Assembly: GCF_000577275.2 (NCBI RefSeq)
Contig: NZ_HG916855.1
Location: 1,612,001 to 1,676,000 of the forward strand
Direction of reading: 5' to 3'
DNA from: Rhizobium favelukesii
GTDB lineage: Bacteria > Pseudomonadota > Alphaproteobacteria > Rhizobiales > Rhizobiaceae
DNA: 64,000 nucleotides
Position numbers and translations under genes: made by a program. The first letter of the stretch is position 1, and each line of letters opens with the position of its first letter. A model generated the notes under the pieces. It had not been told where the DNA came from, ran no database searches, and was given only the letters and a program-made list of their open reading frames with translations. Shown one piece after another: positions 1-64,000 of this stretch.

Positions 1-239
1 CCGAAATGATGCCGCCCCCCAATTCCGAGAATTAACCGCCCCCTTGTTTCCTTGAACAGAGCCTGACGGATAATTGCGAACATGGTTCCGGTTGCGGGCA
101 GAGCTTTCGTCTTTGGCGGCGCACGCACCGATCGAGACGATGCAGGCCGCCGCCGCCCTCAAAATAGGACTCGGTCTATGATGACCCACCGGGTTGGAAG
201 GACGCTCGGCGGCCCGAATGAGGCCGTCCATGACTCCGT

Positions 240-420
240 TTCTTAGTATGGGAGCGTTCGGCTTTGCGACCACGGTCGGTGATCGCGGCGACGGTTTCCG
301 CGCATGCGTTCGATCGAGGTCAATCGTGGCGACGTCGATCCGTCATCTGGCGAGAACGATCGCGGTCGCCCTTCCGATCCCCGAGCCCCCACCGGTTACG
401 AGACGAATCTTTGCGCTCAC
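240..420 (-). pseudogene. Remnant of a short-chain dehydrogenase N-terminus
   Basis: Read on the reverse strand from a GTG at 420, the first 25 codons give an SDR nucleotide-binding start with the glycine motif TGGGSGIGRA. The frame then meets a stop at 343-345. After frame changes, further SDR-like text (TVAAITDRGRKAE) can be read towards about 240. Only the cofactor-binding beginning is present; no catalytic Tyr-x-x-x-Lys follows. It is a decayed fragment, lying downstream of the BON-domain gene. Confidence 0.5.
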
Positions 421-476
421 GGCACACTCCACCTATGCGCTACTCTGCTCTCAGACCACCATCGAGCGCAACGCGA

Positions 477-731
477 TCAGCGCACGGACATCCGGGAAAA
501 GACATTCGAGCCCACGCAGCGGCGGGCAACCTGAAGGATCTGATCCGCCACTGCCTGGCTCGGAGCCTGTCCCTCCAAAAAGAAGGCACCGGCGGACTCG
601 ACAACCGATAGCTCCACATCTTCTGCAACCCCGCAATAGGCAATTGCTGACCAAATCTCGTCAGCAAGAGAAGCGAAAGGGGCACGTTCTCCAATAAGGG
701 CGGATCCATTAAACTGGGGCATGAACATCAT
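477..731 (-). CDS. Small BON-domain-like protein
   Basis: An 84-residue protein of unknown role. The middle and end (VESAGAFFLEGQAPSQAVAD, then a VARRCVG-type helix and NVFSRM) follow the BON pattern of beta strand, LEG turn and helix, which in other proteins binds phospholipid or ligands. The start is supported by an AGGAG at a 5-base spacing from the tandem ATGATG at 731. No signal peptide is visible. A second BON protein lies at 23354-23626 and shares the layout, so they may be diverged paralogues. Assignment to BON is by pattern only; a general hypothetical protein remains possible. Confidence 0.55.
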   Translation of the reverse strand: MMFMPQFNGSALIGERAPFASLADEIWSAIAYCGVAEDVELSVVESAGAFFLEGQAPSQAVADQILQVARRCVGSNVFSRMSVR

Positions 732-980
732 TCCATCTCCTGGTGAGGGAACGCGTCCGCGTCCGTTTCGTTCATCTGCCGTTCATCAAACCTCCTGCGG
801 CCCACGCGATACGTCACGGTGACCAGCGCACATTGAGGCGACGCCCCAGAAATCCTGGAACGAAGCGGCTGGCCTATTGTTTTAACCTTGCCTGCGCCAC
901 ACAGCGATCACACTGGTCGGGGGTGGTCGCGATTTCGGCACTATCCGCGGACCTTGAGTGGCAACGGAGGAGAAACAGGC

Positions 981-1619
981 ATGGCAGAACTGCTCGGCCC
1001 GACATTGGCGCAACCAGGTGCATTGGGTACGAATCTGGGCGAGATTCATCGGGAAGCAACGACCTGCAGGCGATGCAACCTCTACAAACACGCAACGCAG
1101 TTGGTGTTTGGGGAAGGTCCGACCAGTGCCAAAGTTGTCTTCGTTGGCGAGCAGCCGGGAGACAAGGAGGATCTTGCCGGGCAACCGTTCGTTGGCCCCG
1201 CGGGAAAGCTGCTGGATCGCTGTCTCGAGGAAGCGGGTATCGAACGCGATGCCTGTTACGTCACCAATGCCGTAAAGCACTTCAAGTTCGAACCTCGCGG
1301 CAAACGACGCATCCACGCCAAACCGACCAGGGGAGAGGTTCAGATCTGCGCGTGGTGGCTGGCAGCAGAATTGCGCCTCATACGGCCGAAACTCGTCGTG
1401 GCGCTCGGTGCGACGGCGGTCTATTCCTTGCTCGGGCCACAAGCAAAGGTCACTCGCGACCGAGGCTCCGTCCTTCGTTCGCCGGCCGGATTGTATGTGT
1501 TTGTCACGATACATCCCTCGGCGCTGCTGCGAATGCTCGACCAGCCGGCCGGTCGGCAAAGCAGAGCGCGCTTCGTCGATGACCTGAAAGCTGTCGCCAC
1601 GCTTCTTGAGCATGCATAG
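981..1619 (+). CDS. udgX: UdgX-type uracil-DNA glycosylase
   Basis: A 212-residue member of the uracil-DNA glycosylase superfamily, UdgX branch. Known members remove uracil from DNA and stay covalently linked to the abasic site through a histidine in the KRRIH loop. Visible here: an N-terminal CRRC pair (about 29-32) as expected for the iron-sulphur cluster, GEQPGDKEDLAGQPFVGPAG (about 56-75) forming the catalytic motif A, KRRIH at about 108-112 with the linking His at 112, and a C-terminal HPSALLR motif. I chose the ATG at 981 because GGAGGAG lies 8 bases upstream; a longer frame opens at 888 but the added residues look unlike the family. It stands alone, with a small membrane-protein gene on the other strand downstream. 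Family assignment is firm; biochemical behaviour is inferred. Confidence 0.9.
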   Translation: MAELLGPTLAQPGALGTNLGEIHREATTCRRCNLYKHATQLVFGEGPTSAKVVFVGEQPGDKEDLAGQPFVGPAGKLLDRCLEEAGIERDACYVTNAVKHFKFEPRGKRRIHAKPTRGEVQICAWWLAAELRLIRPKLVVALGATAVYSLLGPQAKVTRDRGSVLRSPAGLYVFVTIHPSALLRMLDQPAGRQSRARFVDDLKAVATLLEHA

Positions 1620-1789
1620 TCCGCTCCAGCACGCGGTCAAGCCGAAGGAACAAGGTCAGCTTTATTGGTTGGCCGTTAAGCTCTGGAAACGGTCCGCGTC
1701 CGGTCTGCGGGAGCAGCGCTGAGACGGGACGGGCCAACAAGGCGGAGACCGTGGGACCGGCTGCAGGCAAACTGACGTGTGGCACGATT

Positions 1790-1939
1790 TCAGCGAAACG
1801 AGACGGCCAGGATCAAGATGAAGATCCCGACAGCGGCAATCGCAAGCCACGACCACCAAAACAATGGTGGATGTTGCTCATTCTTCCGCTTCCTCAGTTC
1901 CTCATCGTGATGCCAGTCGCTATTCGGATCGAAGGACAT
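1790..1939 (-). CDS. 49-residue single-pass membrane protein
   Basis: This small gene encodes a soluble, charged N-terminus (MSFDPNSDWHHDEELRKRKN) followed by one hydrophobic helix (about residues 26-46, rich in W, I and L) and a short SFR tail. An AAGGAG lies just upstream of the ATG, and the frame is closed by TGA. Acid- and base-rich start followed by a C-terminal helix suggests a tail-anchored or small regulatory membrane peptide. I do not recognise a family. It lies between udgX and mgtC, on the opposite strand, so it is transcribed alone. Confidence 0.6.
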   Translation of the reverse strand: MSFDPNSDWHHDEELRKRKNEQHPPLFWWSWLAIAAVGIFILILAVSFR

Positions 1940-2205
1940 GGTGTCTCCTTCCACCGAAACAATGCAACTCAGTTCATTTTAGTTCCCGCTACAGGATTGA
2001 GCCCTCGGAGCCACGCAGTCTCCTCGGCCTCAAAGCGCGGTGGACGGAACATTCCGACGATGGCGGGCTTATCTGGCTGGAAACGGACCCAATCAAATGG
2101 CCGCTTGCATGACAGCGCTCTTGGCCATGAGTGATTTACCATCGACGCTGGTGCCCGGCCGGTGATCATCGTCTGCATTGAGGCAGCATTTCCGGAGGCA
2201 TGACA

Positions 2206-2937
2206 ATGGATCCATGGGTTTTTGTGCTGAACAGAATGTCCGAGGAACTCACCTGGCCGGACATTCTCCTGCGCGTGCTGTTGACCATTGTCGCGGCTTC
2301 CCTCATCGGCATCAACAGGGAAAAGGGCGGGCATGCCGCTGGCTTCAGAACGACTGTCCTCGTCGGCCTGGCGGCTTGCCTTGCCATGCTGCAGGCGAAC
2401 GCGTTGCTGGTGGTGGAGGGAAATGACGAACATTCCGGCTTTGCACGTATGGACGTTCTGCGCTTTGCGCTTGGCGTGCTAACCGGCGTGGGTTTCATCG
2501 GCGGTGGCGCGGTTCTGCATCGAGGAAACTTCGTCACTGGCGTCACAACCGCTGCGACCATCTGGGCCATGACCACAATCGGCCTTTGCTTTGGCGGCGG
2601 ACAACTGGGCATCGGTGTTGTCGGTACCGCAGTCGCCTTTTTCTTTCTTTCCCCGATGCAGGTCCTGGATCAGTGGCTTGCAAGGCGGCAGCGGGCCACG
2701 GTTGAAATCCTTGGCGATGGAACTCTTGGCGCTGCGGAACTGAGACAGGTGCTCGGCGCCTATAATTGCGAGGTTCGGTTCGTCTCAAGCCGCACTCGTC
2801 ACGACGCCCAGCAGTTGCTGGTGTTCGACATCAGATGGAAAACCACGACATCCGCCGCCAACACAGAAGTCGTTCATCGTGAACTTCAGCGGCATTTCAA
2901 GGTGGAGCATTTTGCGCTTAACGAACATCCCGTGTGA
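2206..2937 (+). CDS. MgtC/SapB family inner-membrane protein
   Basis: A 243-residue MgtC-family protein. Members sit in the inner membrane and help growth at low magnesium or modulate ATP synthase and membrane potential. The N-terminal half has four to five hydrophobic helices with family motifs: LIGINREKGGHAAGFRTT near residue 33, LTGVGFIGGGAVLHRG near 95, and TTAATIWAMTTIGL near 115. The C-terminal 90 residues form a soluble ACT-like domain. GGAGG at 2194-2198 is 7 bases from the ATG at 2206 but only 1 base from the ATG at 2200, so 2206 is preferred. No Mg2+-leader element was recognised upstream. The gene appears monocistronic. Confidence 0.85.
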   Translation: MDPWVFVLNRMSEELTWPDILLRVLLTIVAASLIGINREKGGHAAGFRTTVLVGLAACLAMLQANALLVVEGNDEHSGFARMDVLRFALGVLTGVGFIGGGAVLHRGNFVTGVTTAATIWAMTTIGLCFGGGQLGIGVVGTAVAFFFLSPMQVLDQWLARRQRATVEILGDGTLGAAELRQVLGAYNCEVRFVSSRTRHDAQQLLVFDIRWKTTTSAANTEVVHRELQRHFKVEHFALNEHPV

Positions 2938-3021
2938 CATCCAGCCCGCGGATCTTGAGATGGAACCTTCGCACGTTTCCACGGTTAGCATCGGTGAGCC
3001 GCCCGCATTGGAGCAGTCGAA

Positions 3022-3345
3022 ATGCCAAAGGAAAAGAAGAGGAAATGGTCGCAAGAGGTGACTGATAAAAGCGACGCGATGGATCTTGAGGGGGGTGTGT
3101 TCAAGCAGCGGAGTGCCAAGAAGATCGCCAACTCGTTGAAACAGTCGGCCGAACGAAGCCGGCGTCGAAAAGCAAGTCCCTTCCAATCGGCCATGTCCAT
3201 GCTGAGCTTCTATATCAACCGCGCAGGACAGCAACTCTCCAAGGTGCAACGAGCGAAGCTGGATAGAGCCAAGGACGAACTTCGCAAAGATTTCGGGCGG
3301 AAGCCCCCAGGGGGTGAGAAACGCACCGCAATGGGATGGCGTTGA
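3022..3345 (+). CDS. DUF3175 family protein
   Basis: A 107-residue basic, lysine/arginine-rich protein that matches the DUF3175 pattern: KWSQEVTDKSDAMDLEGGVF at the start, SAKKIANSLKQSAERSRRRK in the middle and SMLSFYINRAGQQLS near the centre. The function of the family is unknown; such genes are common on rhizobial plasmids, often near DNA-repair genes. It contains no membrane segment and could bind nucleic acid, which is inference from charge only. It follows mgtC by about 85 bases on the same strand but an independent promoter is possible. Confidence 0.8.
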   Translation: MPKEKKRKWSQEVTDKSDAMDLEGGVFKQRSAKKIANSLKQSAERSRRRKASPFQSAMSMLSFYINRAGQQLSKVQRAKLDRAKDELRKDFGRKPPGGEKRTAMGWR

Positions 3346-3716
3346 ACGCGCGACGATAGACCGCTGGGAAAAATCATCCTTAGGCCAGGTAGATCTTTCC
3401 TCTCTCGGGAAGCAGCGCGAAGTCCGCCGCCATGCTCAACTCCTGGGGCCGTTCTAGAGTGTCGCCACAACGGAAGATGGCGGCGTGACGCCTCACAGCG
3501 CTCGACTTGTCACCCGGTCAGTCGTTTAGCGAGGCGGTCGGGGCTCTTACAACGGTGAATCTAGCTGGCCGCGGGGTGCCTAGCTGGGTTGTCATACATT
3601 GGGGTGATGAAAGCCAGGCGGATGCTCGTTAGGTCCGCCGCACGCCGATAGATGGGAAGTTGGTCAACAGTGAACATCTTTTTATCGGCTTCCGTATGTG
3701 TGGCCAAGAACACCCT
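3346..3716. other. Gap without a supported gene
   Basis: No open frame here resembles a known protein. On the reverse strand, CAGGAG followed by an ATG near 3434 opens a 17-codon frame that stops at once; it could be the start of a lost gene. The region separates DUF3175 from the end of the reverse-strand MFS gene. Confidence 0.4.
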
Positions 3717-4871
3717 TCAAGCCGCAAAAAACCTGAGGCGTGGAGCAAGAGCGTTGCAACAAAAGAGCGCCGTGACGATGACAGGGATGCATATCAAATA
3801 CGATACGCGAATACCGACGTGCTCTGCGACGACACCAAGCATGGGTGGAGCGAGGAAAAACACAACGAACGACATCTGTCCAAGCGCCGCCACGTTCACG
3901 TGCGCCGCCCTGTCGGTGCGCTGGGCTGCTGCAGAGACCGCTAGGGGGTAGACCGCACTGCATCCGCCCCCCATGAGCGCAAATCCGAAGAGTGCGACAA
4001 AAGGATGTGGCGCCATCCAAACCGAAAATAGCCCCGCCGCTGAAAGAACGAGAAGGACAAGAGCCACCGTGCGCGATCCAAAGCGGTCAACGAAAGGATC
4101 GGCGAATAGTCGGGTCAACGCCATAAAGAATGTGAACATTGTTAGCCCCAACCCGCCGACGAACGGCTCTGCGTGGAAGACGTCACGCATGTAGATGGCA
4201 GACCAATCAATGCCCGCGCCTTCGACGAGGAACGCTGCGATACCGATCACGCAGAGCGGTAGTAAACCGAGTGTGGGCAACGCAATATGCCCTGCCTCTA
4301 CGGGTTCACGAGTGACCCGGGCTGGCGCGTTCTTCATGCCCGCGATTGCAATGGTTCCGATGATCAGGACAAGGGTGAACGTGAGCGCGAGGTGTACCTG
4401 CATAGATACACCGGCTTGGCGAACGGCCGAAGAGACGAGCGCGGTCACGAAGAAACCTAGGCTCCAGAACCCATGGGCCCGGTTCATCACACCCCTGCCA
4501 AGTTGGGCCTCGATGCGGTCGATTTCAACATTGAGATTTATCTCCAGCGCCCCCGCCAGCAGCCCTTCGCATATCAGAAGGCCAAACACCAAGGGTGCTG
4601 CGTTCATCCAGGGGACGAGCGCCAGCAGTGCGGATGTTCCGAGTACAGTGATGAAAGCAGTGGTGCGTGCTCCGAGACGTGCCACGAGCGGCGATGACAA
4701 AGTAAGAGAGATCAATGCGCCGATTGCTGCTCCGATCAGAGTCAGGCCAAGTTCGGATTTGTTAACCAGAAGAGCGTCCTGCAAATCGGGAAGGCGCGAA
4801 AGCATGGCTCCCATGGAAACCGCGAAGAGAAAAAAGCAGACGTATATTCGCTGTTGCGGTTCGATGTGCAT
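3717..4871 (-). CDS. MFS transporter (YbjJ/FucP-like sugar or solute type)
   Basis: A 384-residue major facilitator protein with about twelve hydrophobic helices and no signal peptide. The N-terminal half carries a SRLPDLQ loop after helix 1 and a conserved acidic stretch LEINLNVEIDRIEAQLGR after helix 4, as in the YbjJ/FucP-like subgroup. In the second half the LTRLFADPFVDRFGSR loop is the usual MFS loop between helices 8 and 9. Substrate cannot be told from sequence. No co-directional neighbour exists: its upstream side (4872-5861) holds no clear gene, so it is probably transcribed alone. Confidence 0.8.
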   Translation of the reverse strand: MHIEPQQRIYVCFFLFAVSMGAMLSRLPDLQDALLVNKSELGLTLIGAAIGALISLTLSSPLVARLGARTTAFITVLGTSALLALVPWMNAAPLVFGLLICEGLLAGALEINLNVEIDRIEAQLGRGVMNRAHGFWSLGFFVTALVSSAVRQAGVSMQVHLALTFTLVLIIGTIAIAGMKNAPARVTREPVEAGHIALPTLGLLPLCVIGIAAFLVEGAGIDWSAIYMRDVFHAEPFVGGLGLTMFTFFMALTRLFADPFVDRFGSRTVALVLLVLSAAGLFSVWMAPHPFVALFGFALMGGGCSAVYPLAVSAAAQRTDRAAHVNVAALGQMSFVVFFLAPPMLGVVAEHVGIRVSYLICIPVIVTALFCCNALAPRLRFFAA

Positions 4872-5861
4872 TTCGGACTCCGGGGACGCGTCGGTTTAGT
4901 TAGATGGCAGGTCTCTAGAACAATAACCCGAGGGTCGGCAATGCGCTGGAGACAAAGCTCGAAGATGTTGGCACCGGTCGTTCGAGCTTCGCCGCTGGGC
5001 GGTTACACCGCAGGGTGCCTTCGAGCAGGCTAGAAAAATGGGCCGTCGGAAGCCGAGGCCCATAGGTATGAAGGTTTTCACCTCCAGAGGGAACAGCTGC
5101 TGCGCGGAGCTGGGAGGCCATCCGCGGGTTGCACCAGCTGTACACGATATACGCGAGTCTGCGCCGCCTGACAACAGGTAACACGTTGGCGCGTACCTGT
5201 TTCAGCGACCAGATTCTCCGGCGAACTGGGTGTCGAGCGAACGCGCCGAAACTCGCGACATTGAGCCGAAACGTGACTCGTTCGATAATCCGAAGGGTAA
5301 AGAGCGCTCGGAAAAGGAATGGGATACGATGAAGCTGGAAGTCGGCGGCACGCTGCCGGATATTGGGGAAGCGTTCGCGATCGTGCGAGATTTCTGCCAT
5401 TCCTTGCCGTGGACTTGATAGTGCAGCCTGATCACGGATTTACTGCGATTGTGGATGGTCGTGTTGATTCGGGCGCCGCCGCCCGGCGCAGTGGGGGCAG
5501 CCAGTGATGGGTAGCCCGTTGGAGAGGTGCAGTTCCCTGAACGAGGGAATCTGCGGGCGACCCGTATGAAGAACTTTCATACATGATATGGCGGTCAACA
5601 TGAAACGCTGGGCGGGGCTCGGGTTGATTACGCAGGTTTGCTTTAGTTGTCCGGGCGAAACACTGGCGTTGATCGCCCGATTCATGGCGCATTCCCGGTA
5701 AGGCAGAGGCCAGCCTACGGCTTCGATATCGGACGTCTCCCGCAAGATTTTCGGGCGTGTCGCCATGTTGAGATCGCATATCCTGGGCTATAGGCTAGCG
5801 GAACCATTGCGGGCACTGCCAGTACGCCAACGGGTTCGTGGTCCCGGTGTCCCCGCAGCAT
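4872..5861. other. About 1 kb without a supported gene
   Basis: Several open frames exist on both strands (for example reverse-strand frames at 4915-5400 and 5440-5766), but none shows a recognisable domain or a good ribosome-binding site. The frame at 5440-5766 ends in a CPHC pair and is the least unlikely, but I do not support it as a gene. The stretch separates the MFS gene from the lacI-type gene and may contain gene debris. Confidence 0.35.
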
Positions 5862-6929
5862 CTAACCTGCAGGGCCATCTTTCAAAGCGTCCAATGGCCC
5901 TTCCAGCGCGGTGCGTGGTGGCACCAACTGCGGCTCGATCATCACGATCTGGGGCTTGGCGTTCTCGTCTTCCAGCAGTTCGAAGCCCCGCTCGAGCATC
6001 TCCGAAATGTTCGGCCTGATCATGTACACGGGAAACGGCAGAAACGATCCGAAAGGATCGTAGTCGAAACACCCCACGACAATATCTCCAAACGTCTCAC
6101 CATCGTGACGCGCCATGAAGCGCAACAGACCCTCAAAATTGATGGACGAATTGATGAAGAAGCAGCGCGGCAGCCTGCCGTGGCGGTCGAAGAAACGCTC
6201 GAAAGCAAGCTCGGTCATTCCAGGCGAATAGCCGGTGATTTCAACATCGCCAGTGGTGGCCGCCACACCAAAGATTGATTGCTTGACCGCATGAAAGCCC
6301 GCAATGCGCTCGCGGCTTGCGTGATCGTCGCGGCCGCCAAACAGGTAGACATCCTCGGGGCCAAGCGGCCCTATACGTTCTGCGTGGCGTATGATCGCAG
6401 ACGTCAGCGCTTCTGCGCCTTGTCGGTTATCCGCGATGACGGAAGGCGCGTACTTGCCGGGCAGGTCGATGTTCACGTGTGGCAAACCTGCTCGCACGCA
6501 GACCTGGTGCACGCCGTCGGGATCGGTCGCGCCTGCGACGAAGAGTGAGTCAATGGAGTAGGCGATCAACGACTCGACCGTTCGCCGTTCCTCCTCCGGA
6601 TCGCGTCGTCCTGACACGACCATTGGGACGAGCCCGCGCTTTCGTGCTTGCGCCTCGAAAGTCTGAGCCATCGAAGAAAAGAATCGGTTGTCGTAGACCG
6701 GCAAGAGCAGACCCGTTAGTCCAGAGCGCGAGCTTCTCAACGCACGTGCCTGCAGATTTGCCGTGTAGCGATGCGTTTTTGCCAACGACATGATTTTCTC
6801 GGCTGTTTCCTCTGAAATCCGCCGCTTGCGCCAGGTGCCGTTCAAGACCGCGCTAACCGTTGAGGCGGACGCGCCGGACACCACCGACAGATCATAAATC
6901 GTTGCTTTCTTCTGCTCTATTTCCGACAT
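5862..6929 (-). CDS. LacI-family repressor of the adjacent sugar ABC operon
   Basis: A 355-residue LacI/GalR-type regulator. An N-terminal helix-turn-helix and hinge (TIYDLSVVSGASASTVSAVL, then WRKRRISEETAEKIMSLAK) occupy residues 10-60, followed by a periplasmic-binding-protein-like sensor domain (TGLLLPVYDNRFFSSMAQTF onward). GAGGAG lies 8 bases before the ATG at 6929; an in-frame TTG at 6935 is less likely. It is divergent from the binding-protein gene at 7175, and the 245-base gap contains repeated TTGTGCA half-sites. The arrangement strongly suggests that it represses the transport operon and itself until the imported sugar, or a product of it, binds. Confidence 0.88.
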   Translation of the reverse strand: MSEIEQKKATIYDLSVVSGASASTVSAVLNGTWRKRRISEETAEKIMSLAKTHRYTANLQARALRSSRSGLTGLLLPVYDNRFFSSMAQTFEAQARKRGLVPMVVSGRRDPEEERRTVESLIAYSIDSLFVAGATDPDGVHQVCVRAGLPHVNIDLPGKYAPSVIADNRQGAEALTSAIIRHAERIGPLGPEDVYLFGGRDDHASRERIAGFHAVKQSIFGVAATTGDVEITGYSPGMTELAFERFFDRHGRLPRCFFINSSINFEGLLRFMARHDGETFGDIVVGCFDYDPFGSFLPFPVYMIRPNISEMLERGFELLEDENAKPQIVMIEPQLVPPRTALEGPLDALKDGPAG

Positions 6930-7004
6930 CCGCAAATCTCCTCAACGGTCGCCCTGTCTAGGATACTGGGGCTCTTGACGAAAGTCCTTTTGGTGTTATC
7001 GTTA

Positions 7005-7045
7005 TTGCACCATCGATTGTGCACGAAAGCAAGAAGGATTGTGCA
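7005..7045. promoter_or_regulatory. Probable LacI operator cluster
   Basis: ATTGTGCA occurs at 7016-7023 and 7038-7045, 22 bases apart (two helical turns). The first copy pairs with an inverted TTGCAC at 7005-7010, giving TGCAC-N8-GTGCA. It lies in the divergent spacer between the lacI-type gene and the binding-protein gene. Assignment as the operator is inferred from symmetry and position. Confidence 0.5.
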
Positions 7046-7174
7046 AAGGTGGTCGCTTAGAGGAAGCGGTAAGGGAGGGGTTCCGAAAATCGGAGCCAAA
7101 AAACGCTCAGCACACGAGCATGGGGCTCGCGTGGCGATTCTCTCTTGCCGGCTGTGTTTGGAGGAGAGAAATCC

Positions 7175-8149
7175 ATGAAGAGAATGCTCGCAGTCACGCT
7201 CGGCCTCTCGCTGACGCTTCTTGCATCCGTTGCCTTCGCAGGGCCTAAGATCGGCGTGGTCGTGAAGATTGGCGGTATCCCGTGGTTCAACGCCATGGAA
7301 GCTGGCATTAAGGAGCAGAGCACTAAGCTCGGCGTGGAAGGCTTCATGGTCGGTCCGACCAGCGCCGATCCGGCTCTCCAGGTTCGTGCTATCGAAGACC
7401 TGATCGCACAGAAGGTCGATTACATCGGTGTCGTTCCGAACGACGCCAAGGTCCTGGAGCCAGTCCTCAAGAAGGCCCAGGAAGCCGGCATCAAGGTCAT
7501 CACTCATGAATCGCCTAAGCAGGTCGGTGCTGATTGGGACTTCGAGCTTGCCTCTGCCAAGGGTTTCGGTGAAGCACATGCTAAGCTTCTCGCCGAGAAG
7601 ATGGGCGGCAAAGGCGCGTATGCAGTGTTTGTCGGCTCTCTCACTGTCCCGCTGCATAATGCCTGGGCAGACGCAGCTATCGCCTACATCAAGGCGAACT
7701 ATCCTGATATGAAGCTGGTCGGCGATCGCTATGGCGTTGCCGAAGACGTCGACAAGAGTCGCTCAACTGCACTCGACCTCATGGCAGCCAATGCAGACCT
7801 AACGGGCTTCCTGGCATTCGGCTCGCAGGGTCCGATTGGTGCGGGCCGTGCGGTGGAAGAGCGTCGCAAGGACGGAAAGGTCTTCGTGATCGGGCCATTC
7901 TCGCCAGGGCAGGGCGCGAAACTCATCAAGTCGGGCGCGATCACCGGTGGGTTCATGTGGAATCCCAAGCAGGCGGGTGAGGTCTTTGTAACCCTCGCAG
8001 ATCGAATCTCCAAGGGCGAGAGCGTCAAGGCTGGCGATGAAATCGAGGGCCTCGGTAAGATCAATCCTGAGGGCAACACGATCATCGTCGACCAGCTCCT
8101 AGCGATCAACAAGGAAAGCATCGACAAGCTTGTCGGCATGGGCCTCTGA
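7175..8149 (+). CDS. Periplasmic sugar-binding protein of ABC transporter
   Basis: A 324-residue substrate-binding protein of the ribose/LsrB class (pentose/hexose-type periplasmic-binding fold). A Sec signal peptide (MKRMLAVTLGLSLTLLASVAFA) precedes the mature start GPKIGVVVKIGG. GGAGAG lies shortly upstream of the ATG at 7175; an upstream in-frame start at 7145 would spoil the signal peptide. The protein delivers substrate to the permeases encoded downstream. Specificity is unknown; the neighbouring ketose-epimerase-like enzymes suggest a ketose or a sugar converted to one. A stable hairpin pair follows the stop and could raise its level over the downstream genes. Confidence 0.88.
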   Translation: MKRMLAVTLGLSLTLLASVAFAGPKIGVVVKIGGIPWFNAMEAGIKEQSTKLGVEGFMVGPTSADPALQVRAIEDLIAQKVDYIGVVPNDAKVLEPVLKKAQEAGIKVITHESPKQVGADWDFELASAKGFGEAHAKLLAEKMGGKGAYAVFVGSLTVPLHNAWADAAIAYIKANYPDMKLVGDRYGVAEDVDKSRSTALDLMAANADLTGFLAFGSQGPIGAGRAVEERRKDGKVFVIGPFSPGQGAKLIKSGAITGGFMWNPKQAGEVFVTLADRISKGESVKAGDEIEGLGKINPEGNTIIVDQLLAINKESIDKLVGMGL

Positions 8150-8198
8150 CCCCCAAGCCCGGGGTCGCGCGGAGTTCGCTCTACGCGGCCCCGTAGAG
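8148..8198 (+). terminator. Tandem intercistronic hairpins
   Basis: Two stem-loops follow one another. GACCCC (8148-8153, overlapping the stop codon) pairs with GGGGTC (8161-8166), and CTCTACG (8179-8185) pairs with CGTAGAG (8192-8198) over a 6-base loop. There is no U-tract. Between a binding-protein gene and its ATPase gene, such hairpins usually act as a partial terminator or an mRNA-stability barrier. Confidence 0.55.
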
Positions 8199-8252
8199 AC
8201 TTAGCAGCCTGCGCCGTCCGCCAACTCAGGCGGCTGATCAGGGAGATACGCT

Positions 8253-9743
8253 ATGAGCGCCGGACCGCTCCTTTCACTCAAGAATATCAAAGTTACGTTT
8301 GGCGGCGTGCGGGCCCTGAAAGGGGTGTCGTTCGAAGTCAATCCTGGCGAGGTGCATTGCCTTGCAGGAGAAAACGGCTGCGGCAAGAGCACGCTGATCA
8401 AGGTCATCACTGGCGTCTATAAGCCGCAGGATGGCGCGGAGTTCTTCTTCGACGGTCAGCCCATCGCGGCGATGACGCCCACCCTCGCGCAATCACTGGG
8501 CATTCAGGTCATCTGGCAGGACCTCGCGCTCTTCTCAGAGATGACAGTCGCCGAAAACATCGGCTTTCAATACGCGGTCAATGGCAAGTACGGCCTCGTC
8601 GACAAGCGCGCGATTGACGACGCGGCCGAAAAGGCGCTGGCCCGCCTCGGCGTCAGTATCGATCTTCACCGGCCGTTGAAGGAGTTGCCGATCGCGCAAC
8701 GTCAGATCGTCGCCATTGCACGTGCGCTGGTCGGTGAAGCCCGTCTTGTCTTCATGGATGAACCGACTGCGTCGCTGACGCAATCCGAGACCGACTACCT
8801 CATCGATATCGTCCGCAACCTGTCAGCATCCGGTGTCGCTGTCGTGTTCGTCTCACATCGCCTTGCGGAAGTGCTGCAGATCTCCGACCGGATAACTGTG
8901 CTTCGAGATGGCGCGCTGGTCGGCGTGTTTCCGGTGGAAGGCATGACACAGTCACGCGTGACTGAACTGATGACTGGCCGCAACTTTGACAACGCTATCG
9001 TCGCCACCGACCATGATCACGAACGTGTCGTGCTATCGGTGCGGGGCCTCACCCGGGCCAAAGAGTTCCAGGACATCTCATTCGATCTGCGTCGCGGCGA
9101 GACATTGGGGATCACCGGACTACTTGGAGCCGGGCGCACAGAGCTAGCGCTGACACTCTTCGGTATGCACCGTCCGCAAGCGGGCGAGATCACGATCGAA
9201 GGGGAGCGCGTTAGGTTCGGTTCCAACCGAGATGCCATTCGTGCAGGTGTCGCTTATCTGTCGGAAGATCGCCTCTCTCTCGGTCTCAACCTACCTCAGT
9301 CCATCGCTGACAACCTGGTCATGGCTTCGCTCGACAGGCTGCTGTCCGGCGGGATGATCTCGCCCAGGAAGAAGGCAAATGTCGTTCATCACTGGATTTC
9401 CGCGCTCGGCGTCAAGATTGGCAGATCGGAAGACGCCATTCGGACCCTTTCTGGCGGCAACCAGCAGCGCGTTGCGATCGCCAAATGGCTGGCCATTGGC
9501 CCCAAGATCCTCATCCTCGATGCTCCGACCGTTGGCGTCGATGTCGGTGCCCGAGCCGGCATCTTCGAGATCGTACGCAAGCTTGCGGCCCAGGGTATGG
9601 CGATCATCCTGATCTCCGACGAACCGCCGGAGGTCTACTTCAACGCCGACCGCATCATTCACATGGTGGAAGGCAAAATCCACGCGACCTACGACCCGCG
9701 ACGCTTGTCGCTCACCGAACTGGAGTCTGCCGTCTATGCGTAG
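8253..9743 (+). CDS. Sugar ABC transporter, fused double ATP-binding subunit
   Basis: A 496-residue RbsA/MglA-like ATPase with two nucleotide-binding domains. Domain 1: Walker A GENGCGKST at 39-47, Walker B RLVFMDEPTAS, with the degenerate signature LPIAQRQ. Domain 2: degenerate Walker A GLLGAGRTEL, canonical signature LSGGNQQR, Walker B LILDAPTVGVDVG. Its catalytic glutamate is replaced by alanine (usual DEPT reads DAPT). One competent site (domain-1 Walker motifs with domain-2 signature) and one dead site are therefore expected, as in other members of the class. It energises sugar import at the inner membrane and overlaps the following permease gene by 8 bases. Confidence 0.9.
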   Translation: MSAGPLLSLKNIKVTFGGVRALKGVSFEVNPGEVHCLAGENGCGKSTLIKVITGVYKPQDGAEFFFDGQPIAAMTPTLAQSLGIQVIWQDLALFSEMTVAENIGFQYAVNGKYGLVDKRAIDDAAEKALARLGVSIDLHRPLKELPIAQRQIVAIARALVGEARLVFMDEPTASLTQSETDYLIDIVRNLSASGVAVVFVSHRLAEVLQISDRITVLRDGALVGVFPVEGMTQSRVTELMTGRNFDNAIVATDHDHERVVLSVRGLTRAKEFQDISFDLRRGETLGITGLLGAGRTELALTLFGMHRPQAGEITIEGERVRFGSNRDAIRAGVAYLSEDRLSLGLNLPQSIADNLVMASLDRLLSGGMISPRKKANVVHHWISALGVKIGRSEDAIRTLSGGNQQRVAIAKWLAIGPKILILDAPTVGVDVGARAGIFEIVRKLAAQGMAIILISDEPPEVYFNADRIIHMVEGKIHATYDPRRLSLTELESAVYA

Positions 9744-10752
9744 GCTGATCCTTGGACATACAACGGAATTCACGCTTCTGGCGGTCATGATCGTGCTTTG
9801 CATCGGACTGTCTTTTGGGACTGATCGGTTTCTTACGATCTCGAACGCGTTTGATGTGCTGAACGTCTCGGCCGTCAACATCATCTTTGCCGTAGGGCTT
9901 CTCGTCGTCCTGATTTCAGGCGGGATCGATATCTCCTTTGCCGTCGCAGCCTCGGTCGCGCAATACGTCACCGCTCTCGCGCTTGGCGCGTTGGGTGGCG
10001 GCGACTGGGCAGAAGGCTTCATCATTGCGGGAGCCGTCGGGATCGGTTTGGGCCTGATCAACGCGGCTCTGGTCTACCGCCTGCACATTATTTCGATTGT
10101 CGCGACGATCTCGACTTTCAACATCTTCTTCGGGCTCCTGATGTTCTTCACCAAGGGCGTCTCCATCTACGACCTGCCCGAATGGCTCACGACACGCGTG
10201 GTGTTCTTTGAACGTGAGATGGCCGACGGCTCCTGGATCGAGCTTACTCTGCCGGTCGTCGTCATGATCCTTTGCTGCCTCGCGACCTGGTTCATGATTT
10301 CCCGCACGACAATCGGCCGCCAGCTCTACGCGTTTGGCGACAACCCGGAGGGAGCACGCCGCTTCGGCATCAACATTGGAGCCATGCATTACATCTCGTT
10401 CGGCTGGATGGGGCTTATGGCCGGTATCGCCGGATTGATGCAGGCACACTATGCCGAAGAAGTCGTCCCGAATGCTCTTTACGGACGCGAATTGGACGTT
10501 CTGGCAGCAACGGTTCTCGGTGGCGCGCGCCTCGGTGGGGGCAAGGGTTCCGTTATCGGATGCGTCCTCGGCGTCCTGATGGTTTCGATCACCCAGAACG
10601 GGTTGAACCTCATGGGCGTCTCGCCCTTCGCATTCAAGATGATCGTCGGCGCGATCATTCTCGTCGCCATCACGCTCTCTTCCGCGCGCATCGACAAGCT
10701 TCTGCCGTTCCTCGCGAAGGGCAACGCCAGAAGAGGGAGCACACACTCATGA
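9736..10752 (+). CDS. Sugar ABC transporter permease 1
   Basis: A 338-residue inner-membrane permease of the RbsC/BPD_transp_2 class with eight to ten hydrophobic segments. Typical landmarks are LLVVLISGGIDISFAVAASV near residue 55, DNPEGARRFGINIGAMHY in the cytoplasmic coupling loop near 205, and the glycine-rich VLGGARLGGGKGSVIG near 260. The ATG at 9736 overlaps the ATPase stop, and the stop overlaps the next permease start (ATGA), so translation is probably coupled. It forms a heterodimeric channel with the product of 10749-11744. Confidence 0.88.
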   Translation: MRRLILGHTTEFTLLAVMIVLCIGLSFGTDRFLTISNAFDVLNVSAVNIIFAVGLLVVLISGGIDISFAVAASVAQYVTALALGALGGGDWAEGFIIAGAVGIGLGLINAALVYRLHIISIVATISTFNIFFGLLMFFTKGVSIYDLPEWLTTRVVFFEREMADGSWIELTLPVVVMILCCLATWFMISRTTIGRQLYAFGDNPEGARRFGINIGAMHYISFGWMGLMAGIAGLMQAHYAEEVVPNALYGRELDVLAATVLGGARLGGGKGSVIGCVLGVLMVSITQNGLNLMGVSPFAFKMIVGAIILVAITLSSARIDKLLPFLAKGNARRGSTHS

Positions 10753-11744
10753 AAGCCATTGCTCAAAAGTTCAACGCCACCTTTGGCGCCGACATGACGG
10801 GTCCGGCCATCGCCTTCCTGGCCGTGATGGTCATCTTCGGTCTCGCAGCAAACAACTTCATCTCTTCAGCGACGTTCGGCTCGGTTGCCTTCCAGCTTCC
10901 GGAGCTGGGATTGCTCACTCTCGCGATGCTGCTTCCGCTTCTGACCGGTGGCATCAATCTCTCTGTTACCTTCACAGCAAACCTGTCCGGTCTGGCGGCA
11001 GCCTGGGTGATGCAAATCTACGGTGGTGTCGACGCGTCCCCGTCAGCCTTTCTGCTCGGTGTCCTGGCGGCTCTTGCCACCGGAGGCGCCGCGGGGCTGA
11101 TGACGGGTGCTGCGATCGCCTACACGCGCGCCCATCCGATCCTCGTGACGTTGTCCATGATGATCTTCCTGCGTGGCCTTGGTGAATTTCTCACACGTGG
11201 CGGCGACGTATCCGGCTTTCCGAGCTTCATCGCGCCGATCGGACACGGACAGCTATTCGGTTTCCCGATCCCGCTGCTGATCTTCGTCATCTGCGTCGGT
11301 CTGTGGCAGCTCCTGCTGACACGCTTCAAGCTTGGCTTTGGCCTCCTGATGATCGGCTCCAATATCGAAGCAGCCCAGTACTCCGGCATGAATACCCGCC
11401 GCATTCTGGTCCTCGTCTATACGTTGTCTGGCCTGATGTGCGCAGTCGCCGGCGTGATCATGCTCGCACGCTTCAATTCGGTGCGCGTCGGACACGGAGA
11501 ATCTTACCTCCTAATTACCGTACTCGCAGCATTCCTAGGCGGCATCGATCCCTTTGGTGGCTTCGGGCGAGTTCTGCCTGTCTTCGTCGCACTCATCGTG
11601 CTTCAGCTTCTGTCCTCCGGTCTCAACTTGATGGGCGCAAATCAACACCTCGCAACGGCGCTTTGGGGCGTGCTGATGATCGTCGTCATGGCGGCGAGAA
11701 CCATCGTTTCAGCTTACTTCGCTTCACGCAGAAAGAAGGGATGA
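10749..11744 (+). CDS. Sugar ABC transporter permease 2
   Basis: A 331-residue permease of the same class as the preceding gene. Landmarks are LLPLLTGGINLSVTFTANL near residue 62, the coupling-loop text SNIEAAQYSGMNTRRILV near 210 and LGGIDPFGGFGRVLPV near 275. The start ATG lies inside an ATGA overlap with the preceding stop, and its own stop overlaps the epimerase-like gene start (ATGA at 11741). Two different permeases per transporter are usual in the LsrCD-type arrangement. The C-terminal tail is strongly basic (SRRKKG). Confidence 0.87.
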   Translation: MKAIAQKFNATFGADMTGPAIAFLAVMVIFGLAANNFISSATFGSVAFQLPELGLLTLAMLLPLLTGGINLSVTFTANLSGLAAAWVMQIYGGVDASPSAFLLGVLAALATGGAAGLMTGAAIAYTRAHPILVTLSMMIFLRGLGEFLTRGGDVSGFPSFIAPIGHGQLFGFPIPLLIFVICVGLWQLLLTRFKLGFGLLMIGSNIEAAQYSGMNTRRILVLVYTLSGLMCAVAGVIMLARFNSVRVGHGESYLLITVLAAFLGGIDPFGGFGRVLPVFVALIVLQLLSSGLNLMGANQHLATALWGVLMIVVMAARTIVSAYFASRRKKG

Positions 11745-12595
11745 AGGTGCAAGGTTTCGGGATTCACGCAAGCATGTGGACGATGAGCTGGGACCGCGCT
11801 AGCGCGGAGCGGGCCATTGCCTGCGCAAGCAAATACAAGGTGGACTTTATTGAGATTCCCTTGCTCGACGCGCCAGCGGTCGATGCGAAGCATACCCGCG
11901 ATCTCTTGGAGAAGCATGGGCTTCGGGCGGCCTGCTCCCTGGTGCTGCCTGAGGCCGCTTGGGCGTCGGTGCGTCCCAACGCGGCAATCGAACACCTCAA
12001 GGTGGCGATCGACAAAGCCGCGGACATGGGTGGCGAGGTTCTCACGGGCGTCATCTATGGCGGAACCAACGAGCGAACCGGCGCTCCTCCAACGCAAGCC
12101 GAATACGACAACGTCGCTCGGGCTCTTGAAGTGGCTGCCAGGCAGGCAAAATCCCGAGGCATTCAACTCGGCGTCGAAGCCGTCAACCGCTACGAGAGCC
12201 ATCTGATCAATTCCGCCGAGCAAGCGGTGGCGCTGGTCGAGCGTATCGGAATGGAAAACGTGTTCGTTCATTTGGATACGTTCCATATGAACATCGAGGA
12301 GAAGGGGTCGGCCAACGGCATCCTCGCCGCCCGAGATCATCTGAAATACATGCACTTGTCCGAAAGCGACCGAGGAACACCCGGCGCGGGAAATGTCCCT
12401 TGGGACTCAATCTTTGCCGCCTTGTCCGCAATCGGCTTCAAGGGAGCTTTGACCCTGGAGAGCTTTGTCAGCATGCCGCCAGAGATGGCCGGCGACATAT
12501 CGACGTGGCGTCCGGTTGCCCGCGATGAAGAGGAAGTCATGGGCAATGGTCTCTCATTCTTGCGTGGCAAGGCCGCGCAATACGCGTTGGCCTGA
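11741..12595 (+). CDS. Sugar isomerase/epimerase (tagatose/psicose 3-epimerase-like) 1
   Basis: A 284-residue TIM-barrel enzyme of the AP-endonuclease-2-like/D-tagatose 3-epimerase group, which interconverts ketoses at C3 using a divalent metal. The metal ligands expected for the family are visible: Glu in GVEAVNRYE (about 147), Asp in HLDTFHMNIEE (about 180), His in YMHLSES (about 206) and Glu in TLESFVS (about 241). The start overlaps the permease stop by 4 bases, so it belongs to the transporter operon. A second copy of the family lies at 13405. Cytoplasmic; exact sugar unknown. Confidence 0.85.
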   Translation: MKVQGFGIHASMWTMSWDRASAERAIACASKYKVDFIEIPLLDAPAVDAKHTRDLLEKHGLRAACSLVLPEAAWASVRPNAAIEHLKVAIDKAADMGGEVLTGVIYGGTNERTGAPPTQAEYDNVARALEVAARQAKSRGIQLGVEAVNRYESHLINSAEQAVALVERIGMENVFVHLDTFHMNIEEKGSANGILAARDHLKYMHLSESDRGTPGAGNVPWDSIFAALSAIGFKGALTLESFVSMPPEMAGDISTWRPVARDEEEVMGNGLSFLRGKAAQYALA

Positions 12596-12655
12596 CGTCG
12601 AACGGCGCGGCGGGGTCAACGGCTATGGCCGCCGCATATCATTGGGAGGAGCTCC

Positions 12656-13303
12656 TTGAGCAACATTGAAGAAAACTCGAGCGAGATCGCCAAGATCGCA
12701 GTTCAGCGCTTTGCAGCCATGTGTGGTCGCAGAGTTCTGATTGCCATTGCGGGCGCCCCGGGGTCTGGGAAATCGACCCTCGCCGAAAGAGCTGTCCAGT
12801 TGATCAACGGAGAGCATCATCTCAGGGCAGCCCTTTTTCCTATGGATGGCCACCACTACGACGACGTTGTGCTGGAGCAGATGGGACGTCTGGCATTCAA
12901 GGGCGCCATCGATACGTTCGACGCCCACGGCCTACGCCACATGCTCAAGCGCCTGAAAACCAATGACGACGACGTCATTGCCGTCCCGGTCTTTGATCGT
13001 TCGATCGAAATTGCTCGAGCTGGTGGAAGTCTGGTTCCGCAGTCAACGGAGATCATCGTCTGCGAAGGAAACTATCTGCTTGCCCGACAGTCACCATGGG
13101 ACAAGCTGAAAGAGATTTTCGACTTCACGGTGTTTGTTGACGTCGGCGAAGACCAGTTGCGACAGAGGCTGCAGGATCGCTGGCGGGGCTACGGGCTCGA
13201 TCCCAAGGAAATCAACCGAAAGGTTGAGGAGAACGATCTGAGGAACGGCCTTGCCATCATATCGGGCAGCGCCGAGCCCGACCTCCGCGTCGACAACAAT
13301 TAA
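12656..13303 (+). CDS. FrcK-like (PanK/uridine-kinase fold) sugar kinase
   Basis: A 215-residue P-loop kinase. Walker A GAPGSGKST lies at about 33-41, followed by FPMDGHHYDD (about 60), which carries the acidic residue typical of the pantothenate/uridine-kinase group, and RWRGYGLD near the lid. Such genes accompany rhizobial fructose uptake (frcBCAK), although the FrcK substrate is not certain there. The start is a TTG at 12656 with GGGAGGAG 4 bases upstream; no ATG fits. The likely role is phosphorylation of the imported or epimerised sugar. It lies between the two epimerase-like genes, all on the same strand. Confidence 0.78.
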   Translation: MSNIEENSSEIAKIAVQRFAAMCGRRVLIAIAGAPGSGKSTLAERAVQLINGEHHLRAALFPMDGHHYDDVVLEQMGRLAFKGAIDTFDAHGLRHMLKRLKTNDDDVIAVPVFDRSIEIARAGGSLVPQSTEIIVCEGNYLLARQSPWDKLKEIFDFTVFVDVGEDQLRQRLQDRWRGYGLDPKEINRKVEENDLRNGLAIISGSAEPDLRVDNN

Positions 13304-13404
13304 TCATCCGCCCGGCGGGCCGATTGCGGTCCGCCACCGTCATTCCGACCAAAGAAGCCATCCGCGGTGGGATTCAAATGCATTGACAACGTTAGGAGCA
13401 CGAC

Positions 13405-14298
13405 ATGAACAAGCTAGGTGTACACGCTTTGGTCTGGGAGAAGGGCTGGAGCCACGACGAATGTGAACATGCAATCGCAAAGACCGCCGAGGTGGGCTAT
13501 GACTTCATCGAGGCTCCCGCTCTCGATCCAAGCTCCATCGATGTCGACTACACCCGTCGCGTACTTGAGAAGCACGGGATCGGGATCAATTTTTCTCTGG
13601 GTCTAGACGCTGACACGGACATTTCGAGCGGTGATATCGAGAAGGCAAAGCGTGGCAAGGCCAAGCTTGAACAGGCACTGTCTGTCGCCCGCGACCTTGG
13701 CGCGACGCATGTCTGCGGCATTCTCCATTCGGCTTTCCAGAAGAACAGCATTCCGACGACTGCTGCTGGCGTCACGATGTCCGTGGACATTCTCGCTCAG
13801 GTGGCGGAGACGGCCGCCAAGAGCAACATCGTTCTCGGCCTCGAGGTCGTCAACCGCTACGAATCCAACCTGTTGAATACAGCGTCGCAGGGCGTCGAAC
13901 TCTGCAAGCGGATCGGTGCTGACAATGTGAAGGTCCATCTCGATGTTTATCATATGAACATCGAGGAATCTGACGTTCCTTCCGCTATCAAAGATACCGG
14001 TAGCTACCTCGGTTACTTCCACACGGGTGATTCACACCGCGGTTACATGGGCTCCGGCACGATCGATCTGGCAGGCGTTTTCCGCGCCATCGTCGCATCC
14101 GGCTATACCGGACCGATCACCTTCGAGAGCTTCTCGTCACGCGTCGTCGGTCAGCCGTTGGAAGGTATCCTCGGAATTTGGCGTAATCTGTGGGAGGATG
14201 GTTATGACCTGGCATCCCACGCTCTCATGTATACGCGCGCTCAATTGAAGTCTGCTCAGGAGGCGCAACGTCAGGCCGAGCGCAGCCGACTGCCATAA
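13405..14298 (+). CDS. Sugar isomerase/epimerase (tagatose/psicose 3-epimerase-like) 2
   Basis: A 297-residue second member of the D-tagatose 3-epimerase-like TIM-barrel group. Candidate metal ligands: Glu in GLEVVNRYE (about 152), Asp in HLDVYHMNIEE (about 185), His in YFHTGDSHRG (about 211) and Glu in TFESFSS (about 246). This spacing is essentially that of Agrobacterium D-psicose 3-epimerase. AGGAG lies shortly upstream of the ATG. It is diverged from the first copy at 11741, so the two probably act on different sugars or sequential steps. A run of Gln/Arg closes the chain. It is the last recognisable gene of the transport operon. Confidence 0.85.
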   Translation: MNKLGVHALVWEKGWSHDECEHAIAKTAEVGYDFIEAPALDPSSIDVDYTRRVLEKHGIGINFSLGLDADTDISSGDIEKAKRGKAKLEQALSVARDLGATHVCGILHSAFQKNSIPTTAAGVTMSVDILAQVAETAAKSNIVLGLEVVNRYESNLLNTASQGVELCKRIGADNVKVHLDVYHMNIEESDVPSAIKDTGSYLGYFHTGDSHRGYMGSGTIDLAGVFRAIVASGYTGPITFESFSSRVVGQPLEGILGIWRNLWEDGYDLASHALMYTRAQLKSAQEAQRQAERSRLP

Positions 14299-14349
14299 GG
14301 GCGACGCGGAATACAAAGCTCGACCCCCGCGACAGTGTGACCTTCACGT

Positions 14350-14595
14350 AGCGGCTCCGTTGACGATGGTGTCGACGTCATCGATCACCTCATCAACATC
14401 ATGTCGAAGCCCGAGGTCACATCCCGTCGGGCTTTCTCGCTATCGATGATCTCTCTGCCCTCGGGCGCCAGATAGGTTTTCAAGGCTCGCACAAAACCCA
14501 GCTGCCGTTGCGGTTGCAAATCCCTGCGATTTCTCGGTCAAGATGTCCAAGGGCACACGCATCGTGATCGGGTCTGAAAGTTCTCGATCTGGCAT
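14350..14595 (-). pseudogene. Broken ribbon-helix-helix (ParD/CopG-type) antitoxin
   Basis: Reading from the ATG at 14595 gives MPDRELSDPITMRVPLDILT, a ribbon-helix-helix DNA-binding start. The frame is then lost, and the rest of the antitoxin (RALKTYLAPEGREII, then SEKARRDVTSGFD) continues in another frame, with a last piece (DEVIDDVDTIVNGA) in a third. At least two frameshifts are needed. No ParE/RelE toxin is visible next to it. The upstream palindrome at 14609-14623 is the expected autoregulatory operator and remains perfect. Confidence 0.6.
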
Positions 14596-14608
14596 CGTTT
14601 TTAGCTCC

Positions 14609-14623
14609 GTTTGTAATACAAAC
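14609..14623. promoter_or_regulatory. Perfect palindrome upstream of broken antitoxin
   Basis: GTTTGTAATACAAAC has 7-base arms around one central base. It lies 14 bases before the antitoxin ATG on the reverse strand, where ribbon-helix-helix antitoxins bind to repress their own promoter. Function is inferred. Confidence 0.5.
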
Positions 14624-14736
14624 ATCGACCGACCAGGATTCGTCAAACGAGCCGACCTTAAAAAAAAGGGCGATTTCGACATTATCGTCGATATGGCTGA
14701 TGCGGGCGGCGTCCGTCAGCATCCTGCTGCCGCCTG

Positions 14737-14819
14737 AAAAGTACCGTCAGCACAAATCCGGGGCCCCACGACAGATATCCTCCACTACATTCAATGGCTT
14801 AATACAAAAAAGTACCGTC
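14737..14819 (+). repeat. Direct repeat AAAAGTACCGTCA
   Basis: The 13-base word AAAAGTACCGTCA occurs at 14737-14749 and again at 14807-14819, 70 bases apart, in a gene-free region between the antitoxin remnant and an SDR fragment. It may be the scar of a small mobile element; no transposase is left between the copies. Confidence 0.4.
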
Positions 14820-15050
14820 ATGAGCCTCATGTCCCGCCGCTTCAGATCGTGGCCCAGAAACGCGGGACCACGCAGACCAGGCCGAACATCATCGGAGGTG
14901 GGCCGAAACCCGGCCTGCATGGCTGAAGCTGTAAGCGCGAGATTCGGTCTGCCAGCCGCATCGACCTGCGGCTCGCCCAAGCCATTGTGCAGCAACTTCC
15001 GTCGGGAGGGTGCCACATAAGCTAACGGTTTGGGTGCGCACGGCGCAACT

Positions 15051-15140
15051 TCAGCTGGCTATGGTGCCGCCGCCGTCTACCGTGACGGTCGATCCACTGA
15101 GCCGGATTCCGGATTCCGGTTCCAGCCGAATGAGCCCATT
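15051..15140 (-). pseudogene. C-terminal scrap of a short-chain dehydrogenase
   Basis: On the reverse strand about 29 codons read NGLIRLEPESGIRLSG then STVTVDGGGTIAS and stop. The last part is the typical SDR ending (TGxxxxVDGG). No catalytic core precedes it. The rest of the 14299-15238 gap holds the antitoxin remnant and the direct repeats, and otherwise nothing recognisable. Confidence 0.45.
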
Positions 15141-15238
15141 TAACGTGGCTCCGCGGTCCGACTTTCGTCACACTACGTTCACCTTTAGTTCAGCCGGAGA
15201 GGATAATACTTCCTCCATTGGAGACGAGGAGAACAGTC

Positions 15239-15718
15239 ATGAAATGGCTAGTCGTTGTCGCGTTGGGCTTGTTCATAAGTGCTCCGGCCATCACGCCAGC
15301 TCAGGCGTTTCCGGCAGTGAACCCACCCGGGATCGAAGTGCAGAAGCGGGTAGAACCGGTGCAATGGCGTCACGGAGGGGGCGGACGCTGGAATGACCGC
15401 CACTACGGTGGTTACCACCGTCATCACGGATCGGATTGGGGGTTGGCCCTGGGTGGTTTAGCTCTCGGTACGATCATTGGTGGCGCGTTGGCACAGCCGT
15501 ACTACGGTCCGTACGATGACGGGTATTATGACTCTCCCTACGGCTACGGCCGGCCTTACGGCTACTACCGGCCCTATCGCCAGTATGCACCTTCGGTCGC
15601 CTATGAAGGGGGCAGCCATGTGAGCTGGTGCTATGCGCGCTATCGGACATACAGAGCGTTCGACAATACCTACCAGCCTTATTATGGACCCCGCCGCCAA
15701 TGCGATGGCCCCTATTGA
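15239..15718 (+). CDS. BA14K family protein
   Basis: A 159-residue exported protein. The Sec signal peptide (MKWLVVVALGLFISAPAITPAQA) is followed by a His/Tyr/Gly-rich linker with a short hydrophobic glycine-rich helix (GLALGGLALGTIIGGALA). It ends with the BA14K signature HVSWCYARYRTYRAFDNTY, with Cys also near the end (RRQC). The family was described from Brucella as an immunoreactive, lectin-like envelope protein and is widespread in Rhizobiales. GAGGAG lies shortly before the ATG at 15239. It is monocistronic. The Tyr/Gly-rich repeats (YGRPYGYYRPY) are typical. Confidence 0.85.
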   Translation: MKWLVVVALGLFISAPAITPAQAFPAVNPPGIEVQKRVEPVQWRHGGGGRWNDRHYGGYHRHHGSDWGLALGGLALGTIIGGALAQPYYGPYDDGYYDSPYGYGRPYGYYRPYRQYAPSVAYEGGSHVSWCYARYRTYRAFDNTYQPYYGPRRQCDGPY

Positions 15719-15857
15719 TTGGTTCGCGCATCAATCCCGTAAGATGCGGTCGAGAGTCTGCATATTCTTATAAATGAGCAAAGCTGTATCCATACGCGGA
15801 AGGCCGCGGAATTGGCTCGCGCGCAGGCGCACTTGCTGATGTATGGTGAGGCTGTCG

Positions 15858-15985
15858 CTCAGGCGATGTACTGATCCTGGTTCTTTTCGGCCTCACGGAG
15901 CCTTTTCCACGTCCACGGGAGCAGTTCGTGCAGGCGGGAGACGTAGACACATTGTCTGAACGGTGCCTTCGCGCCCTCATTGCCG
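15858..15985 (-). mobile_element. Transposase C-terminal remnant (IS66-like)
   Basis: The reverse strand reads GAKAPFRQCVYVSRLHELLP, then WTWKRLREAEKNQDQYIA and stop. The SRLHELLPW text resembles the C-terminal end of IS66-family transposases, although the tail after it is longer than usual. Nothing else of the element is seen. The rest of the 15719-16142 gap carries no supported gene. Confidence 0.4.
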
Positions 15986-16142
15986 TCGCTCAAAGACATT
16001 GGTCATGAGCCTGAACGCGGCCGTTACCCCATGGGGGTCGGCAGTAGGTTGGCAACGAGCTCGCCTGGGACAAAGGTTACGGAAAGGTTTTCGGTTCCAG
16101 CGAGCAGTAGCGGTCCGTCCCAATTTCGCCTGCCAATATATT

Positions 16143-16721
16143 TCAACCTGTCACGGTCTTGGCATCGCTGTTCGACGTAGTTGTCAAAATGGAGCTCGTA
16201 ATAAGGTGAACGAGATGATCCGCTCGTGACACGAAAGAGGGTTGGTCGACCGCCCAGCCGAGAGCCGTCATTAGGGCGAACAGGTCGTCCCCGTTCATGT
16301 CTGCGCGCGCCTTACCTTCGGCCTGAGCACGAAGGAGTAGTCGAGCACTCGCTGAGTGTATTGCCGCACAAGAAGCATAAAGGGCGGAAGCCGGGTTCGT
16401 GTGAGCTGCAGCCATCATAGCGACAACGCCCTGATAAGTCTGAGCGAATCCGACCCATCCGCGAACCCAAGACTCAAGCGCTTCACCGGGCGAATTCGAC
16501 GTTTCGAGTTCGGCTGCCTTCTGCGTCAGTGCGTCCAGGTTCGTGCACAGCAGCGCCTCGAACAACGCCTCTCGCGTCGGGAAATGGCGAAGCAGTGTGG
16601 CCAGCCCGACCTCGGCCCGGCGGGCGATATCGCGCATGGACGCATCGGAACCATGCTCCGTAACGACGCCACGCGCGACCTCGAGGATGTGGTCATAATT
16701 CTTTTTTGCGTCGGCTCGCAT
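16143..16721 (-). CDS. TetR-family repressor of the redox cluster
   Basis: A 192-residue TetR/AcrR-type regulator. The N-terminal helix-turn-helix (residues about 10-55: NYDHILEVARGVVTEHGS, SMRDIARRAEVGLATLLRHF) is followed by an all-helical ligand domain with a C-terminal SBP-type TetR_C pattern. The ATG at 16721 gives the usual short N-terminus (MRADAKKNYD); the frame opens further upstream at 16766 but runs through the operator. The gene is divergent from 16863-19721, and the spacer holds GATC-CCATATAT repeats and a palindrome, so self- and cluster-repression is likely. Confidence 0.85.
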   Translation of the reverse strand: MRADAKKNYDHILEVARGVVTEHGSDASMRDIARRAEVGLATLLRHFPTREALFEALLCTNLDALTQKAAELETSNSPGEALESWVRGWVGFAQTYQGVVAMMAAAHTNPASALYASCAAIHSASARLLLRAQAEGKARADMNGDDLFALMTALGWAVDQPSFVSRADHLVHLITSSILTTTSNSDAKTVTG

Positions 16722-16739
16722 GTGACACCTTGTTAAAGG

Positions 16740-16803
16740 GATCAGTGACCCATATATGTGGACCACTGATCCACATTATAATTCGGATCGGTGATCCATA
16801 TAT
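16740..16803. promoter_or_regulatory. TetR operator array between divergent genes
   Basis: GATCAGTGACCCATATAT (16740-16757) recurs as GATCGGTGATCCATATAT (16786-16803), 46 bases apart. Between them lies a palindrome with ATGTGGA and TCCACAT arms over 7 bases (16756-16776). Position and symmetry point to binding of the divergent TetR protein. Confidence 0.6.
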
Positions 16804-16862
16804 AAAGTGTGTCTGGGAGCAAGGCAACAGAACCGCCGGGCAAACCTGCAAGGAACATGAAC

Positions 16863-17498
16863 ATGAGCACAATAAGCATCATCGGATCGGGAGACATGGC
16901 CGCAGCGATCGGCGGGCTAGCCGCCAAGGCCGGACACACCGTTGAGGTGATTCGCCGCGATCCCGTCAAGGGGCAGGCGTTGGCGGGCCGGATCGGAGGT
17001 AGCGCGACGACCGGCTCGTTCGGTGCCGCGCCCGCCGGGGACATCGTTATCCTGGCGGCCCCCTACGCGGTCGTTCTCGAAGTCGTGAAGCTTTACGGCG
17101 CGGGGTTGGCAGGCAAGCTCATCATCGACATCACCAACCCTGTCGCCTCCGACCTCAAGAGCTTCGTGACCCCGCAAGACAGCTTCGGCGCGCAGGAGAT
17201 CGCCAAGGCTGCCTCCGCCGATGCCCATGTCGTCAAGGCGTTCAACACCCACTTCTCCCACGTCCTGGCCGCCGGTTCGCTCGAGGGCCGACCCTTGGAC
17301 CTATTCATCGCCGGAGACGACGAGCAGGCGAAAGCTCGGGTCTCGGCGTTCGTCGAGGGCCTCGGACTGCGTCCGATGGATACCGGGCCATTGGCGATGG
17401 CGCGAACGCTAGAGCACGCCTGCCTGCTGTCGCTCGGCCTTATCGCTCACTCCATCAAACACGCCAACTTTGCAATCGGCGTCAGCCTTCCCGGCTGA
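16863..17498 (+). CDS. NADPH-dependent F420 reductase-like oxidoreductase 1
   Basis: A 211-residue Rossmann protein of the F420_oxidored/NAD-binding group. Its start is STISIIGSGDMAAAIGGLAA, with the GxGxxA dinucleotide motif, and IIDITNPVASDL follows near residue 90. Partner or substrate is unknown in bacteria without F420; such proteins may reduce flavin- or quinone-like compounds. AGGA lies 8 bases from the ATG at 16863, a better fit than the ATG at 16857. It shares its layout with 18596-19216 and is a likely tandem duplicate separated by an extended SDR gene. It is the first gene of the TetR-controlled cluster. Confidence 0.8.
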   Translation: MSTISIIGSGDMAAAIGGLAAKAGHTVEVIRRDPVKGQALAGRIGGSATTGSFGAAPAGDIVILAAPYAVVLEVVKLYGAGLAGKLIIDITNPVASDLKSFVTPQDSFGAQEIAKAASADAHVVKAFNTHFSHVLAAGSLEGRPLDLFIAGDDEQAKARVSAFVEGLGLRPMDTGPLAMARTLEHACLLSLGLIAHSIKHANFAIGVSLPG

Positions 17499-17548
17499 AC
17501 AGCACGTAAACCCCCTGCCACATCACATCAATCACAAGGAACAATGAC

Positions 17549-18490
17549 ATGCACGTTTTCGTAACTGGTGGAACCGGCCATATCGGTCCGTACATCATAG
17601 GTGATCTCATCGCTGCAGGACACGAGGTCACGGCGCTGGCCCGGTCGGACAAGTCCGCGGCGGAAGTCTTAGAACTCGGCGCGAAGGTGCGTCGCGGTGA
17701 CCTCGAGGACCTCGACGGTCTTCGGGCGGCGGCGGCTGAGGCCGACGGTGTCATCCACGTCGCGCACAGACAGGACCTGCTGCCCTCCGGCGGAATCGAC
17801 GCCGTGGCCGCCGCAGAAGTCCAGATCATGCTCGCCTACGGTGATGGGCTGGCGGGCACCGGAAAGCCGCTGGTCGTATCCGGGAGCATCGGCTCGCCCG
17901 GTTGGGAGAAACTGGGCCGTCCGGCAACCGAGGAAGACCCCGCCCTCCCTGGTGGCGATGCGTACAAGGGCACTCTCCGGGTTCGCAACATCGTGGAAAC
18001 CACGGTCATCGACCTTGCAAAGCGAGGCGTACGCTCTTCGGTCGTGCGGATTCCTACCATCGTGCACAGCACGACCGATGGTGCCGGCTTTTTCCCGCTG
18101 CTGAGCGGGCTCGCGAAGGAGAAGGGCGTCATCGGTTATCCCGGAGACGGGACGAACGTGTGGCCAGCCATTCACAGCCGCGATCTTGCCTCCCTGTTTC
18201 GCCTGGCACTGGAGAAGGGACCTGCGGGCAAATCCTGGCACGGGATCGCCGACGAAGGTATTGCGTTCCGTAAGATTGCTGAGGCCATCGGCAGCCGTCT
18301 CGGCCTGCCAGCCGTGAGCATACCCGCGGATGTCCTGATGTTGCCGGGATACTTCGGGTTCCTCGCGAACCTGGTCACGCTTGACCTTCCGGCGACCAGC
18401 CACATCACCCGGCAGACCCTCGGTTGGCAGCCTACGCAGGCGGGCCTCCTCGAGGACATCGACAACGGCCAATACTTTCCGGCCAGCTAA
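17549..18490 (+). CDS. Extended/atypical SDR, NAD(P)H-binding epimerase-like protein
   Basis: A 313-residue NAD-dependent epimerase/dehydratase-like protein. The N-terminus MHVFVTGGTGHIGPYIIGDL carries the TGGTGHIG cofactor motif. The catalytic Tyr-x-x-x-Lys reads as YKGTLRVRN at best, so classical chemistry is uncertain. C-terminal text (GKSWHGIADEGIAFRKIAEA) is typical of the NmrA/SDR_a5-type subgroup. It begins about 50 bases after the first F420-reductase-like gene on the same strand, and a perfect hairpin follows its stop. The substrate is unknown. Confidence 0.78.
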   Translation: MHVFVTGGTGHIGPYIIGDLIAAGHEVTALARSDKSAAEVLELGAKVRRGDLEDLDGLRAAAAEADGVIHVAHRQDLLPSGGIDAVAAAEVQIMLAYGDGLAGTGKPLVVSGSIGSPGWEKLGRPATEEDPALPGGDAYKGTLRVRNIVETTVIDLAKRGVRSSVVRIPTIVHSTTDGAGFFPLLSGLAKEKGVIGYPGDGTNVWPAIHSRDLASLFRLALEKGPAGKSWHGIADEGIAFRKIAEAIGSRLGLPAVSIPADVLMLPGYFGFLANLVTLDLPATSHITRQTLGWQPTQAGLLEDIDNGQYFPAS

Positions 18491-18496
18491 GACTTT

Positions 18497-18529
18497 CACG
18501 TGCGCCGAGCCGATGGCTCGGCGCACGTG
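18497..18529 (+). terminator. Perfect 15-bp hairpin inside the redox cluster
   Basis: CACGTGCGCCGAGCC (18497-18511), loop GAT, then GGCTCGGCGCACGTG (18515-18529). There is no U-tract after it. The hairpin sits 6 bases after the SDR stop and 66 bases before the next start, so it may terminate, attenuate or stabilise the message. Confidence 0.6.
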
Positions 18530-18595
18530 AGGCAATCGTCCGGGCTGTCCCGCTTCGAGGCCAACAGCAACCCACGACTCAATAGGAGACTGCAC

Positions 18596-19216
18596 ATGAG
18601 CGCTATCAGCATCATCGGCTCTGGAAAGATGGCCGCGGCGATAGGCGGCCGTATCGCCAAAGCTGGACACACCGTCGAGGTGGCGAGCCGCGACCCTGCC
18701 AAGGCGCGCGCGCTGGCCGACCAACTCGCACACGGAGCCACGACAGGGACATACGGCTCCGTCCCTACCGGGGAGATCGTCATCCTCGCCGTGCCTTATG
18801 AGCATGCGGCAGCCGCCGTGGCCGACTACGGGAACGCGCTCGACAGCAAGGTGATCATCGACATCACCAACCCCGTCGCTCCCGATCTCTCGGGGCTCGT
18901 CACCCCCAACGGCAGTTCCGGCGCGCAGGAGACAGCGAAGAGCCTCCCCGCCAACGCCCATATCGTGAAGGCCTTCAACACCATCTTCGGACATGTCCTT
19001 GCGAAAGGCGGACGTCTCGATGCATTCATCGCGGCCGACGATGCGGACGCCAAGACACGCGTCTCGACCTTTCTCGAAAGCCTCGACCTTCGTCCGCTCG
19101 ACATCGGCGGTCTGCATATGGCCCAAACGCTCGAGTCGCTCGGCCTGATGATGATTGGTCTGGCCAAAAACGGGGCTGACACCTGGGACTTTGCCCTGAA
19201 CGTGGACATCGGTTGA
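18596..19216 (+). CDS. NADPH-dependent F420 reductase-like oxidoreductase 2
   Basis: A 206-residue paralogue of the product of 16863. The Rossmann start SAISIIGSGKMAAAIGGRIA and IIDITNPVAPDLSG are nearly the same, and the chain ends at the same place. AGGAG (18584-18588) lies 7 bases before the ATG. Tandem copies in one cluster suggest either a heterodimer or two substrates. Both proteins lack a transmembrane or signal segment and are cytoplasmic. Confidence 0.8.
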   Translation: MSAISIIGSGKMAAAIGGRIAKAGHTVEVASRDPAKARALADQLAHGATTGTYGSVPTGEIVILAVPYEHAAAAVADYGNALDSKVIIDITNPVAPDLSGLVTPNGSSGAQETAKSLPANAHIVKAFNTIFGHVLAKGGRLDAFIAADDADAKTRVSTFLESLDLRPLDIGGLHMAQTLESLGLMMIGLAKNGADTWDFALNVDIG

Positions 19217-19304
19217 GCCGCCGAGACCACGTTCCCACTGACGTATTCACAGCGTGTTCGGTAACTCGGACACGCGGTGATCAAAGAACGATGGAGAGAT
19301 TTCG

Positions 19305-19721
19305 ATGAGCATCGAAAAGAATATCCAGACCGTGAGGGACTTTTTCGCGGCGATGGGCCGCGGTGACAAGGAGCGTCTGCTGGCTTTATCTGCGGAAGAT
19401 ATCGAGTGGATCATTCCGGGCGAAAACTGGCCGCTGGCTGGAACGCACCGCGGGCACCCCGGACTGGAAGATTTGCTTCAGAAGGCTTCGGAGGCGATGG
19501 AAACTTCGTTTACGAAGCCTCCAGAATTCGTGGCGCAGGGAGACAGGGTTATGGTCATCGGCGTCGCCACCGGGAAGGTCAAAGCCACGAACAAACCGTG
19601 GGAGGACAACTGGGTCTTTGCAATTACTGTCCGGAACGGCAAACTGACGCACATTCGGGAGTACGTCGATACACAGGCGCTGGCACGGGCATCCGAGTTG
19701 GACGCCCGTGTCAAGTATTGA
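19305..19721 (+). CDS. SnoaL-like/NTF2-fold protein
   Basis: A 138-residue single-domain protein of the SnoaL/ketosteroid-isomerase-like fold. It opens with NIQTVRDFFAAMGRGDKERL, continues with DIEWIIPGENWPLAGTHRG and closes with the strands WVFAITVRNGKLTHIREYVD. Family members bind small hydrophobic or polyketide-like ligands and sometimes hydrolyse or isomerise them. It ends the forward cluster that begins at 16863; GGAGAG precedes the ATG. Its catalytic residues cannot be assigned from sequence alone. Confidence 0.82.
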   Translation: MSIEKNIQTVRDFFAAMGRGDKERLLALSAEDIEWIIPGENWPLAGTHRGHPGLEDLLQKASEAMETSFTKPPEFVAQGDRVMVIGVATGKVKATNKPWEDNWVFAITVRNGKLTHIREYVDTQALARASELDARVKY

Positions 19722-20339
19722 CCCATCGACACGGCCTACAAAAAGCGCTCACATCGGCGATGGAACGTGGACGTTGGGGCCCGACCCGAATGACAGGTTC
19801 CGGGACGTCGAGTTGATAGGATGAACGACAAAGTGGCCAGAGTTCCCTTTGCTTTCCTCGTCGACGAAGGACAGCTTTTCCCCTTTCAATGTCCGAAAGC
19901 CGCTGGGCTGAAGTCGGCCCAAATCGGTCAACGCCGCGTATCGCCGCGCCGCGATTCCGGCCCTTGGGGCGCGTTGTTTTGGCAAGGGTCCGCCAGTGTC
20001 AGCACTTCGAGAGTCTTCGGAAGGTATCTGAGAGAGAGATAGCCATCCATGGGAGTATCGCCATCGAGACAACGGGTTGACTGCAAAGACCACTAGCGGT
20101 CGGTCATCAAGAAAGTTGACTTGCTATCGACGCTCTGCTTTTGGTTGCAAATCACACACTGCTGAGTGCTGCTTATGCTTGTCCTATACTTATTTGTGCC
20201 CGCAGCTGCGCTTGTGTTTTTTTCGATGGCAATCGCCTCGGTTCCAAAGGAGGCATTTTCAGCCGCGAAGGCCTTTCCTCCGCTTCGTGTTCCCGTTCAA
20301 AGTCCTCATGTATATTTGGCGAGGCTTCCTCTGGTAGCT
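19722..20339. other. Gap with no confident gene
   Basis: No recognisable domain is present. A hydrophobic forward frame at 20166-20378 could encode a small membrane peptide, but it has no clear ribosome-binding site, is T-rich, and runs into the IS5 remnant, so I do not call it. The stretch is probably the decayed upstream part of the IS5-type element. Confidence 0.35.
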
Positions 20340-20633
20340 ATCCGGGCAATGGCCGCTTCGGGTCTGCCAAATCCCTGATTGCGAATCGCGGTTATGACAG
20401 CGCGCCATTCCGCGAGGTTTGCGGAACAAAGGCATCGAGCCTTGCATCCCGTAGAGCCAAGTCGGAAAGTCCGATATCCCTACGACATGGCACTCTATCG
20501 CCAGCGCCACAAGGTCGAGAATCGCTTCGCCAAGCTCAAAGACTGGCGGCGCATTGCAACCCGGTACGACCGATGCGCGCATACCTTCTTCTCGGCGATC
20601 TGCGTCGCCGCAACCGTCATCTTCTGGCTTTAA
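20340..20633 (+). mobile_element. IS5-family transposase remnant
   Basis: Only the C-terminal third of an IS5-type transposase is left. One frame reads SLIANRGYDSAPFRE and, after a frame change, another reads KVRYPYDMALYRQRHKVEN, FAKLKDWRRIATRYDRC and TFFSAICVAATVIFWL before the stop. The last D/E region of the DDE core is present, and the 5' part is missing. It is inactive. Confidence 0.75.
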
Positions 20634-20800
20634 TCAATGGGTCCTGAGCCTAGCGCCGGAAAGTCTCGGCTGGAACTCGCTAGAAGCGGTCACGAGCGCA
20701 CGCCGCGTCGTCAGACTGAAGTCCCACGGGATGCCCACTCACTCGACTCCAAGCAGGTTGGGGAGGAAACCATGCGGGGGCGTCTTTCAGGGCTTTGAGC

Positions 20801-21007
20801 ATGAGCAAGCACCTGTTTCGATATCAAGTGCCGAAAGCCGATCACGGGTTCTATTCGGTTGTCGACGTCGCGACAGGCGTTCCCGCTGAAGTCGGCGCGA
20901 CATCAATCCAATTAACGCAGTTTGAGGCTGAACGGCTCCTCGCGTCACTCCGGGCTCAGGCGGGAGATTGGGTTAAATCGGAAGAGCTTCCTATCGCGAG
21001 CCACTAG
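20801..21007 (+). CDS. Hypothetical 68-residue protein
   Basis: A short soluble protein (MSKHLFRYQVPKADHGFYSV at the start). It has the layout of small rhizobial hypotheticals in which HLFRYxVP is followed by a DVxTGxPAEV turn and a C-terminal helix. No known domain was recognised. The start at 20801 is chosen over 20795 because of the tandem ATG. No good Shine-Dalgarno sequence is seen, so translation is uncertain. It is flanked by the IS5 remnant and the cyclase pseudogene. Confidence 0.5.
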   Translation: MSKHLFRYQVPKADHGFYSVVDVATGVPAEVGATSIQLTQFEAERLLASLRAQAGDWVKSEELPIASH

Positions 21008-21269
21008 AACCCGTTGCGTAGCAGGCCTGTCATCAGCGTCACAATTCCTTCATGCCGACGAACCATATTGCTATCCGAGGGCCGTTGGTTCCTCTTCTCT
21101 CCCTATTTTCCCCGTACTTGGCCCACACCTCTCGTGGGCCTTTTCTGCGCCGAAACGGTAGCAAAAACCACCTATGTAATTTCTTGCTTGGGACAAACCA
21201 CTGTGAAAGTGGGAAAATGCGCGCATATTTAACCCAACGATGTTGTAAGCCGCAGGAGAGGTCACCGCT

Positions 21270-21744
21270 GTGGATCGAAAGCTTGCAGCCATCCTTTCCG
21301 CCGATGTTGCCGGCTTCAGCCGCCTTACGGCGCTGGACGAGGAGAGCACGGTTCGTGCACTTAACTTGTGCCACAGTCGGATCGCCGAATTGGTGCGCGA
21401 GCATGGCGGTCGTATCTTCGGCAGCGCAGGTGACGGCCTTGTCGCGGAGTTCCCAAGTGCTGTTCAGGCCGTCCGGTGCTCGGTTGAAATACAGCGCCGT
21501 TGCCATCGCCCGTGAGGTAATCAACAAACATCCAGAGGTGACCTGGCCCTATCGAATGATGACTGCCTGGTCGGCAATGAGTGGCGACCTGAAGACGGCT
21601 CAATGGGCCGCGAAGAAGCTATTGGCAGCCGAGCCAGGCTTTACGATCGAGCGCTATCTGTCGCGGCCCGTGTTTCAAGGGGTACCGCAATGGGCAGATC
21701 AGACGGCCAAGGGCTTGCGGCAAGCAGGATTGCCCGAACACTGA
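21270..21744 (+). pseudogene. Class III adenylate cyclase with internal deletion
   Basis: A GTG start at 21270 with AGGAGAG upstream opens a cyclase domain: RKLAAILSADVAGFSRLTAL, then RIFGSAGDGLVAEFPSAVQA and VRCSVEIQ. At about 21496 this joins, in another frame, the distal end of the same type of protein (AREVINKHPEVTWPYRMMTA up to KGLRQAGLPE), which belongs to the C-terminal TPR-like part. The rest of the catalytic domain and the middle are gone. The family makes cAMP; this copy cannot. Confidence 0.8.
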
Positions 21745-21861
21745 CTGCAGTTCAGAGACTTTGATTAAGGATAAGCAAGGTCCGCTGTCGGCCGCGGAGG
21801 CGCTTTTCGGAGGTATGCAGCATTTTATGGTCTTTGCTATCTTGCCGGAAAGTCGCCGGCG

Positions 21862-22161
21862 ATGATTGCATCGCGACAGCTTAAAGCCAGACCAGAGCCG
21901 GTCATCGAGCCGCCCCCTCCCAGAAAGACCGGCGAACATCGTCTTGAGGAACTGTCAGGTTACGGGGCTGCCAAGGAATGGGGCCTTCAGCTCACCGCAG
22001 CAGTTTGTCCGAATCCGGGATGACGGCGGAACCCTCTTCCTGATCGATCATGGTACTCGCCCATGTCTATCTCGTTCAAGCAGCGGGACCAAAAATCCGA
22101 CGGGCTCGGCCTCGGTCCGTATATTGTGTCTAAGATCGCAAAAGGCCCAGGATTCTACTGA
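21862..22161 (+). pseudogene. Fused scraps of an AAA ATPase and a histidine kinase
   Basis: From 21862 a 53-codon frame reads PPPPRKTGEHRLEELSGYGA then AKEWGLQL, the region just before the Walker A of a common rhizobial AAA ATPase. It breaks off at a stop at 22021. From 22075 another frame reads FKQRDQKSDGLGLGPYIVSK, the G-box of a histidine kinase, and stops at 22159. Neither retains a working domain. The two genes were probably joined by deletion. Confidence 0.5.
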
Positions 22162-22783
22162 CTTACTCGCGAACCTCAAGCCGGTCGCCGTATTTCAAGG
22201 CAAGCCGCCGACACTCGTCGCAGTCAAGCGTTATACCTTCCAACTCTATTGTCGCACTTGCGGTGCTACAAACGGAGGCATCGAGCCTCGCGACGTGCAG
22301 GATCGCGTTGCCAAGCAGCAACTTGCATGGAGCAGTCTCAACTTCGGGCCCGCTGACGCTATGCGCAACGATGCCTCGCACGGTAGCGAGCCAATTGCGC
22401 TTTCGGAAGATGCTCCTGTCCTCAACCATCAATCCCACCGCGGTCTGGGTTTCTCCGAGGAAACCCCTTCGAAAATCGATTGTTCCGCAAGAACCGCCTC
22501 GTCGCGGGCTGCCCAGACCTAAGTCCCAAACCAGAATTTTCTTAACGTTCGCAGATTTCTTCACGAAGGTAAGTAAAAGGATGATCGCTATGCATTTCGG
22601 CACAGACTCTTCCGCGGACGAAGACTAGACGCAGCGATGTCCGCCGAGCCTGATCTCGATATCTCGATGCTGGGTCGTGTGGTGTTGCTATATCCAGCGC
22701 CTAAGATCGCGAGGCCGGACCCAACTGGCAGCTGGGGGTCCATGCCAGGATCAAGGACGAACCGACTGCTGCGAGCTTAGTTC
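22162..22783. other. Gap with an uncertain reverse-strand frame
   Basis: The reverse frame at 22163-22603 (146 codons) has an even composition and ends CDECRRLALKYGDRLEVRE, but neither a domain nor a convincing ribosome-binding site was recognised. The forward frame over the same bases looks random. It may be a decayed gene. From 22604 to 22783 nothing is seen. Confidence 0.3.
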
Positions 22784-23047
22784 TCAGTGAATGACACCGA
22801 TCACGAGTATGCCTGCCTCTTCCGCGGCTCGAACGAGGGCAGCACGCGCATCCTTGACCGAAACGTCACCGTAAAGAGCATCCAGGCAAGTCTTTACGGC
22901 GATCATGTATTCCTCACCGTCATCAGAGGGCCAGGCGAGGATCAGCGCCTCTGCCATATCGCGGAGCGATTTGACGAGCCTGTTCTCTTTCTGTCCGCTC
23001 ATAACAAGCATCAGAGGAGCGAACTCTTCGCTTCTGTGCCGTTTCAT
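22784..23047 (-). CDS. DUF982 family protein
   Basis: An 87-residue protein of the DUF982 family, which is largely restricted to Rhizobiales and has no known function. The family pattern is visible: a first strand (FAPLMLVMSGQKENRLVKSL), AEALILAWPSDDGEEYMIAV, CLDALYGDVSVKDARAALV and a short C-terminal strand AGILVIGVIH. The start at 23047 follows AAAGGG at an 8-base spacing; longer starts at 23065 and 23080 lack a good site. It stands alone on the reverse strand. Confidence 0.8.
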   Translation of the reverse strand: MKRHRSEEFAPLMLVMSGQKENRLVKSLRDMAEALILAWPSDDGEEYMIAVKTCLDALYGDVSVKDARAALVRAAEEAGILVIGVIH

Positions 23048-23353
23048 TACACCGACCCTTTGCATGGCTAAGTAATTCATTAACCGTGCAAGAACCGTTC
23101 CTGACAGCAACGTCGCTCGGCCGCCCGACGCGGGTCGGAAATTGGTGGCTTCATCACGGAGGTCTAGGCGGCGGTCTCGCAACGACTAAGCCTTCCCTGT
23201 GTCCTTTTCGAATAAGGAGGAGGTCGATTTAAGCCAGATGACAACGGGGGGAAGTCGGACCTAAGTCTGACTGGCAGCTTCTGGGGCGCTATTCATATTA
23301 GAAGTATGGAAACCACGATGTTCCGAGGAGGGCGGAACGGGAGGAGTGAAACT

Positions 23354-23626
23354 ATGAAGTTCGGTTCTGACAACTTCAGCCACGAACAGTGCTGTTCGCA
23401 AGGCCACAGTTCTGCATCGACCATCGCGACGATCCAATCCGCGCTCTCAGCTGACCCAGACATCGATAGCAATGCCATTACGATCCATATGCTTGGCCCG
23501 GTCGTCCTACTCGAGGGCTATATCACGAACGCCGCTGACCGTGACAAGGCGATCTCTATTGCCGCGATGATCGTCGGCTTCGAGAACGTCCAGGACCGGA
23601 TGTTGAGCCGTTTTCCGACCCAATAG
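23354..23626 (+). CDS. BON-domain protein
   Basis: A 90-residue protein with a single BON-like domain: TIATIQSALSADPDIDSNAI, then HMLGPVVLLEGYITNAADRD and AISIAAMIVGFENVQDRML. BON domains are phospholipid- or ligand-binding modules. GAGGAG lies 7 bases upstream of the ATG at 23354, which is preferred to an earlier in-frame ATG at 23306. The N-terminus has an HEQCC cysteine pair and no signal peptide. It is likely related to the 477-731 protein. Confidence 0.72.
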   Translation: MKFGSDNFSHEQCCSQGHSSASTIATIQSALSADPDIDSNAITIHMLGPVVLLEGYITNAADRDKAISIAAMIVGFENVQDRMLSRFPTQ

Positions 23627-23755
23627 TCTACCTTGGTTGCGGGGGATAGGACTAAGGTCCTGCGGCCCCCGGACTAAAGTCCTGCCTTGGGAACAGTCGC
23701 TCCATCAGACGGTTTGTCTGCAGCGGACAAACCGCGCCAAAATGGAGGAAAACCA

Positions 23756-24151
23756 ATGAATATCAAATCAATAGGAATCGCGGCAAGTATCCTGCTGGCA
23801 TCAACCTCTGCCTTTGCGCAGTCGTCGACCGTAACAGGTGCAGCAGGTGGTGCGGCAACCGGTGCTATCGTCGGTGGCCCTGCTGGTGCTGCTGTCGGAG
23901 GCATCGTCGGCGGCGTTGCAGGCAGCCTCCTTGAGCCGCCGCCGCCAAAGGTGGTGACCTATGTTCAGCAGGTTCCAACTCCGAGCGAACGCGTCGTGGT
24001 GAAGGAAAAGATTGTCGTCGGACAGCCGCTACCGACGACCGTGGTCGTGACGCCAGTTCCCTATGAACCGAAGTATGCGTACGCAATTGTCAACGAACAG
24101 CGTGTGATCGTCGAACCTTCCTCCCGGAAGGTCATCCAGGTCGTCCAGTGA
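23756..24151 (+). CDS. Exported glycine-zipper protein (DUF1236-like)
   Basis: A 131-residue envelope protein. The Sec signal peptide MNIKSIGIAASILLASTSAFA is followed by a glycine-zipper helix (TGAAGGAATGAIVGGPAGAA), a proline turn (EPPPPK), and a C-terminal beta-rich domain with repeated valines ending in VIVEPSSRKVIQVVQ, as in DUF1236. The glycine zipper may insert in or span a membrane. GGAGG lies upstream of the ATG at 23756. Rhizobial relatives are abundant and of unknown function. Confidence 0.78.
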   Translation: MNIKSIGIAASILLASTSAFAQSSTVTGAAGGAATGAIVGGPAGAAVGGIVGGVAGSLLEPPPPKVVTYVQQVPTPSERVVVKEKIVVGQPLPTTVVVTPVPYEPKYAYAIVNEQRVIVEPSSRKVIQVVQ

Positions 24152-24184
24152 CGGACGGGCGGCTCCAGCCGCCCCTTTCCAACA

Positions 24185-24546
24185 ATGAGGGCAACAAGCG
24201 TACGATCCCTCGACTTGTCCACGGTCCAGGTCAGGCAAGCTGAGTGCGCTTCGGCATGCTCGCTCGCATTCCTGGGAGGCGCAAGTCGTCTCGCCGAGCC
24301 GGGTTCGGTCGGGGTGCATAAGTCATCGTTCGGTGACACGGAGGGCCTACACGTCGCGGACGCCGTCTCGGCCATGCAGCAGACAACCGCCGAAATTATC
24401 GGTTTGCGACCTATGAATTCCCCGTCATTCGGGCTGAGCAGGTCGATACCGCCTTTGACGTTGCCGATCCGGAAACAGTTTGCCGCCATATCACTGATGG
24501 GTCGCTCTTCTCTCAGTTCGAGAAGCCGATTTGTGCGACAGCTTAG
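24185..24546 (+). pseudogene. Fusion of a ClpP-like periplasmic protein fragment with another gene end
   Basis: The first frame reads AECASACSLAFLGGASRLAE then GSVGVHKSSFGD, a pattern of COG3904-type periplasmic proteins with a ClpP/crotonase-like core and CASAC motif. At about 24397 the coding sense moves to another frame (YRFATYEFPVIRAEQVDTAF, then SLFSQFEKPICATA) and stops at 24544. The second piece looks coding but I do not recognise it. Both gene ends are missing, so a deletion junction is likely. From 24547 to 24776 nothing is seen. Confidence 0.5.
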
Positions 24547-24776
24547 GTTGGATCGCCATCTAGACTTGACGTCGCAACTCTTAACGAGCGGAGTTGAGGC
24601 AATGACCAATGACCGCCATCATAGCGCTGGTGGACGTCCAATGACCGCTTGGGTCGACGGGCGACGAGCTTCTTGAAGGTTGCAATGGGTGCCGACGATG
24701 GACGATGTTTTTCCATCAGGGGACCATTGTGCCCCTCGCTAAAATCGAATTTTTTGCGAACCCGCAGGTCACGTCG

Positions 24777-25190
24777 ATGATTTCAAAGCGCCCGGCCACC
24801 GAAGCTGACAAGCCTTTTCTCGTATGGCTCGAAGAGGCTTGTATGCGTGAATACGCTGTTGCGCTCTGGGGCTCGTGGCCATCGGGTTTGAGCGTGCGGG
24901 ATTCCATTGACTGCTGCCAGATCATCATCGATGGCGGTCATGATGTCGGATGCGTCACCGTTGAGAAGCATAGTGATCACCTATGGCTCGACGAACTGTT
25001 TATCGAGCCGAAATCTCAGCGGCGAGGAATTGGTTCGACAGTCCTGTGGGGTGTCATAGCGGATGCTGCGACTCTTGCAGTTCCGCTTCGCTTGAGCGTC
25101 CTGACCACTAATCCCGCGCTGGATTTCTACCTGCGACATGGCTTCCAAATTCATCAAGAAACGACTGAGAGGCGCTATCTTGTGAGGTGA
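24777..25190 (+). CDS. GNAT family N-acetyltransferase
   Basis: A 137-residue GNAT-fold acetyltransferase. The start MISKRPATEADKPFLVWLEE is typical. Motif A, LDELFIEPKSQRRGIGSTVL (about 85-104), carries the acetyl-CoA pyrophosphate loop QRRGIG. The end reads NPALDFYLRHGF, the usual motif B. An earlier in-frame start at 24705 adds 24 residues without similarity, so 24777 is used. The substrate is unknown. Its stop overlaps the end of the reverse-strand phosphatase pseudogene. Confidence 0.82.
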   Translation: MISKRPATEADKPFLVWLEEACMREYAVALWGSWPSGLSVRDSIDCCQIIIDGGHDVGCVTVEKHSDHLWLDELFIEPKSQRRGIGSTVLWGVIADAATLAVPLRLSVLTTNPALDFYLRHGFQIHQETTERRYLVR

Positions 25191-25709
25191 GGATGGCTAA
25201 TTGCAACTCGCTCACCCACCCCAATGGCGGCTATGCTTCCATTGAGAAGGGTGGCGCATGCGTCCACCAAGTCATCGAAATGACGCAGCAAGATGTCGGG
25301 CGCGAGTTCGACAGCCGGAATTTCGGTGTAGCCGAAGAAAACCAGGATTAGCGGTGTACCAGCGGCACGCGCCTCGGCGTCGGTGTCCGCATCACCAACC
25401 ATAATAGTGTGGGCCAGATCGCCGCCTATTGCCTTCACAGCTTCGATTAGGTGAGCGGCGTTCGGCTTGGCCGCTGTGAGCGGCGCGGGCGGCTGGGTCT
25501 TGCTCGCCGGCAATCTCAAGGCCCCATTGTAGCAACCAACGGGCACCACGGCTGATGAAGGGCCGACCCTGATTGTAGGCCAAGGGTTGGAAGCCCTCTG
25601 CGACGAGGATTACATTCACTGCCCGGATCAGGTCAGGGGCTGACTCAACTAGGGTTCCGTCAAGGTCGAATGCGATGGTCGAACCGCTAAGGGCGGTGAG
25701 GGCGGTCAC
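25175..25709 (-). pseudogene. gph: Phosphoglycolate phosphatase (HAD) with internal deletion
   Basis: The N-terminal frame from 25709 reads TIAFDLDGTLVESAPDLIRA, the HAD motif I with its two aspartates, and GRPFISRGARWLLQ. The distal part continues in a different frame: PNAAHLIEAVKAIGGDLAHT, IMVGDADTDAEARAAGTPLI (motif IV) and HFDDLVDACATLLN. The central cap domain is lost and the frames do not match. Phosphoglycolate removal by this copy is not possible. Confidence 0.75.
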
Positions 25710-25832
25710 AGTATAGGTCCTCTCCGGGCCAATGAATACGGCGTAGCCTAGCGGCCGCGAGCTGATTTCCTACAGGACGATCGCGACATGATGCTAGGGG
25801 AGCCGAAGACTTCTTCTCCGTTCAGGGCGCGG

Positions 25833-26066
25833 CTAGGCAGCTTTCGGCCTGTATGGAGGATTGGCTGCCACGAGAATGCGAGCGCTTTTGACGTTGGTAT
25901 TCGTCACCAACATGAGCAACAGGCCGAGCGCAACGGCTGGGGGAACCTCCAGATCGCCGGAGGCCAACGCCTGATGCGTTGCCTGATCGATTTCGAATAG
26001 CTTTTCAATATCTGCGGTACTCAAACCTGTGACGGCAACCGCAGCCTTGTACTCCGAGGCTCTCAT
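25833..26066 (-). CDS. Small XRE-like helix-turn-helix protein
   Basis: A 77-residue protein whose first half (MRASEYKAAVAVTGLSTADI, EKLFEIDQATHQALASGDLE) resembles the short rhizobial XRE-type proteins that begin MTxAEYRAALxxLGLS. The C-terminal half is hydrophobic and short. An upstream in-frame ATG at 26174 exists but the added residues do not fit. It may bind DNA as a small regulator. No toxin-like partner is adjacent. The upstream flank is the Ku remnant. Confidence 0.45.
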   Translation of the reverse strand: MRASEYKAAVAVTGLSTADIEKLFEIDQATHQALASGDLEVPPAVALGLLLMLVTNTNVKSARILVAANPPYRPKAA

Positions 26067-26199
26067 GCTCAGTCCAATCGATTCGTAGTGTGTTTGCAGA
26101 GGTTGAACCTTAGACTCGCCTAATGTGTTCGGTATCGATCTAGCGACATTGAGTATCCCGTCAGCGGCGTTCACGGCGATGTCACGGATGGGAAGACGT

Positions 26200-26646
26200 T
26201 CTTTCTCATTTGCCAGGGGCAGGATGGCCGCCGAATGGCGCCGACCTTCGCTTTCTTCATTCCGTCCCGGAGAAGTGTGAACGCGTCCGATCCGCTCGGG
26301 GTCAAGTAGTAAGGCGTGTCAAAATAGACGTCGTCTATCTCAGGGCGGGCCTCAATCTCGAGCGTCTTGTTGTTTTGGGGAATCGCAGCCGCGATCTCTT
26401 CCGGATCAATCATGATGTAACGACCGACGTCGATCTCGAACCCCTCTCTGTCTGCTCTTCTTTCGGAACCGGGTCTTCGGTCTCTCTGTCGACGAAAATG
26501 CGATTCCCCGGTTGCCCGTCGCTTTGTTGACAGTGTTGAAGGTGATGCGTTCAGAGGTAGAGGCAGCCGTGCAGAGGGCCACTCCCGCGGCTGGCCTCTC
26601 CAACTTTCAGAACGCCCTTCCACTGGGCACGGTGTCCTGACGCCAT
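26200..26646 (-). pseudogene. ku: Ku homologue, decayed by several frameshifts
   Basis: A bacterial Ku (non-homologous end joining) can be followed in three frames. They read AQWKGVLKVGEASRG (start near 26646), TSERITFNTVNKATGNR, then RIFVDRETEDPVPKEEQTER, and finally GFEIDVGRYIMIDPEEIAAA, KTLEIEARPEIDDVYFDTPY and YLTPSGSDAFTLLRDGMKKA. The C-terminal core is missing. At least three frameshifts are needed, so the gene is dead. No ligD is visible nearby. Confidence 0.75.
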
Positions 26647-26714
26647 GGTAAACTGCCACCAGCGAAAAATTGCCTACCTGCTGGGCCGCCTGAAAAGGTG
26701 GCCTTGAGGAGCGA

Positions 26715-27092
26715 CTACGCGGCTGCATTCTTCTTGGGACGACCGCCCTTTAAGCCATTGAGTCTCGATGAAGTGGCCTTCGCGCCGGACTTTGCCTTCC
26801 CACCAGCAGACCCCAATTGCGCCGCCATCCACTTTCTGGAGCCCAATATTCCGTCCATCAGAGCTGGAACACAGAGATCGGCATCGATATCCGGCCAGTG
26901 AAGCCCAAGGCCCTTGGCCTCGACAACGACGTTGTTCAATTGCGAAGCGTTAGCACCTTGCAACCCTTGCAGTTTCTCGACGGGAAAACCGAGGAAAGAA
27001 CCGTTGTTAAGCACCACAACGATGGCATCATGATCAGCGTCGTAGCGGGCTGACGTGGCGTATGGCCCCATCTGCGACTTCATTCCGCTCAT
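26715..27092 (-). CDS. DUF2442 domain protein
   Basis: A 125-residue protein of the DUF2442 type, often described as antitoxin- or DNA-binding-like. The body reads SARYDADHDAIVVVLNNGSF, LGFPVEKLQGLQGANASQLN and LHWPDIDADLCVPALMDGIL, and it ends in a basic tail SRLNGLKGGRPKKN. The start may be the ATG at 27092 or 27083; neither has a good ribosome site. The frame is open further upstream through an IS66 fragment, giving a 253-codon chimeric ORF. The native promoter is therefore probably displaced. No toxin gene is adjacent. Confidence 0.7.
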   Translation of the reverse strand: MSGMKSQMGPYATSARYDADHDAIVVVLNNGSFLGFPVEKLQGLQGANASQLNNVVVEAKGLGLHWPDIDADLCVPALMDGILGSRKWMAAQLGSAGGKAKSGAKATSSRLNGLKGGRPKKNAAA

Positions 27093-27129
27093 GTTGGCTG
27101 CGTCAGTTCGCCGATCCGCTTCATGCCTT

Positions 27130-27536
27130 CTAGGCAATCGGTGCCGAACCGTTAGCTTGCGCCGAGCATGCGCCCAACAATAGGCTAGTCGGACGTCGGG
27201 ACAGACACGATCCGGTGTGATCAGCCGATTATATCCGGTATGGCCGTCCACCTGAAGGACACCCGTGAACCCTTGTAATATCCGCTCGGCATGCTGGCCG
27301 CTTCGACTGGGGGCATAGGTAAAGGCGACGCCAGGCGGAGCGCTCTCTTCGCCGGTCACGACGCCGGGGCCGAGAACTGGGCGACCATTGCCTCGCTGAT
27401 AGAAACCTGCAAGCTCAATGCCGTCGATCCGTTTGCGTACCTGTCCGCCACGCTCACCCGCCTCGTCAATGGCCATAAGCAGAGCTGGATCGACGAGCTA
27501 ATGCCGTGGAAGTACCCGGAGCGAACACACGGCTGA
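27130..27536. mobile_element. Two IS66 transposase scraps meeting head-on
   Basis: On the reverse strand (about 27330 to 27140) the middle of an IS66 transposase reads APPGVAFTYAPSRSGQHAER, ILQGFTGVLQVDGHTGYNRL and VRLAYCWAHARRKL. On the forward strand (about 27337 to 27536) the end of an IS66 transposase reads RRSALFAGHDAGAENWATIA, SLIETCKLNAVDPFAYLSAT and HKQSWIDELMPWKYP. The opposite orientation indicates an inversion or two separate insertions. Neither is active. Confidence 0.75.
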
Positions 27537-27560
27537 AGTCCGCTGCCGGCCCATAAGCGG

Positions 27561-27980
27561 TCATTTCAAAAGCTTTGCCATAAGAGGATTAGGCCGGTGT
27601 GCATCGACAATTTCCCAGCCAATTTTGTAATAGAAACCCACTGCGTCGGGCGCTGCGTGGGCTTCTAGTCTCACTGCCTCGTGAGCCATGGCTAGTCTCT
27701 CGACGCCGTTCATCATGGCTCGGCCGATACCTTGCCGCTGGCGCTCCGCAACGATTGCAACCGCGCGAACCACCCCATTCCCGTTCCCAGTGAGATCAAG
27801 ACGGACGGCACCGACGCACTCATTGCCATCGACAAAAATCAGCGGAAGATGCTCCGGCTCTCTGTCGTCAGGATGGTGATCGTCGTATCCAGACAATCCG
27901 CGCAGATCGAACAGCACATGCCGTCGAATCTGATGATACGCCTCCCATTCAGATTGGCTCGATACCCGTACCAGCTTCAA
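27561..27980 (-). CDS. GNAT family N-acetyltransferase
   Basis: A 139-residue acetyltransferase with GNAT motif A clearly visible: VVRAVAIVAERQRQGIGRAM (about 78-97), whose QRQGIG loop holds acetyl-CoA. It is followed by LEAHAAPDAVGFYYKIGWE (motif B). The N-terminal part has an unusual LFDLRGLSGYDDHHPDDREP loop seen in some rhizobial GNATs. The substrate is unknown. It lies alone on the reverse strand between IS66 debris and a 190-base gap without a gene. Confidence 0.82.
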   Translation of the reverse strand: MKLVRVSSQSEWEAYHQIRRHVLFDLRGLSGYDDHHPDDREPEHLPLIFVDGNECVGAVRLDLTGNGNGVVRAVAIVAERQRQGIGRAMMNGVERLAMAHEAVRLEAHAAPDAVGFYYKIGWEIVDAHRPNPLMAKLLK

Positions 27981-28167
27981 ATCAGCAGCCTCTCGCAGTG
28001 GAACGATTATAGGGGCGGTCCATCGGGGCGCAATGACTGCAATTGGCGCATTTTTGCCATCTCTGTCACAGCGGTATTATTCGAAACGGCAATACGCGCA
28101 TGGTTAAGGTGCGAGGCAAACAGCGCTAACATCGGGCGTCATGGTCGGTCAGGACCCTTGCCCGTCG

Positions 28168-28680
28168 TCACGGCTTGGTTGGGCAGCCACTTGCCAGGTG
28201 AGATATCTGGTCTCGCGCCCCCGTAAGTTCAAAGCCGGTGCTGTATTCCACCACATCGGCCTCGACGGCGTACATAGTGGCGAAATCAGCGCCAGATGTA
28301 AGGGCGGCTAGCAGCTTCGGATGCTTTGAAAGAACAATCGTTCGCCGATCGGGACTGTTCCCGTCGAGACGGATCGTCTCTTTGTACCTCCCAATCTCGA
28401 AGCGCGCCGATCGCAGGCCCATCTCACCAACAGTGGCATCGCCAATCTCGAAGATGAGACCGTTCTTGGCATCGCACCGGACCATGTAACAAGCCTCGAT
28501 GTCGGTCGCATCAACCATTGAGCATGTTCCGACCGCTCCGGCATGCGAACCGGTTAGCTTAACCCATGGAGCGGGCGGCTCGACTTCCTGCGTGAGCGCA
28601 GGCGATGCCGCAAGGCACGCGCCAAACACACACGCTGCCACGCCAACCACGCCTGCGACTGCCGGTCTGCTGAACCTCAT
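28168..28680 (-). CDS. Exported hypothetical protein (possibly IalB-like)
   Basis: A 170-residue protein with a clear Sec signal peptide (hydrophobic segment GVVGVAACVFGACLAA, cleavage after about ALT). The mature part begins PPAPWVKLTGSHAGAVGTCS. Four cysteines (TCSMVDATDIEACYMVRCD and a C-terminal SGCP) suggest disulphides in the periplasm. Length and the mature start resemble invasion-associated IalB-like proteins, but core motifs are not convincing and I treat it as hypothetical. No operon partner. Confidence 0.6.
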   Translation of the reverse strand: MRFSRPAVAGVVGVAACVFGACLAASPALTQEVEPPAPWVKLTGSHAGAVGTCSMVDATDIEACYMVRCDAKNGLIFEIGDATVGEMGLRSARFEIGRYKETIRLDGNSPDRRTIVLSKHPKLLAALTSGADFATMYAVEADVVEYSTGFELTGARDQISHLASGCPTKP

Positions 28681-28871
28681 CCTATCCTCGTTTTTCTACG
28701 ACGTTGCGAGCCCGATAGCGTCTCGACATGGACGGGCTTGTCAAGGTCGATTGACAGGTGACGCAGACCAGCGGGCGGATGGCGCTTGTGATCGCATCAC
28801 TTGCTCTGAAAATCCGGTCGGCCGATCGCAATGTTCGAACTGAAATTCAGATGGATACCGACGGCTTTTGC

Positions 28872-29093
28872 CTAGCCATTGACGAAATAGTACCCATCTA
28901 TCTTCTTCTCCCGGACGGTGCCGAACAAGTTGCTGGTCGCCAGGGGAGCCTCAAGCTCAGGGTCGTGTTCCCAGACTTCGTCGATCAGGCACCAGTCCAG
29001 ATGCAGGAAGTCGCCGTCCTTCGAAACGAGAACCCCAACGCCCCAGCCATAGTCGGATGGAGGCGACGGGCGTTTGCTCGCCAATGGTTGCAT
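28872..29093 (-). CDS. Hypothetical small protein
   Basis: A 73-codon reverse frame, beginning MQPLASKRPSPPSDYGWGVG and continuing FLHLDWCLIDEVWEHDPELE, ends GYYFVNG. Its aromatic and acidic composition looks protein-like. The AGGAG is directly before the ATG with no spacing, so a TTG three codons later may be the real start. No domain was recognised. The forward frame over the same stretch looks random. The rest of 28681-29156 holds nothing else. Confidence 0.4.
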   Translation of the reverse strand: MQPLASKRPSPPSDYGWGVGVLVSKDGDFLHLDWCLIDEVWEHDPELEAPLATSNLFGTVREKKIDGYYFVNG

Positions 29094-29156
29094 CTCCTGA
29101 TAGGATCATAAGATCAGCTTCACACTTCAGCTTAAGCCCCGATCTGGAGGCCTCGA

Positions 29157-29756
29157 ATGCCCTGCAGCAACGCGCTCGCTCCGTTCGTCATCGCCGCTCT
29201 CGTGGCCCTCGGTCCGCTGCCGGCTGGAGCGCAGAACAATGCTGCGCCACCGCCGCCGGCGATCTCCCACAAGGTCAAGCTTTGCCAGATGTGTCACGGT
29301 GCGAATGGTCTGCCGATTGTTAAGAAGGTGCCGATCATCGCCGGCCAGCACGAGTCCAATTTGCTGATAGTTTTGCAGGAATATCGCAATGGAGAGCGCA
29401 CCAGCGACCTCATGGGCCCGATCGCGAAGAATCTTTCCGGCGACGACATGAAGGCGCTTGCGGCTTACTTCTCCGCACTGCCCTGGCCCGCCTACCGCGA
29501 GCCGGCCGACGCAGCGAGCATTACCCGCTTCCAAGCGCTCGACGTCGAGAAGAAGTGCACCTCGTGCCACCGGGAGGGTTTCGTCGGATTCGCCAAAACC
29601 CCGCGCGTCGCAAATCAGAAGCTGGATTACCTGATCAAAACCCTCTCCGACTTTCACGATAACAAGCGCCCGAACATGCCCCGCATGACGGCCTTGGTGC
29701 GCAATTTTTCGGCCGACGACATCGCTGCCATGGCTCACTATCTTGCCGGCCTCTGA
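29157..29756 (+). CDS. Dihaem class I cytochrome c (c4/c553-like)
   Basis: A 199-residue periplasmic electron carrier. An N-terminal hydrophobic signal (FVIAALVALGPLPAGAQ) is followed by two haem-binding domains. Haem 1 is CQMCH (about 43-47) with GPIAKNLSGDDMKALAAYFS after it; haem 2 is CTSCH (about 138-142) with MPRMTALVRNFSADDIAAMA. Methionines in both halves can be the distal ligands. It probably shuttles electrons to an oxidase or dehydrogenase. No partner gene is adjacent, suggesting the pair was lost or lies elsewhere. Confidence 0.88.
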   Translation: MPCSNALAPFVIAALVALGPLPAGAQNNAAPPPPAISHKVKLCQMCHGANGLPIVKKVPIIAGQHESNLLIVLQEYRNGERTSDLMGPIAKNLSGDDMKALAAYFSALPWPAYREPADAASITRFQALDVEKKCTSCHREGFVGFAKTPRVANQKLDYLIKTLSDFHDNKRPNMPRMTALVRNFSADDIAAMAHYLAGL

Positions 29757-30204
29757 CGATCAGTTCGGGGTCTGCGATGCACCGAATAGGGCCGCCGAAA
29801 TAGCGATCACTGCGTTACGGCGATTGGCACCTCTTTGCCCACGAACATCGAGATACTGGCCATGGGCAGCGAGCGTGATCTCGACCTTGCGCTGAATGCC
29901 CATCGCATCCTCGAACATATAGATGATTGCGGGCTTCTCCGGCGAAACTAACGCGATACGGCGCCGACAAGCAGATGCTCGGCCTGCGCTAGCCTGGATG
30001 GCAGGGACGGCGGCGATGCACGTCGAAAGAGCTGCCGTCCTCGGAAGGACCTCGGATCTCAAAGGGCGACGGTTTGGTTGGACGAATCCAATCAATCGGT
30101 CGCCCGGAGATTATTTGGCTGGACGCGAGTAAGCGCGATTTTCGATGCGTATTGACGCCTGTTCCACACCGAACGGCGGATAGCATCGGTCGCGGTATCC
30201 GGCT
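29757..30204. other. Gap with an uncertain reverse-strand frame
   Basis: On the reverse strand, a frame at 29760-30095 ends KVEITLAAHGQYLDVRGQRG plus about twenty residues and looks weakly protein-like in its second half only. Its first half looks random. I do not support it as a gene. The rest of the region, up to the IS66 remnant at 30205, is featureless. Confidence 0.3.
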
Positions 30205-30414
30205 CTATTCGGTCGTGGAGGTCTTGGAGAAGTTGAACGGGAGCAGGTCGCCGATGTCGGCATTCTCTTCGCGCTGTGGCAACTCGGTGAGTACGTGGCG
30301 CAGCCAGATCAGAGGGTCGACGCCACAGGCGCGGCGTGTCAGCATCAGACTGTAAATCACAGCACTGGCCTTGGCTCCGTCAGCAGTGTCGATTAGGGCA
30401 TCAAAAGTGGACAC
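30205..30414 (-). mobile_element. IS66 transposase C-terminal remnant
   Basis: The reverse strand reads ASAVIYSLMLTRRACGVDPL, RHVLTELPQREENADIGDLL and PFNFSKTSTTE, the usual C-terminus of an IS66-type transposase. Only about 65 residues remain. The following bases up to 30707 hold no recognisable gene. Confidence 0.7.
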
Positions 30415-30707
30415 CGATTGTGATACGCGACGAATCAGAGGCTAGTAAGTACTTTGGCACGCCCCGTGCGACCCTTGTGACCATGCTTCGACGCCTCGCA
30501 GACGACCTCGAGAATGTCGACAAAATCCAAGCTGCCGTTCCTGGCGCAGCGATCGATGATTGGTGCTTGGGCGGACGGAGGGTAGGTCACGTGCCTCATC
30601 GGTCGTACCCTGCTCACCCCCGCAATTCAAAAAGTCTACCGACGCCGTGTTGATAGCGGCAGGTCATTTTCACCTCCATTCCTCCATCCCATCCGGTGGT
30701 CTCGTCC

Positions 30708-31472
30708 ATGAAAATCTGGGTAATATCCGACCTTCATTTAGAATTCGGCGAACCGTTCGATTTCGAACCTCCAGCTGATGCAGACGTTGTGGTCTGTGCC
30801 GGTGACGTTCTGACGAAGGGCATTGTGCCCAGCTTACGGTGGCTAACAAAGCAGCTCGCCGGAAAACTCCCGGTAGTTTTCGCGGCGGGTAATCACGAAT
30901 TCTATGGCGATGCACTCCGAGAGAGCTTGAAGGAGGCTGAAATGGCTGAAGGCCACTCGGGCGTTCACTTCCTCGAAAACGCCGTCGCTGAGATCGATGG
31001 CGTGTCGTTTATAGGAGGCACGCTGTGGTCGGATTTTCGACTATTCGGCTACAATCCCCAGGTCGCGATGTCATACACCGCGCACGACATGAACGACTAC
31101 AACAAGATCAGGCTTTCAAAGAATCCGTACGCCAAATTCAGACCCATCGACTCTTACAAAAAGCATGTCGAGACGAGAGAGTTCATAGCCTCGGAACTTC
31201 GCGAGCGGCCGGCCCGAAGTGCCGTCTTCGTCACCCATCACGCGCCGTCGCCCCGATCGGTAGCCGCCGAGTTTCGACATGATCCGTTGTCGGCGTGCTA
31301 CGCTTCGGATTTGGAAGAACTTATCCTGGAGACCCGACCCGCTCTTTGGGTGCATGGCCACGTCCATCATCGCAATGATTACTATGTCGGGAGCACAAGA
31401 ATTGTCTCGAACCCAAGAGGGTATCCAAGAGAGCAAACCCAATTTGAACCCGGCCTCGTTGTAGAAGTCTGA
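30708..31472 (+). CDS. Calcineurin-like metallophosphoesterase
   Basis: A 254-residue phosphoesterase. All metal-binding motifs are visible: SDLHLEFGEPFD (D-x-H, about 7-18), VVVCAGDVLTKG (GD, about 28-40), FAAGNHEFYGD (GNHE, about 57-67), FVTHHAPSP (H, about 164-172) and ALWVHGHVHHRNDY (GHxH, about 205-218). Members hydrolyse phosphodiesters with two metal ions. The ATG at 30708 gives MKIWVISD; a GTG at 30696 is possible. No neighbour explains its substrate. It could act on a nucleotide or nucleic acid and lies upstream of a locus with an SOS box. Confidence 0.85.
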   Translation: MKIWVISDLHLEFGEPFDFEPPADADVVVCAGDVLTKGIVPSLRWLTKQLAGKLPVVFAAGNHEFYGDALRESLKEAEMAEGHSGVHFLENAVAEIDGVSFIGGTLWSDFRLFGYNPQVAMSYTAHDMNDYNKIRLSKNPYAKFRPIDSYKKHVETREFIASELRERPARSAVFVTHHAPSPRSVAAEFRHDPLSACYASDLEELILETRPALWVHGHVHHRNDYYVGSTRIVSNPRGYPREQTQFEPGLVVEV

Positions 31473-31615
31473 TGCCTCGCGGGCCTGTCACCCTAAGCTC
31501 TCTTGAGACCGGGGCTTAATCGACACACCTCATCGGGATGAAGCGCGAGTCCCCGTTTTTCGTATTGACGGTCTCTCGGATTGCCGGAACACTTTTAGTC
31601 AGAAGTGGAGATAAA

Positions 31616-32188
31616 ATGGCAAACGAAGATCGGGTCAAGCTGCTGAAAGAGCTGCTGGATCGACAGGACATCAAGGGAATTCAGTTGCTTATCGCCGACG
31701 GATGCCCGGTGGCCGAGCTGAGGGCGGCAACTGCCGATTTCGTGTGGAGGTTTGTGCTGACTAATTCCGGGCGCGGCGTGTCGATCGCCAACGTAGACGA
31801 GCTTTTGACCGAGTGGACGCAGGCGCTCAGCGGCCTCAAAACTGCAGCCGCACGCCTACGTGTGCAGGACATGGACGATCCTAGCCGCGCTGCGGAGTTT
31901 GAGCAGGTAAGGGTGCGCACTGCCGTCGCCCGCATCGCGGAAAATACCCAGTTGGCCGGCATTAGGATCAATCGGCATTTGCGCGCTGGCGAACTGTCTC
32001 CGCCACTCGAAACAGCTATCGACGACTGCCTCAGGGAGCAGGGTTTCCAATGGAACGGTGGTGATACAGTCCATGAAATCTGGTCCGAGGAGCACGAAGC
32101 TCGTCTTCGCGCCGCCCAAGCGGAACACAAAGCAAGAAAGCAGATGGCTGTAATCTCCGAGGGAGGCGTCGATGCACCAGTCCTTTGA
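31616..32188 (+). CDS. Unknown protein, paralogue of the next gene (1)
   Basis: A 190-residue protein of unrecognised family. Acid/base-rich and helical, without signal or membrane segment. It shares a layout with the product of 32172: a start rich in DRQDIKGIQLLIADGCPVAE, a WRFVL core, a helical middle (AEFEQVRVRTAVARIAEN) and QGFQWNGGD near the end. GGAG precedes the ATG at 31616, preferred over an earlier frame start at 31538. The stop overlaps the next start by 17 bases, so translation is coupled. Cytoplasmic; function unknown. Confidence 0.65.
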   Translation: MANEDRVKLLKELLDRQDIKGIQLLIADGCPVAELRAATADFVWRFVLTNSGRGVSIANVDELLTEWTQALSGLKTAAARLRVQDMDDPSRAAEFEQVRVRTAVARIAENTQLAGIRINRHLRAGELSPPLETAIDDCLREQGFQWNGGDTVHEIWSEEHEARLRAAQAEHKARKQMAVISEGGVDAPVL

Positions 32189-32729
32189 TCTGTCTCGGGT
32201 CGCCGCTTTCCGCGTTCAAGCGCGTCGTGATGACGACGAAGCTTTTGCGGAAGCCGCAAATCGCCATCTCAGTGAAGGCTTGCCAGTAGCGGAGATCCAA
32301 CAGGCCATCGAGTGCACGGACTGGAGATATGTGCTCGAGAACTGCGGTGACCAAATCGAGCTTTCGCGCCTATCCGATCTCAAGGCCTGGTATTTCCAGT
32401 TGGTCGACCAGATCGACGAGAACCTTCAGAGTATCCTCCAGGTTAGCGAAGTCCAAGGCAGCCCTAAGGCGATGCTTCGGCTTCTGGAGGCGCGAGAGGA
32501 ACTCGGCCGTTATTGCCACGAAGCCTATATCGATGGACTTCGTGTCCAGCGATTTCTTCTGCCGGAGGACGAACCGCCAGCGCCTGACCTGGATATTCAA
32601 CGGGTTCTCGCACGCGCGGGACTGACGTGGGATGGCGGTTTCGAAGTCGAAGCTGCTCCTGGCGAAAACGCGAAGCTGTTTACGGACGCTTGTGCGCTGA
32701 TGGGCGTGCGAAACGTTTCGTATTCTTAG
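32172..32729 (+). CDS. Unknown protein, paralogue of the previous gene (2)
   Basis: A 185-residue protein related to the product of 31616: NRHLSEGLPVAEIQQAIECT aligns with its LIADGCPVAE stretch, TDWRYVLENCGDQIELSRLS with WRFVLTNSGRGVSIANVD, and RAGLTWDGG with QGFQWNGG. It also lacks a signal peptide. The pair probably arose by duplication and may form a complex. It ends three bases before the reverse-strand operon at 32733-35824, so the two units converge. Not recognised as any known family. Confidence 0.65.
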   Translation: MHQSFDLSRVAAFRVQARRDDDEAFAEAANRHLSEGLPVAEIQQAIECTDWRYVLENCGDQIELSRLSDLKAWYFQLVDQIDENLQSILQVSEVQGSPKAMLRLLEAREELGRYCHEAYIDGLRVQRFLLPEDEPPAPDLDIQRVLARAGLTWDGGFEVEAAPGENAKLFTDACALMGVRNVSYS

Positions 32730-32732
32730 CGG

Positions 32733-32945
32733 TTATGCGACTTTTGCAGCGAAGGATTGTGCGAGCGCGGCGGCTTCCAGGGCAGCCCCCAAGCGAGCCG
32801 ACGTCTTGTATGGATAGTGCTTCCAACACCACCAGTCGTCGCGTTCTCCCTTGACAAAACCGAAGCCAGCCCAGTCCCCGCAATGGCATTTCCGGCCGAC
32901 GAGTGTGGGAGCACGCTGCAGTGTCGGCCGATCGATGTCGTTCAT
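32733..32945 (-). CDS. Small Cys/Trp-rich probable zinc protein
   Basis: A 70-residue protein with KCHCGDWAGFGFVKGERDDW followed by WCWKHYPYK. The CxC and CWxH residues form a compact metal-binding set, resembling small zinc-knuckle proteins. AAGGAGG lies 4 bases before the ATG at 32945, and the ATG overlaps the stop of the upstream gene (ATGA). It is the last gene of the SOS-box operon. Function unknown. Confidence 0.6.
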   Translation of the reverse strand: MNDIDRPTLQRAPTLVGRKCHCGDWAGFGFVKGERDDWWCWKHYPYKTSARLGAALEAAALAQSFAAKVA

Positions 32946-33234
32946 AATACCTCCTTGAGGACCCAACCCGTCTTGGGTCTTTTCCACCCGCGTTTGGCGG
33001 CTCTAAGATCAGCCTCGGCTGTCGCTTTCCGTTTCGCTTCCAGCAGACCATCTGCCCAAACCGTTATGCGGAAACGACCGACGGCGAAGATGTATCGGTC
33101 GGTGTCCGCTCTGCGCCCCGAAGCATAGCCCGCTCGGAAGAGCTTCTTTGCGAGGCTGATGTTGACCCTGTTCTCGAAGTTCGGTCCCTGAGCCTGCCAC
33201 CATTTACGAAAGGCGGTCTCGAAATTCGGCTTTG
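32942..33234 (-). pseudogene. 5'-truncated unknown gene cut off by the IS1634 element
   Basis: The reverse frame is open from the element edge and reads KPNFETAFRKWWQAQGPNFE, RVNISLAKKLFRAGYASGRR, ADTDRYIFAVGRFRITVWAD and so on to GWVLKEVL, an apparently real coding sequence. No ATG, GTG or TTG is in frame on this side of the element. The stop overlaps the next ATG (ATGA). The 5' part is missing, as if the transposon had broken the gene. The family is not recognised. Confidence 0.6.
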
Positions 33235-33240
33235 CTGTCC

Positions 33241-35256
33241 GGCTAGCCCATCTTTCACGGTTCGCGAAAAAAAGTGAATGAAATCAATTGTCGCCCCCTG
33301 AAAGTCTCCACTACAGAGGCGGGGCTGGGTGGCGGGCTGGGAGCGTTGCAGTCGTAATGCGTGGCGGCGGCTGAGGCGGCAATTCGAGTTTGAGCTGCCT
33401 CAGCAAGAGCTTCTGGTCGGCATTGGGTTCGGTGTAGCGGGTGAGCACCAGTGTTCGGCGGTCTGTTGTCGGAAAATGCACGTCGAGCATCTGAATGGCG
33501 GCCATCTTATCGAGCACGGCACGCGGCGTGAGACCGGGCGCGAGTGGCTTCAGGCGGGCTCGTAGCGTGACCTGCAGGCAATATGCCATGAAAGCCACGA
33601 AGATGTGCGCCTCGATACGAGGCTCGTGCTGATGATAGATCGGCCGCAATTGCAGATCGTCCTTGAGGTTTTTGAAGGCGGCTTCAATCTCGGTGAGTTG
33701 GATATAAAACTGCCACAGATCGGCGGGATCGCGGCCATTGAGATTGGTGCGCAGCAAATAGCGTCCTTCGCGCCGGCGCACAGCGCGCAGCTTGTTGCGG
33801 TTGAGCTTGAATGTGAACACCGTGCCGCTGTCGGGAATATCAATATCAAGCAGCCGCCATGCCGCAGGCGCCTTTGAACGCGCGGCTCCGAGCTTCATCA
33901 ACAGCTCCTTGCGCGTCAGCGTCATGCCGGCAATTTGCGTCAGGCGCGTCCACAGCCATCGCAGTTTACGCTGTCGCATGGCGCGTTCTTTGTGGATGCG
34001 TGCATGGCTCTGGGCAAAGACATAGGTCTCTTGCTCTTGCGGCAGGAGCTTGACGTCGACGCCCTGGCGCACGCTCTTCCAGGGCTTATCGAGCAACGCT
34101 TTCTCCAGCTTGGAGAGCCGTCCCTTGGGCGTGCCGACCAGATAATAGACCGGCGGATCGGCCTGGCGCATCTCGGCCAGGACTTCCTCGGTGGGAATGC
34201 CGCGATCCATCACCCAGATGCGTTCGGCCTTGCCATATTGCGCTTCGATCTTCTGCAAGAAGCTGCGCAATGTCGTGCTATCGGCTGTGTTGCCGGGGAG
34301 CACTTCATAAGCAAGCGGAAAGCCGTCCGGCGTAACCACAAGTGCGATGACGACCTGAACACAATCGCTGCGCTTGTCGCGGCTATAGCCATAGCGGCGC
34401 TTATCGGTCTCCTCCTCCGGCGGAGGTGATTCAAAGTAGGTGCTGGTCAGATCATAGAGCAACACGTCAAATCGCGCGCCAAACAGATCCTGCCAGCGTT
34501 GCCGCAAGTGAGAAAACAGGTCTTGCTTGTGAGGCAGGATCTTGTCCAGGCAACCATAGAGACCGTTCTTCGCTGCCAGCGCAAAATCCGCCCCCAACAG
34601 ATCGGCCATGGCGCTCTCTTCGAACCATTGCCGATGCAGCCGCCACTCACTGCCCGGATCGATCAGGCGATAACACACCAGCGTTTGCAGGATCTTCTGC
34701 CAGTCTCTTCCCTTCCGGGAGGCGGGCAGACGAGGCGACCAGAACGCATCGAGCTGCAACTCCTCATAGAGATGACTTGCCAGCCAACAAGCGCCCCATT
34801 GCCGCGGCCGATGCAACTGCATCGCATCGAGCCGCACTTGCACGCCATAGCCTGCCGCGCCTTGTGGAAGCGTCTTGTCGGCGGGAAATAACGAAAGCTG
34901 TCTGTAACGCTGGGTATCCTCATCAAAAGCTTCGATCGCGCGGCTCCAGTCAGCGAGTTGACCGTCATTGATCTCGCCAAGATAAAGCACCTGTCGCTGC
35001 ACCACCTTGCCGCCGGCACATCGCCGGTTCTCGACGATGTTCCAGTAGCGGTGTTGCTTGCCGTCTTTGAAGCGTCGATTCTCGCGCAAAAACATGATGC
35101 GCGTGATTCTATCTGCGTCGCCGTAACGCGGAAAGATAGTAGGTCTACACTACACGCCGATCGCGCAAACCGGCCATTGATTCGATTCGGCTTTTTGCCC
35201 TTGCAACACCCGAAAATCGGCCAAATCGGCCGCGAATCGTGAAAGATGGGCTAGTC
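33241..35256 (-). mobile_element. Complete IS1634-family insertion sequence
   Basis: The element is 2016 bp long. Its ends are inverted repeats: GGCTAGCCCATCTTTCACGG at 33241 and, on the other strand at the right end, GACTAGCCCATCTTTCACGA, identical apart from two bases over these 20, continuing with TTCGCG in both. CTGTCC flanks it at 33235-33240 and 35257-35262 as a perfect 6-bp target duplication, which indicates a recent, clean insertion. It carries one transposase gene. Confidence 0.85.
33311..35095 (-). CDS. IS1634-family DDE transposase
   Basis: A 594-residue transposase with an IS4/IS1634-type catalytic core: VLLYDLTSTYFESPPPEEET (first D, about 214), ERIWVMDRGIPTEEVLAEM (second D, about 302), and YIQLTEIEAAFKNLKDDLQL (E, about 475, inside the YREK-like region). 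The frame is intact from ATG to stop and lies wholly within the element bounded by inverted repeats. Codon use does not differ strikingly. The element is probably able to transpose. Confidence 0.9.
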   Translation of the reverse strand: MFLRENRRFKDGKQHRYWNIVENRRCAGGKVVQRQVLYLGEINDGQLADWSRAIEAFDEDTQRYRQLSLFPADKTLPQGAAGYGVQVRLDAMQLHRPRQWGACWLASHLYEELQLDAFWSPRLPASRKGRDWQKILQTLVCYRLIDPGSEWRLHRQWFEESAMADLLGADFALAAKNGLYGCLDKILPHKQDLFSHLRQRWQDLFGARFDVLLYDLTSTYFESPPPEEETDKRRYGYSRDKRSDCVQVVIALVVTPDGFPLAYEVLPGNTADSTTLRSFLQKIEAQYGKAERIWVMDRGIPTEEVLAEMRQADPPVYYLVGTPKGRLSKLEKALLDKPWKSVRQGVDVKLLPQEQETYVFAQSHARIHKERAMRQRKLRWLWTRLTQIAGMTLTRKELLMKLGAARSKAPAAWRLLDIDIPDSGTVFTFKLNRNKLRAVRRREGRYLLRTNLNGRDPADLWQFYIQLTEIEAAFKNLKDDLQLRPIYHQHEPRIEAHIFVAFMAYCLQVTLRARLKPLAPGLTPRAVLDKMAAIQMLDVHFPTTDRRTLVLTRYTEPNADQKLLLRQLKLELPPQPPPRITTATLPARHPAPPL

Positions 35257-35472
35257 CTGTCCAGCACGTTCAACCTCCCGATCAAACGTGGGCGTCCATC
35301 CCCGCGTCATTCCGTGGCTCATTGCTGCCTCGGCCAATGCCAGTTGCATGCGCAAATGCTTGATGTCACCGAGCAGTGTCGCGATGGTCGCCTTGGCATC
35401 TTCGTCGTGGAAGGCGAGGGCGGCTTCAACCTCAAAGGCGACATCCATTTGCTTTGCGGGCTTAATCGACAT
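35251..35472 (-). CDS. Small unknown protein, paralogue of the 37962 gene
   Basis: A 73-residue protein (MSIKPAKQMDVAFEVEAALA, then HDEDAKATIATLLGDIKHLR and MSHGMTRGWTPTFDR). It shares its structure with the product of 37962-38159, in which AxxATLxxDxKHLRxQL and a C-terminal LTRGWVPS are the same. Helical and soluble. The present stop codon (TAG) comes from the insertion-sequence end, so the C-terminus may be altered by the insertion. It starts inside the end of the upstream gene. Function unknown. Confidence 0.6.
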   Translation of the reverse strand: MSIKPAKQMDVAFEVEAALAFHDEDAKATIATLLGDIKHLRMQLALAEAAMSHGMTRGWTPTFDREVERAGQD

Positions 35473-35824
35473 GGCCCGCTTCTCGAACGACGTCATAGAA
35501 GGCCTGCACGACGTCGCTCGCGTCTCCGGCGCATTGGAACCAGACCGGTTTGCGCATCACGATGCTGGAACCGACGGCATTGAAGTAGCCACAGGCTCTT
35601 TTTGTGGCGGGGTCGACCGCAATGTCGAAATAGCCGAGCGGCCCCCCGGAAGCCATGTCGTAGACGTTGGCCGAATAGAGGCTCCAGCCCTGGTAGTTGG
35701 GCATCATGATCATGGTTGCCATCAGGAGCGGATGGATTTCGGCCATCGTAGCTTCTGTGGGTGGTGTCCAGTAAGTGCCCGTGATGTCTTCCCCACGCAG
35801 TTGTTCGATCGGCATGTGTGGCAT
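35462..35824 (-). CDS. Unknown protein, first gene of the SOS-box operon
   Basis: A 120-residue protein starting MPHMPIEQLRGEDITGTYWT, with no signal peptide and a mixed alpha/beta composition. The PPTEATMAEIHPLLMATMIM stretch and ACGYFNAVGSSIVMRKPVWF are notable. No family recognised. GAGGAGG lies 9 bases upstream of the ATG at 35824. The start is 30 bases downstream of a GAAC-N7-GAAC SOS box (35854-35868), and the next gene starts inside its 3' end. The order suggests LexA control. Confidence 0.6.
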   Translation of the reverse strand: MPHMPIEQLRGEDITGTYWTPPTEATMAEIHPLLMATMIMMPNYQGWSLYSANVYDMASGGPLGYFDIAVDPATKRACGYFNAVGSSIVMRKPVWFQCAGDASDVVQAFYDVVREAGHVD

Positions 35825-35853
35825 GGCCGTCGTCCTCCTCAAAAGTTTTGGAT

Positions 35854-35868
35854 GTTCCTATTATGTTC
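35854..35868 (-). promoter_or_regulatory. LexA (SOS) box of the alphaproteobacterial type
   Basis: GTTCCTATTATGTTC (GTTC-N7-GTTC) is the consensus LexA-binding sequence known from Rhizobiales. It lies 30 bases upstream of the 35824 start, reading GAAC-N7-GAAC towards the operon. LexA control is inferred from the perfect match and its position. Confidence 0.7.
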
Positions 35869-35989
35869 TCTTTTGTGGCCGAGTCAACATTCGGATATGA
35901 CGAGACAAGGAAAACTCATGCGAGGGCCAGCTCAACGAGGACGATCGCTCGGAGTTCCTCCGGAGGCGATTTGTCCTTGCGCTTGGTGA

Positions 35990-36137
35990 TTACTCTTGAG
36001 CATGTGCCCGCGACACTAGATCACCAGACTCATAGAGCGTGAAAATGTTCTTATGCTCGATTGTGCCGTCGCTTGTTTCGATCTTGATATTCGAAATCCC
36101 CTCGGGCCGCACACGGAGCCACATCCGGTAGTCAGTT
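35990..36137 (-). pseudogene. C-terminal part of an unknown gene truncated by IS630
   Basis: About 49 codons on the reverse strand (TDYRMWLRVRPEGISNIKIE, then EHKNIFTLYESGDLVSRAHA) remain. The 5' end is cut where the IS630 element begins; the start is not found on the far side of that element. It is likely a former regulator or structural protein, not recognised. Confidence 0.5.
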
Positions 36138-37301
36138 ATACCAGCGAGCGCAGAGTGCGACTCACTTGGGATTCCCGAATCGGTGAAAATCTGAATCCAT
36201 GGGGCAAACGGGAGGTTTGCAATGGGTTCGGCGATTGCATTGCGCGATGATTTTGATGGTCCTGCTCTGCGGCAGTTCGCGAAAGGGACCAAGGATGCCG
36301 CTCAAGCGCGGCGGCTTCTGGCGTTGGCGGAAATTTATGACGGCGGCTCGCGTACAGATGCGGCCCGGATCGGGGGCGTGACCTTGCAGATTGTTCGCGA
36401 CTGGGTCGTTCGTTTCAATGAGCACGGGTCGGCCGGGCTCCTCAACGGCAAGGCTCCCGGCAATCGGCCCAAGCTGAATGATGATCAGCGCCAGGCCTTG
36501 GCCAAGATTGTAGAGCGTGGTCCGATCCCGGCTATCCACGGTGTCGTTCGGTGGCGGCGCAAGGATCTGGTCCAATGGATCTTCCAGGAATTCCGGATCT
36601 CGATGGACGAGACCACGGTTGGTCGCGAATTGAAGGCTCTCGGCTTTGCCAAGCTGTCTGCCCGGCCGCGCCACTACGCCCAGAATGAACCCGAAGTGGA
36701 CGCTTTTAAAAAGAGTTCCCTGCCGCATTGGCAGCCATCAGAAGCAGCCTCCCGAAGAATACCGAGATCGAACTCTGGTGGGCCGACGAGGCGCGCATAG
36801 GTCAGAAAAACAAGATCACCCGCCGATGGGCTCGCCGTGGCACCCGACCTTCAGCGCCGCTGGATCAACGGACGATGTGGGCGTACATCTTCGGTGCCAT
36901 CTGCCCCAAGAAAGGTAAGGGCGCGGGCCTCGTATTGCCCTATTGCGATACCGACGCCATGAATCAACATCTGCTGGAAATCAGCCAGGCAGTCGATGAC
37001 GGCGCTCACGCGGTCCTCATCCTCGATCAAGCCGGATGGCACGTCACGCCGAAGCTCAGCGTCCCTGACAACATCACATTGCTGTTCTTGCCGCCGCGTT
37101 CGCCTGAATTGAACCCTGTCGAAAACGTCTGGCAGTTTATGAGGGACAACTGGCTGTCGAACCGCATCTTCACAGACTACGAGGACATCGTCGCTCACTG
37201 CTGTGCCGCCTGGAACAAACTCGTCGCGCAACCCTGGAAGATAATGTCCATTGGACTGCGCGAGTGGGCGCATCGGTTTTGATCAATGCATGTTGGTATT
37301 A
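36138..37301 (+). mobile_element. IS630-family element (approximate ends)
   Basis: The left end (ATACCAGCGAGC after a TA at 36137) and the right end (TGTTGGTATTA ending near 37301) are imperfect inverted repeats (ATACCA-R-C on both). TA target use fits IS630. The boundaries are approximate within a few bases. One transposase gene lies within. Confidence 0.6.
36222..37282 (+). CDS. IS630 transposase read in two frames
   Basis: The first frame (36222-36716, GGGAGG upstream of ATG) gives the helix-turn-helix half: RRLLALAEIYDGGSRTDAAR, QIVRDWVVRFNEHGSAGLLN and KALGFAKLSARPRHYAQNEP. The second frame continues FPAALAAIRSSLPKNTEIEL, WWADEARIGQKNKITRRWAR, LILDQAGWHVTPKLSVPDNI and FLPPRSPELNPVENVWQFMR, which carries the DDE residues (D in the WADE motif, D in LILDQAG, E in NPVENVW). 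The join is a -1 shift at TTTTAAAAAG (36704-36713). Such slippery runs are used for programmed -1 frameshifting in IS families, so the element may be active; a mutation is the alternative. Confidence 0.8.
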
Positions 37302-37387
37302 GTCGCTGGGTGACGGATCTGTAAATGCCTATCGCCTCGCCGTGGCCTGCTTAGATGACCTCGGCGTGATCCAACGTCTTGGGGATT

Positions 37388-37495
37388 TTATTTTTTCCGC
37401 GCCGGAATCCCCCAGCCTTCGACTTCGTCTCCCTTCGGTAACACGACGTAGCGAAGACCGTCATCGTGGATGTACTGGGAGTAAATTTCGACCAT
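37388..37495 (-). CDS. Small unknown protein (35 residues)
   Basis: On the reverse strand, MVEIYSQYIHDDGLRYVVLP followed by KGDEVEGWGIPARKK and stop looks like a real short protein (balanced composition). AGGA directly abuts the ATG, so translation may begin upstream in an open extension. No domain recognised. The rest of 37496-37961 shows nothing convincing. Confidence 0.4.
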   Translation of the reverse strand: MVEIYSQYIHDDGLRYVVLPKGDEVEGWGIPARKK

Positions 37496-37961
37496 TCCTG
37501 AGCCTGCGTCCGACCGCGTTAGGCCCCGATAGTGAGCAGCACAAAAGAAACCCGGCAAACGGTTCTTGGCAGACGCATTACGTACTTAACAGCTATTGCA
37601 AAGGCGGCACGTCTAGTGCGCATGTGCCTTATTCCTATAGGATGCGGCCCGTTCGCATCCGCCGATGATCTGGAGTGCGATCCTGAGAAAAGGAGTCCAT
37701 TCAACGGTGTATAGTCGTTGGCTTTTCAGAGCCAGGCTGCAGTCGTCCGCAGCAGAACTTCTGCGCGCGCCTATCGACAGACCGGTCATCGGACGATTTC
37801 GACTCCCAACCAGAGTCTCAAGTGTTCGGGTTGAAGGAATCACTGGGCTCTGCCACCATTCGCCGGTTCCCTTGATTCCGGAACGGGTCGTCAATGTTGG
37901 GCGTGAACCATGACGACTGCGAATGATCCTGTCTAAGCCAGAAACCGCGAGGGAAAAAGCG

Positions 37962-38159
37962 ATGACAGCCGCCGAGAAAAGGCTAGACCTTCAGTACGAT
38001 GCCGTTGAACAAGCGATTGCTTGGCACTCGGGTGACATGAGGGCAGCCATTGCCACGCTGATCGACGACTGCAAGCACCTTAGAGATCAGCTCGACACCG
38101 CACAGAAATGCATGAGCAAAGGCCTGACACGAGGTTGGGTTCCAAGTCCGGAGCGCTAG
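37962..38159 (+). CDS. Small unknown protein, paralogue of 35251-35472
   Basis: A 65-residue protein (MTAAEKRLDLQYDAVEQAIA, then AAIATLIDDCKHLRDQLDTA and LTRGWVPSPER). It aligns with the product of 35251-35472 along its whole length, with DCKHLRDQL and TRGWVPS matching. Predicted helical. GAGGG precedes the ATG at 37962. The paralogous copies are separated by an IS630 element and lie on opposite strands. Function unknown. Confidence 0.6.
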   Translation: MTAAEKRLDLQYDAVEQAIAWHSGDMRAAIATLIDDCKHLRDQLDTAQKCMSKGLTRGWVPSPER

Positions 38160-38268
38160 AGTGATGATCGGCGGGTATTCGTGTGCCGCAGAGCAGGTAC
38201 TCGATTCCCGTCGTTCTTTAGCGGACGCTAATCGCCTATATCACCCCCTTCAGACACGAAGGAACAAC

Positions 38269-38439
38269 ATGACAAAGAAGCTGAACTCGTTGGAAGCGAC
38301 AAGGGACTGCGTCTTGACGGCCCGTCCGTTCAAGGGAGCTTTCATGTACATGGCTGTTGCCGTCACGGCCTGGTCGGTGACGGAAACCCATAAAGCGCCG
38401 ATCCCTCCGGACGACCAAGTCGCGACCGTCATTCACTAA
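38269..38439 (+). CDS. Small protein with one hydrophobic segment
   Basis: A 56-residue protein (MTKKLNSLEATRDCVLTARP) with a short hydrophobic stretch around FMYMAVAVTAWSV and a soluble end. AAGGA lies 6 bases before the ATG. It follows the 37962 gene on the same strand. No family recognised; it may be a small membrane peptide. Confidence 0.4.
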   Translation: MTKKLNSLEATRDCVLTARPFKGAFMYMAVAVTAWSVTETHKAPIPPDDQVATVIH

Positions 38440-38932
38440 GGCGAGACTTAGGCTCCAAGCGACCTAGTGGGAGATTGCATTAGCTCCCGAATGAACTTCG
38501 ATAAGCTGCCCTCTCGACTAGCGTTTTCGGCCTCCCAACCGAATTTCCAAGCATCGTGCGCGCCACCCAGTCCCCAAGTTCGACTGCGTCTTCCTTCGGT
38601 GCGCGCTCCGGCTTGAGATAGGGGTTTCTTGGACCTTGGGGCCCAGAGACACGTAACAATGAGGAGCTGCGTTTGTGTTGCGTCGCAGCTCTTCATGTCG
38701 TTCCTGATGCTCTGCGCTTAGGGATTGATCCAATGGAAGTCCGTCAGCGCTCCGACATCGCCATAGTCAAGGACTGCGCCGCGGTTGGGCCTTCCAGGAG
38801 AAGTGGGCTTTTGAGACATCCCTGGCTCCCATCGATCATGGGACAGGGTTAGTACCGACACGGCCATCATACGACCGATCGTTGTCGCTTGCAGTTCATT
38901 TACCGGCCTCTTTGTTCGCTCGTAATGGAATC
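38440..38932. other. Gap with weak reverse-strand coding sense
   Basis: On the reverse strand near 38490-38650, a frame reads NPYLKPERAPKEDAVELGDW then VARTMLGNSVGRPKTLVERA and stops, protein-like but without a start codon that fits. Another reverse frame (38718-38957) ends GAVLDYGDVGALTDFHWINP. Neither is strong enough to call; both may be remnants. Confidence 0.3.
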
Positions 38933-39802
38933 CTATTGGATAGCCAGGCTCGGACATTCGGAGACGACGTCCACCACGAAGTCCATAACTGCCCGGACCG
39001 CAGGAGTTTTATGCAAGTCGCTGTGAACCACGAGCCATATGTCGCGTGCGAAGTATGGTGCACGCTCGTCAATCCGAACGAGATCACGATCGCGTTCACC
39101 CATAAAACAAGGCAAACCTGCTACGCCCACTCCGGCCCGCACCGCGATCAGGTGTTCGCTTGAGTAAGTCAGTTCGCAAACGACTGGGCGTCGGCCAGCA
39201 ATTCCGAGCAGCCACGATTGGGCCGGCGTATCGGCAAAAGTTTGGTCCCACCCTATGAACTCCCAGCGTTGGGGTGCGGCCAGATGGGCATAGGAACGGT
39301 GCGCATAGAGGCCAAAGGCCATTGTGCCGATCTTCCGTGTCACGCTACTGGTTTCATCCGGCCTCACGAACCGTACAGCGACATCAGCCTCCCGACGGCT
39401 CAGTGAAACCCGTTGCGCTTGCGCGGAGAGCGACAGCCGGATCTCGGGATAGCTCTCCCTGAACCGTGTCAACCGTTCGGTTAGAAGATGGGTTACGAGC
39501 ACTGGCGGCGCGCTCAGCGTGATCCGGCCGACAAGCGGAGCGTGATCTGCCTTCGCAAGGCGAACGATGCCATAGGCTGAAGCCTCCATCTCGATGGCCC
39601 GCTCGAACACCTGCCTGCCCAAGCTGGTGAGACGACAGGAGCGCGGCAGGCGATCTACCAGTTTCGCGTCAAGTTCAGCCTCTAACGCAGCAAGTCGTCT
39701 GCTTACAGTCGCGTGATCCACCTTGAGGCTGCGGGCAGCGCCAGACAGCGTGCCGCTTTGAGCAACGGCGAGGAAATGGCGAACGTCTTCCCAGTCAATC
39801 AT
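38933..39802 (-). CDS. LysR-family regulator
   Basis: A 289-residue LysR-type activator/repressor. The N-terminal winged helix (MIDWEDVRHFLAVAQSGTLS, GAARSLKVDHATVSRRLAAL) covers residues 1-60. A LysR substrate domain follows with ADVAVRFVRPDETSSVTRKI and VRAGVGVAGLPCFMGERDRD. The true start is the ATG at 39802; the open frame extends further upstream but that part overlaps the divergent gene's promoter and is not protein-like. It is divergent from the oxidoreductase at 39909, 106 bases apart, which it probably controls. Confidence 0.88.
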   Translation of the reverse strand: MIDWEDVRHFLAVAQSGTLSGAARSLKVDHATVSRRLAALEAELDAKLVDRLPRSCRLTSLGRQVFERAIEMEASAYGIVRLAKADHAPLVGRITLSAPPVLVTHLLTERLTRFRESYPEIRLSLSAQAQRVSLSRREADVAVRFVRPDETSSVTRKIGTMAFGLYAHRSYAHLAAPQRWEFIGWDQTFADTPAQSWLLGIAGRRPVVCELTYSSEHLIAVRAGVGVAGLPCFMGERDRDLVRIDERAPYFARDIWLVVHSDLHKTPAVRAVMDFVVDVVSECPSLAIQ

Positions 39803-39908
39803 CGGTGCAAAATCTCCAAGATGGCTGGCACACATACCGAATTTTCGCATGGAACGCGCCCATGTACTTTCCGGGACGTCAAGTTTCATCGCATGGAAAG
39901 TGAACATC

Positions 39909-41027
39909 ATGACCGGACAACCCTTCAAGATCGGCATCGTTGGCGTGCAACCTGGAAGGAGCTGGGCTGCGCGCGCCCATATTCCCGCATTGCGCACTCT
40001 CGCCGACTCATTCGAGATCGTAGGGATCGCCAATACCAGCAAGGCCAGTGCCCAAGCAGCTGCAGCCGAGATGGGCGTGTCGAAAGCCTTCGCTGGAGTT
40101 GCCGAGTTGATCACATCGCCCGAGGTCGACATTGTCACTGTCGCGGTGAAGGTACCCCCGCACTTCGAAATCGTGAAGGCCGCGATCGAAGCTGGCAAAC
40201 ATGTCTATTGCGAATGGCCGCTCGGCAATGGATTGGCGGAAGCCCGCGAAATGGCTGCGCTTGTCAAGGCAAGAGGGGTCCTGGGCGTGGTGGGAACCCA
40301 AGCGCGTTTCGCGCCAGAGATCGAGTATCTGAGACATCTGATCCTCGACGGCTTTGTCGGCGAGGTGCTGTCGACGACCTTGGTCGCGCGAGGCGGGACT
40401 GCACTGGGCGGCGGCACCATTCCTGACGCGAAGACCTACGGATATTTGCTGGACCGCGCCAATGGTGCAACTATGCTGACAATCCCAGTGGGGCATACGC
40501 TGGCCGCGCTAAGGGATGTATTAGGCGAGGTCGTGGAAGTCTCTGCTATAACAGCGACACGTAGACCCACGGCGACAGCAAACGATACCGGTGAAAAGCT
40601 CCCTGTATTGGCACCTGACCAGGTGCTGGTGAGCGGGGTTTTGTCCAGCGGCGCACCCATTTCCATCCATTACCGCGGCGGCGCGGCGCGGGACGGCGAT
40701 GGATTGTTTTGGGAAATCCACGGGACCGAGGGCGACATACGGGTCTCTGGCTCGTCCGGCCACGTGCAAATGGTGCATCTTTCACTGATGGGTGCGCGCG
40801 GCGGGGACACAGCATTCCATGCGATTGATATTCCCTCATCATACCGGACTGGTTGGCCGGAGGATGCCGAGCCTGGGAATGTCGCACGCCTCTATGCCAA
40901 GATGGCCCAGGATTTGCGCGAAGGCACTCATACTGCGCCAAGCTTTGAGGATGCGGTCGCAGTGCATCGGGTTATTGACGCGATCGAGAGAGCAGCCGAA
41001 GGCGGACATCGCGTCGTGCTAACTTGA
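39909..41027 (+). CDS. Gfo/Idh/MocA family oxidoreductase
   Basis: A 372-residue NAD(P)-dependent oxidoreductase. A Rossmann domain covers the N-terminal third: IGIVGVQPGRSWAARAHIPA (dinucleotide site, about 9-28) and VYCEWPLGNGLAEAREMAAL, in which the usual EKP is replaced by EWP. The second half is the (alpha/beta) substrate domain. Members act on sugars, inositols or their derivatives. The ATG at 39909 was chosen; an earlier start at 39849 adds unrelated residues. Likely regulated by the divergent LysR. Confidence 0.82.
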   Translation: MTGQPFKIGIVGVQPGRSWAARAHIPALRTLADSFEIVGIANTSKASAQAAAAEMGVSKAFAGVAELITSPEVDIVTVAVKVPPHFEIVKAAIEAGKHVYCEWPLGNGLAEAREMAALVKARGVLGVVGTQARFAPEIEYLRHLILDGFVGEVLSTTLVARGGTALGGGTIPDAKTYGYLLDRANGATMLTIPVGHTLAALRDVLGEVVEVSAITATRRPTATANDTGEKLPVLAPDQVLVSGVLSSGAPISIHYRGGAARDGDGLFWEIHGTEGDIRVSGSSGHVQMVHLSLMGARGGDTAFHAIDIPSSYRTGWPEDAEPGNVARLYAKMAQDLREGTHTAPSFEDAVAVHRVIDAIERAAEGGHRVVLT

Positions 41028-41121
41028 ACGAAGAAGGCTTTGTCGGACGGCCGTCTACAGCTGACGTGCATGTGGCCGTTCTTGAGGGATACATTGCGAC
41101 AGCCGGGGATGGAGGTTGCGA

Positions 41122-41529
41122 ATGAATGATCTTTATGCTGATTGCGCGCTCTTTCGAGATATGATCGCTCGGTCCGACCGTTCTAGGCTCATGGTAAGCT
41201 TTCAACACTTCCCTCGAGGTGCCTGCGACGACGCGTCATTGCTGCTCGCCAGATTTCTCCGGGAGAGGGACCACGGGACGTTCCAACGGATGTCGGGCAA
41301 GCGTGGCGATGATACCCATGTGTGGCTTGAGCAGGGCGATTGGGTGAGCGACATAACCGGCGATCAGTTCGGCGATTTCCCGTATGGTCACGCCCATGTT
41401 GGCAAGGATCGCTCGTGGCACCAGCCGTTCTCCGGCGAAGATACCGGGCCGGCGGACTATCGTCATCTCGATGGTCCCATAGTTGTCGATCTGAACAAGA
41501 CTTACTCATGTCTTTCAGACGGTCACTGA
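41122..41529 (+). CDS. Hypothetical protein, possible Cys-His-Asp hydrolase fold
   Basis: A 135-residue protein of unknown family. FPRGACDDASLLLARFL offers a Cys in a helical start, followed by DTHVWLEQGDWVSDITGDQF with His and Asp. This order (Cys, His, Asp) and spacing resemble papain-like/transglutaminase-like small hydrolases; inference only. GGAGG lies 6 bases before the ATG at 41122. It is not co-operonic with the oxidoreductase by spacing (94 bases), but the direction is the same. Confidence 0.5.
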   Translation: MNDLYADCALFRDMIARSDRSRLMVSFQHFPRGACDDASLLLARFLRERDHGTFQRMSGKRGDDTHVWLEQGDWVSDITGDQFGDFPYGHAHVGKDRSWHQPFSGEDTGPADYRHLDGPIVVDLNKTYSCLSDGH

Positions 41530-41561
41530 GCCGGCCCCTGTAAGCGGCGCGGCCAATCAGC

Positions 41562-41597
41562 ACCTACCGGATGAGAGTGGACACCCACCCGGTAGGT
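41562..41597. terminator. Bidirectional hairpin between convergent genes
   Basis: ACCTACCGG (41562-41570) pairs with CCGGTAGGT (41589-41597), and an inner GTGG/CCAC pair extends the structure. It lies between the 41529 stop (forward) and the 41617 stop (reverse). Confidence 0.6.
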
Positions 41598-41616
41598 TGA
41601 TCGTATTCGCCCACTG

Positions 41617-42705
41617 TTAGACGCTGAGATGCTGGTCGAAGAACGACTGCAGCTTGTCAAACGGGATCACGTCGACCTGATCGTAGAGGTCGGTGTGGTT
41701 GGCTCCCGGGATGATCATCAGTTCCTTGGGCTCGGCGGCAGCGGCAAAGGCAGTTTCGCTGAAGTAGCGAGAGTGGGCCTTCTCACCATGAATGAACAGG
41801 ACTGGGCGCGGGGAAATCTCCGCGATATAGGTCAGGATCGGCATGTTCATGAAAGACAGTGGCGTGGTCTGCGTCCAAGCGTTGCCCGAGTTCACAGCGC
41901 GCTTATGATATCCGCGCGGTGTGCTGTAGTAATCATGGTAGTCGATCAAGAACTGGGCTTCGCCACCTTTCAGCACGTTGTATGGTGGCTGATAAGCAGG
42001 TGCGCCTTTCTCGGCATCCGCCCAACGCTGCAGGCTAAGCTGCTCCAGCGCCTTGGTGCGCTGTTCAAGCGTCACGCTGTCGTTGTAGCCCTTGGACATC
42101 ACGCGGGTCATATTGTACATGGTGCTGGCCACCACGGCCTTGACGCGCTTGTCGATGGCTACGGCATTCAATGCCATTCCGCCCCAACCGCAGACGCCGA
42201 TCACGCCGATACGCTCGCGATCGACTTCCGGGCGAAGACCGATGAAGTCCACGGCGGCGCTGAAGTCTTCGGTGTTGATGTCAGGAGAGGCAACGTTCCG
42301 CGGCTCACCGCTGCTTTCTCCGGTGTAAGAGGGGTCGAAAGCAAGCGTCACGAAACCGCGCTCAGCCATAGTCTGTGCGTACAGGCCTGAAGACTGTTCC
42401 TTCACGGCTCCGAAGGGGCCGCTTACAACGATTGCGGCAAGTTGGCTGTCGGGACGGTTATTGGGGAGATAGAGATCAGCCGACAAGGTGATGCCGTAGC
42501 GGTTCTTGAAGCTAACCTTCTCGTGGTCAACCTTTTCGCTCTTTGGGAAGACCTTGTCCCATTCAGCTTCACCTTGGGCGAACACCGGTGCACCAGCAAC
42601 CGATGCGACGCCGAGCGCTGCGACTCCAACACCGGCCAGCTTCAGCAGGGTGCGGCGACCTTCGTCTAGCTCTTCGTGATTGACGGTTTCGTTTGGGGTG
42701 CTCAT
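41617..42705 (-). CDS. Tat-exported alpha/beta hydrolase 1
   Basis: A 362-residue alpha/beta-hydrolase-fold protein with an N-terminal twin-arginine-type signal: GRRTLLKLAGVGVAALGVA followed by AGAPVFAQ. The body has VKEQSSGLYAQTMAERGFVT, the nucleophile region IGVIGVCGWGG (G-x-C-x-x-G, so Cys rather than Ser), DRERIGV and a late ISPRPVLFIHGEKAHSRYFS with the acid residue and NHTDLYD with the His. Dienelactone-hydrolase-like. A close paralogue lies at 58180. The substrate is unknown; export suggests an extracytoplasmic target. Confidence 0.8.
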   Translation of the reverse strand: MSTPNETVNHEELDEGRRTLLKLAGVGVAALGVASVAGAPVFAQGEAEWDKVFPKSEKVDHEKVSFKNRYGITLSADLYLPNNRPDSQLAAIVVSGPFGAVKEQSSGLYAQTMAERGFVTLAFDPSYTGESSGEPRNVASPDINTEDFSAAVDFIGLRPEVDRERIGVIGVCGWGGMALNAVAIDKRVKAVVASTMYNMTRVMSKGYNDSVTLEQRTKALEQLSLQRWADAEKGAPAYQPPYNVLKGGEAQFLIDYHDYYSTPRGYHKRAVNSGNAWTQTTPLSFMNMPILTYIAEISPRPVLFIHGEKAHSRYFSETAFAAAAEPKELMIIPGANHTDLYDQVDVIPFDKLQSFFDQHLSV

Positions 42706-42981
42706 CTCGATCTCCAGTTTGGTTTAACGGGAGGAGATGTAATGGACGTCGGTTGCTCGGATTAGACCCGGAGTTTCGCTTGTTATAATGAGAGATTTTC
42801 ATCAATCGAAGATGAGAAGTGCGAACTGATCGCGCGGCGACTGATCGCAAGGGAGTCGTCCCGAGGCGAGCAATGGGTCGGTCGCATTGCTAGGTATCGA
42901 ATCTCGATCGGAGCCGGTCAGTTCCGCCACTTCAGAACGGCACTTCATGGACCCAAACCTTCCACCCAGTTAGTGAAAGGT

Positions 42982-43011
42982 CTTGCGGGCGACAGTATCG
43001 TCGCCCGCAAG
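42982..43011 (-). terminator. Terminator of the MHS transporter gene
   Basis: CTTGCGGGCGAC (42982-42993) pairs perfectly with GTCGCCCGCAAG (43000-43011) over a 6-base loop. It begins 39 bases past the 43050 stop on the reverse strand and is followed by CCTTTC. Confidence 0.7.
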
Positions 43012-43049
43012 AGAATTGCCGCGGCGTCCGCTGGGACGCCTTTAGACCG

Positions 43050-44372
43050 TCATCGCGAGGCCGCCGGCACGAGACCCGACGCCTCGTCTTCTGATGCAGC
43101 AGCAGTGCGGAGGCGAATGCCCTTAGTTTCAGGAACGAACTGCACTAGCACCAACCCGACGAGTGCGATTGCGGTCACGTAAAGACCGGGTGCGAGCGCC
43201 GAGCCAGTGCTGCTGACCAACCAGGTGGCGATCAATGGCGTGGTGCCGCCGAAGATGGCGACAGCCAGCTGGTAGGCGATCGCATGGCCAGTCGCACGGT
43301 AGGAGGTCGGGAAAAACTCGGCTGCCGCTGGAAAGGCTGCACCGTTGTAGATCCCAATACCGATAGCCAGCAGCAACTGACCGATGAACGCGTTTGCGAG
43401 ATTGCCCGTCGAAGCCAGCATGACCGCGGGGTAGGCGGCCATGAGAATCCATAGGGCTCCAAGCGTGAAAACCTTCTTGCGTCCGATCCGATCGCTCAGG
43501 CGGCCTGAAGCTGGAATCATGGCCGAAAGCACCAAGATCGCTGCCGCATTTGTCATCAGGGCATCAGTCGGGTGTAAGTGAGCTTCCTTGACCAGGAATG
43601 AATACATGAACCCGAGGAGAAGGTAGGACCCCACGGTTTGTACGGGTTGAACCATCAAGACGTAGAGAATCGGCTTGTATCCGCCGGTACGGGCCATCGA
43701 GCGGAAGGTGTTCGTGTCCTTCTTCTCGCGGCGGGCTGCCTTGTATTCCTCTGGATCGTCCAGGCTACGGCGCAACCAGAAGCCGATCACACCGATCAGA
43801 CCGCCCATGATAAAGGGAATACGCCAAAGCCAATCACCATACATATCCTCGCCCGCCACGAACTGAAGACCGGCCAGCATCAAGGCGACGAGGGCATTCG
43901 GGATATGCGCGAAGAACCAAACGATGCCGACCCACCATCCACGGCGGTTGTCAGGAGCCGACTCCAGGATGTAGCTAGTGCTCCCCGTCGTCTCTCCACC
44001 GAGTGCGAACCCCTGAGCTAGTCGGCAAAGGACCAGGAGTGCCGGCGCTAAGACGCCGACCGAAGCGTATGTCGGCAACAAGCCGATTACCGCGGTGCCC
44101 GCCGCCATGAGCCAAATTGTGATGGCGAGCACCTTCACGCGACCGATGCGGTCAGCTAGGTAACCGAACACCAGACCGCCAACTGGGCGAGCAAAAAACG
44201 CGACTGCATACACTGCGAAAGTGCTCAACAAGGCTGCAGTAGGGTCGCTTTTCGGGAAGAAGTGCTGCGATAGAATGGGGACGGAAAATCCGAATACCGC
44301 GAAATCGTAGATTTCCCCGAAATTGCCGATCGCACCGGCACCAAGCCGCCGCTTGGATTCATTCTGGCTCAT
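43050..44372 (-). CDS. MHS-type MFS transporter (metabolite:H+ symporter)
   Basis: A 440-residue major facilitator of the metabolite:H+ symporter group (shikimate/ketoglutarate/dicarboxylate-type). Typical landmarks: GNFGEIYDFAVFGFSVPILS at the first helix, FGYLADRIGRVKVL (cytoplasmic RIGR loop), LCRLAQGFALGGETTGSTSY and, in the second half, SGRLSDRIGRKKVF and FPAAAEFFPTSYRATGHAIA. GGAGGAG lies 4 bases before the ATG at 44372. It has no signal peptide. The adjacent Tat hydrolase is on the same strand and may process a related compound. Specificity unknown. Confidence 0.85.
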   Translation of the reverse strand: MSQNESKRRLGAGAIGNFGEIYDFAVFGFSVPILSQHFFPKSDPTAALLSTFAVYAVAFFARPVGGLVFGYLADRIGRVKVLAITIWLMAAGTAVIGLLPTYASVGVLAPALLVLCRLAQGFALGGETTGSTSYILESAPDNRRGWWVGIVWFFAHIPNALVALMLAGLQFVAGEDMYGDWLWRIPFIMGGLIGVIGFWLRRSLDDPEEYKAARREKKDTNTFRSMARTGGYKPILYVLMVQPVQTVGSYLLLGFMYSFLVKEAHLHPTDALMTNAAAILVLSAMIPASGRLSDRIGRKKVFTLGALWILMAAYPAVMLASTGNLANAFIGQLLLAIGIGIYNGAAFPAAAEFFPTSYRATGHAIAYQLAVAIFGGTTPLIATWLVSSTGSALAPGLYVTAIALVGLVLVQFVPETKGIRLRTAAASEDEASGLVPAASR

Positions 44373-44735
44373 TGATCTCCTCCAATTTGCCCAGACGGGT
44401 GCAGCCTCCACTGCAACCGATCCCGTGCAGCCTGGATGGCTGGCACGAGAATCCATGTCTTCATACGAAACCTAGGTAGTTGGGCAAACCCCGCGGCGAT
44501 CGAGGATATAATCTCAGCCTATAAGTGAATATTGGCCCCATTGATGGTGGCGACGATATACTCAACGCTTCGGGTGGCACGTGCGGCAGCAATGAGGCGC
44601 GGGTGCTGAACCTGAGCAAACGCGGCTTCACCTATAGCTTTATGTTATACCGGGCGTCGTCGAGGCACCTCGTTCCAGGTTTCGCGGTCGGAATTTCTGT
44701 TAGAAAGATTCCCGAGTGGATTCTGGAAGATAATA

Positions 44736-45149
44736 ATGGAACGCAGATCATCGATAGCCAAAGACCTGCGAGACGCGGGTTTGCGGCCGACTGAACAGCG
44801 GATCGCGCTGTATAGGCTTCTTTTCGCGAACGGACATCGCCATGTGACTGTGGAAGACCTTCACGCAGAGGCTGTTGCGGGTGGCGTCACCCTGTCGGTA
44901 GCCACAGTCTACAATGCGCTGAACGATTTCACTGATGCTGGATTGATCCGGGTTCTTGCGGTGGAGGGTACACGCACCTGGTTCGATACCAACGCCGCTG
45001 ACCATCACCACTTCTACGTCGAAGGCAAAGGTGAGATCCACGACATCGACAGCGACAACATATCCCTCTGCAATATCCCCGTGCCTCCAGACGGCTTCGA
45101 AATCGCGAACGTCGATGTCGTCATAAGGCTTCGCGCCATCGGCGGCTAA
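44736..45149 (+). CDS. irr: Irr-type Fur-family iron response regulator
   Basis: A 137-residue Fur-superfamily regulator of the Irr branch. Winged helix: KDLRDAGLRPTEQRIALYRL and VTLSVATVYNALNDFTDAGL. The Irr haem-binding histidine cluster appears as DHHHFYVEG (about 87-95), and the end is DGFEIANVDVVIRLR, typical of Irr. No N-terminal haem regulatory motif (GCPxH) is present, as in most rhizobial Irr. Irr controls iron genes through haem-regulated stability in related species. This copy may be an additional plasmid paralogue. It is followed by an MFS pseudogene on the same strand. Confidence 0.8.
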   Translation: MERRSSIAKDLRDAGLRPTEQRIALYRLLFANGHRHVTVEDLHAEAVAGGVTLSVATVYNALNDFTDAGLIRVLAVEGTRTWFDTNAADHHHFYVEGKGEIHDIDSDNISLCNIPVPPDGFEIANVDVVIRLRAIGG

Positions 45150-45209
45150 TCGCTGGCCTCGAGGAGGTTCTTTCACTCACCAACCACCTAGATTGTTTGG
45201 AGCCGAACC

Positions 45210-46369
45210 TTGAGAGTTCGCGTAAATGTCTTCGTCACGCTTGCTCCCAAGATGGCGGTTGTTTTTGTCGGATTTCTAATCGCAGGCATGGGGATGCCTG
45301 TCCTGCCAATTCACGTGAGCAGAGACCTCGGATTTGGCACATTCGTCATTGGTCTGATTACCGGCAGCCAGTTCTTTTCCTCCCTGATAACCAGGCTGTG
45401 GGCTGGTGATTTTGCCGACCGCAAAGGCCCCAAGAAGGCGGTGACCGTCGGGCTTGCTCTGGCCGCGATCGCGGGCGCGTTCTACTTTGTATCGTTGCTG
45501 GCGGTTGGAAATCCCACGTTGTCCGCGTCGATCCTTGTAGCGGGGCGAGGGGTCCTCGGAGCAGGCGAAAGCCTGATCATCACAGGATCGGTGGCGTGGG
45601 GACTGGCCACAGTGGGTCCTCAGCACTCCGGGAAAGTAATAGCTTGGATCGGTACTGCGATGTTCGGAGCCTTGGCCGCGGGAGCGCCCGTCGGCAGCGC
45701 CCTATTTGCCCTAGAGGGATTTGCGGCGATCGCCGCTGCGACGATCCTACTGCCGCTGGTAATGGCATTGCTGGTGGCACCCCTTGCACCCGTACCAGGT
45801 CGGTCGACGGCCTCCGCATCGAGGCTCAGCGTCATCAAGGCGGTTTGGCTCCCCGGGCTTGGTTCCGCCTTCGCTAGCCTCGGCTACGGAAGTATCTTGG
45901 CATTTTCCAGCCTCTTGTTCCTTCATCGCCAGTGGGCCGACGGATGGCTGCCGTGACCTGTTTCGCCACGGCGTTGGTCGCAAGTCGGATTCTGCTTGGT
46001 CACGTCCCCGATCGGCTCGGCGGACCCATAACAGCGCTGGTTTTCGCGATCGTGGAAGCAGTTGGCTTGCTGACCATGGGCTTGGCGAGTTATTCGACGA
46101 TCGCGCTAGCGGGGGCTGCGTTGGTCGGCTTCGGCTATTCGCTGGTCTTCCCGGGGTTCGGCATAGCGGTCGTACGAGCCGCTCCGCCTGCAAGCCGCGG
46201 AATGGCAATGGGGCTATACTCGGCGTGCCTCGACGTCGCGCTTGCAGTCAGCGGCCCAGCACTAGGTCTGGTTGGCGATGCTGCTGGGCTGCCGGCAATA
46301 TTCGTGGCGTCGGCGGGTCTGGTTTCTCTCTCAACTCTCGTCGCCGTGTCAATTATTCGACGAGCCTAG
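45210..46369 (+). pseudogene. MFS transporter (YhhS-like) broken by a 1-base deletion
   Basis: Frame 1 (45210-45956, TTG start with GGAG upstream) covers helices 1 to about 7: MAVVFVGFLIAGMGMPVLPI, RLWAGDFADRKGPKKAVTVG. Frame 2 (45932-46369) continues ASRILLGHVPDRLGGPITAL and GFGYSLVFPGFGIAVVRAAP to the end. The join is at GGATGGCTG|CCGTGACC (45950/45951), where one missing G would restore HRQWADGWLAVTCFA. It is a single-base lesion; a sequencing error is possible. Arabinose-efflux-like permease; substrate unknown. Confidence 0.8.
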
Positions 46370-46434
46370 CTCATCGGCTTCGGGCAAGCCTGGTGACGTT
46401 TAACCTTGTGACACTGCTCTACAACGAGGGACAA

Positions 46435-47109
46435 ATGTCTTCTAAACCAAGTTGTTTCAAAACCTATTCCTTTGCCGTGGGGGCCTTCATCGGCATTATG
46501 GTCATTGCAGTGCTTTTGGGTCGTGCGCTCGAATAGTACTACAAAGCGGAGTTGTCAGGCTGGGTCCAGGCTGTTGGCGCAATAGCTGCGATTGTGGCCG
46601 GCTTTGCCGTGGCAGCTGATCAGCAACAAAGTCAGCAAGTTGCCGCGGCCAACGACTTGAACGAGTTCACACGCGCCACGCACATGTTGGCGCACGCAGC
46701 ACTTCAGACGGTGAGCGAGCGACTGGACACCGCGTCGACGCCTAGGCACGATAAAAAGGCCTATGCTCTTCAAGGCGACCGAACTACCGAAATGGTAAGG
46801 GCGATGTCGGATACAGTTCGGATACCCAGCGAGATTCTACCGTATTTCATTAGGCTCCGAAGCCACGTTTACGCGATAAATAGCCGTATTTCAGAGATCT
46901 ACGAAGATGAGAAACTCGGCTGTAAAGTTGAACGAGATGCAAAGGTTGCTGAGCGCCCTGGCCTGCTCAAGAGTTCAGTGCGGGTCTATGACGCATCAAT
47001 CGAGCTTTTTCTCCAATTGCAGGAAGCCATAGCTGAGCGCTTTCCACTCGCAAAACTACAGATTAAGACAGGGCCGAGCCTTGAGGCGTACCCTAGAATT
47101 GAGATTTGA
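46435..47109 (+). pseudogene. Two-pass membrane protein gene interrupted by an in-frame amber codon
   Basis: From the ATG at 46435 (GAGGG upstream) the frame reads MSSKPSCFKTYSFAVGAFIG, IMVIAVLLGRALE, then TAG (46534-46536). The same frame continues YYKAELSGWVQAVGAIAAIV, AGFAVAADQQQSQQ and a long helical soluble part ending in EAYPRIEI. Helix 1 and helix 2 flank the stop, so a single two-helix protein is implied, cut by TAG. The downstream part (from the TTG at 46552) might still be translated on its own. Family not recognised. Confidence 0.6.
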
Positions 47110-47136
47110 GCCGGTCGTTCTCGCACCGAACCCGCC

Positions 47137-48051
47137 TCAGCGGGTTCCCTTGCGAACCTCGTCTTCCATATCGACACCATTGAGCTTGCCGACCAGATCG
47201 CTCAGCATCGGCACGAAGTCATTACCGTGCCCGATCGCCTCGGCGTGTGTGTAGTACTGGACCGCTGCCGAAGCCATAATGCTTGTCACCTTGGAATCGG
47301 CCGCCATGTTGTTGACGTAGCGCAGGTCCTTGGCTGCGTAGGAGATCATGAACTTGTGGGCGTCACGGTCGCGCTCCACCACGTACTTCATGAACGTGCC
47401 GAAGAACCCACTGTCCATTCTGCTTCCTGTAATGACGTCGCGTATTGCCTGGGGCGTAATGCCGATCTTTGCACCAAGTACAACGGCTTCGGCGTACAGT
47501 GCGCCGTAGCTCATGCCGATGAAGTTCATCAGCAATTTCATTTTGTGTCCGTTTCCAACAGCACCCACCCGGATGACGCGGCCGGCCCAGCATTCGATCA
47601 CAGGCTTCACACGCTCGAAGACCTCGTCGTCGCCAGCGACCATGGCATCAAGAGTGCCTTCCTCGGCCTCCTTAGGCGTTCGCCCTAGTGAGGCGTCGAT
47701 CAGCGTCGCCCCCGCTACTTCCATTTCCTGTGCAAGCAGGAGGGTGGACGAGGGGTCCGACGTAGAAGTGTCGATCACGATCAGACCGGGACGCGCGCCC
47801 GCAATGATGCCGTCGCTGCCTTTGACGACCTTCTCGACCTGTCCCGAATTCTGGAGGCAGATGTGAATAATGTCGCACTTCTCTGCCATGTCCTTGGGGC
47901 TCGCAGCGCTTTTCGCACCGATCTCAAGGAGGGTGGGCATCGGGCGCTGGTCCAGGAACCAAAGCTCGTAGCCCTTGCTCCGAATGTTCTTCGCCATCCC
48001 GTGGCCCATCATGCCGACGCCGATGAAGCCGATGACCGGTTTGTTACTCAT
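47137..48051 (-). CDS. 3-hydroxyisobutyrate/tartronate-semialdehyde reductase-like dehydrogenase (GarR-like)
   Basis: A 304-residue beta-hydroxyacid dehydrogenase. The cofactor site IGFIGVGMMGHGMAKNIRSK (about 6-25) is followed by a SLGRTPKEAEEGTLDAMVAG substrate loop (about 120-139) and the catalytic Lys in GNGHKMKLLMNFIG (about 172). Such enzymes reduce tartronate semialdehyde to glycerate (GarR) or oxidise similar acids. It is the last gene of the nine-gene reverse operon; the 28-base gap to the previous gene and the shared strand support co-transcription. The ATG at 48051 was chosen over the longer frame. Cytoplasmic. Confidence 0.82.
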   Translation of the reverse strand: MSNKPVIGFIGVGMMGHGMAKNIRSKGYELWFLDQRPMPTLLEIGAKSAASPKDMAEKCDIIHICLQNSGQVEKVVKGSDGIIAGARPGLIVIDTSTSDPSSTLLLAQEMEVAGATLIDASLGRTPKEAEEGTLDAMVAGDDEVFERVKPVIECWAGRVIRVGAVGNGHKMKLLMNFIGMSYGALYAEAVVLGAKIGITPQAIRDVITGSRMDSGFFGTFMKYVVERDRDAHKFMISYAAKDLRYVNNMAADSKVTSIMASAAVQYYTHAEAIGHGNDFVPMLSDLVGKLNGVDMEDEVRKGTR

Positions 48052-48079
48052 GGATTTCTCCTCTCCTGGAATTCCGTTT

Positions 48080-48841
48080 TCAGTCTTTGAATGATGCAAG
48101 CCAGGCCAGGTCGGGAACCGCACCGTTCGCGGGCAAATACTCGGCACCGATCGGCTGTGCCCAGCCGAGTTCGCGCACGCGTCGAAGCGTGAACGAGTAG
48201 TCCAGCTCACCGTGGTCAGGGCTCCCGCGGTCCGGAACCGAGGCGATCTGTACGTGGCCGATATGAGGCAATGCAGCTTCGAAGCGACGCGTGACGTCGC
48301 CACCCATGATCTGGACGTGGTAGAAGTCGAACATCAGTTTGAGGTTCGGTTTTGCCACCTCGCGGATGATATCAGCGGCCTGTTCCACGGTGCTTAGGAA
48401 ATACCCTGGCGCGTTGTAGTGATTGAGGGGCTCGATCAAGATCGTAATGTCCGATCCGGCATTGTCGCATGCATTCACAAGGTTCTCGATGAAGGCCTTG
48501 CGTGCTCGCGGGCCGCTCGAGTTGCCTGCCATTACGTGGATTGCTCCAGCCGAAATCTCGGTCGCGTACTGAATAGCTTGGTCGATCGCCGCGCGCGCTT
48601 CCTCTTCTCTTCCGGGAAGCGCGGACAAACCGTTCTCGCCAATCGTGACGTTACCACGGACGGTATTCAAACCGAGCATCTTGAGGCCCGTTTCGTCCAA
48701 CGCCGCTTTTGTTTCCGAAGCGGGGACGGCGTAAGGCCAGTGGCACTCTACTGCATCGAAGCCTGCCTCCTTCGCAGCCTTGATGGCTGCGGGCAGGGGA
48801 CGGTCGTTCCAAAGGAAGCCTAAGTTAGCTGAGAATTTCAC
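48080..48841 (-). CDS. otnI: 2-oxo-tetronate isomerase (OtnI)
   Basis: A 253-residue hydroxypyruvate-isomerase-like TIM barrel. Landmarks: MKFSANLGFLWNDRPLPAAI at the start, GAIHVMAGN (about 105), ILIEPLNHYNAPGYFLS (metal ligand Glu, about 143), LMFDFYHVQIMGG (Asp/His, about 178), HVQIASVPDRGSPDHGELDY (about 203). OtnI in the known four-carbon acid pathway converts 2-oxo- to 3-oxo-tetronate. The start is GTG at 48841, overlapping the OtnC stop (GTGA). In this neighbourhood the assignment is secure. Confidence 0.85.
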   Translation of the reverse strand: MKFSANLGFLWNDRPLPAAIKAAKEAGFDAVECHWPYAVPASETKAALDETGLKMLGLNTVRGNVTIGENGLSALPGREEEARAAIDQAIQYATEISAGAIHVMAGNSSGPRARKAFIENLVNACDNAGSDITILIEPLNHYNAPGYFLSTVEQAADIIREVAKPNLKLMFDFYHVQIMGGDVTRRFEAALPHIGHVQIASVPDRGSPDHGELDYSFTLRRVRELGWAQPIGAEYLPANGAVPDLAWLASFKD

Positions 48842-49488
48842 GCTTCCCACTCCACGTTGAAGGTCGTTACGACGTCTAGAATCTCTTCCGCCTTGAGTTG
48901 GCGCGGACGGCATCCGCATGTCAGCATGGCGAGGCGGGCTGTTGCCTCCAGCTCTTCGATGGCGTTACACGAGGCCTCCACGTCTTTTCCCGCCACTACG
49001 GGCCCATGGTTAGCCAGCATCACCGCAGTTCGCTTGCCGGCCAGCCCGCGGACTGCTTCACCCATCGCCGGATCGCCTGGCCGGAAGAAGGGCAGGAGCT
49101 TCACGCGGCCGAGCTGCATGATTGCGTACGGAGTTAACGGAGGAAGAAAGTCGTCCTCGTTGACGTCCGGCATCATTGACCAGGCAACCGCGTGGCACGA
49201 GTGCAGGTGAACGACAGCACCGGCCTGACTCCTGGTGTCATAGAACGCGCTATGGAGAGGCATCTCTTTGGTCGGCTTGTCACCGCTGACATGCCGGCCC
49301 TCGCTGTCGAACCGGCTCAACCGCGAAGGGTCAAGGCGGCCGAAGCTCGTCCCTGTCGGGGACACCAGCAGGCCGCCGTCGGAGGTCCGGGCGGAAACGT
49401 TGCCTGTCGACCCGTGCGTCAGGCCGCGGTCGAACAGGGACTTCGCGAGGTCGCAGATCTGTTCACGCAAGCGTGCTTCATCGCTCAT
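48838..49488 (-). CDS. otnC: 3-oxo-tetronate 4-phosphate decarboxylase (OtnC, class II aldolase fold)
   Basis: A 216-residue class II aldolase/adducin-family enzyme. SLFDRGLTHGSTGNVSART (substrate phosphate-binding loop, about 17-35), VVHLHSCHAVAWS (metal HLH-x2-H, about 91-103) and ANHGPVVAGKDVEA (second His, about 158). OtnC decarboxylates 3-oxo-tetronate 4-phosphate to dihydroxyacetone phosphate. It overlaps otnI and, by 4 bases, otnK, so all three are coupled. Cytoplasmic. L-fuculose-phosphate-aldolase-like function is less likely, given the otnK neighbour. Confidence 0.88.
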   Translation of the reverse strand: MSDEARLREQICDLAKSLFDRGLTHGSTGNVSARTSDGGLLVSPTGTSFGRLDPSRLSRFDSEGRHVSGDKPTKEMPLHSAFYDTRSQAGAVVHLHSCHAVAWSMMPDVNEDDFLPPLTPYAIMQLGRVKLLPFFRPGDPAMGEAVRGLAGKRTAVMLANHGPVVAGKDVEASCNAIEELEATARLAMLTCGCRPRQLKAEEILDVVTTFNVEWEA

Positions 49489-50753
49489 GGCTCGAGAACC
49501 TCAAAGGCCTTCGAGAAGAATTGCTCGTTGCCAAAATTGCCCGACTTGAGCGTGATTGCGATCCTTGCGTTGTGCGAGGACGCAAAACACCATGGGACGC
49601 CCGGGGCGATCTCGGCTCCGATGTTGAGGCGGGTGACGCCCAGTGCCTTCGTCACAGCTCCCGAAGTTTCCCCGCCCGCGACGACAAAGCGGCGGTAACC
49701 GCTGTCTCGGGCTTCCTGCGCACAGGCAGCCAACGTGTCTTCAATCAGGGACCCGGCCCGCTCAACGTCGAGACGATCCTGCGCCGCGCGCACGGCGTCG
49801 GGCGCGGCCGTTGCGTAGATTAGGGGAGTGGCCGATGAGTCTTGTGAAGCCAGCCAGTTGAGTACCTTATCGTTTCCTGTCTCGGCGATCTCCAAGGGAT
49901 CAAGTCTGAAGCTTGGTCCGCCCTTTTCCAGAAAATCGGCTACCTGCTTATTCGTCATCGACGAGCAACTGCCGGACAGAACGATGGCTGGGCCGGGATC
50001 GTACGAGGGGACATCTGAAGGCGTCGATTTCTTGAGAAGTCCTTGGTTTGCCCATAGCTCGGGTAGGGGCATCGCCACGGCGCTGCCGCCAGTCAGGAGT
50101 GTCATGTCCTGGCAGGCTTCCGCAATGACGTCGAGGTCGTCGTTGGCGACAGCATCGACCACGACATGGGCGACGCCGTTCGCGGCTAGCTCGGCCAACC
50201 GTTCTCCAAGCGCTGCAGCGCCTTTTGCAACAGTCAGCCGGTTGGCAAGTCCGACCGGCTTTGTGACCTGGGGAGCGAGCAGACGCGTGAGATTGGAGTC
50301 TCGCATCGGCGTGAGCGGATGATCCTTCATCGGGCTCTCTGACAGCGGTTGTTCACCGACAAAGAGATTGCCCATGAAGATCGCGCGGCCGTTCTCTGGG
50401 AAGGCCGGGCAATAGATGGTCTGATTGACGCCGAGTGTCGCCATCAGGTTCTCTGCTACAGGACCGATATTGCCCTTGGCCGTGGAATCGAAGGTGGAGC
50501 AATACTTCCAGAAGAACCGCTGAGCACCCGCGGCTTTCAGCCATTCGAGAGCCGCTTGGGTTTCCTGAACGGCTTCTTGCACCGGGCTTGTTCGGCACTT
50601 TAGAGCGATAATTTCCAACGGTGCTGTATTCTGCGGCGGCTCCGTCGGAACTCCCATACGCAGGGAGACGGGGACGCCCGATCTAGCGAGCAGCCCAGCC
50701 AAATCAGTTGCACCGGTGAAGTCGTCGGCGATTGCGCCAAAGAACGTTGCCAT
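49485..50753 (-). CDS. otnK: 3-oxo-tetronate kinase (OtnK, DUF1537 family)
   Basis: A 422-residue DUF1537/OtnK kinase, the recently defined four-carbon-acid kinase family. The N-terminal domain starts FFGAIADDFTGATDLAGLLA with the conserved DDxTG; the C-terminal nucleotide-binding domain carries YRRFVVAGGETSGAVTKALG (GGETSG, about 360). It phosphorylates 3-oxo-tetronate at C4 with ATP. It overlaps otnC by 4 bases and follows the LtnD-like gene by 24 bases. Product and partner genes fit the known pathway. Confidence 0.9.
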   Translation of the reverse strand: MATFFGAIADDFTGATDLAGLLARSGVPVSLRMGVPTEPPQNTAPLEIIALKCRTSPVQEAVQETQAALEWLKAAGAQRFFWKYCSTFDSTAKGNIGPVAENLMATLGVNQTIYCPAFPENGRAIFMGNLFVGEQPLSESPMKDHPLTPMRDSNLTRLLAPQVTKPVGLANRLTVAKGAAALGERLAELAANGVAHVVVDAVANDDLDVIAEACQDMTLLTGGSAVAMPLPELWANQGLLKKSTPSDVPSYDPGPAIVLSGSCSSMTNKQVADFLEKGGPSFRLDPLEIAETGNDKVLNWLASQDSSATPLIYATAAPDAVRAAQDRLDVERAGSLIEDTLAACAQEARDSGYRRFVVAGGETSGAVTKALGVTRLNIGAEIAPGVPWCFASSHNARIAITLKSGNFGNEQFFSKAFEVLEP

Positions 50754-50777
50754 TTGTCTATTCCTACCGGATTTGGA

Positions 50778-51677
50778 TCACGATCCGGACTTAACGCCAG
50801 GCAGTTCGATCCCTGCGTTTCGTGCGTAAATCTTTGCTACCGCAGCGTCGTCTTCGCGGCCGAGGCCCATTCCGGAGGCCGCGACGAACTGCTGTAGGGC
50901 TGCTGCCGTAAGAGGTGCGGAGAATTTCGAGGCGCGAGCCACGTCGAGCACAATTCCGAGGTCCTTGGGCCAGATGTCGATGGCTGAATGAGGCGTGTAG
51001 TCACCTGCAGCCACGTGCGGTGCGCGATTTTCGAGCATCCAGCTCGTCCCGGCGCACTGAGGGATAACCTTGAGGAAGGTCTCGGGATCGATGCCCTGGG
51101 TAATGCCGAAGGTAATGGCCTCAGCCATTGCCGCGATATGTGTCCCGGCAAGCATCTGGTTAACGGCCTTGATTGCCGAGCCAGCGCCGGCGGCGTCGCC
51201 AAGTTCAAAAACCTTCTCAGCCATGGCGTCCAGGGCCGGCCGGGCGCGAGAGAACGCCTCGGGTGTGCCGGAAGCCATTATTGAAAGCTTGCCGTTGGCG
51301 GCCTTTACCGATCCACCGGAGATCGGAGCGTCCAGGAAATGGATGCCCAAGGCAGAACAGCGTTCTGCGGCCTTGCGCGCATACTCGGGAGCGACCGTTA
51401 CGCACATGGTGACCACTGCACCTGGGGATAGCTTCGAAACGATCCCGTCCTTACCGAAGAGCACTTCCTCGGTTTGCGCGGAGTTCAGGACCACGACCAC
51501 GACAGCATCGAGTTCGCGAGCTGCAGCCCCAAGCTCGGTCGTCGAGCCGCCATTGGCGTGAAGTCGCTTCACCGCCTCATGGTTCACGTCCGCGCCGAAG
51601 ACCTCATGACCAGCGCGAACGAGGGAGGAAGCCATTCCGTACCCCATCGATCCCAGTCCAAAAACGCCAACTTTCAT
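50778..51677 (-). CDS. ltnD: L-threonate/tetronate 2-dehydrogenase (LtnD-like)
   Basis: A 299-residue beta-hydroxyacid dehydrogenase: KVGVFGLGSMGYGMASSLVR (NAD site, about 2-21), HFLDAPISGGSVKAANGKL (substrate loop, about 117-135), and the catalytic Lys in GSAIKAVNQMLAGTHIAAMA (about 170). LtnD oxidises L-threonate (and related tetronates) to 2-oxo-tetronate. GGAG precedes the ATG at 51677. The gene is immediately upstream of otnK, which is the usual order. A longer frame start at 51719 is unlikely. Confidence 0.86.
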   Translation of the reverse strand: MKVGVFGLGSMGYGMASSLVRAGHEVFGADVNHEAVKRLHANGGSTTELGAAARELDAVVVVVLNSAQTEEVLFGKDGIVSKLSPGAVVTMCVTVAPEYARKAAERCSALGIHFLDAPISGGSVKAANGKLSIMASGTPEAFSRARPALDAMAEKVFELGDAAGAGSAIKAVNQMLAGTHIAAMAEAITFGITQGIDPETFLKVIPQCAGTSWMLENRAPHVAAGDYTPHSAIDIWPKDLGIVLDVARASKFSAPLTAAALQQFVAASGMGLGREDDAAVAKIYARNAGIELPGVKSGS

Positions 51678-51702
51678 TTTACTGCTCCATACGTTCCAAC
51701 GA

Positions 51703-52794
51703 TCAGGTGTTGGATCCAAAGATTGCGTTGATCACCGCGTCGGTAACTTCCCGCGTTGTCGCGGTACCGCCGACGTCGGGCGTGGAAATTCCTGCCGAAC
51801 ACACGGTTTCGATCGCCTTCATCAAGCGGATTGAGGCATCCGTTTCACCGAGGTGGTCGAGCATTTGACATGCTGTCCAAAAGGCCGCGACGGGATTGGC
51901 GATGCCTTTGCCCGTAATGTCGAATGCCGATCCGTGGATGGGTTCGAACATCGAAGGAAAGCGTCGTTCGGGGTCGATATTCGCCGTCGGGGCTACGCCA
52001 AGGCTTCCGGCGAGCGCGCCCGCCAGATCTGACAGAATGTCTGCGTGCAGGTTGGTTGCTACGACGGTATCCAGGGTTTCCGGGTGAAGCGTCATCCGGA
52101 CAGTCATGGCGTCGACGAGAGCCTTGTCCCATCTGACGTCCGGAAACTCTCTCGAAACCTCGGCCGCGATCTCGTCCCACATCACCATCCCATGGCGCTG
52201 TGCGTTTGATTTCGTGACGACGGTAAGCTGCTTACGCAAACGGGACTGGGCGATTTGAAACGCGAACCGCATGATCCGGGTGACCCCAACGCGCGTGAAG
52301 ATTGCCACTTCGGTGGCGACCTCCTCGGGCAGTCCCCGGTGAGCGCGGCCGCCGTGGCCAGAATATTCACCCTCGGAGTTTTCGCGCACGATCACCCAGT
52401 CGAGGTCACCGACCCCTCTATCGCGCAGAGGAGTCGGTATCCCCGGGAGGATCCTCGTTGGGCGGACATTCGCGTACTGGTCAAATCCCTGACAGATCGG
52501 CAGTCTAAGTCCCCATAGGGTGACATGATCCGGAATGTCCGGCGCGCCGACCGCTCCGAAGTAGATCGCATCATGATCGCGGAGCTGATCTAGACCGTCC
52601 TCCGGCATCATACGACCGTGCTTACGGAAGTAGTCGGAACCCCAGTCGAATTGCTTCACCTCAAGCCGAAAGTCATCAGAACGGCGCTGCAGAGCCTCGA
52701 GTACTTCCAGGCCGGCCCCGATGACTTCCGGGCCAATGCCATCTGCTGGAATGGCCGCGATCTTGTGCGTGCGCTGTCCTGACGAGGTTGTCAT
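51703..52794 (-). CDS. Tartrate/D-malate dehydrogenase-like (TtuC family)
   Basis: A 363-residue isocitrate/isopropylmalate dehydrogenase-family enzyme of the TtuC/DmlA type. HKIAAIPADGIGPEVIGAGL opens it, RENSEGEYSGHGGRAHRG is the substrate loop (about 138-155), VVTKSNAQRHGMVMWDEIAA carries the catalytic Lys (about 192), and GSAFDITGKGIANPVA the NAD region. It oxidises tartrate or D-malate with decarboxylation. In this operon it widens the four-carbon acid range. It overlaps the ALDH gene (ATGA) and precedes ltnD by 25 bases. Confidence 0.84.
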   Translation of the reverse strand: MTTSSGQRTHKIAAIPADGIGPEVIGAGLEVLEALQRRSDDFRLEVKQFDWGSDYFRKHGRMMPEDGLDQLRDHDAIYFGAVGAPDIPDHVTLWGLRLPICQGFDQYANVRPTRILPGIPTPLRDRGVGDLDWVIVRENSEGEYSGHGGRAHRGLPEEVATEVAIFTRVGVTRIMRFAFQIAQSRLRKQLTVVTKSNAQRHGMVMWDEIAAEVSREFPDVRWDKALVDAMTVRMTLHPETLDTVVATNLHADILSDLAGALAGSLGVAPTANIDPERRFPSMFEPIHGSAFDITGKGIANPVAAFWTACQMLDHLGETDASIRLMKAIETVCSAGISTPDVGGTATTREVTDAVINAIFGSNT

Positions 52795-54242
52795 GCGAAT
52801 TCGGGCAAGCTGCTTGCCTCCTCCTCGAAGCCGTAGACAGATTTTGTCTCGAGATATTCTTCAAGCCCGACACTGCCCATGGAGCGACCAATACCAGACT
52901 GCTTGTATCCGCCCATAGGGGTCACCGAATTCGTGGCCGCCCCGTTGAAGCAAATACGACCAGCTTGCAGACCGGCGGAGAACTCGTAGCCCTTCTTTCG
53001 GTCGCCGGCGAAAACGTAGCCGCCCAGGCCATAGGGGCTGTCGTTGGCGATCTCCAAAGCTTCGTCTTCGGAGCGGTAGGGGATGACCGCAAGCACGGGG
53101 CCGAAAATTTCTTCCTTGGCGATGGTCATCTCGGGGGAAACGTGCGTGAACACCGTCGGCTTCACGAAGTAGCCTTGGTTGCGGCCTTCAGGCTTGCCGG
53201 TCCCGCCACAGGCGAGGCGGGCACCTTCGTCGACGCCGATCTGGATGTAGCGTTGAATGCTGTCGTACTGGGACTGGTTGACGACCGGACCCATCGTCGT
53301 AGCGGGGTCTCGGGGATCGCCGAGCTTGTACTTCGACACCTCGTCGACAAGATACGCTGCGACTTGGTCCATCTGGCTTTCATGCACGAGCATGCGGCTA
53401 GGCGCATGGCAGGACTGGCCAGCGTTGAAGAAGCAGCGCTGGATATTCCAACGTGCGGCGTTCTCCAGATCGGCGTCCCGCAGAACGATGTTTGCCGATT
53501 TTCCACCAAGCTCCAACGAAACGCGCTTGATCGTCTGAGCCGCGGCCTCGCCGACACGTGCCCCCGCAGAGGTCGAGCCGGTAAACGAGATCATGTCCAC
53601 TTCGGGGTGAGTGGACATCGCCGCGCCGACCTGGCTACCTCGACCGATGATCAGGTTGAAGACACCAGCTGGAACGCCGGCTTTTTCGAATACCTCGGTG
53701 AGGATGACGGAGCTGATCGGGGAGGCGTCGGACGGCTTGAGAAGGACTGTGCAGCCCGCGGCAATGCCATAGATTGCCTTGATGACCGGGGTCTGGACGG
53801 GCCAGTTCCAAGGGGAGATCAGAGCACACACCCCGATTGGCTCACGGCGAATGATCGTGTCCCCGAGCCGGCTTTCAAAATGGTAAGTCTTGAGAAGATC
53901 GCGAGCGACCTTCATATGGCCCATCGGCCCGGTAGCCTGGGCGCGTGCGCTGACGGGGATACCGACTTCCTGCGCCATCACGTCGGCGATCTCATCGACG
54001 CGCTCTTCGTAGGCCGCAATAATGCGGTCGATCAGGGCGATCCGCTCTTCGAGGGATGTCTTCGAGTAGGTATTGAAAGCACGTCTCGCCGCCAAGGCAG
54101 CCTTGTCCACGTCGGCCGCCGTGCCTCCCGTGGTGACCGAAGCGAACGGCGTCTCCGTATATGGGTTCGTCAGCAGTTTTTCGCCCGTGTTGGTGGGCTC
54201 CTGCCAGCGGCCATCAATGTACAGTTTTCCGTAGTGTTTCAT
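52791..54242 (-). CDS. NAD(P)-dependent aldehyde dehydrogenase
   Basis: A 483-residue ALDH. The full active site is visible: SLELGGKSANIVLRDADLEN (general base Glu, about 252), FFNAGQSCHAPSRMLVHESQ (catalytic Cys in QSC, about 286), and EEIFGPVLAVIPY near 380. NAD-binding ISPWNWPVQT is near 150. It starts KHYGKLYIDGRWQEP. In the operon it may oxidise an aldehyde released by the aldolase, such as tartronate semialdehyde or glycolaldehyde. The ATG at 54242 is preferred to the upstream in-frame start at 54296. Cytoplasmic. Confidence 0.88.
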   Translation of the reverse strand: MKHYGKLYIDGRWQEPTNTGEKLLTNPYTETPFASVTTGGTAADVDKAALAARRAFNTYSKTSLEERIALIDRIIAAYEERVDEIADVMAQEVGIPVSARAQATGPMGHMKVARDLLKTYHFESRLGDTIIRREPIGVCALISPWNWPVQTPVIKAIYGIAAGCTVLLKPSDASPISSVILTEVFEKAGVPAGVFNLIIGRGSQVGAAMSTHPEVDMISFTGSTSAGARVGEAAAQTIKRVSLELGGKSANIVLRDADLENAARWNIQRCFFNAGQSCHAPSRMLVHESQMDQVAAYLVDEVSKYKLGDPRDPATTMGPVVNQSQYDSIQRYIQIGVDEGARLACGGTGKPEGRNQGYFVKPTVFTHVSPEMTIAKEEIFGPVLAVIPYRSEDEALEIANDSPYGLGGYVFAGDRKKGYEFSAGLQAGRICFNGAATNSVTPMGGYKQSGIGRSMGSVGLEEYLETKSVYGFEEEASSLPEFA

Positions 54243-54267
54243 CGCATTACTCCGCTTGATCGGCCGA

Positions 54268-55086
54268 TCAGAAGCTGTGTGTGTAGCCACCGTCACAGGC
54301 GATCGTCTGCCCGGTGATGAACGACGCGGCCGGGGTGGCGAGGAACATGGTTATGCCGACGAGATCGGACGGCACAATCGTCCGCGGAATGCACTGCAGG
54401 TCGATGTTGCGTTGACGAATTTCCGCGGTGAGGCTGGCGGCCCGTTCCGCAACTTCCGTCGCCACAGTGCCTGGACGAATGCAGTTCGCGGTGACGCCGT
54501 GAGGACCCAGTTCGCGGGCCAGTGAGTTGGTCATCCCAATCAGCGCCGACTTGGACGTCACGTAGTGGAGATAATTCTTCGTTCCGCGGTGAACGGATGC
54601 GGACGATATGTTGATGATGCGGCCGAAACCTCGGTTTCTCATGCCGGCCGCGACCGCAGCGGCACAGAAGAAGACGCCGTTCACGTTGACGTCCATCACC
54701 TTCTGCCATTCGTTGGCCGGGATCTCATCGAACGGGCGCTTTACAAGTGCCGAGAAGATGGAGGCATTGTTGACGAGCACGTCCACGCGGCCGAATTCCT
54801 TCTCGATCGCCGTGACCATGGTGTCCACAGACTCCTTCTTGGACACGTCGACAGACAGCGCGAGCGCCCTGCCGCCTGCATCCTTGATCTCCTTCGCAAC
54901 GTTTTCGGAGTTCGCGAGGCTCAAGTCGGCGACAACTGCGATCGCGCCGGCGGCCGCGAATTGACGCGCGAGTTCACGGCCGATGCCTTGGCCGGACCCT
55001 GTTACGAGCACGACCCGGTCTTTTACGCTGAAATCCCGCGCCTCAGCCGGGACAGCTGAATCGATGTTGTTTGTACCCATGTTCAC
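54268..55086 (-). CDS. SDR-family dehydrogenase
   Basis: A 272-residue classical SDR. VVLVTGSGQGIGRELARQFA (cofactor motif, about 28-47), VLVNNASIFSALV (NNAS, about 103), IINISSASVHRGTKNYLHYV with TSK following (catalytic Ser, Tyr and Lys, about 155-175) and TGQTIACDGGYT at the end. GGAGGA is 5 bases from the GTG at 55086 and 11 bases from the ATG at 55080, so the GTG is the likely start. It likely oxidises the C2 or C3 hydroxyl of a sugar acid or alcohol; operon position (between aldolase and ALDH) is the only hint. Confidence 0.85.
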   Translation of the reverse strand: MNMGTNNIDSAVPAEARDFSVKDRVVLVTGSGQGIGRELARQFAAAGAIAVVADLSLANSENVAKEIKDAGGRALALSVDVSKKESVDTMVTAIEKEFGRVDVLVNNASIFSALVKRPFDEIPANEWQKVMDVNVNGVFFCAAAVAAGMRNRGFGRIINISSASVHRGTKNYLHYVTSKSALIGMTNSLARELGPHGVTANCIRPGTVATEVAERAASLTAEIRQRNIDLQCIPRTIVPSDLVGITMFLATPAASFITGQTIACDGGYTHSF

Positions 55087-55189
55087 GATAGTCCTCCGAT
55101 AGACTGCCCACTTGGACTTTCGCTTTGCGGTCCAATGGATCGAGATGTGTTTCCTCAGGCCGCTTGTTGGCGGCTGTGTTTTGTCTGGC

Positions 55190-56020
55190 TCAGCGGAACG
55201 ACGCGGCCGTTGCGATCGCTGTGTTTGTCAGGAACCCGGTGTCGCTTCCCGTCGAGACGTAGCGAGCACCCATCCGGATAATCTCCTTGGCAATCTCCGG
55301 CCGGGTATTGAGACCGCCCACGCCGAGATGCTTGCCCTTGGCGTTGCAGACGTCGAGGACGTGCTTGTAGGCCTCGATGACCTTGGGGCTATCGAGCTGA
55401 CCTGGAATGCCAAGGGAGTTGCAGAGGTCGTTAGTGCCGACAAGGAGCATGTCCATGCCGTCGACCGACGCGATATCCGCGGCGTTCTCCACCGCGTTAA
55501 CGGACTCGATCATGCCGACAACTAATGTCGCTTCGTTCATCTTCGCCATGGTTTCTGCGGCAGGCCCCCCGCGGAAGAGCGTGTGAGCGTTCGTCGCAAG
55601 GAGCGATCGATCTCCCTTGGGCGCGAACAGGGCTGCTTCGACGATGTCTTCGGCCTGGGCGCGCGTCTCCACATGAGGAACGATTATGCCCTGTGCGCCA
55701 GTTTCGAGGGTACGGCTGATGTCAGCCTTGTTGTGCCCAGCGACGCGAACAAGCGGCGTCACACCAAGCGCCGCAGCCGTGATGCTGATCTGGCTGACGG
55801 TCTCCAACGAGAAGCTGTTGTGTTCGAGGTCGATGTAAAGGCAGTCGAAGCCCGCGCTCCGGGCAATCGCTGCGATCTCGACGCCGCGGACGATGCGGAC
55901 GATCATTCCAACGGCAACTTCGCCGGAGTTCATGCGCGCCTTCATCAGGTTCTTAATAGGCGTTTCGAGCGTATGCATATGGGATTCCAAACTCGCGAGT
56001 TGTTCGCGTTCCGACTTCAT
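55190..56020 (-). CDS. HpcH/HpaI-family 2-keto-acid aldolase (GarL-like)
   Basis: A 276-residue metal-dependent class II pyruvate aldolase. Landmarks: FDCLYIDLEHNSFSLETVSQ (about 60-79), GAQGIIVPHVETRAQAEDIV (about 110-130), VVGMIESVNAVENAADIASV with the metal Glu (about 170) and DMLLVGTNDLCNSLGIPG with the metal Asp (about 196). Members split 2-keto-3-deoxy acids to pyruvate and an aldehyde (for example GarL: 5-keto-4-deoxy-glucarate to tartronate semialdehyde). With the GarR-like gene in the same operon, an aldarate-type branch is plausible. It is the first gene; a later ATG at 55978 is an alternative start. Confidence 0.86.
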   Translation of the reverse strand: MKSEREQLASLESHMHTLETPIKNLMKARMNSGEVAVGMIVRIVRGVEIAAIARSAGFDCLYIDLEHNSFSLETVSQISITAAALGVTPLVRVAGHNKADISRTLETGAQGIIVPHVETRAQAEDIVEAALFAPKGDRSLLATNAHTLFRGGPAAETMAKMNEATLVVGMIESVNAVENAADIASVDGMDMLLVGTNDLCNSLGIPGQLDSPKVIEAYKHVLDVCNAKGKHLGVGGLNTRPEIAKEIIRMGARYVSTGSDTGFLTNTAIATAASFR

Positions 56021-56213
56021 TCATTCGTGCCGTCTGGCTGTGTTGAAGTTTGTGCAGGCAACCACGGTCGCGATCAAGAGCGCTGGCTGGGTCGGGGCGC
56101 GGGGCAATAACAAGATGTTATAGCTCGGTTCGAGGGAGGATTTCGGAGAGGCCCGCTTTCCTATTAACTAGACGTCACCGGAAAGTTCTCACCGAAGATA
56201 AGAGGAGTGAAAG

Positions 56214-57053
56214 ATGCGTATTTCAGACGTAGCTGGTGCAGAGGGCGGCGCAGTTGGCTCAATGCGAACCGGGAAGCTCGATCAGAAGTTCTTGCTTCAG
56301 GGCGATGATGACTCTCCCAACAACTACCTGCTCAACGTCGGCCTGACCGGCTCGGGTGGCTGGGGTACTCCGCGTCACCGCCACAACTTCGACCAGATCC
56401 GTTACGTCCTCAAGGGTAAGTATCCGGCGTCCCCGCATAAGATCATGGGCGAAGGTTCCGTCGCCTACTTCCCGGAAAGCGTCCATTACGGTCCGCAGGA
56501 CCGTCCGGAAGGCCTCGAAATGATGGTCATTCAGTTCGGTGGCGCGAGCGGCTCCGGCTTCCTCAGCACACCGCGTCGCGAAGCTGCGAACGAAGCCCTC
56601 AAGGCAAAGGGCGAGTTCAAGGACGGCATCTTCACCTGGGTCGATGAAAACGGCCAGAAGCACAACAAAGACGGTGCAACGGCTTGCTACGAAGAGGCGA
56701 CCGGAAAGAAGCTCGTACTCGCACCGGCGCGCTACGACGACGTCGTCATGATGGAACCCGAAGCATACGAATGGGTTGCAACTGGCACTCCGGGTGTATC
56801 CACCAAACTTCTTGGCATTTTCACCGAGCGCAACACGAAGATCGGCTTTATCAAAGTCGATGCTGGCGCGACGTTCAATACCGGTTCGCGTGACCAGATC
56901 GATGTCCTCTTCATGAGCAAGGGCAACATCACCGTTGACGGCAAGACCTACGGCGACAAAACCGCTATCGAGCTTCTGCCGTCGGATGGCCCGGTGGACA
57001 TCAAGGCCAACGAAGAATCCCTATTCTTCACCGTCACGCTGCCCAAGTTCTGA
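56214..57053 (+). CDS. Cupin-domain protein, divergent from the sugar-acid operon
   Basis: A 279-residue bicupin-like protein. Cupin motif 1 is seen at TPRHRHNFDQIRYVLKGKYP (His-x-His, about 53-72) and GSVAYFPESVHYGPQD (motif 2, about 82). A second beta-barrel follows (TGSRDQIDVLFMSKGNITVD). No signal peptide. Cupins bind metal and sugars or acids; here it could be an isomerase, an auxiliary or a sensor. AAGAGGAG lies just upstream of the ATG at 56214. It is divergent from the nine-gene operon, 193 bases away, and ends in a clear terminator. Confidence 0.75.
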   Translation: MRISDVAGAEGGAVGSMRTGKLDQKFLLQGDDDSPNNYLLNVGLTGSGGWGTPRHRHNFDQIRYVLKGKYPASPHKIMGEGSVAYFPESVHYGPQDRPEGLEMMVIQFGGASGSGFLSTPRREAANEALKAKGEFKDGIFTWVDENGQKHNKDGATACYEEATGKKLVLAPARYDDVVMMEPEAYEWVATGTPGVSTKLLGIFTERNTKIGFIKVDAGATFNTGSRDQIDVLFMSKGNITVDGKTYGDKTAIELLPSDGPVDIKANEESLFFTVTLPKF

Positions 57054-57076
57054 AGTTCGACAGTTCTAACAAAACC

Positions 57077-57107
57077 AATGCCGGCGTGATCATATCGCGC
57101 CGGCATT
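57077..57107 (+). terminator. Rho-independent-type hairpin after the cupin gene
   Basis: AATGCCGGCG (57077-57086) pairs with CGCCGGCATT (57098-57107); the stem extends inward by three more pairs. It lies 24 bases after the cupin stop, before GCTATTCTT. Confidence 0.7.
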
Positions 57108-57127
57108 GCTATTCTTCCAGGCAACGA

Positions 57128-58007
57128 CTACTTGGTCCGCAGGGCGTCCACGACGAGCGAAAGCGCCGGATTGTTCTGTCTGCGGTTGGGATAATACAGG
57201 TAATATCCCTCGAACAGCGGGCACCACTCATCGAGCACCTGAATTAGGTCACCGTTTTTGATGCGATCAGAAACGAAGCTTTCCGGAAGGTATGCCAGGC
57301 CATATCCCAGTAGGACCGCATCGATCATACTTGCCGGATGATTTATCGTCAGTTGGCCATTGACCCGCACACGGACATCCCTGCCGTCCTTCTCGAATTC
57401 CCACGCGTAAAGCCCACCTGCGGAGTGCTGCCGCGTGTTGATGCGTCGCGAGATCCTGAGGGGTGTATGGAATTGGGTTCTGTTCGAAATACTGGGGTGA
57501 TCCGACCACCACGAGACGCCAATTCTCACCGATTTTTACGGCGATCATGTCCTTGTCTAGGCGCTCGCCCAACCTAATGCCTGCGTCGAAGCGCTCTTCA
57601 ATGATGTCGCTGATGCCGTTGTCACAATAGAGTTCGACATTAACGTCGGGATATTCTCGGAGAACATCGCGCAACTTTGGCCACACCACACTTTCCAGGG
57701 CGTAGTCGGAGAGATTGATCCGGACTGTGCCAAAGGGACGGTCGCGATAACGCATAAGATCGGCGATATCAGCGTTGATGTCGTCGAGCCGAGGCCGAAT
57801 TGCACTCAAGAACTTCTCGCCAACCTCCGTGGTTGAGACACTTCGGGTGGTTCTGATCAACAAGCGGAGGCCCAGTCGCTCTTCAAGGCGTTTGACGGCA
57901 TTGCTAATCGTTGACTGCGACACACCCAACAGCGCGGCCGCGCGGGTAAAGCTTCGTTCCCTGGCGACGACGGTGAACCAATACAGTTCGTTGTAGTCTT
58001 CTTGCAC
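57128..58007 (-). pseudogene. LysR regulator with a frameshift in the effector domain
   Basis: From a GTG at 58007 (GGAG 6 bases upstream) the first frame gives QEDYNELYWFTVVARERSFT, AAALLGVSQSTISNAVKRLE and SDIIEERFDAGIRLGERLDK, the helix-turn-helix and half of the sensor domain. Near 57430 the frame breaks; the second frame resumes INTRQHSAGGLYAWEFEKDG and ends DEWCPLFEGYYLYYPNRRQN. About eight bases (HNC-type residues) appear missing. The LysR was probably the regulator of the flanking hydrolase or cupin. A sequencing error cannot be excluded. Confidence 0.75.
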
Positions 58008-58179
58008 TCTGATCTCCGCGTCTTGCCCGCAAAATGATCCGCAACGACATGGCTTTGCAATAGCCAATGCTTCCACGATTAATGCGCCATGCGATAGCTC
58101 TTAGCGGATTTGTCCATCTAATCGATAGCTGCTTCATCAATTACCTTTTGTGCTGACCCAATAGGAAAAGGGATGAAGC

Positions 58180-59247
58180 ATGGAAAACGGGGTCGGACGC
58201 ATGACTCTCGACAGACGCAGTTTGCTCAAAATCGGCGCACTGACCGCCGCTACAGCTGGAGTACTCGCAATGGGTAGTGCTGTTGCCGAAGCAGCCACTT
58301 CGGAAACCTGGGATAAGACGTTCACCAAGAGCGATAAGGTCGATCACCGGAAGGTGACTTTCTACAATAAACTTGGGATCATGCTTGTAGCGGACCTTTA
58401 CGTCCCCAAGAACTTGGAAAGTTCCAAGCGTCATCCCGCGATCGTGGTCGGTCATCCCTACGGGGGCGTCAAGGAGCAAACGTCAGGTCTCTATGCGCAG
58501 ACGTTGGCCGAGCGCAGATTCGTGACCGTTGCCCACGATGCTTCCTACAATGGTGAAAGCGGAGGCCAACCTTATTTCACGGCTTCCGCGGAAGCGTTCG
58601 TCGAAGATTTCAACGCTGCCGTTGACTATCTCGGGTCGAACTCTTTCGTGGACAGAGAGCGCATCGGACTGCTCGGCGTCTGCGGGAGCGGTGGATTCGG
58701 TTTGGCCGCGGCGGAAATCGACCCTCGGATCAAGGCAGTCGCAACTGTCAGTATGTACGATATCGGGCAGGGTCAACGGCAGGGTCTAGCTGCCGAACTC
58801 GACAACGATGCCGTCAAGAAGCAGCTCAAGGAGATCTCAGATCAGCGTTGGGCCGAGGTCGACGGCGCACCCCGATTGATGGCTGTCGGCACACCCGAAG
58901 TTCTCACGGAGAACTCCAATCCGATCGAGCGCGAGTTTTTCGACTATTATCGTACTCCACGTGGGCAGCATCCAAGATCGACAACCACGATGGCGCGAAC
59001 CAGCAACGCCCCGATGACCTTGTTTTGGTCGTTCCCTCGGCTGAGCTGGATTTCCCCGAGGCCGGTTCTCTTTATCACCGGCGACCACGCCCACTCTCGA
59101 ATTTTCAGCGAACAGGCTTATGCCGCTGCTTCGGAACCCAAGCAACTGTACGTCGTGGAAGGGGCCGGCCACGTCGACCTTTACGATCGCACGAACCTGA
59201 TTCCGTGGACGAAGCTCCAGTCTTTCTTCGAACAGAACCTCGCGTAA
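58180..59247 (+). CDS. Tat-exported alpha/beta hydrolase 2
   Basis: A 355-residue paralogue of the 41617 protein. Tat-type signal: LDRRSLLKIGALTAATAGVL then AVAEAA. The body has VKEQTSGLYAQTLAERRFVT, VGHPYGG, the nucleophile region LGVCGSGGFG (again G-x-C), DRERIGLLG and ISPRPVLFITGDHAHSRIFS with AGHVDLYD. A second in-frame start at 58201 is possible. Substrate unknown. It is divergent from the broken LysR gene and upstream of an MFS gene, which suggests it processes a compound outside the cytoplasm before uptake. Confidence 0.8.
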   Translation: MENGVGRMTLDRRSLLKIGALTAATAGVLAMGSAVAEAATSETWDKTFTKSDKVDHRKVTFYNKLGIMLVADLYVPKNLESSKRHPAIVVGHPYGGVKEQTSGLYAQTLAERRFVTVAHDASYNGESGGQPYFTASAEAFVEDFNAAVDYLGSNSFVDRERIGLLGVCGSGGFGLAAAEIDPRIKAVATVSMYDIGQGQRQGLAAELDNDAVKKQLKEISDQRWAEVDGAPRLMAVGTPEVLTENSNPIEREFFDYYRTPRGQHPRSTTTMARTSNAPMTLFWSFPRLSWISPRPVLFITGDHAHSRIFSEQAYAAASEPKQLYVVEGAGHVDLYDRTNLIPWTKLQSFFEQNLA

Positions 59248-59270
59248 GCGCACCCTGCACTTGGGTGCGC
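59248..59270 (+). terminator. Hairpin after the second hydrolase
   Basis: GCGCACCC (59248-59255) pairs perfectly with GGGTGCGC (59263-59270) over a 7-base loop, directly after the stop codon of the hydrolase gene. Confidence 0.65.
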
Positions 59271-59511
59271 CTGTGTGCAGCGAAATTGGGATACTCGCGA
59301 TGAGATATTTGGACCGTTGGCACTTGGCCGATGTTCGCGCTGCCGCGTGGTGCCGGGCGGTTGTTGGGGAGGCCTTTTCGCGGCGTTGGAATGGGCGTCC
59401 TTGTGCCTGATTGCAACCGTTTCATGGGGCCCCACGGAACGGGATCAAAACAGTGACCCAAAGCGTCGTAGGTAAGCAAAGTATTCGCGAACTTTGAAAG
59501 CCATCAGGTGA

Positions 59512-59551
59512 GGGGCGGTTATGAGATAGACGGTTCTATCTCCGCCGCCCC
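59512..59551 (+). terminator. Long two-tier hairpin before the MFS gene
   Basis: GGGGCGG (59512-59518) and CCGCCCC (59545-59551) enclose GAGATAG (59523-59529) and CTATCTC (59536-59542). It is followed by GCTTTGCTT. It lies in the 59271-59680 stretch, which holds no gene. It may be a second terminator or a regulatory leader of the MFS gene. Confidence 0.5.
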
Positions 59552-59680
59552 GCTTTGCTTCCTGTCGGTGATATTGATCGAAGACCGCGCGAGGTTAGCT
59601 CGGATTGATGAGCCCAGTCGATAACTACAAGCGAATTGCGCCAGGTAATCACCGAAGTCGATCCGTCTTATCTTTGGGGC

Positions 59681-60889
59681 ATGACACATCAAGCTCTCAT
59701 TCAATCCGACGATCTTCCTGCCTCCGATACCCGATCTGGCGCTTGGGGCGCGGTTTTCGCTATGTCTCTCTGCGTGGCCGTGCTCATCTCTTCCGAGTTT
59801 ATGCCCGTGAGCCTTCTGTCACCGATCGCCAGCGATCTTGGCGTCACGGAAGGTCGAGCGGGACAAGCGATTTCGGTCTCCGGGATATTTGCGGTCCTCA
59901 CCAGTCTCTTTGTAGCGAGACTGACCAAGGGAGCTGATCGACGTCTCGTGCTGGCGGCATTCTCACTGCTCCTCGTGATATCCGGAGTGATCGTGACCTT
60001 CGCGCCATACTACCCCGTGCTCATGATCGGTCGGGCGCTCCTAGGGATCGCCATAGGCGGGTTCTGGTCGATGTCCACGGCCATCATCATGCGATTGGTG
60101 CCTGCCCACTCTGTTCCTAAGGCCTTGGCCACCCTAAACGCAGGCAATGCGATCGCCGCGACGGTGGCTGCGCCATTGGGAAGCTTACTGGGCAGCTATA
60201 TTGGATGGCGCGGAGCGTTCTTCGCCGTCGTTCCGCTCGCGCTGACATCTCTGGTTTGGCAGTGGGTAAGTCTGCCGTCATTACTGCCACAGAAACGAGA
60301 TCGATCGCCGCACGTTTTCAGTTTGCTGCTGCGTAAGCGGGTTTCGCTCGGTATGGCTTCCATCACGCTACTTTTTGCGGGACAGTTCGCTCTGTTCACT
60401 TATCTGCGCCCTTTCCTCGAGACCGTGACGATGGTGTCCGTATCGACGCTGTCACTTCTCCTACTTGTGATGGGCCTGGCAGGCGTCCTGGGTACCTACG
60501 TTATCAGTGGGCTGCTGCGCACCCGGCTGTTCAGTATCCTCGGAGTCGTCCCCCTTGCGATGGCCGCAGTAGCTGTTGGACTTGTGGCGTACGGGTCTTC
60601 TGTCACCATAACGGCACTGCTTCTCGCGGGGTGGGGGCTTCTTGGGACCGCAGTTCCCGTTGGATGGGGAACGTGGCTGAGCAGGACGATGCCTGATGAT
60701 GCGGAAGCCGGCGGCGGTCTCCAGGTGGCGGTCATCCAGTTGGCTATCACTGCCGGTGCGTCGGTCGGTGGCGTACTATTCGATCAGGCGGGTTGGCAAA
60801 CCACTTTCCTTTTCGCGGCAGTCGCGCTTGCTGGGTCGTCACTTTTTGCCGTCCTCGCATGGCGTTCATCGGAGAGGCCAAGGCGATAA
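59681..60889 (+). CDS. MFS transporter (NepI/SotB-like efflux type)
   Basis: A 402-residue major facilitator: WGAVFAMSLCVAVLISSEFM PVSLLSPI opens helix 1 with the SSEFMP motif of the sugar/purine-efflux (NepI, SotB) type. Next are RAGQAISVSGIFAVLTSLFV, GRALLGIAIGGFWSMSTAII (R-x-LLGIAIGGFW) and GWGTWLSRTMPDDAEAGGGL, all matching this subgroup. Twelve helices. The start at 59681 has only a poor ribosome-binding site; an earlier TTG at 59636 is possible. The next gene starts 6 bases after its stop. Confidence 0.85.
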   Translation: MTHQALIQSDDLPASDTRSGAWGAVFAMSLCVAVLISSEFMPVSLLSPIASDLGVTEGRAGQAISVSGIFAVLTSLFVARLTKGADRRLVLAAFSLLLVISGVIVTFAPYYPVLMIGRALLGIAIGGFWSMSTAIIMRLVPAHSVPKALATLNAGNAIAATVAAPLGSLLGSYIGWRGAFFAVVPLALTSLVWQWVSLPSLLPQKRDRSPHVFSLLLRKRVSLGMASITLLFAGQFALFTYLRPFLETVTMVSVSTLSLLLLVMGLAGVLGTYVISGLLRTRLFSILGVVPLAMAAVAVGLVAYGSSVTITALLLAGWGLLGTAVPVGWGTWLSRTMPDDAEAGGGLQVAVIQLAITAGASVGGVLFDQAGWQTTFLFAAVALAGSSLFAVLAWRSSERPRR

Positions 60890-60894
60890 AGTCA

Positions 60895-61347
60895 ATGATC
60901 ACAAGCCGTGGAAGCCTTCTTGGGATGGGTGCCGCGATGATTGTACCGAGTGTCGGGTTCGGCCTTCAGGCCGCTAGCGCTAACGACCAGGGTTCTGCCC
61001 CGGTACGCGTCAAATTTACGTTTGCGGACACTGGAATGACCGCCACGCTCTACGACAGTCCATCCGCCCGGGACTTCGCCTCGATGTTGCCCTTGGACCT
61101 TATGATCGAGGACTACAGTCACAATGAGAAAATCGTGCGGTTGCCGCGCAAGTTGACTGAGGAGGGGAGCGGACCATTCGACAACGAACAGCCCGGAGAC
61201 CTCTGCTATTTCAAGCCGTGGGGGAACCTTGCGCTCTTCTATGGCGACTACAAGTGGGATGGCCTTATCCGTCTTGGACACTTTGACGAGGGATTTGACC
61301 CTTTGAAGGTGCGCGGTGAATTCCCGGTCCGCATCGAGCGTATCTAA
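60895..61347 (+). CDS. Exported cyclophilin-like fold protein
   Basis: A 150-residue protein of the cyclophilin-like (DUF/Cyclophil_like2) type. The mature part carries ATLYDSPSARDFASMLPLDL, RLPRKLTEEGSGPFDNEQPG, DLCYFKPWGNLALFYGDYKW and the end VRGEFPVRIERI, nearly family-standard. The N-terminus (MITSRGSLLGMGAAMIVPSV, GFGLQAASA) is a signal peptide resembling a Tat type with Arg-Gly in place of Arg-Arg. AAGG lies upstream of the ATG at 60895. Function unknown; often next to oxidoreductase and MFS genes. It starts 6 bases after the MFS gene. Confidence 0.8.
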   Translation: MITSRGSLLGMGAAMIVPSVGFGLQAASANDQGSAPVRVKFTFADTGMTATLYDSPSARDFASMLPLDLMIEDYSHNEKIVRLPRKLTEEGSGPFDNEQPGDLCYFKPWGNLALFYGDYKWDGLIRLGHFDEGFDPLKVRGEFPVRIERI

Positions 61348-61384
61348 GCGGACCGAGACTTCTCTGCAAATGCCTCAGTAGCCG

Positions 61385-61733
61385 TCACCTAGCGCCGTCG
61401 ATGATCTGACCGCCGTCCGGGGTGAGACTCGAACCCGTGATAAACCGTGAATCATTGCCAGCTAGAAACAGGGCGACCGGGGCGATATCGAGTTCGGGAG
61501 AACCGTGCCGGCCAAGAGCGTTCGTGGGCGGCGGAGTGTTTGGCCCGGCTCCCCAGGTGTCGGCCACCGGGAGCAAATTATTGACCGTGATGTTATCTGG
61601 ACCCCACTCACGGGCTGCCGAGCGGGTTAGTGCGCGCACCGCCTCCTTCGCGAGATTATATGGTGCGTAAGGCGGCATACCGAGAATTCCGGCGAGGGAC
61701 GCAAAGTTGATCACGCGACCTTCACCACTCGCT
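61385..61733 (-). pseudogene. SDR gene cut by the recombinase element
   Basis: The reverse frame ends with a clear SDR C-terminal half: GEGRVINFASLAGILGMPPY, YNLAKEAVRALTRSAAREWG, ITVNNLLP and TGSSLTPDGGQIIDGAR. The catalytic Tyr-x-x-x-Lys (YNLAK) is present. Upstream, near 61735, similarity stops and a different gene begins on the opposite strand; the cofactor-binding half is missing. The gene was truncated, probably by the insertion of the neighbouring element. Confidence 0.75.
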
Positions 61734-61740
61734 TTCTTTC

Positions 61741-62043
61741 AAGTCCAGGACTGCAGCTCGTGCAACTAGCCAAGCGCGCATAGAGTTTGAAGTAACGCAC
61801 CCCTTTCATCCCTGGCGTGGCCAGCGTTTCGTTCTGGCGACGCGCAAGCAGAATTGGGGCGAAGACCGCGTCATGTTCTATGACGTTCAAGGACGACTGC
61901 GTTCGCTGCCGGCCTCGTGGACGGATGTCGATGAGATCGACGCATTCCGCCAGATAGCCGCAGGTCGGTCCTTCTCGCGCCCAGACGATCTGTCGGCGCT
62001 GGCGTCATTGATTGCTCACATCAAGGACCACCATGGAGATTGA
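61741..62043 (+). CDS. DUF5372-like protein of the recombinase element, start not found
   Basis: The open frame reads EFEVTHPFHPWRGQRFVLAT, QNWGEDRVMFYDVQGRLRSL and ASWTDVDEIDAFRQIAAGRS to the stop at 62041, a DUF5372-type pattern. No ATG, GTG or TTG is in frame at its 5' end, which abuts the SDR break, so the beginning may be lost. DUF5372 genes usually accompany the helix-turn-helix and recombinase genes of this type of mobile unit. The interval to 62225 holds no further gene. Confidence 0.55.
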   Translation, partial: KSRTAARATSQARIEFEVTHPFHPWRGQRFVLATRKQNWGEDRVMFYDVQGRLRSLPASWTDVDEIDAFRQIAAGRSFSRPDDLSALASLIAHIKDHHGD

Positions 62044-62225
62044 AGATGCGTCAAGTAAATTACGCCGCAAATGTCAAGGTAATTATGCCGCGACTACGAT
62101 GTTTGCGACGGCTTCCTTATGTGAAGTATCATTATAATGCAAGCGCTTTGGCTAATAGCTCGATATAATTCAATTGACACTAAAGTCGGCAGCGGCATAT
62201 TTTACGTTACATGCAGGAGGCGCCT

Positions 62226-62675
62226 ATGACCAAAGAAAGCAAGCCCGATCGCCTGCGCCAGATGGGCGCTCTCAACCCCAGACCCGAGGGCGTCCACGCG
62301 TCCTGGTTCCGGGAAGCAGGTTTCTTTGATCCGCTCGATCTCGTGCAAGTGAAGTACGAGATGCTTCGTCACGCCCGCCAAGACGGCACTAACAAAGCCG
62401 ATGCGGCCGCGCTTTTCGGGCTGTCCCGGCAGACCTATTATCAAGCGGAGGCCGCGTTCGAGCGCGATGGCATTGCCGGCCTCTTGCCGCGCACCCGCGG
62501 GCCGAAGTCAGCCCACAAGCTTACTGGCGAGGTCATGCGTCTCGTCGAGGAGCATCTCGATGCGAACGGCCAACTGCAGGCCCGTTCGCTGGCGGAACTG
62601 GTGCATTCGAGACTGGGCATCAGCGTCCATCCTCGCAGTATCGAACGCGCGGTGGCGCGTAAAAAAAAACGATGA
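62226..62675 (+). CDS. Helix-turn-helix protein of the recombinase element
   Basis: A 149-residue protein. KADAAALFGLSRQTYYQAEA forms a helix-turn-helix (about 55-75), followed by GLLPRTRGPKSAHKL and a long helical C-terminus ending in RSIERAVARKKKR. AGGAGG is 5 bases upstream of the ATG at 62226, better than an ATG at 62211. Typical of units that carry a DUF5372 gene and a serine recombinase; likely a DNA-binding accessory or regulator. The stop follows a run of nine A, which is a frameshift-prone spot. Confidence 0.7.
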   Translation: MTKESKPDRLRQMGALNPRPEGVHASWFREAGFFDPLDLVQVKYEMLRHARQDGTNKADAAALFGLSRQTYYQAEAAFERDGIAGLLPRTRGPKSAHKLTGEVMRLVEEHLDANGQLQARSLAELVHSRLGISVHPRSIERAVARKKKR

Positions 62676-62697
62676 CGGGCGGACGCACGCAATCACC

Positions 62698-62967
62698 ATG
62701 CCGGCGAACGGCAAGGAGATTTACGAAGCGCTCCGCGCCGATGTTGTTTGCGGCACGGCTTGCGCAAGGCGGATGGGCGCCATCGTCTTTCACGGACTAT
62801 GGCGCGGCCTGGCCGTGCTGATCACGCCAGAGCAGTCCACGATAGCGCGACAGCAGTCGGCGCCTCGGTCCACGACAACTTCAGTGGTCGCGCACGATCG
62901 CCAGCTCGTGCACATGCTCGCCAATATGGTGCTGGCAGCAGAGACAGGAGGAAGCCATGTCTACTGA
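62698..62967 (+). CDS. Small protein of the recombinase element
   Basis: An 89-residue protein (MPANGKEIYEALRADVVCGT, ACARRMGAIVFHGLWRGLAV) between the HTH gene and the recombinase gene. It overlaps the recombinase start by 11 bases, so it is translationally coupled. No domain recognised beyond helical content. In related units a small gene occupies the same place. The same frame is open further 5' but overlaps the HTH gene. Confidence 0.5.
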   Translation: MPANGKEIYEALRADVVCGTACARRMGAIVFHGLWRGLAVLITPEQSTIARQQSAPRSTTTSVVAHDRQLVHMLANMVLAAETGGSHVY

Positions 62968-64000
62968 TAACGCCATGAAGATTAGTGCCGATCACCTGCG
63001 GCGCGATGCATTTCTCTACGTCCGCCAGTCCTCCCTTCGTCAGGTGTTCGAGAACACCGAGAGCACGAAGCGACAATATGCATTGCGGGACAGGGCGGTG
63101 GCGCTGGGTTGGCCGATTGAGCGCGTCCACGTCATCGACAACGACCTCGGCCTTTCCGGTGCACAGTCGCAGGACCGCGACGGATTTCAGCGCTTGGTGA
63201 GCGAGGTCGCGATGGGGCACGCAGGGATCGTGCTGGGACTGGAAGTATCTCGCCTGGCTCGCAACAATGCTGACTGGCATCGCCTTCTTGAGTTGGCCGC
63301 CATGTCGCGCACGCTCATCATGGATGAAGATGGCGTCTACGACGCGGCGTCCTTCAACGATCGTATGTTGCTCGGATTGAAGGGCACGATGAGTGAGGCC
63401 GAACTGCACATCCTGAAGTCTCGACTGCAAGGTGGCATTCTTAATAAGGCGCGTCGTGGGGAGCTCGAGTTACCGTTGCCGATCGGATTCGTTTACACGC
63501 CTGATACGCGCGTGGTGCTCGATCCGGATCGCCAGATCCAGGACACGGTGCGCATGCTGTTCGATACCTTCCGGGAGGCGGGCTCAGCTTGTGCGGTCGT
63601 GCGCCGCCTGCGTAGCGAGAAGATCCTGTTTCCTCGGCGCATTCGGCGCGGTCTCGGCAAGGGTGATGTCCTTTGGAGCGAGATAGACCACTCCCGTCTG
63701 CTTCAGATTTTGCACAATCCCCGATACGCTGGCGCTTTCGCGTACGGACGCACACGCACTGTCTACAATGCCAAGCTGAAGTCCGTACAGCAGAAGATGC
63801 CGAGGTCCGACTGGCAGGTGCTCATCCCTCAGGCCCACGAAGGCTATATCTCATGGGATGAGTTCGAGCGTAATCAATCAAGCCTGGAACAAAATGCAGT
63901 CGGTTTTTCTCCGGGCCTGCGGGGTCGTATGCCTCGCCAGGGCAGCGGCTTGTTGCAAGGTCGAGTTTTGTGCGGTCGATGCGGCGCCCGCATGCGGGTC
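62957..64000 (+). CDS. Large serine recombinase, cut by the window end
   Basis: At least 348 codons are visible. The N-terminal resolvase domain has AFLYVRQSSLRQVFENTEST with the catalytic Ser, IDNDLGLSGAQSQDRDGFQR and VSRLARNNADWHRLLELAAM. The recombinase domain follows (ILHNPRYAGAFAYGRTRTVY), and the zinc-ribbon begins VLCGRCGARM at the edge. AGGAGGAAG lies just before the ATG at 62957. Such enzymes integrate and excise mobile units. The frame is open to the window end; the product is incomplete here. Confidence 0.9.
   Translation, partial: MSTDNAMKISADHLRRDAFLYVRQSSLRQVFENTESTKRQYALRDRAVALGWPIERVHVIDNDLGLSGAQSQDRDGFQRLVSEVAMGHAGIVLGLEVSRLARNNADWHRLLELAAMSRTLIMDEDGVYDAASFNDRMLLGLKGTMSEAELHILKSRLQGGILNKARRGELELPLPIGFVYTPDTRVVLDPDRQIQDTVRMLFDTFREAGSACAVVRRLRSEKILFPRRIRRGLGKGDVLWSEIDHSRLLQILHNPRYAGAFAYGRTRTVYNAKLKSVQQKMPRSDWQVLIPQAHEGYISWDEFERNQSSLEQNAVGFSPGLRGRMPRQGSGLLQGRVLCGRCGARMRV

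Follow-up and report, generated by a model that had tools for sequence, protein, structure and literature searches.

A candidate family of modular LexA-repressed operons of small genes in Rhizobium, the wider Rhizobiales and temperate phages

Four small genes (g1 to g4) lie behind a LexA-type box in the window, the 64-kb stretch of Rhizobium DNA analysed here, and they probably belong to a modular family of LexA-repressed operons, found in Rhizobium, in the wider Rhizobiales and in temperate phages, that would contribute to DNA-damage tolerance near the replication fork (probability about 0.6 for this reading). LexA control of the operon is well supported by comparison of homologous loci, whereas the part played in damage tolerance at the fork is put forward as what these genes may do; a defence role finds no support here. 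The type of regulon is already known and zinc proteins beside SRAP were noted in 2013; what is new is the g1 to g4 families behind a LexA-type box, for which no model over cut-off and no literature were found. Many SOS genes are without an assigned function, and a small protein that is nearly always encoded behind a LexA box, in bacteria as well as in phages, offers a handle on which SOS genes cooperate and why such genes are found in phages; it also suggests that a component of the bacterial response to DNA damage has so far gone undescribed.

Table 1. Features of the operon, its promoter region and its insertion in the window
Feature	Position	Strand	Basis or remark
LexA-type box GAACATAATAGGAAC (gene orientation), GTTCCTATTATGTTC on the forward strand	35854-35868	-	lies over the -10-like CATAAT
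-10-like CATAAT	35860-35865	-	inside the box
-35-like TTGACT	35882-35887	-	16 bp upstream of CATAAT
g1, 120 aa	35462-35824	-	ORF; paralogue; box in relatives
g2, 73 aa	35251-35472	-	family marking these operons
g3, 5' end, cut by the insertion	35255-35267	-	GTG start known from the uninterrupted copy
Target duplication CTAGCC beside g2 (possibly only CTAG)	35249-35254	.	sequence; empty sites
IS1634 element	33247-35248	-	NCBIfam; ends good to within 2 bp
Transposase	33311-35095	-	NCBIfam IS1634, 294 bits, cut-off 100
Target duplication CTAGCC beside the rest of g3	33241-33246	.	sequence; empty sites
g3, rest, headless frame	32942-33244	-	sequence; paralogue
g4, 70 aa from ATG	32733-32945	-	ORF
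Second g2-family gene (matched stretch)	37995-38156	+	subfamily without box

The original prediction of a perfect GTTC-N7-GTTC box before a reverse-strand chain was borne out (Table 1), with a spacing to the g1 ATG (35824) of 29 bases instead of the 30 then given. Standing 16 bp apart, TTGACT and CATAAT make up a plausible promoter ahead of the four genes, and the box covers its -10 element; among 68 distinct upstream sequences, TTGAC was found at the 16-bp spacing in 48 and was absent from 8. The four small genes with overlapping starts have the coordinates claimed for them, g1 and g2 sharing 11 bp, the GTG start of g3 (35265-35267) falling within the end of g2, and the rest of g3 overlapping g4 by ATGA. 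The zinc-type residues first seen in the last gene (C20, C22, C40 and H43) are conserved across 12 aligned relatives, and by these residues g4 would be a small zinc-type protein. No SRAP gene is present in the window operon. Two overlapping forward-strand genes (31538-32188 and 32172-32729) face the operon and are duplicated with it; their products gave no Pfam or NCBIfam match.

Judged from the window alone, the box was rejected as a signal: GTTCN7GTTC occurs four times against 2.59 expected, at least four being reached in 28 of 100 shuffles, which is no more than chance. Since the count from a single window is not significant, the relatives have to decide. Another GTTCN7GTTC, at 15177-15191, is followed after about 26 bp by an ORF at 15218 and may be a chance occurrence.

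The claim that an IS1634 element splits the chain held, the element being located inside g3 a few codons past its GTG, with the g2 stop retained. The 6-bp duplication claimed with it, CTAGCC, fits the unoccupied site seen both in the paralogue and in Rhizobium sp. T1473, and so does a 4-bp CTAG if the element is given symmetrical CCCATC ends; because both versions fit and a single IS1634 copy is reported in the genome, the length is put at 4 to 6 bp. The insertion had also been called fresh, which is true in a relative sense: g1 is present at 100% in Rhizobium sp. T136, T1470 and T1473, the orthologous site is empty in T1473 as it is in the paralogue, and T136 has the identical IS1634 at the identical site. 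The paralogue belongs to a second copy of the block on the same contig (1.93 Mb, in a genome of 7.57 Mb), with 93-98% identity and with g1 to g4 uninterrupted. The insertion breaks g3 and probably lowers g4, a loss for which the uninterrupted copy probably makes up. Between the copies, g1 differs by 17 synonymous and 6 nonsynonymous codons of 121, which supports g1 as a coding sequence at the level of codon comparison; the synonymous/nonsynonymous differences of g2 (1/1), the g3 piece (0/3) and g4 (1/5) are too few to judge coding. Each block also contains an IS630 element (window 36136-37303 and L003:7602-8769), the two being 100% identical over 1,168 bp and inserted at different places, that of the second copy breaking a neighbouring gene; one of the two frames of the window element matches NCBIfam IS630 with 150 bits (cut-off 100).

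GTTC-N7-GTTC is the LexA box of the alphaproteobacterial class, according to the available portion of PMC3323433. The genome analysed here has lexA (PF01726 over cut-off) with its own upstream box GAACACATATGGAAC, and AGAACATAATAGGAACA with up to 3 mismatches occurs at 10 places, against 4 for the reversed pattern. Two of the 10 are the two operon copies, one precedes another g2-family operon (L039) and one precedes a 319-aa ImuA-like protein (NCBIfam ImuA with 41 bits, below the cut-off of 150), whose next frame has Pfam IMS over cut-off, as expected for ImuB. A near-box with one mismatch to the 17-mer lies at L037 (G000:C59:1921003), before an 84-aa Arc-type DNA-binding protein that has Pfam Arc over cut-off. 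Across the genus, 144 instances of GAACATARTARGAACA were counted, spread over 77 of 115 Rhizobium genomes, and none of its reversed pattern. At 54 of the 69 sites read, at least one of g1 to g4, of three other zinc-type families, SRAP or imuA was found within 1.5 kb (SRAP at 14 sites, imuA at 4), some of these models having been seeded from loci subsequently scored; 4 sites had solely other modelled genes and 11 had no modelled gene.

The relatives in which gene order and box were to be sought have both. Both L073, from a different genome, and the paralogue (L077) have the order g1-g2-g3-g4. Matches to g1 were found in 45 of 200 relatives, all in one of 68 genera, and the box lies within 300 bp upstream in 44 of 45 g1 loci, a set that includes the window copy and the paralogue and leaves out weaker matches (downstream control, 1/45). 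The g2 family has a match in 90 of the 115 Rhizobium genomes, and among the matches listed (150 places from 76 of these 90 genomes) the box is present at 138. The exact 16-base box is found within 2 kb at 71 of these places, within 559 bp in 70 of them and at 1,537 bp in one; for the other 79, reading 700 bp upstream gave GAACN7GAAC in 40/40 and 27/39, with downstream controls of 1/40 and 2/39. Nine of the 12 listed places without a box encode QLD instead of QLA, two encode QLE and one was unreadable. The second g2-family gene of the window (Table 1) is one of the nine; a relative of it in another genome (G029) is likewise near a g1 operon and likewise without a box. The prediction of an SOS-box operon of small genes split by IS1634 is thus supported, the association with the box across homologues being much stronger than a single window can reveal.

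Beyond Rhizobium, a profile built from Rhizobium and phage g2 sequences found matches in 27 of 347 genomes of the order, and a wider g2 profile in 64 of 347, from 16 of 134 genera. Among 44 places sampled from those listed by the wider profile, 42 are distant g2 relatives in seven other families, with the box at most 300 bp upstream in 30 (19/22 and 11/20) and with a downstream control of 0/42; the box is also present at the other two, which come from a different genus within the family of Rhizobium. Of 2,600 random 300-bp windows drawn from the loci outside Rhizobium, 249 contained the box, real boxes included. An earlier sample (13 of 21 with the box) overlaps the 42 and was not added to it, and that 21-locus sample supplied 9 of the 14 rows in profile A7, two of them from box-less loci (L187 and L192).

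The operons are modular, combining g1 to g3 with small zinc-type proteins and sometimes SRAP. SRAP has a role at abasic sites. A sister LexA-box operon (L102-L140 and L342-L380), present in this genome at L344 (G000:C61, near 460,000), has as its first gene one for a protein of 55-59 aa, found in 48 of the 79 loci read and ending in QLxLxL in all 48; this ending is a motif of the sliding-clamp type.

Two isolate phages, phi2LM21 of Sinorhizobium and Rivra of Agrobacterium, also have g2-family genes; in both, the box stands before an operon that encodes g2 and SRAP along with zinc-type proteins, g4-like ones among them. An annotated ATP-dependent ligase adjoins the operon in phi2LM21. On viral contigs g2 was found at 48 loci, with the box within 500 bp upstream in 46 of the 46 testable ones (control 0/46). 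In the analysis as a whole, L071, L272 and L274 lay too near a contig end and were excluded from the counts. SRAP accompanies g2 at 21 of these 46 loci, g4 at 32 and g3 at 13, the order g2-g3-g4 is seen at L261, L285 and L294, and a separate search with g4 gave 33 viral loci. From their names, many of the viral contigs appear to be prophages of sequenced strains. The operons might be phage-derived genes timed by SOS under the host LexA, which aid prophage induction or lytic growth in an antirepressor-like manner and reached chromosomes and plasmids with old prophages. The two isolate phages, the viral g2 loci with their boxes and the conserved g2-g3-g4 order are in favour of this origin; however, the ORF list of the 64-kb window, inspected by eye, has no recognisable phage gene, the clamp-type sister operon is frequent among the loci read, and searches of viral contigs with the patterns of g1 gave no match, so that this origin is considered unlikely. 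Small SOS-type products with no assigned function could include a division inhibitor like SulA or SidA, such inhibitors being common SOS products, and one of the four might serve as a checkpoint in this way; this is less probable still, the partners being SRAP and zinc-type proteins and no membrane segment being evident by eye.

The failure to recognise a family for any of the four genes was confirmed, as no model in four libraries, including Pfam, NCBIfam, PADLOC and PHROGs, reaches its curated cut-off for g1 to g4. Matches below cut-off were limited to CHASE8 for g2 (E 0.099) and a deiminase model for g4 (E 0.052); PADLOC gave no family for g1 to g4 at E 0.1, and PHROGs gave none. The g1 sequence had no match among solved structures. 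Its predicted structure, a sheet with a C-terminal helix, is a good model (pLDDT 91.9) that gave no Foldseek match at E 0.001 in the PDB or viral libraries; a ThermoDBP-type single-strand DNA binder was considered as a shared fold for g1, and a second fold look returned middling Z values only. The g3 model is poor (pLDDT 70.9, pTM 0.42) and gave no match at E 0.001. A topical literature search, in which subscription journals were thinly covered, found no publication on the g1 to g4 families. The original prediction had also offered these genes as candidates for a stress or defence module. A damage-induced module for anti-phage defence or of the toxin-antitoxin type would suit operons that are accessory, multi-copy and variable; it is very improbable given the lack of a PADLOC match for g1 to g4, the carriage of the same genes by phages, the recurring SRAP and zinc-type partners and the presence of imuA behind the same box elsewhere, and the defence part of the prediction finds no support. 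That the box arose by chance and SOS control does not extend to the genes, as the window count alone would allow, is scarcely credible and largely refuted at the sequence level, since the box is conserved across homologues with controls near zero.

Under the preferred reading, that of LexA-repressed operons for damage tolerance, LexA would block the promoter until DNA damage activates RecA, upon which LexA would be cleaved and the operon turned on. Less surely, the products may be small adaptor or DNA-binding proteins that aid the tolerance or processing of damaged DNA near the fork, and they may act together with SRAP and, in the sister operon, with the clamp-motif protein of 55-59 aa. A broader version is tentatively offered, in which g2 would mark an order-wide SOS branch of LexA-controlled operons built from interchangeable parts (g1, g2, g3, zinc-type proteins, SRAP and the clamp-motif peptide), forming a damage-tolerance complex at the fork and traded between hosts and phages.

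The IS1634 element of the window shares with its family the transposase, the inverted ends and a short target duplication, with no notable difference. Neighbourhoods of SRAP (YedK/HMCES) with zinc-ribbon proteins, Ku and ligase were described by Aravind et al. 2013 (PMC3765255), and in the relatives analysed here SRAP and small zinc-type proteins likewise share operons; the differences are the absence of SRAP from the window operon and that the available portion of PMC3765255 makes no mention of g1, g2, g3 or a LexA box before them. Among the 'extra' genes of phi2LM21, p58 is named SRAP in the available text of PMC5537653, and it shares its operon with the g2 homologue p63; the terms p63 and LexA are absent from the main text of that paper. 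The resemblance to the alphaproteobacterial LexA regulon lies in the type of box, which also precedes imuA and lexA in this genome, whereas the genes behind the box here are without a name or model, and in Rhizobium their 16-base box is far more uniform than the loose LexA motif requires.
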